NCBI GenBank assembly: GCA_021018995.1
Contig: CM037598.1
Span: 70,698,671 to 70,762,670, forward strand
Source: Chloranthus sessilifolius
Lineage: Eukaryota; Streptophyta; Magnoliopsida; Chloranthales; Chloranthaceae
Length of the DNA: 64,000 nucleotides
Direction of reading: 5' to 3'
In this document: positions 1 to 64,000 of the stretch, piece by piece
Layout of the letters: each line of letters begins with the position of its first letter
Position numbering within the stretch: the first letter of the stretch is position 1
The notes under the pieces: model-generated
Told to the model about the DNA's origin: nothing
Databases searched by the model: none
What the model saw: the letters and a program-made list of their open reading frames with translations, nothing else
Position numbers and translations under genes: made by a program

Positions 1-463
1 TTGCCTTGCCTTTGGAATTTTCTAAGTGAAGAGAGCAATGAAATATTTTTCCGCACCTACCCTTATGAACAACGCTAGTCTTTTTGGGTTGATGAAACTA
101 GGGGCCGGACCCATTTCTTTGTATAGTTTTCAGACTGTAGAATGTTGTTATTGAGAGCGACTCGTTTTCTGAATGTAATTCTCCTCTATGCTTGATGCTA
201 CAATATGTAGAATTAAAGAATTCCTGAAGGAATATCAAGGATTGCCTTGCCTTTGGAATTTTCTAAGTGAAGAGAGCAATGAAATATTTTTCCATACCTA
301 CCCTTATGAACAACGCTAGTCTTTTTGGGTTGATGAAACTAGGGGCCGGGCCCATTTCTTTGTATAGTTTTCGACTGTAGAATGTTGTTATTGAGAGCGA
401 CTCATTTTCTGAATGTAATTCTCCTCTATGCTTGATGCTACAGTATGTAGAATTAAAGAATAA
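1..463. repeat. 242-bp tandem duplication (two copies)
   Basis: Bases 1-221 recur at 243-463 with only a few differences (for example ccgcaccta versus ccataccta), a period of 242 bp. A 21-bp segment joins the copies, and after 463 the sequence diverges. The first copy may start before the window. No coding potential is convincing; the short reading frames here have no recognisable domain. Confidence 0.9.
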
Positions 464-2713
464 GAAAACCATTTTTTTAAAAGCGACTTCTTGATTAAGA
501 GGTTTGATGGGGATAACATTTTCATTATTTGAAGAAAAGGGACACAATCACTGGTTGATCGGGGATAGAAGATGGGACCCATCACCTTTCGAAAACTATA
601 CATTTTGATGCACATTCAGGTGATTAATTAAGATTGCTGGTTCAAAACACAATTGATTTGTCAATATTTTTCGATTGAAATTGATGTTGAACTTACCTAC
701 AAAATAGCTCCTATGTCAAAGCCTTGGGACTGGTGTAATAGGAGTCGACAATGCTTCTTTCGTTATCTCAAGACCTTCGATTTCATGGACTTGGAGAAGG
801 GTCAGCCCAACAAAATTGCGGTGAGGAGAGAGGCCAATGACTACATCTGATTGAGGACATGGAGATAGTAATTCATTCTCATTACCGGATGCCAATATTC
901 GAACAGTTCTTTCATCTCCTCCTCTGCCATCTCTAGAGCGCTACACATCATCTTCAAGACAATCATAACAAGCTTTCTCTATTCTAATAGCCTCCAATTT
1001 CTCTCTGAAATGCAAAAAAGAAGAAATTAACTATAGATTAGCATAAAGTGATAAATTATTCTTCGTCATGGCTTCGATTATGTCGATTATGATGTGTATA
1101 GGTAGACATGGAACCTGAAGGATAAAGGAAGTTTTTAAATAAATGAGGCTTCCAATTTCTCCCCAATCAAGTTTCTGCACTTCAGATACAACAACAGCCT
1201 GCCCAACTACCTCTACTACGCCTGCATATTGCCAAACTTCTCTTTTTCTTCCACTGGAAGGTTGGAAAAAGCTCGGAGATCAAATTTCATATTGTCAATC
1301 AATGAGGAACTGACTCCATGGTACACCAACTACAAACTATCGCTTAGAAAGGTTAATAATAATTACACGCTACAGCTCATAGCTTGTCAAAAAGAATGAA
1401 TTTTTCTATTAGTGGTAGAAATAGTAGCAATAAATCACCACCATCACCTTATGTACTACTAGCACTTGGTTAGCCATTGATTTGGGCCTTCAATTTGGAT
1501 GGATCTAATCTTGGATTAGCCATGAGATCATGGCTCATCAAAGATTAGGTCTATCGAAAATATGGCCTAAATAAAAAAGAAAACCAACTGCTAATAATAC
1601 AGATGCTGTCATTAAGATGGAGAGCTCAATTTAAGCAAAAAAGAAGAAGAAGAAGAAGAAGGCCTTATTTCTTTATCAGATTAAAAGGCATCGATGCACG
1701 GTTAGAGATTACCACTTCCAATTACAGAGCACCGTCATCTGGTGCAGAACAAAAACTAGGATCTTTCGACAAATTGTGGCAGCGGGTATCAACGATTAGC
1801 TATTATGTACATGATCCAACCGCCAACGCTTTTGGTATTTGGGTCACTTTTTGGGATGTGTGCAAGTTTTGAACCGAAAAACTGGGCCACCAAACTCAAC
1901 TGAAACCAGACCAAATCCGACCAAGACCAGAAAAAAAAACTGAACTGATACCAATGGGTTCAGTTTCATTTCGATTTTGCGTGGTCAAAAGTCAAAAGTC
2001 AAAAGTGGAAACTGGTTAGGTAGGTTCAGAAAACTGACCTAAAATCAGAAAAAACCGAAAAAAATTGAAAAAATAAACAAAAAACTGAAACCGATTTTGG
2101 TTCGGTTTCGGTTCCGATCTTTGAGGAAAGGGAATCTTGTTTCAGTAACTTGAATTTGGGTTCGTTTAAGTTAACGGAAGATATAACCACCATGCGTTCT
2201 GTTTGATTTGAGGGCAACGGGATAAAGATTGGGTAGAAAGAAAGACGATCTCCATATTTTGATTGCTTTTGATTCAGATCAGATGACGGAGATTGTGTCC
2301 CAATCCTTGAACCAAAGATCAGATTACACATTGATGATTATTCCATGTGTGACACATCCAAAGAAGTGACCAGGCCGTTTACCTAAAAAACCTCATAGGC
2401 TCTCTCTCTATATTTCCCTTGTAAAACAGAAACAAGTAGAAGATCATACATAGCACATGGAATACCCACAATGATAAAAACAAAGAGCAATAGGATTTAT
2501 GGTTCAAATAAATTAGTAATATGTAGAGTTAAGGAAGGAAACCTCGGAAAATGCTTCAACCCTTCGACGACACAGCAAGAAAGCAAACTACTTTTACGGC
2601 AGTAGAGAGAAAGAGGGAGTCATATAGAATAAAGATAGTGCCGGCGTTATTCCTTTTGGTTTAAGTCTAGTTTTAGAAAACCAAGAAACGGTCCAGATTG
2701 ATCGCCATTGAGC
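464..2713. other. Intergenic, no gene recognised
   Basis: AT-rich sequence with only short reading frames and no domain I recognise. A (GTCAAAA)3 repeat lies near 1986-2006, and 1870-2110 is rich in loosely repeated AACCGAAAC-like words. This looks like old repeat-derived intergenic DNA. Confidence 0.6.
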
Positions 2714-2891
2714 TGGGGCTGTCAACGGGGTTTTTGATAGGCCTGAGATCATTTTAAACAGATAACCGAACTGGTGCATCATCTACCCGAGACGGATCAG
2801 GTGCACTATCAGATCGGGTAAGGTCGGGCATATGCCATTTTTCTAGTGGGCAACCAAAATTTTGACCCGACCCAACCCTTTGACAGCCCTA
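2714..2891. mobile_element. Possible hAT-type MITE remnant
   Basis: The ends form a short inverted repeat, TGGGGCTGTCAA at the left and the complement of TAGGGCTGTCAA at the right, with GACCCGACCC-rich subterminal sequence. This resembles non-autonomous hAT elements. The expected 8-bp target duplications do not match, so the call rests on the ends alone. Confidence 0.4.
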
Positions 2892-3053
2892 GTTACATCT
2901 ATGGGACCCATATTTGCAACTAAAGATTCCTTGACTACTCTTAATCAAATGATGGAGAAATCATCATTCTTCCACTCCACTCCCCTAATCTTTACATCAT
3001 GGCTTACCTATTAAACGATATTCCACATGGCACTAGGGGTGCAAACTTTGTAG

Positions 3054-3062
3054 TTTTTTTTT
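3054..3062. repeat. Left target-site duplication of the MULE
   Basis: Nine T residues directly abut the left inverted repeat, and nine T residues abut the right one at 15157-15165. Nine base pairs is the usual MULE target duplication. Low complexity weakens the evidence slightly, but the two runs are exactly equal in length. Confidence 0.75.
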
Positions 3063-3190
3063 GGGAAGTTTACCTGATCGGCCCTGTCAGATACACCTTT
3101 TACGTTAGAGGTCCTGTAGTTTCACCTTTATCCAAACCGACTAGCTCCAAGCCTAGCCGACTCTAAGGAGAGTAAAAAGTCTAAATTACC
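3063..3190 (+). repeat. MULE left terminal inverted repeat
   Basis: The first 76 bp match the reverse complement of the right end closely, with shared words such as CCCTGTCAGATACACC and CCTGTAGTTTCACC. Similarity then weakens to about 128 bp, where both ends show a CCCCC stretch. Confidence 0.85.
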
Positions 3191-3567
3191 CCCTTCTATG
3201 ACTTTCTTTAACCCACAAAGCATCATCTTCTTCCTCATTTTAATATGTTAAAAAGTTAGAGGTGGGTCAGGTCACAGGTGACGACGTTTTCTTCCTTAAT
3301 CTGATCTGCTATTTCGAAGAAAAAAACATAGGCTTGGGAGAAGAAGCCGTGCATTTCTCCATTGTGACAAGAAGACCCTGCAGTTTGCCCTTGCGACGCA
3401 AGGTATCTTACATAAACCCCATTTTCAGTTTATTAGGGTCTTTTAATGAGGCAATATAAGAAATAATTTAAGTTTATTGGTCCACATTTTCAGTTTGTTA
3501 GGATCTCCTATTCGTGCAGTATAAGAAAGTCTTTGTATCCTTGGATCATTTTTTGAAAACTATATAT

Positions 3568-3762
3568 CTCGATTGCAAATATAATCGTCATCGACTTTAT
3601 ATACAGTCGATATCGATTGCAAATATAATCGTTATCGACTCTATATTTAATCGATAACGATTGTCTATAAAGTCGATGACGATTATATATACAATCGATA
3701 TCGATCGTATATAGAGTCGATACCGATTATATTTGAAATCGATATCGATTGTATATAGAGTC
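3568..3762. repeat. 22-bp palindromic repeat array 1 (about 9 units)
   Basis: Perfectly phased 22-bp units, each a TCGATATCGA-like 10-bp palindrome plus a 12-bp AT-rich spacer such as TTGTATATAGAG. The array lies just upstream of the transposase start at 3820, in the likely promoter or leader. Confidence 0.9.
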
Positions 3763-3819
3763 CTTTCTTTTTTGTTTCATCAGTCTTATGACCCCTTCCT
3801 TCTCATTCTTAAACAGACG

Positions 3820-6550
3820 ATGACGGACGTGAGGATTCCTCTTCTTTGTCACTATGATGGCCTTCTTGTAAACGATGATGGCTTGTATGAAGGTGGCCGG
3901 AGGAGGGTCATTAACATTTCGACAAGTATTTCTTATGAACAATTCATGAGGCGAATGTCTGCTGTCAGTATTCCAAGGGCGGATGAAACAGTTTCTACAA
4001 AGTTTCATATGAAGATAGTGAATACCCCTGTGGTTGCCGACATTTTGGACGCTGATGATTTGGCCACCCTATTTACGTTTTATAGATCCGGGGTGGACGT
4101 CATAAAGGAATTCATCATTAAGGAATCGTCATCCTTCCGAGTCGAAGCTGAACAAGTAGATCTTGGCGGGACTGAATTTCAGCCATATAAGTTTGAGGAT
4201 GAAACTGTATACGATACTGTCCCGTTATGCGATGACAGCGATATTACGGCGAACATGACTGCCAGGAAAGCAAGTTTTGATTTAAGCGATGTTCCGATTG
4301 AATCGTATGATGACCCACTAAAATACATGCATAGGTCATAACAATGTAGTCAATGGTTAGACTACACTTCAAAACGGGCGGTGGATACCGACGATTTCAG
4401 TCATATCTTCCCCGGTGGATGGACAACTTGATTTACTTATGAATTATGCTCTACCATGCCATTGATGGGAATTACCGAAGAAACTCAATCCCATGTCCAT
4501 ACACATGAGCACCCCTTCGGTGAAGGGCCTAGTCAACCACGCCATTATCGATTCGGTGAAGGATCTAGTCAATCACATCAGACCCGTTTGGTGAAGGATC
4601 TAGTCAATCACCTGAGAATACCGCTAGTGAATGACATAGTTATCCTCAACCCACTAATGAGGATACCTTAGAAGAAGATTATGAAAGGGAATTAGATGGG
4701 TTTATAAAAGAGGATCCGAAAATTTTTGTGAGAGACATTGATAATCCCCTAGTAGACGGAGATTACGAAGTGCCAGAGACATCGGGCGACTCCTCCGATG
4801 AAGAGGTGGAAACTGAATATCAGAATTGGATGTTTAAAGTTGGAGAGATCTTCCGAGACAAATAAATATTTCAAAGATCATTGAAAGAGCACGCGGTGGA
4901 GAAAAACTTTCAAAATCGACTTGTGAAAACTACTAGTTATCGAGTGACAGCTAGATGCTATGAACCCGATTGTTTGTGGCAAATACATGCGTCTAAATTG
5001 ACTGGCTCGATTCTTTCTAAATCAAGACATTCAATAGTACTCACACATGCGGGGCTACTAAGATCGGACCGTACGGTCTCCGTAATGCAACAATCTCCTT
5101 CGTAGCCAACTATGTACGGGATAAACTTATGAAAAGATTCGACTACACACCGGCGTCGATAATATTTGATATTGTAAAAGCTTATAATGTGCAAATCTCA
5201 TATGCAAAGGGTTGGAGGGGAAAAGAACTTGCCCTTAATGATATTAGAGGCAGTTGGAAAGGAAAATTTGTGGATCTACCGGCCTACGTGAAGGAGATGG
5301 AGAGGGTAGATCCTAATGTACAAACATCCTTTCAACTTAAGCTTGACGGTAAGTTCCAAAGATTTTTTTAGAGTTTTGGCCCGTGCATCGAAAGCTATCG
5401 CAATACACTTCGTCGCATATTGCTTGTAGACGGCACACACATACAAGGACGTTTCGAAGGGATCCTACTTATTGCCTAGGTGCAAGACGGTAATGGTCAT
5501 ATATTACCGTTAGCATTTGCCGTCATCGAGTTAGAAGAAGAGGATACGTGGATGTGATTTCTTGAACAGGTAGGTGCGTTTGTGATCGGTGGGTTTAACG
5601 AAGATTTCGTTTTTATCACTGATAGGTCGAAGGGTTTAATAAATGCGATGAAACAAATCTTTCCTAACGCATATCACAACTACTGCATGCGACATATGAC
5701 ACAAAATTTGGCACACAAGTATCCCAAGAACAATGTGAAGGGTCTATGGTGGAAAGTTGCGCGTACATATTCAGTAGAGAGATTTGATTATTTTATGAAC
5801 GAAATGAAGAAAGATCTTGCTGATCCTCGGGCCGTACAATATATTTCGAAAATAGACCCGAAGCATTGGGCACGCGCACATATGGAAGGAAGGCAGTACG
5901 ATTCTCTGACTACGAATAGTGCTGAAAGCTTAAATAGTGTACTAAAGATAGCTCGAGAGAGACCAATTATCGACTTAATCATAACTACTAGAGAGAAAGT
6001 TGTCGATCATTTTCAAAAGCGCAGACAGATATCTGAGAAATGGACCACCCTCCTCTGCCCGAAAGCAGACGAGCATATGAAGAAGGTGTTGCAATGGGCC
6101 GGTAGAAAGAGAACTCAACAATACGGGCGTGATCAATTCCAAGTCAACTCCGAAAATTTCATTCATCACGTCAACTTGGAATACAAGACGTGTAGTTGCC
6201 GTCGTTGGCACATTCATGGCTTGCCTTGCTCCCATGCCGTGGCGACCATCAATCGGAGAAGTTACGACTACCATAACTTCTGTGGGAAGTGGTTTTTCAC
6301 CGCTGCTTTAGACAAACATACGACGAGTAATGACTTCCCACCCTCGATAAAAGCCAATGAAAGTTTCAAGCAGAGCAACTCCCTGAAAATATGAAAGTGA
6401 GACCACCCTGTAATTGCCGAAAGCAAGCCGGCCGTCCGAGGAAGAGAATGATAAGGTCTAAGGGTGAGGTTAAGGGCCTTACAGTGTAGCAGGTGCAGTG
6501 AATATGGTCATAATCGCAGGAGTTGCACGACAGTGGGACCGATGGGTTGA
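3820..6550 (+). pseudogene. MuDR-type transposase, disrupted
   Basis: DDE transposase for cut-and-paste movement of the MULE. The N-terminal domain starts at the ATG at 3820, chosen because the upstream in-frame ATG at 3733 lies inside the repeat array. An acidic linker and a MuDR-type Cys-containing region follow (4690-5105). The core has Asp in VDGTH (5429-5431), Asp in ITDRSKG (5621-5623) and Glu in NSAESLN (5924-5926). A SWIM zinc finger follows (CSC...CSH, 6191-6235), and a CCHC knuckle (6485-6526) precedes the stop at 6548. Internal stops at 5369, 5477 and 5555, plus frame breaks around 4341-4860 and 5105, inactivate it. Two of these stops replace Trp codons expected in this family. Long open stretches, for example 5582-6394, suggest fairly recent decay. 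I have not resolved introns. Confidence 0.88.
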
Positions 6551-6702
6551 TAGTGTATATTTTTAATAAAGATAGATGGAATGTAAACGAGAATATATAT
6601 TTGCTCAGAAATTCAGAATCTAGATTTTTTTGATTCGTAATAGTTGTAATTTTACTGTACAGTTACACAGAAACATGCAACCAAGAATGTACAAATGAGA
6701 CA

Positions 6703-7018
6703 TCAGCGATTGTATATATAGTCGTTGCCGATTATTTATAGAGTCATTATCGACTATATTTATAATCGATAGCGACTCTATACAGAGTCGCTATCGACTA
6801 TATAAATAATCGATAGCGACTCTATTCAGAATCGCCATCGACTTTATAATAATCGATAGCGACTCTATTCAGAATCGCCATCGACTTTATATAAAGTCGA
6901 TATCAATTCATTTTAGAATCGATATCGACTATTTATATAGTCGATAGGGACTCTAAATAGAGTCGTTATTGATTATTTGTATAGTCGATGACGACTATAT
7001 ATAAGTCGATAATGACTT
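6703..7018. repeat. 22-bp palindromic repeat array 2 (about 14 units)
   Basis: The same 22-bp period, with a 21-bp slip near 6850. It occupies the space between the 3' ends of the two convergent MULE genes. Several adjacent units alternate spacers ending in GAG or GAA with spacers ending in TAA. Confidence 0.9.
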
Positions 7019-7061
7019 CTATTTCTACATTATAACCACTGCTACTTAAAAAATGTTTCAA

Positions 7062-7967
7062 TTATATTAAAAATATTTCATTTACAAAAAATGTGTCATT
7101 TACATTTACAACCACACTGCTGCTGTGCCTACTCTTTGTCGTCCTCCTCAAGTTCTCTTCCCCCATCGCCGGTGTATGACCAATTTCTGCCCTGAACCTA
7201 TCTATATCTGATTGCACAAAGTCAAATTTCTTTCCTGACATGAAGTACTCCACATACTTCACCACAAACACCCCATAATCACTCGAATTGGTCTGTCGGG
7301 GAAGGGCTTTGATCCGACAGTCACTAGATGACCAAGGATAGGTCTCCGTGTTCAGTGCAGTGGAGTCATCATACGAATATAAAACCGCGGGAAGGTAGTG
7401 GGTCTATTTCAAAATAGAGGAATGCCAGATATGCTAAGCTAACAATGATGAAAGATATGCTAAGCAAAATATATTACCAGCATTTTTAATTGGGTCGGAT
7501 ATCTTTCCTTAGAGGGCCTATTAAATATAGGGTCGACGACCATTATCAATCATTCGACTACCTTCACGATCGTAAGCGCCCAGTGTAATGGTTGTTGAGA
7601 ATGAATTGGCATAAATATCTACAAAAATGTAATATAATCTCAAAGGGTATGATAAAAAAATTATAAAGAGGTTAGAAGCATACTGTGCTGCACGCATGAG
7701 CCCATAAATTCTGAAACTGATTGAAGAAGAAATTTTTCATCAGCTTCTTCCCTTGGCTCTGTTCTTGTTTATAGGCAGCCCACCGTTTAATTTACTCTCG
7801 AACAATTCTTCATATAATCTTTCAGCGAGAATGAACTTGTTAAAATCGTTCAGTTCAAAGCTCATGTATGTCAGAGTGGTAGGGCTCATAAAGAAGCTTT
7901 TGTGCTTTACATCAGGATGAATATAGTTATCAATTACTTCCAAGTGTCTCAGGTAGGTGCCCATAAT
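7062..7967 (-). pseudogene. Ulp1/C48 peptidase domain of the MULE second gene
   Basis: Three islands separated by plausible GT-AG introns. The first has an LEVIDNYI motif (7964-7740). The second follows an acceptor near 7620 and carries the catalytic His of HWALTIV (7583-7585) and an Asp in VVDPIFN (7532-7534), with a stop at 7550-7552. The third (7409-7062) has the QTN...GVFVVKY signature, where the family reads DCGVF but this copy reads DYGVF (codon 7275-7277). A one-base frame shift is needed near 7740. The domain is therefore catalytically dead as well as broken. Confidence 0.8.
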
Positions 7968-7993
7968 CTGAAACCAAAGCAGTTAGAGTTAAA

Positions 7994-8176
7994 TAATCGG
8001 TATCGACTCATTTTATAATCGATGACGATGACTTATATAATCGATATCGACTCTAGACTGAATCGATATCGATTCGTTGTCAAGTCGATAATGATTATAT
8101 ATATCATCGCTATCGACTATACAATGAATCAATATCGATTCAGTGTAGAGTCGATAACGACTCTATTTCAAGTCGT
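7994..8176. repeat. 22-bp palindromic repeat array 3 (about 8 units)
   Basis: The same repeat family, lying in the gap between the Ulp1 exon (ending 7967) and the Pro/Glu-rich exon (from about 8400) of the minus-strand gene, apparently inside an intron. Confidence 0.88.
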
Positions 8177-8907
8177 CGAGAGCTTTAAATTGTCTATTTG
8201 TGCCTACAATAGCTACAATAGCTTTACTTTACTTACAAACTTGTCCATGTACTACGTGCCCTCCAGACATTTGAAAGATTATACCACCAGCCTATAGTTA
8301 CCGACGGTGCTTACGTAGTCGCTGTATAAATGAAGGCCAATGTAACTAATCTTTGTAATACATTTATAAATTTATAATAATAAAGTGAAAGATTCAGGCT
8401 TGTTTCTGAGACGAATAACTTACTCGCCCTCCTTCTCAGGCTTGTTCTATATCTCTTGCATGTATTTCTGCTCCGCTGTCAGCACAACAGTAGCATCATC
8501 AGCCGTAGACCCAGGCTCAGTGGTAGCATTAGTCACCGGTCCAGGCTTAACAGTTTTCTTTCAATGGCCTTCTCGGTTATAGGCTTTTTCACCGTCGCTA
8601 CCCTTCGCTGTGTCCTAGGTTTGACAGTAGCTGTTTTGATGAGTTTTCCTTGCCTAGGTCTTAAGCGAGGGTCAATTTATTGGTGAGGCAATTGGGAAGA
8701 GGTTTGCTCTTCACCAGCTGGACCATTATCGGTTTGAGTCTCAGGCAGCTCGTCAGCAGTTGCCGTCACCTCACCCGTGGGAGGATCCTGATGCAGGGGA
8801 GCTGATGGTTTCTCATCGACCGTTGTGTCGCACACTTTCGATATCGGCTCCTCAATACCGCCATCCTGAACATCAAAATAATGGTGCAAAATATGTTAAA
8901 AAGTCCA

Positions 8908-9092
8908 AATCGATTTTACATTTAATCAATATCGACTGTATATATAGTCGATAACGATTCAATATACAGTCGTTATCAACTGTAGGTATAGTCGATAACG
9001 ATTCAATATACAGTCGTTATCGACTGTAGATATAATCGATAACGATTCAATATACAGTCGTTATTGATTCTTTATACAGTCGATATCGATTT
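8908..9092. repeat. 22-bp palindromic repeat array 4 (about 8 units)
   Basis: The same family, filling the intron between the exons ending at 8889 and 9096. Some units are nearly identical in pairs (a 44-bp higher-order repeat around 8940-9060). Confidence 0.9.
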
Positions 9093-9095
9093 ATG

Positions 9096-9413
9096 TTAAC
9101 AAATCTGAACACATAAATACCACGTTTCAACACATACCTTAGGTATCGCCTCCAATAAATTTTCAAGTTCTTTTATATTTTCCTGGCCCTTTCTGACCAA
9201 CGAGTTGTAGTGATTCAACTTCTGTAACTCCTCATCCCTTAATTTCAACCGCTCATTCAAGGAGTTGCATAGTTTCTCTATGAAAGCACAACGTTTCGCC
9301 AGGACCTTATTCTCTCCCTCCAAATCGCTCACTCTTTGGGTGAGCGTTAAGTTCTCCAGCGCCAAACCGTCGACCCTCCTCAACAACGACTCATTGGAGG
9401 TGGACGGTTCCAT
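9096..9413 (-). CDS. Coiled-coil exon of the MULE second gene
   Basis: An open stretch of about 105 residues with strong heptad-like spacing of Leu, Val and Ile (LALENLTLTQ, LEGENKVL, LNERLKLRDEEL), predicted as a coiled coil. It probably mediates self-association. It is an internal exon; the ATG at 9413 may be a coincidence of the frame. Confidence 0.55.
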   Translation of the reverse strand: MEPSTSNESLLRRVDGLALENLTLTQRVSDLEGENKVLAKRCAFIEKLCNSLNERLKLRDEELQKLNHYNSLVRKGQENIKELENLLEAIPKVCVETWYLCVQIC

Positions 9414-10103
9414 AAACTCACTTTCGGTGGCTAGGCTCTCTTATGCCCCCCACAGTTCTCGGCCGCTCTACACGTTATGCATTGACTTATTTAAAAATTA
9501 ATAATAATAAATTGTAATATCCCAAAAATTACGCGTTAAACAGTGATCTCGGGATCCGTGCCTGACTGGTCATAGGTTGACCATGTAGGAGTTCACTAGT
9601 TGACGTAGGATATGATGAACGGATGAGATGTGAGAATTTAAGTGAATGTGTGGAGGATGAGATTAATCTGGAGTCACATTCACCTATTTCTGGTGCATGT
9701 GCTCAACACACAGGTTGGAGGGGAGATAAAAGGGTTTAATAGCCCTAGTTTCTCTTTTGTTTGGTAGTTGAGGGAGAGTAAAGAAGAGAGAGAGAGAAGG
9801 AGAGCATAGTTAAAGCAAGGAGTTATTGTGGGTGTTTGGAAGGGGGATTCAAGCATTTAAAAGGCTGATTCGACACGAAGGATCCGTTCAAGCCAAAGCT
9901 GGAACCCTAGCCTTTTCAACCCCTTGACCTAATCAATTTGAGATTGATTGAAGGTAAAATTTCATAAATTAAATGCCTAGGTTATAGAGGTTTAAATTCA
10001 GTCAAGAATGTTTAAAATGATAGATTAAGTGCTTAGAAAAATGAAGGAAAAAGAGTAGGAAGAGATTTGAAAGAACAACCCAAAAGGGGGTTGAATCTGG
10101 CCA

Positions 10104-10562
10104 AATCGATTAATCGAAATTGGGTTTCGATTAATCGATTTTCGCCAAGAAGTTGAAAAGTCAAAATAGCCCGAATTCGATTAATTGAACTGAGTTTCGA
10201 TTAATCGACTTTGGATCTTGATTAATCAATTTTGGTGTCGATTAATCGACTGAGAGCCTCCAGTGAACTCCAGTGGCTGGAGGAAAGTGACCTGGGAAAA
10301 TCGACTAATCGAAATGGGATTTCGATTAATCGATTTCAAATTTCGATTAATCGATTTGGAATTTCGATTAATCGATTTGGGATCGATTAATCGATTTTAG
10401 GAATTCGATTACTCGAATTGAGAATCAAATTGATAGAGTAGAGAATTTTGATTAATCGATGTGGGATTCGATTAATCGAATGTGGACCTCGATTAATCGA
10501 TTTTGGGAATCGATTAATCGAATCAGTTTCGATTAATCGACTTTGGAGTTCGATTAATCGAC
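10104..10562. repeat. TCGATTAATCGA minisatellite inside LTR A
   Basis: About 18 occurrences of TCGATTAATCGA or one-mismatch forms, spaced mostly 20-22 bp, with T/G-rich spacers. A short unique segment (10255-10300) interrupts the array. Confidence 0.9.
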
Positions 10563-11072
10563 TGACATAAATTTTGTTGACTTTTTAGTTTGCCTTCAAG
10601 ATTCTCGGGGGGTCTTGGACCTTCCTTGTTATATCTTTAATGATGTGTTGCATGTGTTATGTTGTACCATAGGTGGTACGTATGATCGTGGGCACAAGGA
10701 GCCATGTGGGACCTTGATGCTTTGAGTTATCAGAGACTTGAGGTAGGGAAAACCTTAAACATGTACTTTAATTTACAAGAGCATGTATGTAGTGATATAG
10801 AATCAAATTGAAAACTATTTTATTGCTTAAAGTTTTATGAAAAGTGTGTGTGAGTGACATCAATAAGAGCATCTAATAATGAGCCATCCCCATGGGATGA
10901 GGAAGTAAAGTAATAAGAGCATCAGGTGTGATGCAAGTGAATAGACACATCCCAGGGATGTATCTAAGATTGAATAATGTCTGATAGGGCCTGACTGATA
11001 TAAGATACCACACTTACACGGTGAATAACTATATGTAAAGCACCTGATATTTTTGTTATTTGAGGTTTGATA

Positions 11073-11150
11073 GGATACCCCACAGACGTGGCGGGATACC
11101 CGCGACTGACGCGGCAGGATATCCGTGACCGATAATGCGGCGAAACCGTA
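11073..11150. repeat. Hairpin-type minisatellite in LTR A (3 units)
   Basis: Three units beginning GGATAYCC, each with a C-rich arm and a G-rich arm around a short loop, for example CCCCACAGACGTGGCGGG. It sits about 370 bp upstream of the conserved TGAGCT/GCTCAC block. Confidence 0.75.
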
Positions 11151-11775
11151 AGCTGCCATGAGGCTTATCCAGAGATAAGTTGAAACCCCGCCACCAATTC
11201 CCAGGGAAAAGGGGCTTGGGTACTATTTGTATTCTCAGGGAACACGTTTAAAACTGTCTATATAGATGACGATGAAGGGTATCTCATCGGGGCTCGATAC
11301 TATATTGCTCGGGGATTACTTAAGTTGAAAGGTTAAGTTTTGCTTTAGGCCTATTCAGTATCATTCATGATTAATTAAAAGACATGTGTAAACCACCAGT
11401 AAAATGTGATTCCTTTTCAACTGTTTCTTAGTAACTGCATAGACACATCATGCATAAGCATATCATGGAATACATGTGAGTTTTAATTTATATGTTCACT
11501 ATGTTTTGTTCCGTATTGAGCTAGGATGTAGCTCACCCCTTAGACTATTCGTCGCAGGTCCACTATTAGCAGTTGCTGAAGCTTCAGGGGATGTTGACCC
11601 TGGTGAGTCGGACCTTGCGCCTGGTGACGAGTTGGAGCCACCTCCTGAGGACTTCTTCTAGAGGACTCCGTTGTGCATCTTTGAGAGTTTTGTGAGCTTA
11701 TTTGGTACGGCTTGGTATGTCAAGCCTAGTTTTCATTAAACAATGTAATTAAATATTGGGATTATTCTTTTGGGG

Positions 11776-11812
11776 CGAACCATTGTGATGATTGGCAATC
11801 ATCGATGGTTCG
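11776..11812. other. Strong inverted repeat near the LTR A 3' end
   Basis: The outer arms CGAACCAT and ATGGTTCG enclose the inner arms GATGATTG and CAATCATC. LTRs at 28162, 34671 and 38888 carry different palindromes at the corresponding place, suggesting a conserved RNA fold. Confidence 0.75.
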
Positions 11813-12021
11813 GATCGGTTCTCCATTCATGCAGGGGCATGAAGGTAGAACCGTCTTTTGATCAATACTTAAATAATGAATTATTTCTGCAATTATTGTT
11901 ATCATTTTCAGTTTATTTCTATTGCTTGATATACCAGTGTTCCGTGCTTAGCCAAGGGGCATGGTCAAGATGATCTTGTCGATGGCATGGGTTTCGGGGT
12001 GCTGAAATTCGGACTGTCACA

Positions 12022-12255
12022 TGCATGGATGGGGCCCTTTTTCGAGGACGGTTCTTCGTCCGACGTCGATTGGTCATCCCATTCTTCCTCGTCAATATTC
12101 TCGACCGGAATGTAATTTCTCTTCTTCTCCGGCCGCATCTCTTCCACAACTTTCTTGACTGGTTCATGAGGCTCTTTCCTCTTCCCCCCAACGACATTTT
12201 TAACCCGTAGATATTCTTTTAAGACGAGTATCTCTAATTCGAAGCCAACAGGCAC
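12022..12255 (-). CDS. Acidic linker exon of the MULE second gene
   Basis: An open minus-strand stretch rich in Glu, Asp, Lys and Ser (EEEWDD, SDEEPSSKKG). It lies between the DUF1985 exon and the coiled coil, and LTR A cuts it at 12022. Likely a disordered linker. Confidence 0.5.
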
Positions 12256-12333
12256 GAGGGGAGCGCGAACCTTTTGAAAGAAAAGAAAACACAGTCAATA
12301 ACACACTAAATTGATCATATATTCCAAATGCAA

Positions 12334-12626
12334 AGTATCGACTATTTAATAAATCACTATCGATTCTGTAATGAATCGATACTGACTATTTAATAAATCG
12401 TTATCGATTCTATACTGCATCATTATCGATTACGTACGGAATCAGTATCGACTACTTAGTAAGTCGTTATCGATTCTGTAATGAATCGTTATCGACTTAT
12501 TAAATAGTCGTTATCGATTTTTGACAGCATCACTATCGATTACTTAATGAATCGGTATCGACTACTTAGTAAGTCATTATCGATTTTAGAATGAATCGAC
12601 AAGTTATTTTTTGAGTCGGCATCGGA
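12334..12626. repeat. 22-bp palindromic repeat array 5 (about 12 units)
   Basis: The same repeat, located in the gap between the DUF1985 exon (ending 12650) and the acidic exon (starting about 12255), that is, in an apparent intron. Spacers here are of the TATTTAATAA and CTGTAATGAA types. Confidence 0.9.
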
Positions 12627-12649
12627 TCTCTCTACTCCTTTTATTTAAA

Positions 12650-13463
12650 TTATTTAATAGACCTCATACCTTGCTGTCTAACATCTGTCTGTGTGTGTAA
12701 CCTCTGATCCTTGACTGTGCCCTGTCCGACCATTTCAGCAGTCGTGGGAAAGGGACCTCGAGGCCTATCTAGGAAGGCGAGATATCTGGCAGCATCTCGT
12801 AAGGCCCGCCATTGAAGTACACATATGCATCCATATGTGTTGTATGTCTTAAGGGCTTTATCCATCTCTGCGGTCTTTCTATTCGCCGCAGCCTTCATTA
12901 TATACTCAATCAAGTCGTGGTACACGTGGAGACCCCGCGGAGTTCGGTTAAAGTTCTCTACATCATCGATGAGGTCGATGTGGTCTTCTGAAAGTTGATG
13001 GTGGGACCCGGGAAAGAGAAATATGCACAGCACATATAGAAGGGACAACTTTATGAAGTCTTCATCACTTTTCGCTCTCCAAATTACAACATCTATATGA
13101 GACCGGAGAATTTTTTCAGGAGGCATTCCACGAAAGTATTTGTATCGAATGGTTTATTCTTCCGGTGGTTTAACGGACGGGGTATACTTTTCTGGGCCAA
13201 CTACGGCAAGGCCCAGTATCAATGCAATGTCGAACTTCCGAGGATAGACATCAGTCTTCCCGATTCGAAAGTAGTTTTTTTCAACTCAAAACGTCAACAT
13301 CGCATCGACCACATCGGAAAGAAATTTCACACCATTAGGCATTTGAAATATTCCACCGAAAACTGAATCTCTCAGCAACTTCTTTCTAGTTGGGGTAGCA
13401 TTATCGTAGAGATTCGAAATTGCACTGGGAGAACACTTGGCAATAGGTCGGTGTACAACCATC
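12650..13463 (-). pseudogene. DUF1985-like N-terminal domain of the MULE second gene
   Basis: Reading from an ATG at 13463, the frame carries LRDSVFGGIF, FDIALILGLAVVG and LSLLYVLCIFLF followed by a DLIDDVENFNR motif. This is the layout of DUF1985-type domains found beside Ulp1 proteases in plant MULEs. Two stops interrupt it before 13126 (in LTF*VEK and PEE*TIR). Its biochemical role is unknown. From memory, Arabidopsis VANDAL anti-silencing proteins also contain DUF1985, which makes this exon the key piece for the hypothesis given under findings. Confidence 0.7.
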
Positions 13464-13561
13464 TTGACAGCTAGTTGAAATGAACTGTAAAAAAAAAGAA
13501 AGGACTGAGTCCCACACTAACAAGGATAGTTTAAATGTTAACTGAGCTGTAATATATAAAA

Positions 13562-13921
13562 CTGATATCGACTCTAAATGTAATCGATAACGACTATTAA
13601 TAAAATCGATAACGACTCTAAATGTAATCGATATCGACTATACTTGTAATCGATATCGACTCTAATTGTAATCGTTATCGATTCTAAATGTAATCGATAT
13701 CGACTCTAAATGTAATCGATATCGATTTTATTTATAGTCATTATCGATTATATATAAAGTCGATATCGATTACATTTAGAATCGTTATCGATTACATGTA
13801 GAGTCGTTATCGATTATATATAGAGTCGATATCGATTACATTTAGAGTCATAGTCGATTACATGTAGAGTCGTTATCGATTACATTTATAGTCGATATCG
13901 GTTTTAATTAGAGTCGTTATT
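13562..13921. repeat. 22-bp palindromic repeat array 6 (about 16 units, inverted halves)
   Basis: The longest array. In the left half the spacer is mostly CTCTAAATGTAA; in the right half it is mostly TTACATTTAGAG, its reverse complement. The switch lies near 13735-13760. It lies 5' of the minus-strand gene, in its likely promoter. Confidence 0.92.
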
Positions 13922-14136
13922 TAATTTACAGACTCAAAATATTTTATGAAGTCTCCATCCACTCAAAAATTTTCATTTACATTCAAAATATTTCATTTAC
14001 AGTTAAAAATGAAATCTGGACACACTAAACTAAGACTCTGGCAGTAACGTTCGATAGAAGATTCTTCGATAAAGATCGGTCCTAGGCTTCTAACCAAAAT
14101 TTAGGAAGATGGATGATGAGCAGGTGGTGGATGGAG

Positions 14137-14370
14137 TTAAGAGGTGGGTGGTTCCGTCTTAATTTTCTTTCTCTTACTTTTCTTCTTTTTCTTTTCTTCC
14201 TTCTTCTTTTTCTTTTCTTCCTTCGCCAAAATTTTTTGCACTTCCTCGTATTCGTCCCATAGGAACTGTAGAGGATCTGGTTCTGGTGGTAGTGGATTCT
14301 CCCATATTGGAAAGAACTTGATTGGGTTATAGTTGGTTTTTTTATCATTTTTTATCGTTTGTCATGGGGA
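14137..14370 (-). CDS. Small Pro/Glu then Lys-rich reading frame in the MULE, unknown
   Basis: A minus-strand frame ending at the stop 14137-14139 reads FFPIWENPLPPEPDPLQFLW and then a run of Lys and Glu. The acidic-then-basic composition looks protein-like, but no domain is recognisable and no clear start is visible. It may be an upstream exon of the second MULE gene or a separate short ORF. A purine-rich simple repeat could produce the Lys run by chance. Confidence 0.35.
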
Positions 14371-14656
14371 AAGATGGGCTGGTAGGGATGATAGGGATTT
14401 ATTTTGCTATGGACGAACTAAACCTGTATTTAAAGTGCCTAGATGGTGGAATACGAATCATTGTATTAAATTTTCTTATCCTTCCAAGCTTGCTTGCCAT
14501 AATAGTTTTACAAAAGGGTAGTTGGCAATAAATTGAAGGAAATTAAATGTCGGCCGGGATAAATATAAAACCTCGTATGATTTATTATGGCATCGACGAG
14601 TTAATATGATGGGTAATAATTATATTCATATGATGGGTATTAATTATATACATATA

Positions 14657-14789
14657 GAGTCGATATCGATTTTTTATAAAGTCGTCATCGACTATTTATA
14701 TAGTCGATTACGACTACAAATACAATCAATATCGATTACATATGTAAGCGATATCGATTACATATGTAATCGATATCAATTGTATATAG
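14657..14789. repeat. 22-bp palindromic repeat array 7 (about 6 units)
   Basis: The last array, just inside the right terminal region, with spacers such as TTTTTTATAAAG and TTACATATGTAA. It brings the arrays close to both ends of the element. Confidence 0.88.
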
Positions 14790-15028
14790 GATAACCTTAA
14801 CAAATTATGTCAAAATGTGTACCAAAGAAAGGAGAAAAAAAAAATCTACAACAATGGAAGGTAATTTTAATTCCAACTTACTGATTTGGTAGCTTGAAGA
14901 TTGTAGAACTAAACGCTAGTGTCTACGAAGTGACACCGACTCTCCACTGACTTCGAACGAAAAAGTAAAAAATAGGAAAAGGTAAACAGTGAAGAGTTGA
15001 AAAAAGGGCGGCTATTTATTACATTGGG

Positions 15029-15156
15029 GGTAGTTTGGGCAATTCCTAAGGGCGGACGACAGCTCGGCGCGCAGCGGGCCGGTTTGGGTAAAGGTGAAAC
15101 TACAGGGCCTCTGACGTAAAAGGTGTATCTGACAGGGCCGGTCAGGTAAATTTCCC
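15029..15156 (-). repeat. MULE right terminal inverted repeat
   Basis: The reverse complement of this segment matches 3063-3190; the terminal 76 bp are best conserved. It is followed by the right T9 target duplication (15157-15165). Confidence 0.85.
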
Positions 15157-15165
15157 TTTTTTTTT
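15157..15165. repeat. Right target-site duplication of the MULE
   Basis: Nine T residues matching the left copy at 3054-3062. Confidence 0.75.
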
Positions 15166-16204
15166 ATATTGTTCAACTCGAAATATATATCCAAGAAGTT
15201 GAACAAGAAGTTGGACCACTTCTTCCCATTTAACAAACTTTGTAGCTTTCTTTTTATCTTCTTTTTCTCTCTTGACTTGTTTCTTTCTTCTTTCTTTCTT
15301 TGAAACTTTTCTAAACTAATTTCTCCCATTTTTTTTTTCGGGAGTTGAAAGACTTTGCTTCTCTTTTTCTTTTATAAGAATATATTATATATTTTTCTTT
15401 TCTCCTTTTTTTTACAAGATCCTTTCAATATCTTTTCAACACCCCATTGTCAACTTTACATTCTCATTTAATTCTCCTATTCTCCCTTCGTTCTAAATTC
15501 TCAAATGTACATGGGTAAAAGACTAAAAATCTCATGGATGCTGTGCTTAAGGTATTTTAATTGGGTTACAAAGAAATATAAGGCTCTATTCATCTAGGCT
15601 TCAAATATGGGTTCAAGAGGAAAAATGCATGGGTTTTTCACTTTTATAGCTCAAGGTTTCGAAAGATGGCCTTTTCTCATCTCCAAGTTCACTAGTAATG
15701 ATGACATATTATTTTTATATCCATGTAGGTAGTTCTAGAATCAAATAAACACAATTGCAGTCATGGATTCAAGAAAGAAAATGATATTTTAACACAAGGC
15801 TCGAAGTTCAAAAAAAAAATGAGAATTAAGCACTTAGACTTTTTAACTCTCACAAAGATCGAATGTACGACTCAAAAGCTCATTGGTTCTTTATATTATG
15901 AAACTAAAATCTAAAATCCAAAGTTCAAAGTAATTCATAGTTTTAAAATTTTCAAATTTAGTACAAGTGCGCAATTGACTGAGCATGAATATCAATTAAA
16001 TCCAATCTTTAATTAATATGAACAGTAGTTCATATTAATTGTTTATCAATCATTAATTGATAAACAAGAGAATGTTAATTTAAGATTCCTAATGTTTTGA
16101 GTGTTTTGTAAATCTGTTTTATTAGGCATTAATATATGCAATAAAGGTTTCTTCCCGTGTGCTTCTTCCTCTTCCGTTACTACGCTTTCCCCTCACTCTG
16201 TGTT
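15166..16204. other. Non-coding, possibly caulimovirid intergenic region
   Basis: AT-rich, pyrimidine-rich near the start, with no long open frame. It directly precedes the primer-site-like sequence at 16205, which marks nucleotide 1 of caulimovirid genomes. Part of it may therefore be the viral promoter/terminator region from a circular or tandem copy. An AATAAAG at 16139-16145 could be a polyadenylation signal. Confidence 0.4.
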
Positions 16205-16217
16205 TGGTATCAGAGCC
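16205..16217 (+). promoter_or_regulatory. tRNA-Met primer-binding site of the caulimovirid
   Basis: TGGTATCAGAGCC matches the consensus primer site for initiator tRNA-Met used by caulimovirids and Copia elements. The polyprotein fragment downstream makes the viral reading more likely. Confidence 0.75.
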
Positions 16218-16769
16218 ATGTCCGGCTAAGCCTGTGATAATTACATATGACGGGTGGCTAGTGTTGAAATCTTGAGAGATAGTAAATAGTGATTAGGGAG
16301 GCTAATCATGGGCGTATGAACTACTATTCATCGTATGAACTACTGTTCATAAGCTTTTTCAGAAGATTTAATGGATGACTTATAATGGTCTGTTTAGGTT
16401 TACTACTATGCTGATTGTAGGGTGGGAAGTCGCGTTGGGATGGCTCTATGGCATTGTAGCAGTGATTGCGTTGTTGCCGGTTTTATTCCCCATAAAAGTT
16501 ATCGTGGACGGACGCAGTTTTGCAACAACAATCTAGTAGTAAATCTATATGAATTTCTATAAGAAGTCCATGAAAATTTATGGAAAAGAAGGTAAATAGT
16601 ATTTTACTATGATGATGAATAGTATTTCGAATCACTATTCACTATAGTAAAACTATTCCAACATTACTATTCCTATATGTAATTACAGTCTTATTAGATT
16701 TTACCAAAGCTCTTTTACCCTTTCTTTTTTACTGTTTTAAATTAAAAAAAAAAAAAACCATTTTATTTT

Positions 16770-19355
16770 ATGTCTCTTTTTAATTTTTCATCCAAAAAAT
16801 TAATCAAAAATAAACAATTAGACAAATGGTATGCTATTGATGACCAACAAAATCAATTAAATTGATGGATAATTCCTTCCATCAATCCCAAAATAATCTA
16901 TCAATATGGATGGAAAGATTGGTCCACCGACATGTCAATCAAAACTACTGAGCAAACTCTCAGTATTAATGAAGAAAGTCAAAATGAAAGTTTTCAATTA
17001 CTTTCAAATGAAGATTTATTGCATGACCTTCATCGCTTCAAATTCCTTCATTTAGGATGCATTCAAACCTTTGACCTTATTAGGTTTTGAAGAAAGTAGT
17101 CTGCTAAGTACTCTTAGAGATGCTAGATGCCTTAACAGGCGTTCATTTCTAATGGCTGTTGTTGAGACCAGCCTATGCTTTGGTCCAGTCTACTATAATG
17201 TTTTTCCAAATTGAACTTTATCATTATCTGATAAAAATATTCTTCATGCTTGTACCCTTAATTTATAAACTGAAGGATACAACTTCATGTCTGGATCAGA
17301 GACCATTGCTCTGATCTATCACCTTTATTATAAGGTGATGACTTCCCTGGCTTCAAAAATTAACTATCACACTGAACCAGGAAAGACGGTCTTAATTGAG
17401 ACCAACAACACAACAACCAATGTTGCAACACCTAAACTAATTGAATAAAAAAATATTACTTTTCCTTATGCTTGGCGTATACCTCAAACTATCCCTCCTA
17501 AACTAATTTTACATCAAGAAATTGAACAAATCGCTCAAAATACCCAGGGAGATGTAATCTTAAAATTTCATAGATCTACATCCCACAGAACTTCTTCTAG
17601 GAGTTCTTACTCTGAATCGAAGTTACGAGGTCCTTATAGAGTTTCTATACCCTCGACTGCTCGATCATCTTATTCAGAAGTTATTTCATCTATTCCTTCT
17701 GAATATAATCAACCTAATCTTGAAGGAATCCAAGTCTCAGAACAACAGATTTCTCATGGGATATATACCCAATAGCAGAGGGAATCCCCTACTGCTAGCG
17801 AGATGAATTTCTCAATCCATTAATAAAGTTTTTATGGATTTTATAAAGCCTGAAAATTTTATTATTAATAGACAAGAAATCAATGCTGAATTTCAGCAAG
17901 ACAAATATACACCATTCCGTGAATGGTATTTAAAAAAAAAATTCTGCATCAAAATTGCAAGAATTCAAAGAAAATTTTTACAAATATATTGAAACCTTTT
18001 ATCAAATTATTCTATTTGTTACTTGGTTTAAAGCAACAAAATATCTTGAAATGAATCAGGAAGAAAGGAAAGTATTTCTTCTTGAAGATTTTCAAAAAGA
18101 ATGGTAGAAACTAGATGGTTTAACTGTGCAGTCAGTTCACCCTCTGGTTGAAGCTTTAAAACAAACTCAACCCAATTCAAGAGCAACCTTGGAAGCCAAA
18201 GCTTGTATCAAACCTGTTGAAAAAACAAATACTTCCTTCATACAATATACTAATCCCCAATAAGAATTTCTTCGTCAATTAAAATCCCGATTAAAATCAT
18301 TATCCTGTAAGAAACAAATAAAACAAACAAATTTTCAAATAAATGTTTTAACTCAAACAACAAAAAATCCTAAATCCAAATCTTATCCCCCAAGTTTTTA
18401 TAAACAAAAGAGTCAAAAGATTTATGAGTCTTCTTCACCAAAGAAATCCAAATCCAAATAAAAATCACAAGAACACATTCAGTGTTATAAATGTTCAAAG
18501 TTTGGTCATTATGCCAATAGGTGTAAGATCAAGAAAAAGCCAAATCAACTTTATGACAAAGACCCAAAGCTCATTCAGATAAGATTTGAATTTTTTCTAT
18601 CTTTTGATAATTCAAAGGTAAATTGTCAAAATTCTGGAATCAATGGTCCTACAAATATTCAACCAACGCTATTGGATTTAGCAGACAAAACTACTAATCC
18701 AGTAAAAGAATCTCAAACTCAATACTCAAATAATGAGTCTATACCTAGACCTGTTACAATCGGAGACCTTAAACATGAAATTAATTCATTCAAAATTGAG
18801 ATGAGTAAGCAAAAGAAATTTCTTGCTACTCAACCACTAATTCAACAACATAATCAAATCAATGTCATGAGCCAAGTAACAGCTCAAAAATGGTATATTC
18901 AAGTTACTTTGGTAATCAATCAAGAATTCACTATCAAAGATGTTGTTGCCCTAATTGATAGTGGAGCTGATTTAAACTGCATACAGGAAGGATTAATTCC
19001 TACTCAATATTTTGATAAAACCACTCAAACCCTTAATAATGATAGTGGTTACAAAATACAGATTAAATATAAATTAAATTATGTCTCAATTTGTAATAAT
19101 GGAGTATGTATTCCATCTAATTTTATATTTATCAAAGATTTAACTCAAATTATTATTCTTGGTACTCCTTTTATCACCTCCATTTTCCCCTTAACCAAGG
19201 TAAATGAAAATGGTATTTATGCCCAATATAATGGACATAATCTCCTATTTCAATTTGTAACTCCACCACAAACAAAAGTCATCAATTCTGTGGAATCTAA
19301 TTTATTCTTCAAAGAAAAACATTCTCTTGTTTATCAATCTAATTTATCAATCTAA
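16770..19355 (+). pseudogene. Endogenous caulimovirid polyprotein fragment (florendovirus/petuvirus-like)
   Basis: An integrated plant pararetrovirus relic. It reads from an ATG at 16770 through a movement-protein-like part (about 17000-17450) and a coat-like region rich in Lys and Gln. A CX2CX4HX4C zinc knuckle lies at 18483-18524. A retroviral aspartic protease follows with an LIDSGAD active-site motif (18951-18971) and a downstream ILGTPF motif near 19159-19176. Many stops and at least one frame shift break it; the longest clean stretch is 18672-19355. The sequence ends before any reverse transcriptase or RNase H and is replaced by LTR-like DNA, so it cannot be infectious as it stands. Assignment to the petuvirus/florendovirus side rests on domain order and protease wording, not on a search. 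Confidence 0.8.
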
Positions 19356-19579
19356 CATTCTCTTGTTTGGAACAGCGGTAAGCGATCATGCGCATTCTTC
19401 TTTTTTTTTTGAGTCCAAAAAGTAGATCGTGATCAAGTTTACATCACATTGATTACTCGATCGAAACACAAATCTTTGGCTGTTTGATATGTCGTTTGTG
19501 CATATATTATAGAAGAAGGAATTGGGCGCATCTTCATGGAATCCTAGTGTGATACTCACATTGCTACTATTGACTATCA

Positions 19580-20856
19580 ATCTATAGGAATCGTCTTGCT
19601 CTTTTTCTGTGTGACATTAGGAAAACGAGGTAGGGGATTTTCAACGCACAATTATATTTTAAACTTTGAATCATAGACTTTAATGATGAATTTGAACCGA
19701 ATCTATGAATATTGAAATTAATTTTGAACTTATTTAATCTTGTTACATTAAATATATGACACTATTTGAATATTCTGAATATTGACCCTTTAAAACTTTG
19801 AAAGTTACTTGAATCTTATTACATATGAATAATTGGAATATTTTGAATTTTGAATCATGGAATATTTGAACACCAAACCCTTTAAATTTTGAATCTGGAT
19901 TAAAATGAGAATTATTTTATGAACCATGAACATTGTATCTATGTATTAGAACTTCGCATGTGATTTAAAGAGACTCCTTTGAACTGAATCTTATGCTTCG
20001 ACACCTTTGAATTGTTTCGACGGCCCGTTGAATCGCACAAGTATCCCTCACAATGCAGGGGCTTGAGCACTTAGAAAATTGTTCATTGGACGACGATGGT
20101 TAAGAGGAGATTCCCATCAACTATTGGAGAATCTAGTGCTATATTTGTGCTAGTGCTATTTAAGTTATATTTTTAAGTCACCATGAATTAAGAAGACTGT
20201 ATCTGAAATTTGATAATGAAATGATTTAAGAATACTCACATGAAATCTAAGAAATGATGCTATTGAATCTCATATGGAATTAGAACTCAGAGTATGTTCT
20301 TTTGAACTATGATATTTTTCAAAATTTATTTTGTCATTTAATTGCTTTTGAATTTGTCATCGAACTATGCATTGATCGGATAAGATGTAATTTGGCTATG
20401 AACTTTCTTTACTGAGCTTAGACTGTTATCTCACCCCAACACTATGTGTCACAGGTACAGAAGTAGTTCTAGATCTCGAATTAGAAAATCTCAACTTTGT
20501 ACTGGAAGACGAAGCAGATCTTCTACCTGAGGAGTTTTATCCTTAGATTCTTTGGAGACTTGGACTTGGTATAGATTTAGATGAACTTCTTGAGATAATT
20601 AAGATTATTTTTCGATTTTATGTGTCACTGTTTGTGGGACGAACGACCGTCACCGATGGTTTTACTTTTAATTTTTTGCACTGTCGTTATAGATATTAAT
20701 GTAAATTAATTTAGTTATGGAATTGATGTATTCAATTTATTTATGATAACTTGCTCTCTAATCAATACCAAAGAATTTCTGTAATTAGATTATGAATTAT
20801 GATCTAGTGATCCGGGAATTTTCACGTGTTCGGGGTAGAAATATCGGGTTGTTACA
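19580..20856 (+). mobile_element. Truncated Gypsy LTR fragment D
   Basis: It carries the block CTGAGCTTAGACTGTTATCT (20414-20433) and ends ATATCGGGTTGTTACA like the other LTRs here. A C-rich/G-rich hairpin word (CCCTCACAATGCAGGGG) occurs once near 20046. No clear TGT start is visible, so the 5' part is missing and the left edge is approximate. Confidence 0.6.
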
Positions 20857-22783
20857 GATGTTCAATTTTCAGAATTCAATATTCAATTCTCTCATTTTCA
20901 AAGGTTCATATTCAATATCAGATAGTCGGTAATTTAATTACCTTATTTCATTCGATTTCATTCCATGTATTTCATATATTCCATGCAGTTCACAGTTTCA
21001 TATGACTTTATCTCTAAAGTTCATTAATCATTCTTCAATGCATTCTCAATCATTTCAATCATTAATATCAAACATCACATGTCGTCAATCAGTTCCATCA
21101 ATCAATCAATTAGTCAAATCAAATAATTTCATTTAAATCACAAATCGAAATCCGAGTCTTCAAATTTCCAAGACTTGATCCTAAGGGAGGATCTCATCAA
21201 TTCACACTTCGACTAAGTGTTATTTCAATTTAGAGTCCAATAAAGACTTATGTTTATTATCGTCGATAAAAGAAAATCGATCATTTCTAATCAAAATTTA
21301 TGGCATTGGGGTGCCTGTTTTCTAATAATTCTACGAATTTACTTGAGTCGAGTCAACTGATTTACTACTCATCGATAGACCAATAGTTCTCACTCCTAAA
21401 ATAGTATCTTATGTATCCTAAACATGCATCCCATGTATGCATCCTATGTAATAATCCTAGAAGGGGATTCTTACCTTCTACTTTCGATTGTTCGAGTTAG
21501 CGGTCCAAGTTCAGGTCATAACCTAAGGTTTCGGTCAGTTTTCTCATTCGAGCATCGTAAAGCTCATCAGAGGGTAGAGGCATTTATTTCTATTTTTTTT
21601 TTCGGATATGGGCCTCGGGTTCACTCATTTCTCATTAAAGACTCACCTTAGGTCTTGAGTCTAATGGGCTATAGTCTTATCCAATTATTTTAGTGATTGG
21701 GCCTCAAGATACCAACCCTTTGTCTATCCCCAACCTCCTGGTCTGGTATTTGGACTTAGGCAAATCCAACCTATGAATTCAAGGTCTATGGGTCATCTCC
21801 TAAGTGTTTTGGGTCTTAACTAGATCCAATTCTAGGTATACGGGATTTTTGGCCCATAAACGGGTACATTCATTCTTCAAGGGGTACATTTATCCAGCTC
21901 TTTCAAAACATTTGGGGCTTGGTCATAGCTTAGAAATTCATCTAAGGGTTATCGGGCCATGGGCCTAGTAGTCGGGTCCTTACAAAATTTTACAAATTTT
22001 TAGTATTTGGTCTTTTGAGCCATTTAAAGATCATGTCCAATACTTAGTTGACTAAGTTAACTCAAGTCTCTTTTCAAAATTTCCTCATGGCAGTCACTGT
22101 GATCTGGTATTGCCCAGATGGTTATTGTTTTCGAGGAAAAGTTAAGGTTTTGACCATATTTTTTTAAATTACAGATTTTTCCACAAGTGTACCGAATACT
22201 CTGTGGTAAATCGCTTACCATTTTCAATTCTGATCTAATTTTCGAGTCTTATGAAAACTGGGAGAAAGAGTATCAATAGCTGCATCTTTCTCAGGTGGTG
22301 GCACACAAAAATATGATCAGATTTGATCATGGTTGATAGATTACTGAGATCTGTCCTCCTTTATCAAGTTATCGGATCAGATTTATTGGTCCTCAGAGCC
22401 GGGTTTGTAACTCTTAGTGCCGATATTGAAATCGTGCAATCAATAGCTTTTTGGAAATATCAGAGAGTTATCTTTAAATTAGTTTTATATCTTAAGGGTC
22501 CAAAGTCAAAGGATCTTGATGGAATCAGGTCCATCCGATTAGAGATCAGTTCTAGTTACTGGCTGGGTGCCATGCGAAATAGTTTTGCATTCCATATTTT
22601 CTAGCCGAATATTCTTGTGAAATTATCATATGAAAATTTACCCAAGTCTTAGGCCTCGTTCGTGAGCCAGATTTCACTTAGAATATGAGTTTCAACTCAG
22701 AAAGTAGCAAGAATATAGGAATTTTTGGGTGATTCTTGCGTTCGAGAGTTCTCCTTGGGAACTGAGAATCTGAGAGAAATCCG

Positions 22784-23005
22784 AGTGAAAAGGACAACTA
22801 GTCGTCTGACCAAATTGCTAGAAAAAGCTTAGAATCTAAGCTCAGATTGTAGGCACCATTGTATACCTGTGAGAAGTGTACACATCAGATCAATCCGAGT
22901 GAAAAGGACAACTAGTCGTCTGACCAAATTGCTAGAAAAAGCTCAGAATCTGAGCTCAAATTGTAGGCGCCATTGTATACCTGTGAGAAATGTACACATC
23001 AGATC
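22784..23005. repeat. ~109-bp tandem duplication inside the DNA element
   Basis: The segment starting ATCCGAGTGAAAAGGACAAC and ending GTGTACACATCAGATC occurs twice in a row with few differences. Confidence 0.8.
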
Positions 23006-23331
23006 CCAACCCACCATATGTTTTAAAAAAAAATTGCTGAAAAAACCATTTGGAGAAGATGACGATGAGTTTTTCTCCATTCACCATCGTTGGTACGCAT
23101 TTTTTGGCTCACTGGATGGCCACCGGACCGGTATCGGACGATACTTGGCGTTGGGGGCCATTGGCCGGGCTGTTGGACCGTCACTTTTGTGATGCTTACT
23201 CCGTTAAGATCTGATCGCACTGTCGTCGGAAGGCGCCTATCCTGTGCGCAGGAGAAACAGTTTTAGACGATGCTCTTCCCTCCAGCTTGCATGTACGCTG
23301 CTCTTCCCTTCAGCTCGCATATATTGTTATA

Positions 23332-23337
<6 letters not shown>

Positions 23338-23394
<57 letters not shown>

Positions 23395-23416
23395 GCTGTG
23401 TTGTACCTAGCAAACG

Positions 23417-23456
<40 letters not shown>

Positions 23457-23510
23457 TACAAAATAGCTAGATGTGCAGACTTCAAAAAAGCAAACCGACT
23501 TGAAGTTTTG

Positions 23511-23547
<37 letters not shown>
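23338..23547. repeat. (TA)n microsatellites
   Basis: Three TA runs (about 23338-23391, 23421-23451 and 23515-23547) separated by short unique pieces. The tyrosine/isoleucine-rich reading frames across them are artefacts. Confidence 0.9.
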
Positions 23548-23551
<4 letters not shown>

Positions 23552-23552
<1 letters not shown>

Positions 23553-23955
23553 AGTACCTTTAAATCCACCCACCAAATCTTTGAGTTCACCCACGTGGAA
23601 ACACATCGACTGCATTGAATCAGATGATGGAGATTGTTTATCATCCCAATATTTCATGCGATCGATCGTTAGATCATGGGTGTACCATTAGGCGGTCGGT
23701 TTTTTATTTCATGTGGTACACACCTATAAAAGTGACCTTAAAATCAATTTTAAGCATGCACGTGATGTTAAGGTCACTTTTTTGAGATGCGTGCTGCATG
23801 AAATAAAACACTGGCCGTTTGATGGTACGCCAATAATCGCAAAATCCATCGTGTGAAAGATTGGGAGGATGAATGATTTCCATCATTCGATTCAATTCAG
23901 TCAATGTGTTTCAGCTTGGGTGAATTCAAAGATTCGGTGGGTGGATTTAAAGGTA

Positions 23956-23958
<3 letters not shown>
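23552..23958. mobile_element. Foldback MITE with ~85-bp inverted repeats
   Basis: The left end GAGTACCTTTAAATCCACCC is mirrored at the right end, and similarity continues through AATCTTTGA and TTCACCCA for about 85 bp. It is flanked by TA and TC repeats, so target duplications cannot be read. It lies inside the larger element at 22652-24900. Confidence 0.75.

Positions 23959-24034
<76 letters not shown>
23955..24034. repeat. (CT)n then (TA)n microsatellite
   Basis: About ten CT repeats directly followed by some thirty TA repeats. Confidence 0.9.
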
Positions 24035-24036
<2 letters not shown>

Positions 24037-24050
24037 CAACCGACTTACTT

Positions 24051-24270
24051 TTTTGTTTCAATCTTCCCCAAGATAGATCTTAAGATCATTGATTTCCAAT
24101 CAGACGACCAGATGTTGATTTCACATAACACACATCTCCAAAAAGATTTGGTCAACTCTCATTTCCATAATGTAGGTAACCTTTTAGGGACGAACCATTT
24201 AAATCAACATCTGACCATCTGATAGGAGCTCCATGATCTTAAGATCTACTGTGAGGAAATTGGAACAAAA
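24051..24270. mobile_element. Small foldback MITE (~220 bp)
   Basis: TTTTGTTTCAATCTTCC...AGATCTTAAGATCAT at the left is mirrored by ATGATCTTAAGATCT...GGAACAAAAG at the right, and the pairing continues into CAGATGTTGATTT. No target duplication is clear. Confidence 0.65.
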
Positions 24271-27200
24271 GACAATCTCTATCGTTTGATTCAGATCAGT
24301 CAATGGTTCTTGTCCAATAAAAATTGTGTGGTACATTACTCAAAAAACGGGAACAAATAGCTGCTCCCATCAGCTATAAGGAAAATAAAAACAGTTTGGT
24401 ATTGAAATTCTCATAGCACACGCCTACCCATCAATCAAATCATCTCAAAGTGTTGTAGTGTTGCTACTTGCTAGGTGAGTATTTTAGAGTTTTAGTTGGT
24501 GTAAATAGAGGTGCCCAATACCTTATTCCATTTATTCTCGTAAAAAAAAAATATTTTAAAAGTAATGGCAATTAAATCAGATTCGGAAAAAGACTCTGTC
24601 AAATATGTTCAGTCCCATCTCGATTGGTTGCCCGTAAATTTTGAGAGAAATCCGAGTTTAGCACATAAGCCGATGATTAGATCGCATTTCTACGGTCATA
24701 GCATAAGCACTGATTGAATCGATTATGAGGATTTTCTGAGAATAACTTAAAAACAAAGGATTTTAATCTTTTATGAGAAAAGCCAGGAATCTGAGTAACT
24801 TAAGAAAGCATATGGGAAATGCCAGGAATCTGAGTCTGCTAAGAATATGCCAGGAATCTGAGCTTTTCTGGGAAAAACTAGGAAACACCTGAACGAGGCC
24901 TTAGGGAAAGGTTAAGGTTTGACCTTAATTTATCCCAGATTTTTCTGAAGGATTCTTGGGCACGGAAATCATAACGCTTTCGGGGCTCAAATTTCTGGAG
25001 CAACAGGGAAGATCCACTACCTTGTGCTCCGAGTTCCGTAATATTCAAACTATTGGGAGTCGGGGTCAAAATTTTTAACTGGGTATTGGGAACCCATTAG
25101 TTTATTTAACTTGATTTTTCTAAAATTTTTTTATTATTGTTTCAATTTATTTTGCTCTCGGGTTTGAGAGAAATCTTCTGTGTGCTGCAAGGCCTACAGG
25201 CTTGGGCCATCAATGGGGTACACTTAGTGGTCCATCGCAGTTTTGTGTTCCAGATTTTCTAGCCGAATATTCTTGTGAAATTATCATATGAAATTTTACT
25301 CAAGTATTAGGAAAAGGTCAAGGTTTGACCTTAATTTATCCCAGATTTTTCTGAAGTAGTCTTGGGCACGGAAATCATAGCGCTTCTAAGGCTCAGATTT
25401 TTGGTGCAACAGGGAAGATCCACTAGCTTGTGCTCCGAGTTCCGTAAAATTCAAACTACAGGGAGTCAGTGGTCAAAATTTTTAACTGGGTATTGGGAAC
25501 CCGTTAGTTTATTTAACTTGATTTTTCCAAAATTTTTTATATTATTATCTCAATTTATTTTGCTCTCGGGTTTGAGAGAAATCTTCTGTGTGTTGCGAGG
25601 CCTACAGGCTTAGGCCATCAATGGGGTACACTTAGTGGTCCATCTCATGCCATAATTTTTTGGTTTTCGACTCGGGGTGACTCTAGATTGATCCCAGATC
25701 AATCAAGATCTCTTTTTGGGTCCGTCCTATAGATTTAAATGGCACGAATCGTTTGTTGGTACTACCCTATTCGCCGAGTATCACTCTAACTCATATCGGG
25801 CAGTTTCGGGATAGCTTTCAGAGCCATCCGATCAAATCAAATTTTTCGAGTACGATTCTATTTTTCAAATCATTATCTTTTTAGAAATCGATTTTGCGCA
25901 AAAATCAGGCTTTGCAAATCGAGTTTCAATTAGTTTTCAAAACTCCATTCACTGTGCGTACTATGGCCTAAATTACCCGAATCTCCGTGGTTTCATCGAT
26001 AAACGATCCATCATAGTTGATCATTCGTGATCAAAATTGGTCATGACCTTCCAAGGTCGGGAATTTCATCAGGCTACAAGTCAATCCAAATGGTCAAACT
26101 TAAATCAATACACCATCTAATGGTCCCGATCAATGTTACACTGCATACTGTAGTCATACATCAAAAGTTTCCTACACAAGCATCCATCACCAATCAAATT
26201 TCCTACTATCAATTATCATAATTCAAACCCCTATTTTATGAAATTCAATAATCTATCCAATCTCATCAGTGAGTCAAAATCCCATGATCAAAATCATATT
26301 ATTCTACAAGTTATAAGCAATTATACTAAGCAGAGTAAGTCATTCAATCAATTCTAAATTCAAACAATCATAACTATTCGATCACACCATCATCACAACA
26401 GTAAATCAAATAATTTTTCTGAGATGTAGTCTTACAAAACTCAATTAGCCACAGTCACTAACATACTCATAATTTAATACTATTTTCATGGAAAATGTAG
26501 CAAATTTCAATACTGCACTACACATAATCTGACTATCATCATGCGTCTATGACCATTCAAATTTATCATCATCAAAACCAGAAAATCACAATAAATTTTC
26601 TGAGATTTCACATCATTATTTCATCTTAAACTAAATCAATATCATGCCACAATTCTCATGTTTATACTATGGAAAAGAAATAGTAAAAATTAAAACTGCA
26701 CTACACATAGTGTCCTAACTATCATCATGCATCTATCGCCATTCATTTATCCCTAATTAAAGTGATAAAAAATATAAATTTATTGAATCAAAACCAATTA
26801 ATCTAATCATCATATCCAACAGATGTCATCTATATGGCTCACTTTATCTAAATAAAATAGCATAGAAATATAAAACTAAAAATCTTGAAAGCAAAGGCAA
26901 GGCAAATCGATTTGATCAAGATCATTCAAAAATCTGATCACAACTCAGAAGTTTTCTATTATTTTTGATATCATATAGTCCTAATGATGGTATCACATGG
27001 AGGAGGATTCATGCTAAGCATCAAAGGCACATGATCTCTACTCAAACCCCAATTTCACCATGATTGCTCCAAAAACAATCATAGGTCATCCAATCAATCA
27101 CAAGAGTAATGTGTGATCATCAAGATCACACACATTATTCCACATATCTGGTCACAAAATAAGTGTTCAAAAATTAGAACCGAATTTCAAAGAAAACCTT

Positions 27201-28124
27201 TGTGAAAATCACATTTTAAAAGTATTTTTACACAAATTTTAGGTCATTGATGGACATAGTCCAAGTTTGACCGATTTGGGTCATTGGATAGCCTTGCATA
27301 ATCACAAAATTCACATGCATGGCATTCTATAGTTCTAGTCTAGTCATGTTCTAGAAATTTTTCAAAAACTCGAACAAAAATCCTTCTATTCTAAGCTAAA
27401 ATCGAAATTTCCTACAATGAACATAGGTCATCCTTGAGTAATCTAGACCATTGGATGGCCTTGCATGATTATCAAGATCACATCCATGACATCCAAATAT
27501 TCTGGTCCAACCAATATTCCAGAAATCTCAAGAAAATTTTAACAAAAATTAATTAACTTTTTTTTATTTTTATAAAACAACAAGAAAATCCTACTCTACA
27601 ATGGTCTTATTAATCTACTTGACCAATCTAGACCATTGTATGTCCTTGTATGATCATTAGCATCACATGCATAGCATCCCATGGCTCAACTCAAATCTGG
27701 TACATAAATTTCAGAATTAAAACTAAAAAGTAAAGTCCAAGAAAAATTAAATTCTATGGACAAAATCCTACATTACTACACTATAAACACCAACATAAAG
27801 CTAACTAAAACATTACCTTGGCTTGATCTTCAAGAGCTTGCTGGTTTTTTCTTGTTTGTGTGGTGAAATGGATTGGGATAGAGTCCAATTTTATATATTT
27901 GGGTCTAGAGAGAGTGGGGAGTTGTGTGGTGTTGGATTTCGAATTAGATGGTTGGATGTAGAGGGCAAATTGAGGATAGAAGGAAGAGCTCTAATGGAGT
28001 TTTGGAGGGAGGAAGAAGATGAGAATGGAGTGGAATGGAGAAGCCCCTTGAGAAATTTGATTTTTGCAATCGGAAGAGGGGACAAAATTTGAAAATTTTG
28101 AACACTTGGTCTCTCTTCTCTTCC

Positions 28125-28125
<1 letters not shown>

Positions 28126-28161
<36 letters not shown>
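28126..28161. repeat. (CT)n microsatellite, left part
   Basis: This CT run was split by insertion of the solo LTR at 28162; it resumes at 31196-31211. Confidence 0.9.
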
Positions 28162-28166
<5 letters not shown>

Positions 28167-29387
28167 CATCTCCAAATTTCGAACCCGCAGGCACTGACTA
28201 AGTGTGTGTGCCTAGGACGACACATTGTGCGCATGTGTACCTAGAGGCAAAATTTCTGCAGAGAATACATCAGTAAAGATGATTAAAACTTGTTTGAGTT
28301 ATGTGGGCCGATTGATTGGGTTGACTATTTGGGCCAACCAGTTGGGCTGACTACTTGGGTCGACGAATTGGGCCGACTTTGGGTCTTTACTTGGACCTTA
28401 GAATGTGTGAAAAATACACAACTTAGGTGTTAGAGCTTCACACCAAGTTAAAGCAAGTGGATAAAGTTAACACCTTGATTTGGTGTTATAGCTTAACACC
28501 AAATTCAGTGGATAAGTGGTTTGGGTGTGCAAGCCCCACACTGAACCAAAAGTTTAATTGTATAATAGTTAACACCTTGTTAGGTTATGTGCTTAACACC
28601 AACTAAACCAATACGCCATGTTGGATGTGCGAGCTTCACACCGAAACCACTCCCATCTTATAAGCAAAACCCCACCTGTGGGTTTTTCATTCAGTTGCAA
28701 TTGAAAGAGAGGAGAAAGAAGAGAAAGAGAAGAGAAAAGAGGAGTGATAGAGTAGATCTATCTCCTTCATTGCCCTCCTTCTTCTTGAGTTGTTGATTCC
28801 CCTCTCTACTCCTTAATTCTTACCGCAAGAAAAGCTTCGACCTTGGTGCGATTGCGAGCAAGGAGCAAGAGAATTCCATCCCCCAAACCCTCTTTGTGCA
28901 TTTGAGACCCAAATTTCTTGGATATCTCTTTAAACCCTCTTTCTTCACTCAAGGAAGCTTTGGCTTATTGAATACTTTAAGAAGAATCGATCTTCGCCTC
29001 CGTTTGGACCAGAATAGAAAAAGGGTTTCAAATCGACGGAAGAACGCCGATTCCTCGCTACGGTCATCGTAGGCGTTGCTCGCGTGAAGATTAGAAGGTA
29101 AGATTTATATTGAAAGTGTAGAAGTGGTTTAGATTTGATGTATGGGTAGATGGGAGTGTGTACCTTGAGTTTTGGGAGATTCGGATCAAAGAAGAAGCAT
29201 CCCAAAGGGTTTTTAAAACTGTCAAAATCAATCGATCGATTTAAAAATCGATCAATAAGATTTTATAGAATAGAAAAGTAATTTTTTTTTGGAGAAATCG
29301 ATCGATCAGATTCGAAAATTGAACGATTGATTTTAGAAATCGATTGGTCGATTTTGATTGAGCTTGCCGATACTGCTTCGGTATTTT

Positions 29388-29665
29388 GGCCGTAACATTC
29401 TACTCCGAACTCTGATTGACGCGACTCGTATGGCATTGGAAATAGGACAATGAACTCTAAAACATTTATGAATTAACCAACTCATGAATCAAATTTTTTT
29501 AGGGTAAAAATGATTTGGAAGTTGGGTCAAGTTTTGATTAGCACTTTTTGACTGAAGTGCCGAGATAGCTTCGGTATTTTGGCCGTAACTCTTTACTCCG
29601 AACTCCGATTGATGAAATTATTATGGCATTGGAAAGAGGACAACGAGCTCTACAACTTTGGTGAA
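29388..29665 (+). repeat. Two copies of the shared LTR module
   Basis: Two segments each run from GTATTTTGGCCGTAAC through CTCCGAACTC, GATTGA and GGCATTGGAAA to TGAATT, about 179 bp apart. Related copies occur on the minus strand at 41385-41488 and 41590-41700, and more distantly at 63000-63125. Confidence 0.8.
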
Positions 29666-30182
29666 TTAACAAATTTATAAATCAAATATTTTAAAAGTTA
29701 AAATCTAATGGGAAGTTGGGCCAAGTTTTAAGTTAGTACGAACTTGTCCATTTCTGCCTCGATTTTGAAAAATACTTAAATATGTCTAAGTTATTAGTAA
29801 TTAAGGTAAATCCTTAATACATCATATATTCATGATATAGATTGAGGGTGGGAAGACATCGATAAGACTTTATTTTGATTCGTGCAACTTCGAGGTTAAG
29901 GTAAGAGAAATTCACTATCTAATTGCATTTTTTATTTTTATTCATAGATAATGTGATATAAACGAATGATTTTTAACTATTTTAGAAAATATAAAAGCAT
30001 TGAAGTATGAATTTGTAATTGAACGCATGTGTGTGTTTGTTCCGTTTATGTATTAGTTTCCATTCTGAATTCGTTTGTGTTCCGTTTCGTTTCTAAATCC
30101 GTTTATATTTCTATGTTCCATCTCCGATATGTTTTGTTCCCTGTATATGGGATGCCTATGTGATTGTGCTTTGGTTATCCGA

Positions 30183-30358
30183 GGTTTGCAAAGAGGGGTT
30201 GAGTCCTCGAGGTTACGTCCTTGTTCCCGCTATGAGATGCATTGGCCTTCTGATATATTTGTGTTTCTGTTCCTCGTTTATGGGATGATTTGGTTATACG
30301 TTGTGTAAAGAGGGGTTGAGTCCCCGAGGTTTTTACCTTGTTCCCGCTATGAGATGCT
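30183..30358. repeat. Hairpin-type minisatellite in LTR A' (2 units)
   Basis: Two units with AGAGGGGTTGAGTCCYCGAG followed by CTTGTTCCCGCTATGAGATG, about 120 bp apart. Each forms a GGGG...CCCC or GAGG...CCTC stem. Confidence 0.75.
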
Positions 30359-31195
30359 TTAGCTTTCAGATATGTATGTTATGTTCCTTGATACGTTCTC
30401 ATTTCTTGTATGCTTCGATTTGATGATACGTTTTTTCCATTTTGTTATGTTCTCATCATGATATGTCTTTGTCTCTAACATGTTTCTGTTTTGATATATT
30501 TTGTTCTCGATATGTATCTGTTTCCGATATGTGCTGTTTTGATCAATGCTCATCTCCGATATGCTCTATTTCCACTTCGCTTGATTTGAAAATGAAAATA
30601 TAATATTTACAACTCTGTTTGATATGAATTTATTTTGAAATTCTATCACTGAATCTATGCATTACAATGATAAGATGTGAATTGTATTTGAATTTCTTCT
30701 ACTGAGCTTAGTTTGTTACCTCACCCGACTATACGTCATAGGTGTACTACTTGAACATGACACATGACTTGAGGAGAATCCAGTTTGTGTACCAGAAGTA
30801 GATATTTCGTTTGATGATTTCACCTATAGATTGGGATTTGTGAGCATTGGTAAGATTTTTGGGATCGTAGATTTCTGACTTGGTGCATCTAGGTGGGTTG
30901 TGTAAGTATAGTATCAATTTTTGTACGTGTAATTGTACACCACTGTTTAGGTGATGGTCGACCATCACTGGTAGTTTATTTTAGTTACTCTTTATGTTGG
31001 ATATTAGAATTGGAGATTTGAATTATGCCATATGTATTATCTGCTTTGATTTCTGCATGTGTGTGGATGTATCAAGTATTTTGTATCAGATTGTCTTCTG
31101 CGATCTAACGGTCCGGGTTTTCCCAGTTGGATTTGGTTTAAATAAAAAATATATATATCTCAGAAAATTGTATTGGAAAAATCTAGGATGTCACA

Positions 31196-31793
31196 CTCTC
31201 TCTCTCTCTCTTCATTCCCCCATATGCGCCTGTGGGAGTGGACTCCACTTGGGTTCACTTCTCACCATCCCTTTTGTCTCATCTTGCCTTTTGTGCATCT
31301 CTTGGCCCTCAAATTTTGTGAAATCCTACTTTTCCAACACATCTTGTGGTGTATGTGTGAGAGCTCATCTCTCACCCTAGATTTCTCCAAAGTTTTTCTA
31401 TGGTGTAAGATGGGTCAAGTGGCTAACATTTGCTAGAAATTAGCAAAATCCAATTTTAAAATTGGGAAATTGAGGAAATTAATTCATAAATGCCCTTGGG
31501 CTTAAATCAAATTTACAAGAAATGACATTTCTCCATGCAAAGCACAAATACACAACTTTGAATATTAGTGCATCTAGTCTTTTTAAATTTATGGGTTTAG
31601 GTTTGACCCAAACCACTGGCCAATTTCATAATCATCATAAAAAATCTAATCCGTTGGCAATGATCTCCTTATCAATACCAAGGCTCAGTCCCAATTCGGG
31701 TCAAATCTTGGGTCAGGGTCCATAAAAAATCAGTCCAGGCCTATCATAATGTGTGAGATGTGGTGTATATTTTACTTAATTTCTAACACACCC
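31196..31793 (-). mobile_element. Degenerate minus-strand LTR-like DNA (fragment E, part 2)
   Basis: This continues fragment E after the inserted solo LTR, beginning with the rest of the CT microsatellite. On the minus strand it would begin TGTTAGAAATTAAG at 31793. No coding potential is seen. Confidence 0.35.
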
Positions 31794-32454
31794 ATTCAAC
31801 TAAAAAGGTGCCCTATGGTACCACTATAAATAGGTAATGTCCTATCAATCTAAGGTGGGTGCGTTGCAAATTTGGATGGACCTGGCCTCAGACAGTCACT
31901 TGGCATTGTCATGTCTCATCAGGTCTCAGTAAACAGGTTGACCAACACAGAATTTGAGGGACATGTGTTACATTACCCAATGGTCATATGATTAGGTTAG
32001 AGTTCGAGTAGACCGTTAAATTTTTTATTCGTAAAGAAGTGCCCTTTGTGTGGATATACAGTGAATTTAATGTTTTTATTCATTAATCATTAGTCATTAC
32101 ATGTATTTTTTAAATTTCTTTGTAAATTGTTCTAATTATTTGCATCAAAAGGTTTGGGGTGGGTTTCAAGAGGGTTTCAGGTTGATTTCTGAAGGGTTTC
32201 AACTGGGGTTCTGGTTGATTTCAGGTGGGTTTACACTACTCACCAGAGCTGTACGACTTGTCGGTATTAAGAAAAAAAGAAGGGGAACGTGTAAATAACT
32301 TGGGGGTGCCTTTTTTGGGGGGCGTTGAGACAAAATAGGGATATTTTCTCCTTACACATGAGTGCAATGGTGGGCGCTAATAGAGGTACCCTTTGTAGGT
32401 TTGGCCTGACTTGTTACCCAATTTTCGTCCAGACTAGGGTTACTGACAGCTCAA
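31794..32454. other. Intergenic, no gene recognised
   Basis: AT-rich DNA between fragment E and the Athila-like LTR. I see no domain, RNA gene or clear repeat, apart from a loosely repeated GGGTTTC/GTTGATTTC stretch near 32160-32230. Confidence 0.5.
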
Positions 32455-33673
32455 TGAATTAGGCTTTGTCTTAACCCATTGCAAGGGCCCAACGGAAATT
32501 GCAGCATTAGTATAGGATCGTTCCCATGAGGTAGGTTGAACTCTAAAAACTTCTATTTGCCTTTAAAAAGTTAAATAATGGTTTAAAAATAAAGTGCAGG
32601 AAATAAATTGTAAGAAATTAAATCTAAATCCTCGTCCTTCCAGATTCTAGTAGTCATTTAGTCTTCTTAAAAAACTCGGATGTTTACAAAATTAAAATAT
32701 TGTTACATTAATCTGCAGTCCTCCAGAATTTAGGCATCAATTAAAAACTAGATTTTTGTAAATATTTATGAAAAGAAAATACCATTACACTAATATCCTC
32801 CTCTAATTCTCAACTTTAGTCGTCAATTAAAATCAAGAAAATTTAGATGTTTATAAAGTAGGAAAATGCATAAAAATAAATCTAAACTAAAAAGCAAGTA
32901 AATTGATCTTTCGATTCCCAATCGCAGTCGTTAATTGCTCTTGAGAAACTTTAGATACTCTACACTAGAAAGCAAATAAAAACTATTCGTAGGGTGATCT
33001 TCTAGATTTCTCTCTTAGTCGTCAATTAAAGTAAGTTACTAAAAATAAAAGATTCCTAAAATTATAAACTTCCAAATCCTAATCTTCCTTGCTTCGAATA
33101 GTAGATGCATGCATATCTTTTCCTTAATTTCAGCAGCAAAGATCTTCAGGATTCTTATCTCCAATCTTCTCAGATCCGTACGGTGCAAGTCTTTTAATTT
33201 AAGAGTTCTTTCTATTCTATATATGGTGGTGCACTCTTCACGTGATCTTTAGTAGTAGCACAAACTTTAATATGTCAAAATCGTAGTTACGATTTTGCTC
33301 TTTTCTTTAGTACGATTTCTTACTCTTCGATCGATCATAATCCAACATGTTCTCTCCAGTCTGTGAGCCTTTTTTTGTGGAATTGTAAATACAATTCTGT
33401 CTTCTTTCTTTGGCTTTGACTTCTCGAGATTACAATTGGGATCATAAATCCTCTTTCGGCTTACGGACTAGTGATTCTACTACAATTTGGATCGTAGTTT
33501 CATGCGATCATCTTTCTTACTATTTTTTGAGTTTATTTTGGCAAAGATTGATACTTTCACTATTTTTTGCTTACTATTCTAATTATCTGCACGCTAATAT
33601 TTCATTAGTAGCAAACTGGGGTTTAGCATTACTAAGTTAAGGGTATCAAAATGATGAATTCTATGACTGATCA
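32455..33673 (-). mobile_element. 3' LTR of the minus-strand Athila-like element
   Basis: On the minus strand it begins TGATCAGTCATAG at 33673 and aligns with the plus-strand 5' LTR starting at 38561. Shared words include TTAACTTAGTRATGCTARAC near the start and GATCCTATRCTAGTA-like and TTGCAATRGGTTAA words near the end. Length is about 1.2 kb. The end near 32455 (AATTCA) is approximate. Confidence 0.8.
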
Positions 33674-33691
33674 CACCCCCAAACTTAAGTT
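33674..33691 (-). promoter_or_regulatory. Polypurine tract of the minus-strand Athila-like element
   Basis: On the minus strand AACTTAAGTTTGGGGGTG directly precedes the LTR start. AGTTTGGGGGTG before the 3' LTR is characteristic of Athila-lineage elements; it primes plus-strand DNA synthesis. Confidence 0.8.
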
Positions 33692-34670
33692 TTGCTAGTC
33701 CCTAGCAAACAAGGAAGAATAAACTAACTCTAAAAATTTAAATGCCACTTTTGTAGGGAACACGATTGCATTTAGCAGATGCAATAAGCCTTTAAACCCC
33801 TAGGTGATCCCTAGTGGAGGAGTTGTGTCTCTTGAAGGTTTCTAGTGAAGTTACTTAAAAACTTTAAATATTTTTGGATTTTTCAAATTTTTTTTTTTTA
33901 ATAAATCAAACTTTTTTAAAAACACTTTAAAAAATTCTAAGCTACTGTATTTACACTACTAATCAACAACTAATCACCACATGGTTGCTCAGATTTTCAA
34001 AAATATAATTCCATCTAATCATCACTCCCATCCCAGCAGTTATCCTTGATAAGAAACTCAGAAATTTCAATTCATATTAAGCGTGGAGTGTGTGCGTATC
34101 AATGGAGAATTCATTCATTATAAATTTTTCTAAACTACAAATTTAGAAAATATTTTCATCTAAACTCTCACTGAGGCATACTCTCAAAAGAAATATTGAA
34201 ATATTTGGTTTCTCACAATGATGTATATATATAAGAAATAATTTCAAGGATAAAGGACGAAAATCAATCTCATGGAAAAAGGTAATCAATTCTATTTCAT
34301 ATGCTGCGTGATTCTCCATAGTATTTATCATAGGCATCTCTACTAGGCTCTTGTTGTTGCAAATCGTGAATAAAAAAGGTTTTCATTCGGCTTGTAATGG
34401 GGCTGTGGGTTAAAAAGATTCCAAAGAAAGGTAGAAAGGATTGAAAGTTCTGAGAATTCAGTTCATCTCACCAAATCTTCTTCATCTTTTTCTTCTTTTT
34501 CTGCTTCAGTAAGTAATCAAAAAGTTGGATAACTTCTTCCCATATACATTTTTTTTCCAGTAAATCCCTTCTTCTTAATTTTTTTTTTCTTTATACATTC
34601 TCTTGATTTTTTTTTTCAATTTTGGATGCTTCTTTGCTTCTCTTTTTCATTGCTTTTCTCTCATATTTTT
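33692..34670 (-). mobile_element. 3' internal region of the minus-strand Athila-like element
   Basis: Non-coding, A/G-rich on the minus strand near 34440-34670, with no pol domain. It joins the rest of the element across the inserted LTR B (34671-36739). Confidence 0.6.
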
Positions 34671-34904
34671 TGTGATAGCCCAAATTTCCTACCTTGAAAC
34701 CTGTGCCATCAGATTGCCGTTTCCAATGATCCCTAAACTGAACACTCAAGATGTCAACTATCATAATAGAATTAAGCTGATCTTTATAAATGAACAGATA
34801 GAGTCATCCTATATATATGGCAAAGAACTACAATTCTATATCTAAATAAGACAAAATGACAGTTATATCCTTATGCAACCCATAAGTCTGATAGAACTTA
34901 AACG

Positions 34905-35105
34905 AACCACTGGTACCATATAATCCACCCATAGCGGTCCACACATGCATATATATTCCGCCCACAGCGGTCCACGATGTCATATAATCTGCCCGTAGCG
35001 GTCCACGACACACTTATAGTCTACCCATAGCGGCCCACGGTATTCTTACAATCTACCCATAGCGGTTCACGATATTCTTACAATCCGCCCATAGCGGTTC
35101 ACTAT
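34905..35105. repeat. ~37-bp hairpin minisatellite in LTR B (6 units)
   Basis: Units built on CCGCCCATAGCGGTCCACGA, where CCGC and GCGG can pair, separated by TATAAT-like spacers. Confidence 0.82.
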
Positions 35106-35504
35106 GTACTTGACTTATAATTCGATTTGGATTCAAATTTATTTACATTTTCAATTTAGATTCAATTTAAAGTTTACATTTGCTTCAAATTTAACTTTTT
35201 GGTCCGATTCAAAATTTACAAAACTCACACACGATGTTCAAAACTGAAATTCTTTACATGACTTACGAAGGCCAAAATACGATGTTCAAAACAAAAATCA
35301 TTATTTGATTCAATATTTCAATAAGTTCCCAAAACAAACCAACATATCAAAGATTCGATAATTCAAAGCTTTCGTGTATTTCAAACATTCGAAATATTCA
35401 TTCACATATTAAAATTCAAAGATCCAAGGTTTCAATTGCAAAGAGTTCAAACACTAATTCATGTTCAAATCAAAACATATCACATTTCATTCGATCATGG
35501 ATTT

Positions 35505-35755
35505 AACCGGCATGGCGGTTAAACCCATGAATCGAACTGACACGGCGGCTAACCGTGAATCAAACCGGCATGGTGGTTAAACTCATGAATCGAACATGCA
35601 CGGCGGCTAATCATGAATCGAACTAGCATGGTGGTTAAACCCATGAATCGAACCGGTACGGCGGGATATCCGTAAATCGAACCGGCACGACGGCTAACCG
35701 TGAATCGAATTGGTACGACAGTTTCCGTGAATCGAACTGGCACAACAAAATATCT
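35505..35755. repeat. ~33-bp GAATCGAACCGGCAYGGCGG repeat in LTR B
   Basis: Seven or eight units alternating GGCGGTTAAACC and GGCGGCTAACCG endings. The word CCGGCATGGCGG can form a small stem. Confidence 0.8.
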
Positions 35756-35764
35756 GTGAATCGA

Positions 35765-35995
35765 ATTGTGTAAGCTAAGTAAGAAAGTGTGAAACATATA
35801 AGTAAGCCAAGTAAGAATGTGTAAGACATGTATATAAGTAAAGTAAGAATGTGTGAGACATGTAAGTAAGCCAAGTAAGGATGTGTAAAACATGTATGTA
35901 AGCAAAGTAAGAATGTATAAAATATATAAGTAAGCCAAGTAACAGTGCGTAAGATATGTAAGTGAATGTGTAAATGTGTAAGCAATGTAAGAAAT
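35765..35995. repeat. GTAAGCAAAGTAAGAATGTG repeat in LTR B
   Basis: Five to six purine-rich units of about 35-40 bp directly after the previous array. The minus-strand frames with repeated Tyr/Leu/Thr across it are artefacts. Confidence 0.78.
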
Positions 35996-36739
35996 ATATA
36001 AGGTGTGCGAGAATGTGATTCGAACTCAGTAAATCAAAGATAAAAAATATGTTTTTGATAAGAGATCAGTTTCGATTTTGTTAAGAAAATGTCTTTGAAC
36101 TCAATTTCAGTTTTGATAAGAAACTGCCTTTGAACTCAGTTTCAATTTTGATAAGAAAATGCTTTTGAAATCAGTTTCGAATTTGATAAGAAAATACCTT
36201 TAAAATCAATTTTAGTTTTGATAAGAAAATGTTTTGATCTTGTCTTTGAATCTATGCATGTGATGAGATGTATATTGGTATTAGTTTTCTCCACTGAGCT
36301 TAGATGTTAGCTCACCCCGACTATATGTCATAGGTGTAGGTTTGAGGAAGGCCCAAACTACATACGTGAAGAAAAGGAGCTTCCACATAAGGATTTATAC
36401 TCTGTTCCGGGATTGTAGATTTAGTGCATCATAGACCTTGGTAAATTCGGGTTTGGTACGTTCATGCTATTATACATGCATGGTATACTATTGTTGGTGA
36501 TGGTTGGTCATCACTAGTATTTGTTTTATTCAATATATATTAGGTATTAGAATTGGAGATTTTTATTCAGGACATATATAACTTTACTTTGATTTTCGTA
36601 TGCATATGGATGTGTCAATTATTCTATATCAGATTGTGATCTACGATCTGGCGGTCTGGGTTTTCCCAGTTTGGTATAAGTTGAAAGAAAAAAAAAATAT
36701 GTCTCAAAATTTCGGGTTGGGAAAATCCGGGTTGTCACA

Positions 36740-37600
36740 CTGTGAAGAGAATGCAATGCAGTTAGGGGGAAACAAGGAGATGGGAGGAATTTCCAACCCA
36801 TCGTCCTTGTAGAGGAACTCGCACTCAGGGGGGGATTTGATGGTGAGATTTTTAAGAAGTCGAAGAGGGTGAGGTCTCAGAAAAAGATGTTGGTGTAGGC
36901 GAAGGTTTATGGTGGTGGGGGGTTGTGGTAGACAATTGAACATTTGGGATGGGTGGCTAACGCTTCAACTTTTCTAAGTTCTTTATTGTAGCAAGGAGTT
37001 CGGCCCTTTGCTTCTCAAGAATTCGATCAAGTCTTCTACTGAAATTGTCTTGGTTGGGCTCTTTCATCATGAGGTTAGGGTTTGAGAATGGAAGGAGAAA
37101 GAGATGAGTTTAGAATGGGAAAGGTCTATGAAAGGACATGGTTATACAGGGAAAAGGTTAGGGCTCTAAACCGTCACTTCGAAATAAATTTCGAGATGTA
37201 GGCATTTAAGCTTGGGTAGGTGGCAGGTGGCGATCATGAATACGATGTGTGTCCTGCTTCCTCTATGATTAAATGGGTTCAAATTCTAAGGTAACCAATA
37301 GGACTCCCACCCAACTCGCCTATTCTCTAGAATTATAGGTTACGATTCTAGATAACAGTTTTCCAACGGAACAAACTCTCACACGATTCAAATCATAATC
37401 ACTATGATTCGATCGTTAGAATTAATGTACCTAAGAAAGAAAAGTTACAAGTGCTCGTAAATACAGACGACTACTCATAAGATACTAGTTTATACTCGAG
37501 AATATATTATGATTGATCGTGTTTTGCCACGATTTGAATAGTAGTATACTTTCGGAGACAAAACTTAAGACAAAATAATTAATGCACATATTTTATAAGA
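36740..37600 (-). mobile_element. Internal non-pol region of the minus-strand Athila-like element
   Basis: It aligns with 45350-46000 of the plus-strand copy (shared words near GGAAGC.GACACACATCG and CCACCTACCCAAGC on the minus strand). No protease, reverse transcriptase or integrase is present between gag and the 3' LTR, so the family is non-autonomous. Confidence 0.7.
36957..37070 (-). CDS. Conserved 37-residue peptide of the Athila-like family
   Basis: An ATG-to-stop frame reading MMKEPNQDNF...RILEKQ...ELLATI and ending LEKLKR. The plus-strand copy has a matching frame (45799-45915) in a homologous position. It is probably helical and charged. No function is known to me. It could be a real extra ORF or a remnant of a longer one, but the matched start and stop positions favour a short peptide. 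Confidence 0.5.
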   Translation of the reverse strand: MMKEPNQDNFSRRLDRILEKQRAELLATIKNLEKLKR

Positions 37601-38560
37601 TTTTGCTATGGATGAGTCGGTAGCTCGACGGGTCCTTGAGGATCTCAATTTTGAGTAGTGGGGGTGGATGTCTCCCCTAGGAACACTTGTCCTCTCGGGT
37701 TGCTAATTGGCTGGACTGACAATTGGCAACTTTCTCTCTTTGCAATCTGCGATGCTAGTTGACCTATCTGGCCCTCCAACTTTGTGCTGGATTGGGTATG
37801 CTAGTGTATCACTTGAGAGAACTGACCAAGCTAAGATATGCCTCTTGAATATTGATGTGACTGTTGTTGCAAATCCTGAAGGATTTGGACAACTGTAGCA
37901 TCGGGTCCGTTGCTCTGTGGTCCAAACAATGGCTACATAGTAGAAAGTTGTGGTCTTTGGTGGAAAATCCGGGCAAGGGGATATGGTGACTGCGCAACAG
38001 ATGGTGCTAGTTGCGCCCCACTTGTGGAGCCATCATTGAAACCTGAATGTTCCTCAATGACGGGTAACATGCATTCCAGTAATCTCCCCTTTGGAATGCA
38101 TAAACTTGTTCCTTTTCCACTACATCTAGGTATAATGGCATAGCTGGGCACTCAGCTATGGCATGGGTCAAGCTCTGGCAAATCGCACAAGTTGTTGTTG
38201 CTCATTCCTAGTTACTAGGTTTAAAGGTCATTAATGATGCGAGTTTCTACTCCAAGATTTCTACCTTGGCGCTGATGTCACTTTCCTTCTTTACTTTGTC
38301 ATTACTAACATCGTAAAGACCACCCCTGACAAGAGCGAATTACATCAGGGTAGCAGGGCCTATTTCTGCTTTGAATTGTCGATCAATTTCTTAAACAAAT
38401 TCCAGGACTGTTGTCCATTCTGGGCCATGAAGGCCCCTCCACTCACACCATCAACCGTAGACTGTTTGATCTCAGTTGACCCTTGATAAAAACTATGCGC
38501 AATAGACCAATTTGACACATCATGATGAGGACATTTTCTCAATAAATCCTTCATGCGTCC
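37600..38560 (-). pseudogene. Athila-like gag fragment
   Basis: Minus-strand capsid-like sequence: LRKCPHHDVSNW followed by FYQGSTEIKQSTVDG (in 38554-38360), then GGLYDVSNDKV, then a knuckle-like CAICQSLTHAIAECPAMP near 38180-38140. Gag would form the virus-like particle. The reading frame is broken by several stops and shifts. The N-terminal half is missing because the plus-strand element inserted at 38560; it would lie beyond that element's far end. Confidence 0.75.
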
Positions 38561-38887
38561 TGATCAGTCACATAATATACCATCATGCCACCTTTAACTT
38601 AGTGATGCTAGACCCCAGTTTGTTACTAACAAGTTACTTATGTGTAGATATTAAGGAAAAATAGCAAAGGAGAACCAAAGTGTTAATATTCGTCAAAATG
38701 AACTCGTAAAGCAATAAGAAAGACGATTGAATGAAAAGACGAATCATCGCCCACTGAAAGACAGAAAATCATACTTTACGATTAAGTCACGCTACAAAAC
38801 AAGTAAGAAATCGAATTGACGATTCTTCAAAAGCCGTTCAAAAGCAAAATGTGATACAAAAGACAAAATGTGATACAAAAGACAAAA
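38561..38887 (+). mobile_element. 5' LTR of the plus-strand Athila-like element, part 1
   Basis: It begins TGATCAGTCACATAAT and matches the start of the minus-strand 3' LTR. It is split by insertion of LTR C at 38888; the rest continues from 42748. Confidence 0.78.
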
Positions 38888-39593
38888 TGTGACAGCCCGA
38901 CTTTTCCCCTTCTCGTAAATGGGAAAGGTCGCGCCGTCGGATCACCTAACATGATCCTGTCATACAAGGGCATCGTGTACAAAGTGTTACATATGCGGAA
39001 GCGAATTTAATTAACTCTGATACGAAGAAATATGGCAACAACTGATATCCATTCTTTTATCTAAAGCAGTAAATTGAATAGGAAATATAAACAGAAACCT
39101 ATATCTGAAGTAGTAAACTATCTTAAATTACACTGCTATTTATACATATATAATATTTTAAAAATAAATCTCTATCTCTCCCAAACCTCTCAAGGAAAGA
39201 AGTCCTCAGTAGAACCTTCCTCCTCGTCCTCCTCCTCAGACTGGTAGGTAGGATCAGCTTCGTGCTTAGGGTCTTGAGCAATATCTGCAGCTAAGACATA
39301 AAGTCGTAGGATGAGCTATCATCAAAGTTCAGCAGGGAAAATTTAAAGTGCTAATTTATATGTTATATTATCCATTCATGTCTAGATGTAAAATAAAATG
39401 AAACACATGTCATCTTATATTAGGTCCATTCTAGCTTCTATATATCCTAGCAGTATATAACAGAACAAGCACCAAAGCATGCAATTATTGTATCATGCTG
39501 ACAATGCTGACATATTCATGCTGACAAGGAATCAGGCGAGATCAATGAATCATGCTGAAACAAGACATGTACAAGAACAAGAAACAAGAAAAT

Positions 39594-39845
39594 CAAGCTC
39601 CCTAGTTAGCGGGATCACTTGTCAAGCTCCCGAGTTAGCAGGATCACTTGGACCGAGGAAATTAAGCTCCCGAGTTAGCGGGATCACTTGGATGATATAT
39701 CAAGCTCCCGAGTTAGCGGGATCACTTGGACGGATATCAAGCTCCCGAGTTAGTGGGATCACTTGGACAGGATATCAAGCTCCCGAGTTAGCGGGATCAC
39801 TTGGACGGGATATCAAGCTCCCGAGTTAGCGAGATCACTTGTTTC
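39594..39845. repeat. ~38-bp hairpin minisatellite in LTR C (7 units)
   Basis: Seven units of CTCCCGAGTTAGCGGGATCA plus a short spacer. CCCG and CGGG can pair around AGTTAG. Single-base differences separate most units. Confidence 0.92.
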
Positions 39846-41283
39846 AAGTGCATTAAAGACGTGTACATGACATCAAAGATAACAGAATATGAACAATGCA
39901 TGATATATATGCGAGCACATCGTGAACAGATATCATATAGCAAAACTGATTTGAATAATTGAACCCACATGATCATATATGATTGCAATTATCGTAATCA
40001 TGGATATTCATGTATCCAAGCTGAACTAGCATCATAATTATGTAAAGCATGCATCAAGTCTGTAGATTTCTAAGCTGATCTAATACCAGCAGTCATAGTA
40101 ATACATTGAAAACTAGCATGTGCATATATTATACTTCCTCTAAACTCATCAAGTATCATCATACATACAAATTCATCTACCGATCGATATCCAGTCATCT
40201 AAATTGGTTTGACAATAATTCTAATATAATAACATGTGCCAAGCTGATCTTATCGAACTGATATGCTCATAATCATTTATCGAAACTTTTATTAGTATAA
40301 TCTAAAACTTGCATAATACTAAACTAGCATACTAACCTAGCATAACTATTTATATTCATGCATTGAAACTGCTCGTATCCTTTTTTCCATCTCACTGAAT
40401 TAGCATTACTGATCTTGCATGTTTATACATCATGAAACTAGCATACTTAACTGACTGAGTTAACTATTGATTAACACTGAACTTATCCAAGCTGAACGTA
40501 TCAAAGCTATACTATCATGTTCATACTAATTCAAAATTGAGCTTCTTATTCTTAACTAATAGTTTATCCAAACTGATTTTAACAAAGTTGAATACTTTAA
40601 GGCTGAATTCATTAAAACAATATTGGCATGGTACTACTAATCATCTTTATATACCACGCTTGTCATCCTTATTTCTTAACCTTAATTCGAGCATATCTTA
40701 TCCATTCCAAATTAAATATCACATTGCAGTTGGTAACTATTCATAGGTTACTGATATCCATCATGCAAAATATTCCTTCATTTACTAATATCTATCATCC
40801 TCAGAAAACAAAATTTAATCAGATATCATATTTCTTGTACACATGATTCTACTAAGAGTTTACTTAACTAGATGAGAATATAAAACTCAATATCATTTAG
40901 TTCAGAAAAGTCCCTACAACAGCATACATCGAATCTATCTCATTATAAGCAACTATTTTAGACTTATAGCTTTATTGAACAAAATAATTTTATATGCTAT
41001 CTAGATGTGAATGAGCAATTAAAACACAAGTTAGCAAAGTACATTCCCTACCTTATACCAGGCTTACGTGTAACTGGTTACCTGTGCACGCATATCTTCA
41101 AGCAAATGCGTCATGTGCACCAAGTGGCACCTAGGAATGTCGTTCATAGGTTTAGTATTTTTAATAGTTTATTGGGTCAACATAGACCCCAATTATGGAC
41201 CATTTATGGTCCCATGTCTTATGGGCAAACTCAACAAGTCAACCCAGCACAAACCCCTGACAGAGGTGTCACCAAGCGTGTCA

Positions 41284-41775
41284 AATATAGGGTTGCCGCG
41301 GCAAGCAACATAGGTTGCCGCGGCAAACTTTGCAGTTGAGCATATTACCACGAATTGTCACTACTTTTTGACCCCTTAAACGTTGAATTCTGAAATTTAT
41401 TCCTTCATGAACGTTGTAGGGATCGTTGTCTCATTTCCAACGCATCAAGAATCGTATCAATCGGAGTTCAGGATCAAACGATATGATTAAAATACCACAC
41501 AGTGGTCTGAGTATACTGTTACCGCAGCAAGCTTTGCAGTTGCATGTAGCCGCGACTTGTCACTAATTTTTGATAATTTAAATGCCAGATTTAGAGCTTG
41601 GTTACTTCATAAAAGTTGTAGGTCTCGGTGTCTACTTTCTAACACATTACGAATCGTGCCATTTGGAGTTCAGAGTCAAAAGATATGACCAAAATACCAC
41701 ACAGTGGTCTGAGCATAGGGTTGCCACGATAACACATAAGGCTTGCCGCGGCAAGCACCTTGCCGGGCTTCAGCT
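41284..41775 (-). repeat. Shared LTR module (two copies) with TTGCCGCGGCAA palindromes
   Basis: Palindromic TTGCCGCGGCAA or close forms occur near 41291, 41313 and 41746. Between them lie two ~100-bp module copies (41385-41488 and 41590-41700) related to those at 29388-29665. Confidence 0.75.
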
Positions 41776-41830
41776 GGGTCATCTTCTTGCTCTTTTTATG
41801 TGTTGTTGCTTCTGCTATTTTTGTTGCTTA

Positions 41831-41832
<2 letters not shown>

Positions 41833-41870
<38 letters not shown>

Positions 41871-41926
41871 TAGATATATTATATATCCATATTGACTAAT
41901 TTGACCAAAAAAGATTGCTTGATTTA

Positions 41927-41961
<35 letters not shown>
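41833..41961. repeat. (TA)n microsatellites in LTR C
   Basis: Two TA runs, about 41833-41869 and 41931-41960. Confidence 0.9.
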
Positions 41962-42747
41962 ATATGAGTTTATCAGGCATCAAGGAACATTTGAACGATT
42001 CACTGCAATTCATTGTTTGTGTTGTTGATCAAATCAACACCACCGATCAACGGTTTAGTTTCTACCCTTGTGCATATAAAATGGTGCGAGTATATGTACC
42101 TTTTGGTGGTTACGAGGTTACGATAGCGCCGAAGATAAATCGGAAGCGAAGTCACAACGTCTGGTAACAGTGCACTAAACTGATCTTTCTTATTTGGTTT
42201 TCATTCTCAGAATTTTGCTACAGGTTTTGTCAACATGTCATTAACAAGTTGCAGCAAAAACAGAAAGCCAAGGCTTCCTAGCGGGAATATTATATTGGTT
42301 TAACTCTCCTTTGTGTGCATGAAACTCCCAATGACTCATTGGAGTCATGGAGTTTTAACGCGAAGGAAGTAGCTTATAAGCTCTTTTGAGGTAAGTTGTC
42401 CTGCTGAGCCAACACTACATGATAATGTACTGCCTAATAAAACAAACAACCAAAAACTATCTTTTGCTTTTGGTTTTGGCTTTTGTTTTATACTTTGACA
42501 AGAAAAACAAAGAAAAACAAAAGCCCGTTTGTTATATATTAAATAATTTTTTTGTTTCTCATGCAAGACTTAGAGCTAAGCTAATTAACTTCTTTGCTTT
42601 TAAAACACCTTTGTCTAGTTTGGAGTCTTAAGGCCTCACTCTTTGTATAATTTCAAGGCTACCTTAGAGTGTTTTGGTGGAGACTTATACCTGACTAGAT
42701 CGGATTCTCATTATTGCAGTGTTAATTTTGGGAATTGTTACACAAAA

Positions 42748-43716
42748 AGCGATCAATCGTAAATAAGGAATCGTCCAGAGAGAGAAAGCTATAAACTCAT
42801 GATTTATGATTTTACAAAAAAGAAAACTTTCTGGAGCTATTGATCATGTGAAGATTTACACCGCCATGCATATACTTAGAAGAATTTTTGAATTAGAAAT
42901 TTGGCCACTCACGGATCTAAGAAGATTGACAAAGGGAGACTCCTAAAGGATTCTGTTGCTAGCATAAAGGAAAAAATTCAGAAGTACATCAACTATTGAA
43001 AGTAAGGAACGATAGGATTAGAAGTAGAGTTATATTAGGACACTTTTATTTTAGTAGTTTCTTTTATTAGAATTAAGAGTTTTGTAAACTGGCCCCTTAT
43101 GATCTATAAATAAGAGGGCTTGGAATAAGAATTAATTATCGAATAAATTCTCAGCATCAATTGACGCTTGAGGTATCCAAGGTTCCTCGATCACAATTGA
43201 TGATTGGGATTGAGAGCTGTAAGATTAATGCAGATATCTGTAGTTTCTCAGAAGCAATTGATGCCTGTGTCTGAGGGGTGAAAGATATAATTTTTATTGC
43301 ATTCTAGTTTAGATTTATTTTTATTTCAATTTACTGCTTTATAAATATATCCAAGTTTTAATTTGAGTTGATGACTCAGGTTGAGATTTATAGATTAGTG
43401 TAATAGATTTTATTTTCCATCTTTGATTTTCTGGAGTTTGATTAACGCCTAAATTTCTGGTAGATTAAAGATTGGTATAGATCTATATTGAAGGATGATA
43501 GTTTTTTATTGATGCTCAAATTCTAGAGGACTGAGATATAGTGTAATGGTATTGTAAATTTATAAATATCTGATAACTGAAGATTGTAATTAACAACCAC
43601 AATCTGAAGAACGAGGATTTAGGATTTATATTTCTACAAACTAGTTTAAGAAACCATTCTTTTATTCATATTTCTCAATTAGATTAGGATATTAAACGAT
43701 AAATATAAGTTTTCAG

Positions 43717-43768
<52 letters not shown>

Positions 43769-43874
43769 ATAAAACACTTCCTCGTGAGAACGATCCTATG
43801 CTAGTATTATTATTTTCATTGTGCGCTTGCAATAGGTTAAAACTTAATTAGAACAACATAAATAGACAAGAACA
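42748..43874 (+). mobile_element. 5' LTR of the plus-strand Athila-like element, part 2
   Basis: It resumes the LTR after the inserted LTR C and matches the minus-strand LTR (shared GGATCTRAGAAGATTG). A TATAAATA box lies at 43105-43112. A TA repeat (43720-43766) is an internal expansion. The end is placed at AAGAACA, 6 bp before the primer site, which is approximate. Confidence 0.75.
43105..43112 (+). promoter_or_regulatory. TATA box of the Athila-like LTR
   Basis: CTATAAATAAGAGGGC in the middle of the LTR, a typical plant LTR core promoter. Confidence 0.65.
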
Positions 43875-43880
43875 AGATTT

Positions 43881-43897
43881 TGGCACCGTTGTCGGGG
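43881..43897 (+). promoter_or_regulatory. Primer-binding site, tRNA-Asp type
   Basis: TGGCACCGTTGTCGGGG differs at two bases from TGGCGCCGTTGCCGGGG, the tRNA-Asp site used by Athila-lineage elements. Both differences are C-to-T or G-to-A. Confidence 0.85.
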
Positions 43898-44256
43898 ATA
43901 GCGGATTTTATCTTTATATTAGTTTAAGAAAACAAGTATTTATCTTTCTCTTTTTTATATTTCTTTATATTTTTAATTTTCTTTGATTACTTCTTAAATC
44001 TTTTATAGGTTTATTCGGAGTAACGAATCAAAGTTTCAACTTCCCCTGATCAGAGAAGCTAGAGGCTCAGATTTGTTTTCTCTCCTTGCTTTATAAAATA
44101 AAAATCAGATAAAAACTGAAAATAAAATAGATATTTATAATAATTGTTTTAGCCATCGTGCTCTGTTTTAACTCCATTTACTATAGCAAGAAATGACGAA
44201 TTTGTGACTAAAGCATTGGGGGAGTATTACGCATTGACACCTCTTACACCTCTCCC
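43898..44256 (+). other. Leader of the Athila-like element
   Basis: AT-rich untranslated sequence between primer site and gag. Nothing further recognised. Confidence 0.5.
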
Positions 44257-45101
44257 ATGTATTCAAGTACCCCTACAGTCGGTAATAAGACTTTTGAAAT
44301 TATGCCCAATGTGCTTCAAATACTTCCTACTTTTCATGGGCTAATGGATGAAGATCCATATTTATATCTCAAAAAGTTTCTAGAAGTATGCACCGTCATT
44401 AGAATTAAGAACTTGTCAGAAGCATCTACTCGGTTAAGGTTGTTCGCATATTCCCTTAGAGATGAAGCAAAGCAGTGGATAAACTCTTTGCCTCATAATT
44501 CGATTGCTAATTGGGAAGGACTGGAATATATGTTTCGTACAAAATTCTTTCCAATTTGCAGGATGAATAAAATTTGGCATCTTATTATAACATTTCACCA
44601 ATTCCTGAATGAATCTCTTCAGGAATGTTAGCTCACCATGGGGTTACGTGTTGGTAACTTGTGCTTACTTTCTATGAAGGCCTTGAAGATGCAACCCGAC
44701 ACAGGATTGATGTGGCCTGTGGAGGTATGTTTCATAAATTGACAGCAGAAGAAGCTTGGGAACTATTTGAGACCCTTAGTGAGGAACCGGTGTAATACTA
44801 TGCATCGGGTGAGATTGATTCGGAGACTTTAACAAATATACTTCCTAAGTAAGGAGGATTACATAAATTAAAGTCAATGATGGAAAGTCTTCCGAGGCTG
44901 AAGTTGTGGAAAGTAAAAATTCAATCTCTGGTGGGTATAAAATCGTACCCAACATCTCAAAAAGGAGAAGCTTGTGGTCCTACCCATGGTCGAACTCTGG
45001 CAGTTTTTCAACCTCTAATTGTTTCTCCTTACCCCACAGAACCCCAAAACCACACTACTGCAGAGGAAGCCTTGTTGCAAATAGCTGAAAGCTGGATATA
45101 A
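44257..45101 (+). pseudogene. Athila-like gag, disrupted
   Basis: A retrotransposon capsid domain. The clear stretch 44257-44631 has LPTFHGLMDEDPYLYLKKFL, ASTRLRLFAYSLRDEAKQW and a FRTKFFP ending, the standard plant Retrotrans_gag layout. After a stop and shift it continues as FYEGLEDATRHRID and TAEEAWELFETLSEEP (about 44665-44795), then degrades with further stops. No protease or polymerase follows, so this copy would depend on proteins from another element. Confidence 0.85.
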
Positions 45102-45337
45102 CATGGCCGTATCCAGACACAGCTACTCAACTCTCTTTGGCAATCTATCGTAAAGTTAGAAACTCAAATTGAGCAACTAACCCTTTTTGGGAGGGAGAGT
45201 AACTTATCTCCTTCACATGCAGTTGGTACGTCTAGAGGACTTATATTTATGGGAAGCACATCAACTTCCTCTGATTTAAATTGAGTTCCTCTAGAACCTG
45301 TCGAGCTACCGACTCACCCATAGCAAACACCTGTAAC

Positions 45338-45375
<38 letters not shown>

Positions 45376-45798
45376 TAATATTAGAAAGTACTCTACGATC
45401 TACAGTGTACAAGAGTGCATTCAATTGTAAAGACCTTCTTGTCATGTCATAATCACATTGAACGTATGGATTTACAATTTCTCGTGATTTAAAGGTTAGA
45501 ATAGTAGAGATTACGATTCGAGGCGTCATAAAATCTCATTTTCATTTCTCCAAAATTGCTAACGACAATTCTAGGGAACAGGTGACTCTAGTGATCAGTC
45601 TTATCAACTACGTTGGAATCGAACGCATTTAATTTATAGAGGAAGCGGACACACATCGCATTCAATTTCGCCACTTGCCAACTACCCAAGCCTGTAAGCC
45701 TACACCTTGACACGTGAACCCTTCCCTGTCGTATAGAACCAGACCTTTACCTTCCAAAAAACCCATCTCTTTCGTCGTCCTTCTACACCATAATCCTT
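45102..45798 (+). other. Post-gag non-coding region of the Athila-like element
   Basis: It contains a TA repeat (45342-45369) and then sequence homologous to the minus-strand copy at about 37130-37500. No pol domains. Confidence 0.6.
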
Positions 45799-45915
45799 AT
45801 GGGGAGAGAACCCAACCAAAGAAATTTCAATAAAAGATTTAATAGAATCCTTGAGATACATAAGGCTGAGCTCTTGGCTGCAATACAGAGAGTAGAAAAT
45901 CTGAAGCGCCAGTGA
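45799..45915 (+). CDS. Conserved 38-residue peptide of the Athila-like family
   Basis: MGREPNQRNFNKRF...RILEIHKAELLAAI and ending VENLKRQ. It matches the peptide at 36957-37070 in length, start and stop position, with about half the residues identical by eye. Two copies with independent decay keep the frame open, which hints at past selection. Function unknown. Confidence 0.5.
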   Translation: MGREPNQRNFNKRFNRILEIHKAELLAAIQRVENLKRQ

Positions 45916-46019
45916 CCTATATAAGATGCTGAATCATCCACCGAAACTATCCTTTACCCTAAACCTAACCCAAATCTGGCACCACATTCGAAGAACTTAA
46001 CCGAAGCCCCTACCCAAGA

Positions 46020-46182
46020 GTCTTTGGCGTAGACCGGATTTAGAGTTATATTTGTGGCACATCGGTGCTTATAAAAATGATCTAGGTTTCCTGGGACACC
46101 AAAAGCTCTGGGTGGCGACTCTAAATATTCATTAGAGATCCCATCGTCATGACGGGATCGTCAAAAATCCCATGGTTGCACA
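46020..46182 (+). mobile_element. Truncated 5' LTR of the Tat/Ogre-like element
   Basis: Only the 3' tail of an LTR is recognisable, ending GGTTGCACA just before the primer site. GGTTTCCTGGGACACCAAAA and GGTGGCGACTCTAAA are typical of Tat-lineage LTR ends. The upstream junction with the Athila-like element near 46020 is approximate; no TGTAGACACC start like that at 62734 is present, so most of this LTR is deleted. Confidence 0.6.
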
Positions 46183-46184
46183 GA

Positions 46185-46202
46185 TGGCGACTCTACTGGG
46201 GA
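46185..46202 (+). promoter_or_regulatory. Primer-binding site of the Tat/Ogre-like element
   Basis: TGGCGACTCTACTGGGGA matches the TGGCGACTC..CTGGGGA primer site of Ogre/Tat elements, which is complementary to a tRNA-Arg as I recall. Confidence 0.82.
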
Positions 46203-46730
46203 GTAGCTAGTAGAGCTTCCCCTTGAACTTGACCTCTTTATTTTTTGATTTACTAACCCCTTTATTACTGTTATTTTTTTTTTTACTCACCCCTCCGATT
46301 ACATCATTTTACTTGCCCCTACTTTTACGTCATTTACAAGCCTTAGTCGATTGGCTGGCCTACTTGCGCACCGCATTCAATTTCTTTACATTTCAGTCAT
46401 TTCAAGCACCTTAGTCGATTGGCAGGTCTACTTGTGCATTATCATTTGATTTTTTTACATTTTTATCATTTCAAGTGACTTAGCCGTTTGGCGGGCCTAC
46501 TTGCGCTTTTAATTCCGCAAACATATTCCGCTAGTGAACGCCAACCCATAGAGGCGGCACGAATCATCACCCCCGGTCTTTGAACTTAAGAAAATTCCCT
46601 TAAAAATGAAATATAAAATTAAACCAAAAAAGGGGATTTAAATCAATTTTTTGCGGGATAGATTTTCAAGGGTTGAGATATTTAGGCACAAATACAAACT
46701 CCCGGGTCTTAGTACGGCGACAACCCCTAG
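46203..46730 (+). other. Leader of the Tat/Ogre-like element
   Basis: Long untranslated leader with CTTAGTCGATTGGC and TGCGC words repeated three times (near 46345, 46412 and 46478). No protein domain seen. Confidence 0.55.
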
Positions 46731-46733
46731 TGG

Positions 46734-46889
46734 TGATGATCCGAAAAAGTCCCAGCCCACCTAGTACCTGAGAAAGTACTTGCTGGGTTTTAAGCTTGGT
46801 AACAAGAAGGTTACCCACCCAATATACCTCAAGTGTAAGCACTTTTCTCAGGTACTAGGTGGGCTGAGACTTTTTCGGATCATCATCCA
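46734..46889. repeat. Long hairpin (about 44-bp arms) in the Tat leader
   Basis: The left arm 46734-46777 (GATGATCCGAAAAAGTCCCA...CTGAGAAAGT) pairs with the right arm 46844-46888 with one or two mismatches. The loop also holds a GGTAAC...GTTACC stem. The whole can fold into one stem-loop of about 155 nt. Confidence 0.9.
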
Positions 46890-46960
46890 CCCAACCCAAT
46901 CCACCCACATCCATCCATACCACATCCAATCCCCCACACATCCCCCCATTTACCCAAGTC

Positions 46961-48270
46961 ATGCCCATTTTTTCTGAAGCCATGACCAACTTTCCTCTCT
47001 CATTCTCTACCTCCATGCCCCATACAACTTCCCCATATATGCCCATTCCATCCACCAATGCCCCACCTCATTCCTTCAACCCCTCTCATATCCCGCCTCT
47101 TACCCGGGTCATGCCCGATTTTACCGGGGCCATGCCTAATTTTTCTTCTTCCCACACCCCATTCACACCCCTCCAACCATCAAATAACTCATCTCCATCC
47201 GATCCCCCTTCCATGGCCATGATGGAGATGTTTCAAACCTACAATAGGTAGAAGGCCTCCCAACACATCCCCTCTCATCCACACCACACACCCATGGATC
47301 CATCCCATGCCCTATGAAGCCTCTATGCCTCACTCTCCCATGACCCCCATCAACCCCCCATCATCCACAGTACCCAAACCCCCATTTCCCACATGTCCCA
47401 AGGCCCAATGGCCTAAACCCCCATTTCCCACATGTCCCAATGGCCCAAACCCCCATTTTCCACATACCCCAAGGCCCCATTGTCCAAACCCCCATTTCCC
47501 GCATACCCCAAGGCCCCATGGCCCAAAACCCCATGACCCATACCCATCAAGGGCCCATGGCCCAGACCCATCAAGGGCCCATGACCAAGATCATCAAGGC
47601 CCAATGGGCCAAACCCACGAAAGGCCCATTCCCCAGACCCATCAAGACCTAATGGGCCAAACCCACAATGGCCCATGACCCAAACCCACCAAGGCCCCCT
47701 GGGCCACACTTGTCATGACCAAGGCTTTGTGGTCCAATCTTTCCAAGGACCCATGGGCTAAACTTTCATAGCCCAACCCTCCCAAGGCTTCATGGTCCAA
47801 ACCCATGCCTAGCAAAACCTTGGAGCCTCACACCCATACCCTTCACAATTCCTCCAAAATTTCACCCACTCACAACCCTCATACCCAGCTCAAACCCTTG
47901 CCTTACATCAACCCCAATTCACCCATATCCCAACATCCCAGAGTCAATTTCAAGCCTTTCCCCTAGTCCAATGGCCTCATCAGGCCCCACTCCAAAATCT
48001 AACTTCCACTCCTCCCATCATCCAACAAACTTTCCCTCATCCCCAATGGACTCACCCAACCCCCACTCATGCCATTCCCATCCAATCCGTGCAGCACTAG
48101 CAAGAGAATCCCACTCTCACTGCTCCTTATATAGACCAGCAATATGAAGACGATGAGATTAGAAATAGCGAAGCCTATGTTGGGGTATTGACTAGCCTTA
48201 GCCCCCCACCCCTTAGTAGCCCAGAGTGACGTCCAACCGACTGCTAAGAAAGTGGCCCCCATATCTAGGG
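46961..48270 (+). pseudogene. Pro-rich region 5' of Tat gag, with amplified repeats
   Basis: Frames rich in Pro, His, Ser and Thr in several phases, preceding gag. In 47340-47720 a roughly 24-30 bp word (GGCCCAAACCCCCATTTCCC and variants) has been amplified many times. Ogre-type elements often carry an extra ORF or a Pro-rich Gag N-terminus here; I cannot tell which. It is not a plant extensin gene: it has no signal peptide or SPPPP pattern. Confidence 0.55.
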
Positions 48271-49380
48271 AATCAAAACAGTTGAAAGAACAATTAGATA
48301 AAATTTAGAAGCAGTTGTTGAAAATGAGTGGTGTTGAAATCCACGCTACAGACTTCACAGATTTGTGTTTGTTCGCTGAGGTCCCTTTGCCTCCAAAATT
48401 TAAAATGTCGGCTTTCGACAAGTACAACGGCACTGGTAATCCCATAGCACACCTCAAGTCTTATTGTGGGGACATGTGCCAGTATGGAGGGGACGAAAGA
48501 CTATTGATAAAGGTCTTTCAAAAGAGTTTGACCTGTCCGGCCATGAGATGGTTCACATCTTTGGAACCATCTATGATGAAAACTTGGAAGGACTTGACGC
48601 ATTTATTTCAGGAATAATATGTCTACAATATAGACATTGAACCGCATAAGTCATACCTGGCCCGGTTGAAGCAGAACCCGAATGAGACCTTCAGCGATTA
48701 TTTGGGGCATTGGAGAGCATTGGCAGCTCAGATTAAAAATAGGATACTTGATGATGAATAGATAGAAATGATTTTTAAAAATATTCTGCCAGTAATATCA
48801 GACTTTTTAGTATACTAGCAGCAGTCCAGCTTTGCTGATGTGGTAAGAAATGTCAATCGTTGCGAAGATGCTATCAGGGAAGGTCGCCTGAATAAGAACG
48901 TACCAAGTGGAGCCAGTGGGGTTAGAAGGTTTTTAGAATACAGGAACGATAAGAGAACAAGGGTCGATTTCTAGAACATTGCCAATACCAGGCCCAATAA
49001 TAATATAACCCCGTTCCAATTTCAAGCAGTTCGGGTAGCACCAGTCAGAACTAAGCAGATGCAGAGAGCAGGGAATGGATAAGGAATGCAGATGGCTCCG
49101 GAGTAAAGGAGAACCCACTATGATCGAGTGTTTACACCCCTAGGGCAATCTTTAAGTGTACTTTTGCCTTTACTAATAGAAAGGGATTAGTTACTGTTCG
49201 TCAACCGCAACCTCCTCCTCACCCGATCCTGAAGAATTATGACCCTAATACCCACTGCAATTTCATCAGGGTCTAGGTCACCCGACTGGTCATTGCTTCC
49301 CATTGAAGCACCCAATCCAAGATTTAATCGATGCTAAAAAAATCATCCCACCTGCACCTTCTCAAGTAAACCAGCACATG
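48270..49380 (+). pseudogene. Tat/Ogre-like gag, disrupted
   Basis: Capsid-type domain. LPPKFKMSAFDKYNGTGNPI is followed by LTCPAMRWFTSLEPSMMKTW (48315-48617), then ETFSDYLGHWRALAAQI, and near 49258-49310 a knuckle-like HQGLGHPTGHCFPLKHPIQD. This is the canonical Tat-lineage Gag order. Stops occur at 48618, 48760 and 48819 and later, several in what would be CAG codons. Confidence 0.85.
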
Positions 49381-50189
49381 AATATTTATCAGGTGTCATT
49401 ACCCCCACATCCTATTGGAGGAGCAGGACCCAGACCCACCATTGGGATGATAGAGGAGTGTGAGGAGGAGTTTGAATTTGACCTGTTGGATTATATCAGT
49501 GATCGGGAGAGCTACGTGGCACCATTGCCAAGAAATTACGAAGAAAGAAATACTGGGGTGATTGAACTCCTGAATTTATCAGATTATTTTCCCAACCCGA
49601 CACCACGAATTGAACTCTTAGATCTTAGGGCTTATTTTTCATCACCCACACCCGTCAATTATGTGTATATAAATGTATATCAACCATACACCACCACCCC
49701 CATCAACTACCCGATAGCCTATCATACCCCCAATTCCCCGCCAGCACCTATTAGCTACCAGTGGCCTACTCTTACCCCTTTTCTCCCAGTACCACCACCC
49801 TCAAGCTTCACCACTCCCATCTAGCCCAATTTTTTCACCCAACCAGCTATCACTGAAGTAAATCAAGTGTTACCCACACCTCCGGAGCCTGTAATGCAAG
49901 AGTGCCCGATACCGACAGCTATACCATTTCAGATTTTGGGGCCAACCGACGATCCTCATCAAGTCCCGCTGAGTTATGAACAAACCAATATCAACACTAG
50001 CAGCAACAAAGAAGGGGCAGTGGACTTTATGACTCGATCCGGGAAGGTCTCAAAGTAGTCATAAGTACCTGCAACAGCACAAGCCCAACCAGAGGAAAAG
50101 AAAGATAGCACCGTGAATCCTTTTGAGAAAATAAATCGCGAACATATACTGGAGACTCAGCTGAGAAGAATGTCTGCCCATATTACTGT
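49381..50189 (+). pseudogene. Pro-rich Gag-to-protease spacer of the Tat element
   Basis: Largely open (49303-49824 and 49867-50058) but of low complexity: Pro, Thr, Tyr and Asn-rich, with an acidic patch (IEECEEEFEFDLLDYI). It ends in YEQTNINTSSNKEG and VDFMTRSGKV, wording usual just before the Tat protease. Confidence 0.65.
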
Positions 50190-50978
50190 ATGAGATCTAT
50201 TAATGATGTCCCCACTCCATTTTCAAATATTAATGGGGGCATTAAAAATGCGCATGTATCACTTCAAGTTAGCCCAGATGAAGTCGGGCAGATAATTGGT
50301 CAAGTGATGGCTCCAAATGCCATCTCATTTTCGGATGCCGATTTACCAAATGAAGAGAGCAGTCGCTCCAAATCCCTTAACATTACTGTTAAGTCCGAAA
50401 ATATGATAATTTCCTTAGTTTTGATTGATAACGAATCTGCATTAAACATATGCCCACTGAGAATCGCCACCAAGATCGGGGTAGATCCGTGCATGTTGAG
50501 ACCCACGAGAACTAGTGCCAGAGGCTTCTATAACACACGAAGAGAGATAATAGGAGAAGTTGACCTTGAGCTGTTATTTCGATCAATGACCTTCTCCATA
50601 TTGTTTAAAGTGATGGACATTAAATCCTCATTCAATCTGTTGTTAGGGCACCCATGGTTGCATGAAGTCAGAGTGATCCCCTCCACGTTGCACCAAAATC
50701 TCAAGTTTGCATCCGGACATAAGATTATCACTATCATCAGTGAGGGGCACAGTGAGAAAGAAAAAGCCACCAACATCATCGAAAAGCCCAAACAACTAGA
50801 TGTGCTGCACACCATTGAGGATGTCGACCTCCACAATTTCGAATACGAGGTGTCAACAATACTCTCGGAGCCCATCGAGGGTATCATTCCAAGAACCAAA
50901 GGTGGAATGGTAGCAGCAGTAGCCTTGCTCCAAAAGTGGGGATATAAAAAAGGAAGGGGACTTGGGCCCATACTGTAA
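50190..50978 (+). pseudogene. Tat/Ogre-like aspartic protease with G-patch-like tail
   Basis: Processes Gag-Pol. The open frame contains an active-site region reading VLIDNESALNICPL, where the lineage normally has D-N-G-S: the Gly is replaced by Glu (Asp codon 50427-50429), probably inactivating it. FNLLLGHPWLHEV and PSTLHQNLKF follow, both standard for Tat proteases. The end (WGYKKGRGLG) resembles the G-patch motif seen in this lineage. The frame lies between gag and the reverse transcriptase, as expected. Confidence 0.85.
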
Positions 50979-52019
50979 GGTAGGAAGGAGCCCGTCACAG
51001 CTAAGGGCGGTCAAAAAGTCAGATTTAGGCTAGGTTACAAGCCCACAGAAGAAAGCCCGCACAATGATAGCTACAAAAGCAAGGGGGATCCACATAGAGG
51101 AGAACCCCGTCCCAGGCCTCACATCAGAAGTTTGTTCGTGAGTGCTAGGGTTGTGAAGATTGACCGAAATGGGGTAACCCGATTAACCCCACATAAGCCT
51201 ACAACACCAGTTCATCCCACCAATCCCTACATCACCCTTCCCAGCCTGGAGATAGACTTGGCCGCGTTATCCCTCTTTGAGGAGCGGCGGCCCGTACTTG
51301 AATAAACTCCCCCTGTGGTGAATCACCACAAAAATCGTGTTAACATTTGAGAATATCATCTTAGACGAGATGGGGATCAATAGGATGGAGGCTGACTCTG
51401 AAGAGCCGTATTAGTCAGCTCCCTCCATCCGAATAGGTAAAGAAGCAGCCTCTTAGGTACGCAACTGGGCATCTTTGCCCCAAACCCTGGAAGCGGGGAG
51501 TGGCCTAATATTTGACACCCATTTCCTATAAAAAAAACCCTATAAAAAGTGAGATAAGCCCTTGGCAGGCAATACCTTGTATATACACAGACTCGTGCTG
51601 CCAAGGGTCCGTCTCTGAAGAAAATAAAAATTTCAAAAACATTGAAAAAATACAAAGTCCAAAAATATTATCATTTAAAATTTTAAGTAAAATCCCATAA
51701 AAAGATGCCTTAATTGAAATACCCGTCCCACGTAAAATCGACACCTTTCCTGTAGAAATATAAGAATAGGTAGGAGTTACAAGTTTAGACGAGGATATCC
51801 CTTTGGAGGAGCTCCCTAATGAGCTCCTTGACCGGTTTACTGAATTTGAGCATGACCCTATCCCCATTGTCGAAGAAATCGAGGACATTAATCTAGGGAC
51901 TAAGAAGATTCCCCGAATTATCAAAATCGGAACATCGCTATCTCTCGAAGAAATAAAAAGAATGATCGACTTCCTTCGGTCATACCAAGACATTTTTGCC
52001 TGATCATACGAGGACATGC
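50979..52019 (+). pseudogene. Linker between protease and reverse transcriptase
   Basis: Degraded coding sequence with an acidic stretch (LPNELLDRFTEFEHDPIPIV, 51803-52003) and SLSLEEIKRMIDFLRSYQDI, the usual lead-in to the Tat reverse transcriptase. The part around 51300-51780 is not readable as protein. Confidence 0.6.
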
Positions 52020-53330
52020 CTGGTCTGAACACTGATTTAGTAGAGCATGAGTTGCCTCTTTACCCTGATATGAAGCCAGTTAAGCAGAAGCTGAGACGTT
52101 TCTAACCCAAGTGGATGTTGAAAGTCAAGGACGAGGTCATCAAACAGTATGACGCAAAATTCCTCATTGTATCCAAGTACCCGCAGTGGCTAGCCAATAT
52201 TATGCCTGTACCGAAGAAGGATGGAAAGACTTGCATGTGTATCGATTTCCATAATTTGAATAGGGCGAGCTCGAAGGACGATTTTCCATTATCGCACATT
52301 GACATCTTGGTCGATAACACTGCTAAGCACGGGATGCTTTCTTTTATGGACGGATTCTCAGGATACAATCAGATTAAGATGGCAGAGGTGGATCGAGAGA
52401 AGAGTACGTTCATCACTCCTTGGGGAACCTTTTGCTATAGAGTCATGCCATTCAGGCTGAAGAATGTTGGTGCAATGTACCAGAGAGCTATGACTGCGCT
52501 GTATCACGACATGATGCACTGAAAAATTGAAGTGTATGTCGACGATATGATAGCCAAGTCATCGAAGTGAAGCGATCACTTGGTAAACCTTCAGAAGTTG
52601 TTCGAGAGGCTGAGAAAATATAGACTACATCTGAATCCACATAAGTGCGCATTTGGTGCCATGTCCGAAAAACTGTTAGGATTCAACGTTAGCAGGAGAG
52701 GGATCGAGTTCGACCCAGTCAAAGTTAAAGCTATCACAGAAATGCTGCCACCATCTACCGAGAAAGAAGTTAGAGGATTCTTGGGTAGAATATAATATAT
52801 TAGTCGGTTCCTTGCACAGCTAACTCCAATCTGCACACCGATCTTTAAGCTACTAAGAAAGAACTCGCCCATTGAATGGAACGATGATTGCCAGGCAGCG
52901 TTCGATAAAATCAAAAGCTACCTCCTCAATCCACCTGTGTTGGTACCACCCAAGCCAGGGAGACCACTCTTGATGTATCTCTCCATGATGGAAGTCTCGA
53001 TGGGATGTGTCTTAGGGAAGCACGATAAGACAGGAAGAAGAGAGTAGGCCATTACTATCTGAGCAAGAAGTTTACTGATTATGAGACGCGTTATTCTCAT
53101 CTGGAGAAAGCATGCCTGACTCTTGTATGGGCTACTCAGAGGCTCCGCCATTACTTGCTATCTCAAGTTGTTCTACTTTTGGCCTGAATTGACTCGTTGA
53201 AATACCTGTTCGAGAAGCCGACTCTCACTAGGCGGATTGCAGGATGGCAGTTTTTATTGTCTGAATTTGACATCATGTACATCACTTAGAAGTCGATCAA
53301 GGGGCAGGCACTCGTCGATCATCTTGCCGA
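52020..53330 (+). pseudogene. Tat/Ogre-like reverse transcriptase and RNase H
   Basis: RNA-dependent DNA polymerase for retrotransposition. It reads ELPLYPDMKPVKQKLRRF, then VPKKDGKTCMCIDFHNLN, LSFMDGFSGYNQIKMAEVD and the catalytic YVDD (52535-52546), followed by HLNPHKCAFG and GFLGR. RNase H-like sequence follows (YSHLEKACLTLVWATQRLRH). Stops at 52520, 52568, 52793, about 53047 and 53185 fit CGA, CAA or CAG codons that have lost a C. The domain is otherwise nearly complete, so inactivation looks point-mutational. Confidence 0.9.
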
Positions 53331-53900
53331 TAATCCTTTGCTAGATTATGAACCTTTAAGAACTGAGTTCTCTGATGAGGACATTCTATTCATGATGGAA
53401 AATGATATGGAGGAAGCAGAAGAATCTTGGGTAATGCACTTTGACAAGGCAGTAAATGCCGAAGGTCAGGGAGTTGGCACCATTCTGATTTCGTCGAAAG
53501 GATCCCATGTACCAGTCTCTATCAAGCTCAACTTTTCTTACACTAACAATATGGCCGAGTACGAAACTTGTGTAGCAGGCGTACAGGCTGCTCTCGATCT
53601 GAATGTAACTCACCTTCGAGTGTTTAGCGATTGACAGTTAATCATATGCCAGATGAATGGTGACTGGAAGACGAAAGACGAGAAATCGATCCCTTACCAT
53701 GAGCACCTCGAGGATCTGATAGTTTGTTTTAAAGACGTGAAATTCTCATATGTCCCCTAGATAAGGAATCGCTTTGCCGATGCACTAGCCACTTTGGCAT
53801 CAATGATAAAAATCACGTATGGTGCTGAGATGAAGCCGATCATGATTGAGCAAAGGAATGAGTCTGCCTTTTGCCTTAAGATTGAGGAACCTACAAAGCC
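53331..53900 (+). pseudogene. Second (archaeal-type) RNase H of the Tat lineage
   Basis: WVMHFDKAVNAEGQGVGTIL through NNMAEYETCVAGVQAALDL and FADALATLASM matches the extra RNase H-like domain that distinguishes Tat elements from other Gypsy lineages. Stops at 53635 and about 53758 break it. Confidence 0.85.
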
Positions 53901-54039
53901 TGATGATGAGCCACCTTAGTTCTCAGATATCAAAAATTTTCTTGAGACAATAACTTTCCCTGAGGGTACATCCAAGATGGATCGACAAACCATTCAACGT
54001 TTAGCGGCAGGCTACGTCATTTGTGGGGAATGCCTTTAC

Positions 54040-55170
54040 AAGTGATCCTATAATAACATCTTTCTCAGGTGCCTTACAGAAAGTGAAGCAATCAACATTA
54101 TGAAAGAGATCCATGAGGGAGTGTGTGATGCCCATGTCAACGGTCACATGCTCGCTAAGAAAATTTTATGATAGGGATACTTTTGGACCATTATGGAATC
54201 AGATTGCTGCAAACATATTCAGAAATATTACAAGTGTCAGGAAGACTCTAATCTGATATACGCTCCTGCCATCGATCTACACTGCATGACCACTCCTTGG
54301 CCATTTGCTACTTGGGGCCTTGACGTCCTCGAAATGATTAATCCAAAAGCATCAAATGGACATCAGTTCATCCTCGTCGCCATTGAATACTTCACCAAGT
54401 GGGTGGAAGCGGCGTCATATGCCAACATCACGGCCAGTCACGTCGAGAAGTTTCTCAAGAATAATATTGTGTGCCGATTTGGAGTATCCAAGGACATCAT
54501 CATGGACAATGGCATAAACTTTATGAATAAGGGCATCCGAAACTTCTGCATCTAATAAAAGATCAAGCACCATCGTTCGTCACCCTATCAGCCTCAAACT
54601 AATGGAGTCGTGGAAGCTGCTAACAAGACAGTCATCCACACCCTAGAGAAGATGGTAGTCACTTACCGAGATTGGAGTGAAATATTGCCATTTTCTTTGT
54701 GAGCTTACAGAATATCGATCCATACCGCTACAGGGGCAACACTATTCTCCCTTGTGTATGGAACCGAGGCTGTCCTATCAATAGAGGTTGAAGTACCCTC
54801 GCTCCGAATCCTCATGGAATCAGGCTTACTCGAGGCGGAGAGGGAGAGATCTCGCTTTGAACAATTGAATCTGTTGGACGAGAAGTGACTCCTAGCCTTG
54901 TGTCATACCCAAGTCTACCAAGGGAGAATCACACGCGCTTACAATAAATGTGTCTGTGATTGAGATCTGAAGGTAGGAGACACTGTACTTAAGTAAATCT
55001 TCCCTTCTCTCCCGCCGACTCAAGAGGGAAGTTCAAGCCGAACTGGGAGGGACCTTACGTCGTTCGAGAAGTACTGCTAGGATACGCCATCCGCCTCGTC
55101 ACCATGGACGGAGATCATCTTCCTGAGCCCATCAATGTTGGATACATCCAATAGTTCTACGCTTAGTCTA
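54040..55170 (+). pseudogene. Tat/Ogre-like integrase
   Basis: Inserts element DNA into the host genome. The N-terminal HHCC-like zinc region reads HVNGHMLAKKIL, then GYFW and a CKH...CQ pair (54130-54250). The DDE core has Asp in WGLDVLEM (54322-54324), Asp in IMDNGINF (54505-54507) and Glu in GVVEAANK (54613-54615), so all three acidic residues are kept. A GPYVVREVLLGYAIRLV module (about 55050-55110) follows. Tandem stops TGA TAG near 54169-54174 sit where the family has Arg-Gln, and others lie at 54555, 54701 and 54887. Confidence 0.88.
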
Positions 55171-56690
55171 TCGCGATAAGGTAAGTATTGGTGAAACAGA
55201 TATGTGACTGCTTAAGAACCACCCAAAAGAGGCTATCATTCCAAGCACAGTAGCCAAAAAGCATCCCTAAAAATGATGACATCCTTTGCAACCCCATTTG
55301 AGCCTAGGCCTTTCTTTCAATAAACCCTTTTTTCAAAAAAATGTGTGTACATATACAACAAAGGGGAAGTAAGGTTACCATCAAAATCCAAAAAAATCGG
55401 AAAAGCAAAACCTCAAAAAGAGATTGCCTGAAATAAGATAAAGGAAAAAGAAAAAATATATAGAAGAATCATGGGGCGTGTACAGTAAAATCCCCAAAGG
55501 AAGAAAGTATGCTGTGAAAATTTGAAGTCGTATCAAGGAACCCTGCTTAGCCCAGCATACCTTTAAATCCTAAGCTAACCCATGGCCAAGCTATACCCTG
55601 AAGAAAGCCCTCTTTTTAGGTTCACAAGTAGTCATCGTATCTATTAAATCAACACGAGCCAAGTCATGAGACAACACCAAAATCCTGTCTAGCTGGCTAT
55701 GACGGAATCGACGTCTATGTCGTGGCTTTTGAAAAAAGTAAAAAAAATAAAAAGGAAAAAATACTAAAATAAAAATACAAGCTCAAAGTAAGATGGACGT
55801 GGTGAAAACCCGAAAGGGCACTATGAGCAAAAATAGTGAGTTTGTGCGGACCAGGTGAAAACCCGAAAGGACACTTGGGGTAAGAGAGCTAAACCCATGG
55901 ACGTGGTGAAAACCCGAAAGGGCGCCACGAGTAAAAAGAGGGCAAAGATGAGCACGACGAACCCACCTTGGGCATTGTGAGTAAAAAAGGATTAAAAAAG
56001 AAAAGTTGAAAAAGAATGGTTTGAATTGATTGATAAAATTAATGTTTGAGAAGCCCTCTTTGGTTACTCTCCTTGATCCCCTTTTTCCAACTAAGCCACT
56101 CATATTAGTTCAAATCGGGCCCCGACCAGAATTGTTTTAGTAAAACTGCTTTGTCAAACGTATGACTAAAGGTAAGGAGAAAGGTTTGACTCAGTCCAAA
56201 GGGATTGACGTTCCAGTCTTGGTAAAGTTGTTGAAACTCTCCCAGACCTGACCATTTAAAATCGACCATGCTCAAAAGGGGACCCGAGTTCTCACCCTGT
56301 GATTGAGGCATCAAACCAAACAAAAAGAGAATAAAGGATGGGGGGGTGGCTCCCCCCCTTTGTCAAAGATAATAATTTCCCTTTTCCACTTCCATGCCCA
56401 GGCTGCGCACATTCCAAAAGGGACCCATTAATAAAAAAGAGTAACAAAAAAAAGAAGTCTTTGTAAATATAATATATTTTCCTTTTCCATTTACAAATGC
56501 ACCGCTTACACCACATTCCAAAAAATAGTCGGTGTGATGTCTAGCTTTCTTTCTTTCTTTCTTTTTACAAAAGCAGAAAAAATAAAAACATAAAGAAAAT
56601 ATGCATACCAAAACGTGTGTATCTGTAAAAGGGTTTCTTACGCCCCTTTTCTGTGTATTTGATCTGTGCAAAAAGATATATGAGCAGGAG
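55171..56690. other. Region between integrase and antisense genes, with GTGAAAACCCGAAAGG repeats
   Basis: Mostly A-rich and non-coding. GGTGAAAACCCGAAAGG occurs three times (55801, 55854 and 55905), a word I associate with Tat-lineage 3' regions. A G6...C7 hairpin lies at 56341-56358 and a (CTTT)n run near 56546-56562. The minus-strand frames here show no domain. Confidence 0.6.
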
Positions 56691-56694
56691 GGAA

Positions 56695-58167
56695 TCAACG
56701 GCCCAGCTCGCGCTTCAAGGCACTCATCTCAGCGAGGAAACCATCCTCCCGAACATTCCTCTCAGTCAACCAACGGCCATGCAAGCTCTTGTACCACTTC
56801 CGAGAAGCATCCGTAGCCCCATGAGCAACATTCAAGGATCCTTCCAAACCAAGGACCTCGCTCTCAGCAATGCCAGCTCTAGTCTCTGCTACCTCTACTC
56901 TAACCTTTACTTGTGCTAAAAGTTCTTGCAGGACCCTCTTCTCATCAACCAACAACTCAATGCAAACTCGAAGTGTTGACTCCTTCGGTCAGGGGCCTCC
57001 CATGTCAATACTCTCCGTCTGATCCAGATGATCAGTAGCAGGCTGCTCAACCAATAGCCAAGCCTCTTACTCAGGGGAAGACTGAACTGAATCTCCCTGC
57101 TCCATATCACATATTAGTGTCGATTGACGCGTCTCCCAAAGACCAGCAGTTTGATCCACGTCCCCAGAGGACCCCTAGAAAAGATCAAATCACATAGAGG
57201 GGGTTTTGCCTCGCAAGGCACCTGCTGAGAGCAGTCGAACTGACGCAACATCCGGAATGGGAAGTAAAAAGTGCTGCCAGTCAATCCTAGGAGGGTGATG
57301 CCCTCATGGTCTCTAGAATAAACTACTGGGAAGGTCCGATCTAGCCAAAGAAGCCTCCATATCAACTCTGCATCGGTCAGCCAAAGCTTTAAAATGGACA
57401 AATCGCCCTGCGGAAGCAAGTGACACCTACCTAAAAAGCATCAAGCTGCCTCACCTCGAGCAATATAAAAGCATGGCACGGGTCCCAAAATAGCGAGATG
57501 CTCACCCAACCAGACCTGGAGTAGCAAAGGACATCCCCTGAGGCTCTCCACCTTGCCCAGAGCAAATGCATCAAGGCATCGATATAATTCGGTGAGGACT
57601 AAGTGCATCACTGATCGGTCCTCTACCAACTCGATCAAAATGTCGCAGAGAGCCAGAGAGAAGCTCTCTCCCCCAGTGAAGAAAAGGACTTCTGAAATAA
57701 GACTGAGAGCAAAGGCTTTTGCGTTGAAGATATTCCTAATCGACAAATTTTGAAGACTTTCATCACCAAAAAGTTATTTGAGGATTTGATCAAGCACCTT
57801 GTGGGCCCCCCAATGAAACTTTTCTCGTACTCAAATTTCTTCAACCGATGGTAAGATGAGCGGATTTATAGTAGCCCGACTTCGGCATGACTCTTGCGAG
57901 GCCTCTATGGAGCTTCAAGCCAGACAAATTGGATAACTCCTCAAGAGTGGGAGTTAGCTCTCGCTTCCCAAAACGGAACACATGTGCGTTTGCATCCCAA
58001 AAAGAAGTGGCCGCATGAAGTAGATCCCATCGTCGAGGAACCTCGAGAAAGAAGGGAAGGCGTGATAACCCAAGCCAACTTTTTAGAAAATTGGGCCCCA
58101 AGCCCAAAGAAAGGGGTAAATTGGTTCCAAGCCCTCCATATAAGGGAGGATTGGAAAGCGGGTCCAT
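56695..58167 (-). pseudogene. Antisense plant-mobile-domain (PMD) gene 2
   Basis: From an ATG at 58167 the minus strand reads RRWDLLHAATSFWDANAHVF and RFGKRELTPTLEELSNLSGL, the canonical start of the plant mobile domain. After frame breaks near 57841 and 57740 it continues with LTELYRCLDAFALGKVESLR, CPLLLQVWLGEHL and GLTGSTFYFPFRMLRQFDCS, the usual PMD C-terminal half. A coiled coil (LLVDEKRVLQELLAQVKVRV) ends near 56695. PMD-type extra ORFs in antisense orientation between pol and the 3' LTR are known from Tat-lineage elements; their role is unknown. Disrupted by stops and shifts. Confidence 0.78.
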
Positions 58168-58335
58168 AGACGTACAAAGATCTTTCAAGAATATAAAATT
58201 CAATGTATGTCAATAGACCCACCCTTGGGAAAGCAAGGAGAAGAAAAATCAGTTGAAAAGGCTAAGTCAAAAAGAAAAGTAAGCAAAAATGGACTATCTC
58301 GGGCATATAAGGGCCCACTGCTCCCCAGGCTAAAA

Positions 58336-58407
58336 CTGGTGCAACTATTAGTTGTGCCAATGCAAGTTTCCCCAAAACAAGCCTGGAGCAACTAATAGTT
58401 GCGCCAG
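58336..58407. promoter_or_regulatory. Two copies of the GCGCAACTAATAGTTGCGC-type palindrome
   Basis: Two near-palindromic 23-25 bp words (58336-58360 and 58383-58407) lie 170-240 bp upstream of the antisense PMD gene 2. Related words occur at 60653, 63156 and 63252. Confidence 0.7.
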
Positions 58408-58414
58408 TACAAAT

Positions 58415-58433
58415 CCCCCCCCCCCCCCCCCCC
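58415..58433. repeat. C19 homopolymer
   Basis: Nineteen consecutive C residues (G on the minus strand), directly after the second palindrome. It may be an assembly-sensitive tract. Confidence 0.9.
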
Positions 58434-58822
58434 TTCTATGCCATTTTGAGGATTTTTAAGGGCCTTTGCTGCCGCCCCCTTAGCCAGCTTGCCTGATTCA
58501 CCTGCTTTATACAATGAAGATATTTCAAACATGAAAACTAACAGGGCACCTAACATTGAAATAGTTTGATTTTTCGTACAGGAGAAACCCGCACCAAGGC
58601 AGGCGACCTCGAGGGCCACTCTTATGGGCAATCATCAAGACCATCTTGCAAACAGTTGGATATATGCAAGGGAGAGATAACATGCAATCAAAGAAAAGCA
58701 CTAAGCATGCCCAAACAGAAAATCATCCAAAAAGTGCCACAAACAGTTGTTACAAACTTTGCAAAATCCCAATAAAATTATCCTAAAATGTTTAACATTG
58801 TTCAAGAAGTAGAAACTAAGGC

Positions 58823-59881
58823 CTAATCCTTGTTGGCGACCTTCGACTTCTTCCGTCGACGCGAGGAGCTTTGGAAGGTCCAAATGTCTCTTACCCGCGC
58901 CCACGCTTGCGAAAGCCGGCTGAGCAAAGAGCGCGACTCCTTGGCGTGTGCACGCTGTAAGTCATAGTCAAAATAAGAAATCAGGATCAATTGAGGAACA
59001 ACAGATAGTAAATTAGTAAGAATAGCAGGTCAGCAGAATGCTCACCTCCCCCCACGGCCCGGAGCTCAGCAAGGTTGTGATAATACGTAGCATGTTCCAT
59101 GGACGAGTCAAAATTCTACATTCAGAGAGAAGAGATGTCAGTTGCAGGAAATGATAACAAACACATGCATTTATTAGAGGAGCCAAGACAAAAGAAGGAT
59201 GATCATGAGAGAGCTTACCCCCTGAACCACCTCGGGAGGAGGGACCTGGGCCGCCTCAGCTGAGATGCGTGCCTGCTTATCCACGTCGGTGCATAGGTCC
59301 GAGAGAAAGCCGTCGTCGAGGCGCCTGAAGGTCCCATGAACCACAACAAGAGCACCGCCCAGGCTGAAAGTGGAGGTACCCTCACGCCTAAGGGGAGGAA
59401 AAAAAAAGAGTTAATAGCATACAAAGACCATTCAAGTGAAACTGATGAAAGCAAAAGAGTTAGAGGTTACCTCCAATGCCGGCCAAAAATCAACCATAGA
59501 CTTGGCCTCCCCGATAGATACTCGGGCTATGCCATACATCAACCACGCATATCCGGCCCCCCTAGTCATACCTATGGACGTCGAGCCAGTTATCCATAAT
59601 GCTCAACAATGCCAAGCTGACTCAACCGTCGCCTGAATTCGTAAAGAGGGTCTTGCCTAATAGAAGCAGAAGAGTGATGCGGGCTAGGATGATCGCCCGT
59701 GCGGGCTCAATATAAAGCTCTAGATCTGGCTAGCCTAGATCTACCAACTCACTAGCCCCATAGAGCTTGGATAACCAAGTCATCTTGACCTCGGTACCGT
59801 GCATCTGCCCATGAGGGGGATAATCCCCTATCAATCTAATGATGCCCATGAGGGGGACAAAGAAAGTCCTCTTTTCTATGT
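58823..59881 (-). pseudogene. Antisense plant-mobile-domain gene 1, spliced
   Basis: Four exons with GT-AG borders are visible: 59881-59471, 59387-59219, 59115-59046 and 58954-58823. The first has PMD-like sequence (EVKMTWLSKLYGASELVDLG, ARAIILARITLLLLLGKTLF, LALLSIMDNWLDVHRYD). The second reads LDDGFLSDLCTDVDKQARIS, and the last ends in a basic, nuclear-signal-like RRRKKSKVANKD. Stops in the first exon (two fit CGA or TGG codons) and one shift break it. Further 5' exons or a 5' UTR probably reach about 60680 through the A-rich intron. The gene runs antisense to gag-pol, as in other Tat elements with extra ORFs. Confidence 0.7.
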
Positions 59882-60019
59882 CTATAAAAACAAAAAAACA
59901 CTTGAACAAAAAAATTCTTTCTCTTATACCCATAAAAATCAAGAAACCTACACAAAAAATGATAAAATAAAAATTGATTATTTAGAAAAAGAACAAAAAC
60001 AAACAAAAAACCAAAAAAA

Positions 60020-60190
60020 TAAACCCCTTTTCCTTAGTTAATTTTCAAAGAATACACAAAAACCAAAAATCATTTTCCTTAATTAATTTTCAAAAAAATA
60101 GAAATCAAAAGTCATTTTCCTTAATTAATTTTCAAAAAATAGAAACCAAAAATCCCTTTTCCCTAATTAATGTTCAAAAAAAAAAAAAAG
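60020..60190. repeat. ~46-bp tandem repeat
   Basis: About four units of CCTTAATTAATTTTCAAAAA plus a CAAAAATC stretch, within the presumed long intron upstream of antisense gene 1. Confidence 0.8.
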
Positions 60191-60652
60191 CATTGCTTTA
60201 TATGCAAAATGAAAACAAAAATAAAAAACCCTTCTATATGCACAAATAAAAACAACAAAAAATAGATATATTAGGCACCAATAAAATCCATAAAATAATA
60301 AAAATAGGGCACCATTCATGAAAAATTGTCAACACATCATCAATAAACAAACATACAATAAAAATAAACCATTATTCATCAAAGAATGCAAGATCATAAC
60401 CATATTTGGAAGAAAAATCAAGGAAGATGGGTTTTAAATGGTTAACTTGTGAAGGAAATAGGGTCTTTGATCTAGCACAAGGCGGCGATCAATCGGCGCG
60501 AGCGAATGCCGGCAATGAGGTATGCGTAGAGGCAATGTAAAGGAGCCATAGGGGAGGCCGATTTTCGGTTTTGAAGAGAGAGGGAGAAATTTTTTTGAAA
60601 ATTTGCCCTTACTGCTCGAACTCGGGCTGTTTAAATCTATTCTCCAGCCATG
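60191..60652 (-). other. Presumed 5' region of antisense gene 1
   Basis: A-rich on the plus strand, then a moderately GC-rich stretch (60434-60650) that on the minus strand could be a 5' UTR or first exon. An 82-residue open frame here shows no domain. Confidence 0.4.
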
Positions 60653-60678
60653 CTTGGTGCAACTAATAGTTGCGCCAG
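60653..60678. promoter_or_regulatory. GCGCAACTAATAGTTGCGC-type palindrome, third copy
   Basis: The word CTTGGTGCAACTAATAGTTG and its continuation lie at the presumed 5' end of antisense gene 1. The same class of word lies upstream of antisense gene 2 and in the 3' LTR. Confidence 0.7.
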
Positions 60679-60829
60679 CCACTTACAGGTCGGGTTTTGG
60701 GCCTAGTACGGGTCACCTGCATAGCCCGGTACCCCCCTTCTCTTCGCTTTGTTACTCCCAACCGATGCACGTACTCCCAAACGGTATGTCGACCCTCATT
60801 CGACTTGCCCAAGAAGCTGTGCTAGAATA

Positions 60830-61245
60830 AAGGGGATCCAGATTAATAGGCATCCCGATCTTACACAAAAAAATGTGAAAAGGTTAAAAAAAATGATAAA
60901 AAAAAATTCCACATAAAAAGTAAAAAATAATTCACATAAAATGATGGAATAATGATAGAATAATTCACATAAAATGATAGTTCTAAAAAACCAGAAAACC
61001 CCCATAAAATGATAACTTAAAAATCTAAAAATCCAAAAAAAAAAAAAAAAAAAAAAAATCCCAAAAATAATTCACATAAAATAATAGAAGTGATAAAGTG
61101 ATAAAATCACATGAAATGATAACTTAAAATCCAAAAAAATCACATAAAATGCTAGCTCAAAATCGGAAAAAAAAAAATCACAAAAAATGATTAAAAAAAA
61201 GAGGTAAAAAATTTCCCACATAAAATAATAAAAAATGTATATGTT
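60830..61245. repeat. A-rich TTCACATAAAATGATA repeat block
   Basis: Irregular repeats of AATTCACATAAAATGATA with an A-run near 61037-61060. No coding potential. Confidence 0.75.
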
Positions 61246-61258
61246 TTGAAAAGACAAC

Positions 61259-61428
61259 ATGCACTCCCAAAAAGCGTTGCGACATCTATTCACTCCGCTC
61301 GGGTAGTCATGCTAAATAAACTTCAGGATCAATGGGTTCGCCTAAAGACCTTGAACCCTGCTTCAAGCAGGGACACCCGTGACCAATTAAATGAGGCAGT
61401 CTATGCCTCATATGATTGGACGCACACG
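61259..61428. repeat. 170-bp direct repeat, copy 1
   Basis: It shares GTTGCGACATCTATTC, GATCAATGGGT, GACCTYGAACCC and TATGATTGGACGCA with copy 2 at 62167-62338, about 908 bp away. It lies in the 3' untranslated part of the Tat element. Confidence 0.88.
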
Positions 61429-62166
61429 GGTATTTCAATGCTGTAAAATGTCAATATTTTATTGGTAATGCAGTTGTGCTATATTAATGTCCTAAGTCTA
61501 AGGTTCACCTTAGATTTTTGGATCCTACTTCAAAGTAGAAGCAACGGTGTTAATCTCAGTCAAACGGTCAATATTTCGATCGAGTCGACCCCACTGCTAA
61601 ATCTGTGCGATGAGCGCTCTGTTGATGGATTCATAGGAACGTGAGTGTCTAACTTGAGATTTATCACGAACTATTTCGAAGGTGTGGACTCTTGGTCTGC
61701 GCTGTTCGGGCGTGCGCCCTATGGGGTTTGAGGTCCAGGTAACTCCGTTATGAAAAAGGTCAATTGTTGGTTGAAACCAACCTGTTAAAAATAAAATTAT
61801 ATGTCAATCAAACTGTGTAAACATGCATGCCGAAGAGTTCATTTTCCTTATTTCCGCAGGCTTAAAACCTGTATTGACACGGTATCCCTGTAAAGTGTAC
61901 GCCTTGTGTCTAGGTATCCGTAGGATGGTCGTTTATTCTTATAAATTATACTTGGACGGGATCTGGGTCGAGACTTCCATTGCCTTTATTGCTTATCGGC
62001 CCTAATGGGTGCATGTTTATGCATAGTTAAATGATTTGTAAGATCATTATCAGCAGAGACGGGGATTGGATGCCCCCTTTGGGGGCACCTGATTTTGGTC
62101 GAATCTATTCAGTGTCATTTAAGGTTGGATGCTCTGGGTCATGATGATCTGGGGCACGTTAGAAAA
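61429..62166. other. 3' non-coding region of the Tat element
   Basis: Between the two direct repeats. No protein domain recognised. Confidence 0.5.
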
Positions 62167-62338
62167 ATAGCACATACTCCTAAAAAGTGTTGCGACATCT
62201 ATTCGCTTCGCTTGAGTAGTCGTGCTAAATAAGCTTCGAGATCAATGGGTCCGCCCAAAGACCTCGAACCCCGGTTCAAGCGGGGGCCCGTGACCAGTCA
62301 AATGAGGCGGTCAATGCCTCGTATGATTGGACGCAAAC
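62167..62338. repeat. 170-bp direct repeat, copy 2
   Basis: Second copy of the segment at 61259-61428, slightly more GC-rich (CGAACCCCGG versus TGAACCCTGC), which suggests that copy 1 has lost C residues or that the copies were never identical. Confidence 0.88.
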
Positions 62339-62713
62339 TATGGAACCTTGCATACTTGCATTGCGCCTATCTTTGACTGTGGGTCGATCACCCTCCTTAC
62401 TTACGAAGCTGTTGTATTTAGAATGAACCTTGAATATCAAACTCTTCAAAACATCTCAAGAAGGGATCATTTTTCCTAGCTATTGAGCTTTCACAACTCA
62501 TTTTCCACCTCCATTATACCCAATAATGTCGCTAAGTTCTTGGGGACCGATTACCTTGAGAAACAATCGTTTTTCCCGACATACAGGGCTTTCGTTTTCT
62601 CACCATGTTACTCATCCGATGTTTAAAGTTTTTTATGAATGTAGCGGACCCGTTAGTGATGCCTTGAGCCTCATCAGATGTCTCTTTTCTTTGACATTCA
62701 ATTATTAGTGATC

Positions 62714-62733
62714 GGATACCAAAGACGGGCATC
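62714..62733 (+). promoter_or_regulatory. Polypurine-tract region before the Tat 3' LTR
   Basis: GATACCAAAGACGGGCATC immediately precedes TGTAGACACC. The purine stretch AAAGACGGG is a degraded but recognisable tract. Confidence 0.6.
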
Positions 62734-64000
62734 TGTAGACACCCAAATTTGGCCCAAGGCCCAATCAAGAAACATTTGGAGAGAGACGCACATCTGATCT
62801 TTTGATGGCATGTATGGAACCCTTAGAAACCCTTTCAAAACCTTATGAGCCATCCCAAACCCTTAGGAATCACCTTAGATCCCTTAGGAACCTTCCTGAA
62901 CCCTTAGAAACCCATCCCGGCCCTTAGTACCCATTCTGGACCTAAACCTAGCTTTCCCGAGCAATGGATGAAGAGTGGTGCATTGAGACTAGCTATGACC
63001 TTCTACTATGATCGAATCTTATACCATTGAAAAGTAGAAGTTCTCATCTTTCCAACGGGTTAAGAATCACCCCAATCGGAGCTGTACGCAAGAAGATATT
63101 GCATATCGAAGTACAAGGGCAGAATGGTAAAATCAATTGAACCCCCCTAGGGATTTGGCGCAACTAATAGCTGCGCCAGCTATAAGGTGGGTCTGCCTGC
63201 GGGCAGCCAACTTCTAGACTACTGTTCAAGCACTATTTTACTGTGTATATGCTTGGCGTAACTAATAGTTGCGTCAGGCATATGAACAGTTACCCTGATT
63301 CTTTGCCTCGAATTTTGAGATTGGGGTTTGACTTATTGACCATCTTGACCTTTGGGGTATCTTTTGCTAGTTCTGTTGTACCCATTTACTATTTATGTGT
63401 AACCTCTTAAGTGGTTTAAAGCCCCACCCTATCATCCACCATTAGAGCAACTCTTCACATTTTTCAAGGCTCCAAAAATCCTAGGAAACCTTAGATTGCC
63501 CATTACCTAATTGCTAATCCAAATTAACTTTTAAACACCTTCCTAACCTCTCTTTTTCCTATAAATAGAGAGGCACCCCTCCCTTTACAAAGGCTTAAAA
63601 AAATTTACAATTAAGAGATTAAGGAATCGCTTCTCTCTCTCTCCTCTAATGCGCCATTCCCATACAAAATCTAGAACTTTAAAAATCCCTTTAGACCTTA
63701 GCATTTCACCAAAAAGCTCTAGGTTAGGTATGTGTTACCCCTTAGCCTTTCCTCTCTACCTCTTAGCTATCAAGCCCTAGGAGATAGAGCCCCATACTCA
63801 CCATACAAGCCTTTAAAAGCTCACCAAAGCAAGCCAACGCAAGGCTCCACAGCTGTGCAACAAGGGCTTGAGAGCTTCGGCTCTCACCTCTATTCCTCTA
63901 CCTTCTCAATTATTCCTCTATCGTCACATTTATGTCATTACGCCGCCGAATTTTTGGTAGGAACGAAGGGGTACAAATAAGATTTTAAGGCCCCTTTGGA
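62734..64000 (+). mobile_element. Start of the Tat/Ogre-like 3' LTR
   Basis: It begins TGTAGACACCCAAATTTGG, a start I associate with Ogre/Tat LTRs, and runs off the window. It contains repeated CCTTAGAAACCC words (62810-62940), the antisense form of the shared LTR module (63000-63125), two palindromes (63156-63179 and 63252-63277) and a TATA box at 63559. The element's internal region is therefore about 16.5 kb, in the Ogre size range. Confidence 0.78.
63559..63568 (+). promoter_or_regulatory. TATA box in the Tat 3' LTR
   Basis: CTATAAATAGAGAGGC in an otherwise non-coding LTR is a strong plant core-promoter match; transcription would start about 30 bp downstream. Confidence 0.72.

Follow-up and report, generated by a model that had tools for sequence, protein, structure and literature searches.

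VANC proteins are known for anti-silencing in Arabidopsis, in elements whose TIRs are degenerate, as described for the VANDAL group of Mutator-like transposons (MULEs) (PMC10398659). Target motifs in this group include YAGTATTAY for VANC21 and AGTTGTCC and AGTTGTAC for VANC6 (PMC5735166). A VANC that bears an Ulp1 domain and has motifs of its own has been described for the KAONASHI (KI/KIU) MULEs (PMC13317346), so the suggestion in an earlier note on the DNA studied here, that this could be an independent system distinct from the VANDAL type, is not supported. The authors of a study on plant mobile domain (PMD) proteins also speculate on an anti-silencing use of captured PMDs (PMC5418596). The principle of an element protein reading the element's own repeat is already published, and the different motifs found here in related lineages are new.

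The window analysed, a 64,000-nt stretch of the Chloranthus sessilifolius genome, contains at 3063-15156 a MULE bounded by TIRs, in which an Ulp1-type gene converges on a transposase gene that is no longer intact. The left TIR (3063-3157, plus strand, 95 bp) pairs by blastn with the right one (15062-15156, minus strand) at 87.4% identity. The TSD of this element consists of nine T on each side, which leaves the element limits uncertain, and the 9-bp TSD typical of MULEs was judged on this element together with copy a from elsewhere in the genome, which has a clean 9-bp TSD, TTTTCGATA, on both sides. Both TIR ends are present in copies a-d and the left end only in copy e; no ends were found within the part of stretch F3 that was covered. 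The transposase gene (3820-6394, plus strand) is interrupted by frameshifts and stops, and its Pfam MULE domain (PF10551, 3e-8 in the window and 1.8e-16 in copy a) and SWIM domain (2.5e-8 in the window) lie in 5558-6394. A transposase piece had no match in the PDB at E 1, the protein homologue search returned none of 1,251 candidates at E 0.01 from a database that may hold few plants, and the plasmid collection gave no match.

The second gene lies on the minus strand and is split by a solo LTR. Its exon 1 (12670-13462) encodes a DUF1985/PMD-type domain with two in-frame stops, the frame being open in the relative L031; exon 2 (12022-12279) is followed by a probable coiled-coil exon (9138-9477), which is cut by the solo LTR, is homologous in copies a-e and has weak coiled-coil and bZIP matches, below the Pfam cut-offs. 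Two exons of approximate limits come next (8420-8872 and 7740-7975, the latter with an acceptor at 7975 and a homologous exon in copies a-e), and the last exon (7062-7403) encodes an Ulp1 (C48) domain (PF02902, 3.8e-8 in the window and 1.6e-9 in copy a), in which the catalytic Cys position holds Tyr in the window copy and Cys in copy a. The earlier description of a MULE carrying an Ulp1-type second gene is supported. The DUF1985 label given to that gene is not supported by the Pfam scores: lineage A, to which the window element belongs, scores under the Pfam cut-off of 35.1 bits (window 17.0, copy a 30.1, L031 20.4 bits), and L031 passes the related PMD family instead (35.5 versus a cut-off of 34.9 bits). 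By the same scores, lineage A lacks the DUF1985 domain over the cut-off that is expected of a VANC protein. The structure of the DUF1985/PMD exon, predicted from one sequence, is all-helical with a mean pLDDT of 45.2, and no interpretation is built on it.

Seven arrays in non-coding parts of the element together comprise 75 units of 22 bp, and 66 of the 68 steps between units measure exactly 22 bp. The count and, essentially, the places agree with the earlier description of about 70 phased units in seven arrays. A1 (3563-3748, 9 units) lies just upstream of the transposase start and A2 (6722-7015, 14 units) between the convergent 3′ ends of both genes; A3 (7997-8160, 8 units) and A4 (8904-9089, 9 units) lie in second-gene introns, A5 (12332-12583, 12 units) in intron 1 of that gene, and A6 (13562-13923, 17 units) and, beyond it, A7 (14660-14779, 6 units) upstream of it. 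Arrays upstream of, between and inside introns of both genes had been reported; the upstream, intergenic and second-gene intron positions stand, but no array lies inside the transposase gene (3820-6394). Sites that match TCGATATCGA at 9/10 or better number 46 in the arrays (1,570 bp), where dinucleotide shuffling of the array sequence gives an expectation of 3.05; there are none in the transposase gene (0.15 expected), one in the second-gene exons (0.08 expected) and one in the 48.8-kb right flank (0.95 expected). The exon match, at position 8838, is the sole exception to the reported absence from coding DNA.

This placement bears on the idea that the arrays are transposase binding sites for transposition or self-regulation, like the subterminal repeats of other DNA transposons. 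The arrays do lie within the element in the five larger copies examined, but they run through introns and the element middle, none is present in the leftmost 500 bp, and the element is flanked by ordinary TIRs, the sites that transposases normally act on. We consider transposase sites improbable.

The earlier note had also called the arrays palindromic, but only 14 of the 75 cores are perfect palindromes: one half-site (RTCGATA) is nearly fixed and the other is variable. Complementary pairs at core positions 4/7 are fewer than expected (24 versus 35.8), a deficit that led to an asymmetric motif model. This oriented model beats the symmetric one by a log-likelihood gain of 23.8 (20 restarts), compared with a mean gain of 9.7 (SD 2.3, maximum 16.2) in 100 simulations of the symmetric model (4 restarts each). 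A regular half-site every 10-11 bp was dropped for lineage A because its two half-sites adjoin each other in the core, their starts lying 5 bp and then 17 bp apart; a search for covariation across the two dyad axes gave no consistent gain. Of the core CpGs, 25 are lost and 20 of these now read CA/TG, a sign of past methylation that counts against the anti-silencing reading given below.

The symmetry itself could be the point if the arrays produced hairpin RNA that feeds or evades small-RNA silencing. A6, in which unit orientation flips mid-array, is also a long inverted repeat, and its transcript is predicted to form a single long hairpin (-202.5 versus -82.5 ± 4.8 kcal/mol in 100 shuffles); a stretch in each of the six other arrays is predicted to fold better than all 200 shuffles. 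However, such folding is expected of any array of near-palindromic units, and A2, A4 and A5 split into shorter hairpins. Among 44 covariation column tests, a few reached P 0.001-0.04 and several had fewer pairs than expected, and the signal at column 9, on the core axis, vanished on within-array shuffling. A role as hairpin RNA is very unlikely.

We then looked at the rest of the host genome, where TCGATATCGA occurs exactly 19,555 times, compared with 1,291 occurrences of the reversed pattern. The sample consisted of 18 stretches representing 13 places, drawn from the top of the list of TCGATATCGA occurrences and all on C1. Six of these places are lineage A elements (a-e and s1), one (s3) belongs to lineage B and has just one strong A site, one (g, L012) has a different repeat, with CGATATCGA, arrayed at 22 bp, and five (f, s2, s4, s5 and s6) are isolated sites in other repeats. 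Over the window and the copies, six elements hold 375 units in 49 arrays, by a slightly looser unit calling than that of the 75 window units, and 319 of their 326 steps are exactly 22 bp. These arrays are placed upstream of each of the two genes, in the gap where their 3′ ends face each other, and in second-gene introns, so that motif arrays occupy the non-coding DNA of the encoding element, as VANC targets do. None of the 176 strong sites in the five other copies falls in protein-homologous DNA (36% of copy length), exon parts without homology to the pieces used being counted as non-coding. Around the DUF1985/PMD exons of the best 20 of 144 scored places (out of 7,027 candidates, and including the window's own, L022), an array is present upstream in 20 and downstream in 19, and three sites of at least 8/10 lie inside these exons. 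The claim that the arrays keep to non-coding gaps is borne out in the window copy and five others, the motif is present in many places of the genome, and arrays of the same motif and phase were seen at 26 places (the window, a-e, s1 and L023-L041).

Neutral tandem expansion without function would explain part of this, since slippage spreads tandem repeats and poor coding tolerance alone yields confinement to non-coding DNA. However, identity between arrays is higher in the cores than in the spacers (0.80 versus 0.49, with 0.27 and 0.34 expected from composition), and the same motif and phase recur at the 26 places, with other motifs in other lineages. We give neutral expansion very little credence.

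The motif differs between the related lineages A, B (two elements) and E (three loci). Lineage B, with a DUF1985 score of 26.4 bits, under the cut-off, has 20-bp arrays of CGATAAT..ATTATCG, whose half-sites start 11 bp apart. The six A elements have 29-60 pairs of A sites at +22 bp and the two B elements have none; B dyads are absent from the former and number 5 and 15 in the latter. The two codes overlap in part, because the B half-site CG[AC]TAA[TC] is enriched in A elements too (12-29 versus 4.8-6.7 expected). Transposase pieces of A and B share 34-55% identity; since transposase and second gene both differ between these lineages, the reader protein cannot be told apart by this comparison, and the change of motif would also suit transposase sites. 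In lineage E, which exceeds the DUF1985 cut-off (46.4-48.2 bits), the motif GAAGCG/CGCTTC was first noticed in L064 and then found again in L065 and L066, which were collected afterwards; it is weakly phased, the commonest same-strand step being 21 bp in L064 (two cases) and L065 (three) and 23 bp in L066 (two).

For DUF1985 loci, 150 of 4,046 were scored, and the best 20 were examined together with five more chosen by place, profile range and frame length. A comparable motif was defined as a CG-containing 6-mer that occurs six times or more near the exon at a z score of 8 or higher; these limits on CG and z were set after the E motif had been seen in L064. Such a motif occurs in 19 of 20 A loci, the single B locus, all three E loci and 1 of 22 loci of the more distant lineages C, D and F, although DUF1985 is over the cut-off in all 22 of the last. 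The other 21 lack any comparable motif up to about 1.5 kb from the domain, among them L056 (lineage D), where transposase homology adjoins the DUF1985 domain. The motif thus changes with the DUF1985/PMD lineage in A, B and E, while these 21 loci speak against one motif shared by every DUF1985 gene, a reading that was dropped. If the CG condition is lifted, GGTGCA stands out in L062 (lineage F), with seven copies versus 0.5-0.8 (z 7.5-9.3), and ATCGGA is found in eight C loci at 6-8 copies (z 4.5-6.5, under the bar of 8). Separately, 10 of the 20 DUF1985 loci examined contain a 26-27-bp repeat of two to three copies.

The solo LTR nested in the second gene (9483-12021, with the TSD TGCAT at 9478-9482 and 12022-12026) is not part of the MULE and matches L016 at 81% over 1.6 kb. 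It has its own palindromic array of about 21 bp, TCGATTAATCGA (10107-10560), which was rejected as a MULE array as it belongs to this LTR. Palindromic arrays of about 21 bp, of other, ATCGAT-like sequences, are found in the solo LTR and in unclassified repeats of the genome, which weakens the uniqueness of the MULE arrays; with the 21 C/D/F loci that lack a motif, they make the pairing of motif and domain exclusive on neither side. These arrays, and the position of A1 and A6 directly upstream of the two gene starts, would fit promoter or intron enhancers for a host transcription factor or architectural protein, with repeats drawn to similar helical spacing. The motif, however, changes by element lineage, including to CGCTTC in E, which is hard to reconcile with one factor, and a host factor seems a doubtful explanation.

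Taken together, the arrays are probably targets of the element-encoded DUF1985/PMD-Ulp1 protein, in a VANC/KIU-like anti-silencing system. The element would encode a DNA-binding protein specific for the array sequence, most likely the product of the DUF1985/PMD-Ulp1 gene and less likely the transposase. Its binding along the non-coding DNA would keep silencing marks off promoters and introns or clear them away. With a dyad at every second helical turn (22 bp in A and 20 bp in B), the bound proteins would lie on one DNA face, and the probable coiled coil of the second-gene protein would permit dimers. In the original work on KIU elements, helical periodicity of motifs is reportedly a factor in specificity. 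As a speculation that we consider rather unlikely, DUF1985/PMD proteins of plant transposons might share this two-turn dyad geometry (22 bp in A and 20 bp in B, with E loosely at 21 bp), with lineages changing the half-site letters only (RTCGATA, CGATAAT, GAAGCG), and LTR elements with arrays of about 21 bp might be read by relatives such as Gypsy-encoded PMD proteins or have copied the code for protection.

One genome offers a set of related lineages that differ in motif, with strict phasing near two helical turns in two of them. Candidate places run into the thousands, and in some of them the domain exon is open. This series is natural material for studying DNA reading, the co-change of protein and target, and whether helical pitch is conserved. 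If the anti-silencing reading is true, the half-sites would also be of use as targeting sequences for lifting silencing at chosen sites in plants.

Compared with the VANDAL/VANC system, the element is likewise a MULE, its second gene has a DUF1985-related domain, and its motif differs among related families (PMC5735166). It differs in its CG-containing, dyad-like motif with strict 22-bp phase, in a lineage A domain nearer to PMD, in the presence of an Ulp1 domain and in its clear 95-bp TIRs at 87%; as VANDAL TIRs are degenerate or missing, membership of that group was rejected. The Ulp1-bearing TIR-MULEs of grapevine and melon resemble it in a ULP gene of either orientation and a 9-bp TSD; no array was found in passages on these elements, and the word 'tandem' is absent from the main text (PMC2528002). 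Among MULE- and Gypsy-encoded plant mobile domain proteins, capture of PMD by MULEs is a likeness, but the grass and Amborella MULE PMDs are fused to transposases, whereas here the domain heads a separate Ulp1 gene (PMC5418596). KI elements are non-TIR MULEs, unlike the element here, and share with it an Ulp1 gene reverse to the transposase (PMC2528002), and within the KIU group motif recognition is reported (PMC13317346).

The MULE at 3063-15156 of the window (C15:70698671-70762670) is bounded by 95-bp TIRs of 87% identity and carries a broken, rightward transposase gene (3820-6394; MULE 3e-8, SWIM 2.5e-8) and, convergent to it, a second gene running leftwards from 13462 to 7062. The frames and splice sites of this second gene put a DUF1985/PMD-type exon first, interrupted by two in-frame stops; a short exon, a probable coiled-coil exon, more exons and an Ulp1 domain (3.8e-8) follow in that order. 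The gene is interrupted by a solo LTR (9483-12021, TSD TGCAT). At the catalytic-Cys position of Ulp1 (window 7062-7403) the window's element has Tyr where copy a, another element of the same lineage (lineage A), has Cys, so the protease of the window's copy is predicted to be inactive.

The element contains 75 units (10-bp core plus 12-bp spacer) in seven arrays, with a 22-bp step in 66/68 cases. One array lies upstream of the transposase gene, whose body has none, one separates the convergent gene ends, three occupy introns of the second gene, and the remaining two are found upstream of that gene. Strong sites (at least 9/10 match to the core motif) number 46 within the arrays, compared to 3.05 expected, and outside them none occurs in the transposase gene and one in the second-gene exons. 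Cores agree between arrays better than spacers do (0.80 and 0.49), and the CpG observed/expected ratio is 3.48 in the arrays, 0.88 in the remaining MULE and 0.60-0.63 in the flanks. Of 150 core CpG sites, 125 are retained and 25 lost, 20 of the latter to CA/TG. Perfect palindromes make up a minority of the cores (14/75), complementary bases at core positions 4 and 7 are rarer than expected (24 vs 35.8 +/- 3.2), and the fit of an oriented motif (ARTCGATA, then a variable half) exceeds that of a symmetric motif. An evenly spaced half-site per helical turn fails for lineage A. TRF also finds other minisatellite arrays in the window, at 34922-36231 and 47373-47706 (units of about 24-39 bp).

Across the 2.17-Gb genome, TCGATATCGA occurs 19,555 times, compared to 1,291 for the reversed pattern, and 6 of 13 places sampled from the start of the TCGATATCGA listing were window-family elements. 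The set comprising the window and five of these sampled elements (copies a-e) holds 375 units in 49 arrays, with a 22-bp step in 319/326. Copies a-e of lineage A match all eight protein pieces used and have 6-12 arrays each; TIRs are present in all five, the right one of e not being found in the fetched stretch. None of their 176 strong sites falls in protein-homologous DNA, which makes up 36% of their length. Querying the genome with the DUF1985/PMD-type exon of the window returned 7,027 candidates; 144 were scored, and some of these have no internal stop. Among the best 20 (window's included), an array lies upstream of the exon in 20/20 and downstream in 19/20, with three weaker sites (at least 8/10) inside the exons.

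The domains of lineages A and B (B being elements F2 and F3) do not reach the DUF1985 cut-off, which lineages C-F pass; the open domain exon of L031 passes that of PMD (35.5 vs 34.9 bits). At E 0.01, 18 of 19 aligned exons match DUF1985 and 15 match PMD, so that the two are best treated here as one superfamily. The DUF1985 family was found in 0/14 control genomes.

Lineages B and E carry other motifs. In F2 and the partial F3, the DUF1985/PMD exons are 34-36% and the transposase pieces 34-55% identical to the window's, and arrays of CGATAAT..ATTATCG at 20 bp occupy slots similar to those of lineage A: upstream of the exon (F2, F3), between exon and Ulp domain (F3) and past the Ulp end (F2). 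The A pairs and B dyads are mutually exclusive in 8/8 elements, and the single B half-site is enriched in A elements too. Within F3, perhaps in a nested element, there is also a 21-bp TCAATCGATTGA array (L021 3796-4023, C1:3415796-3416023). In lineage E, L064 (about 40% identical to A and 37% to B) has 12-13 copies of CGCTTC, where about 1 is expected; L065 and L066, fetched afterwards and 63 and 69% identical to L064, have 9 and 12 vs about 1. The phase is weak in lineage E apart from L065, where the motif sits in repeats of 21, 22 and 42 bp. Most likely, arrays in the non-coding DNA of an element are bound by a protein that the element itself encodes, and this binding removes or prevents silencing of the element; here we infer the identity of the reader, the silencing effect and binding on one DNA face, with which the two-turn pitch would be compatible.

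Counting against such an array-reader pairing, array-less DUF1985 genes are common in the more distant lineages C, D and F. A test of CG-containing 6-mers around the exon, with limits set after CGCTTC had been seen in L064, was positive in 19/20 loci for A, 1/1 for B, 3/3 for E and 1/22 for C, D and F; the single positive among the latter is L060, and the motif is missing from its near relatives L058 and L059. With the CG condition dropped, L062 shows GGTGCA. Identity is 37-40% among A, B and E, and 21-28% to C, D and F. In eight lineage C loci (L042, L044, L046, L049-L053), ATCGGA recurs 6-8 times near the exon, where about 1 is expected, perhaps a sparser lineage motif.

Palindromic arrays of about 21 bp with other sequences exist elsewhere, which also counts against binding by an element-encoded reader as the best explanation. 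The solo LTR in the window contains 18 TCGATTAATCGA-like palindromes (10107-10560) with steps of mostly 19-22 bp, and a relative of it in L016 (81%) bears the same array. Downstream of the lineage D exon of L060 lies a TGGTGATCGATCACCA array (2765-3208, 19-21 bp) that is absent near L058 and L059, and L012 has a 22-bp array of GGTGTCAACGCTTTGATACCGA, with CGATATCGA in some units (3112-3251), in a 6-kb stretch with no match to the eight MULE protein pieces. Among the TCGATTAATCGA, TCAATCGATTGA, TGGTGATCGATCACCA and CGATATCGA arrays, only that of TCGATTAATCGA was shown to be LTR. These other arrays may reflect an independent use of helical spacing, copied code or sites for host factors.

Searches of an open-access library, in which subscription papers are mostly missing, turned up no system that unites a TIR-MULE with a PMD-type domain and Ulp1, has dyad arrays at a strict 20-22 bp and shows several lineage motifs within one genome. 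The abstract of the primary paper on VANC diversification reportedly describes the gain and loss of DUF1985, DUF287 and Ulp1 together with helical periodicity, which comes close to the combination seen here. According to PMC5735166, VANC21 and VANC6 bind the non-coding DNA of their element and counter silencing, and a review (PMC13317346) reports the same for the Ulp1-bearing KIU elements. The anti-silencing principle is already published, and the proposed array reader would resemble VANC21, VANC6 and KIU, as these sources present them, in binding its own motif and in acting against silencing.
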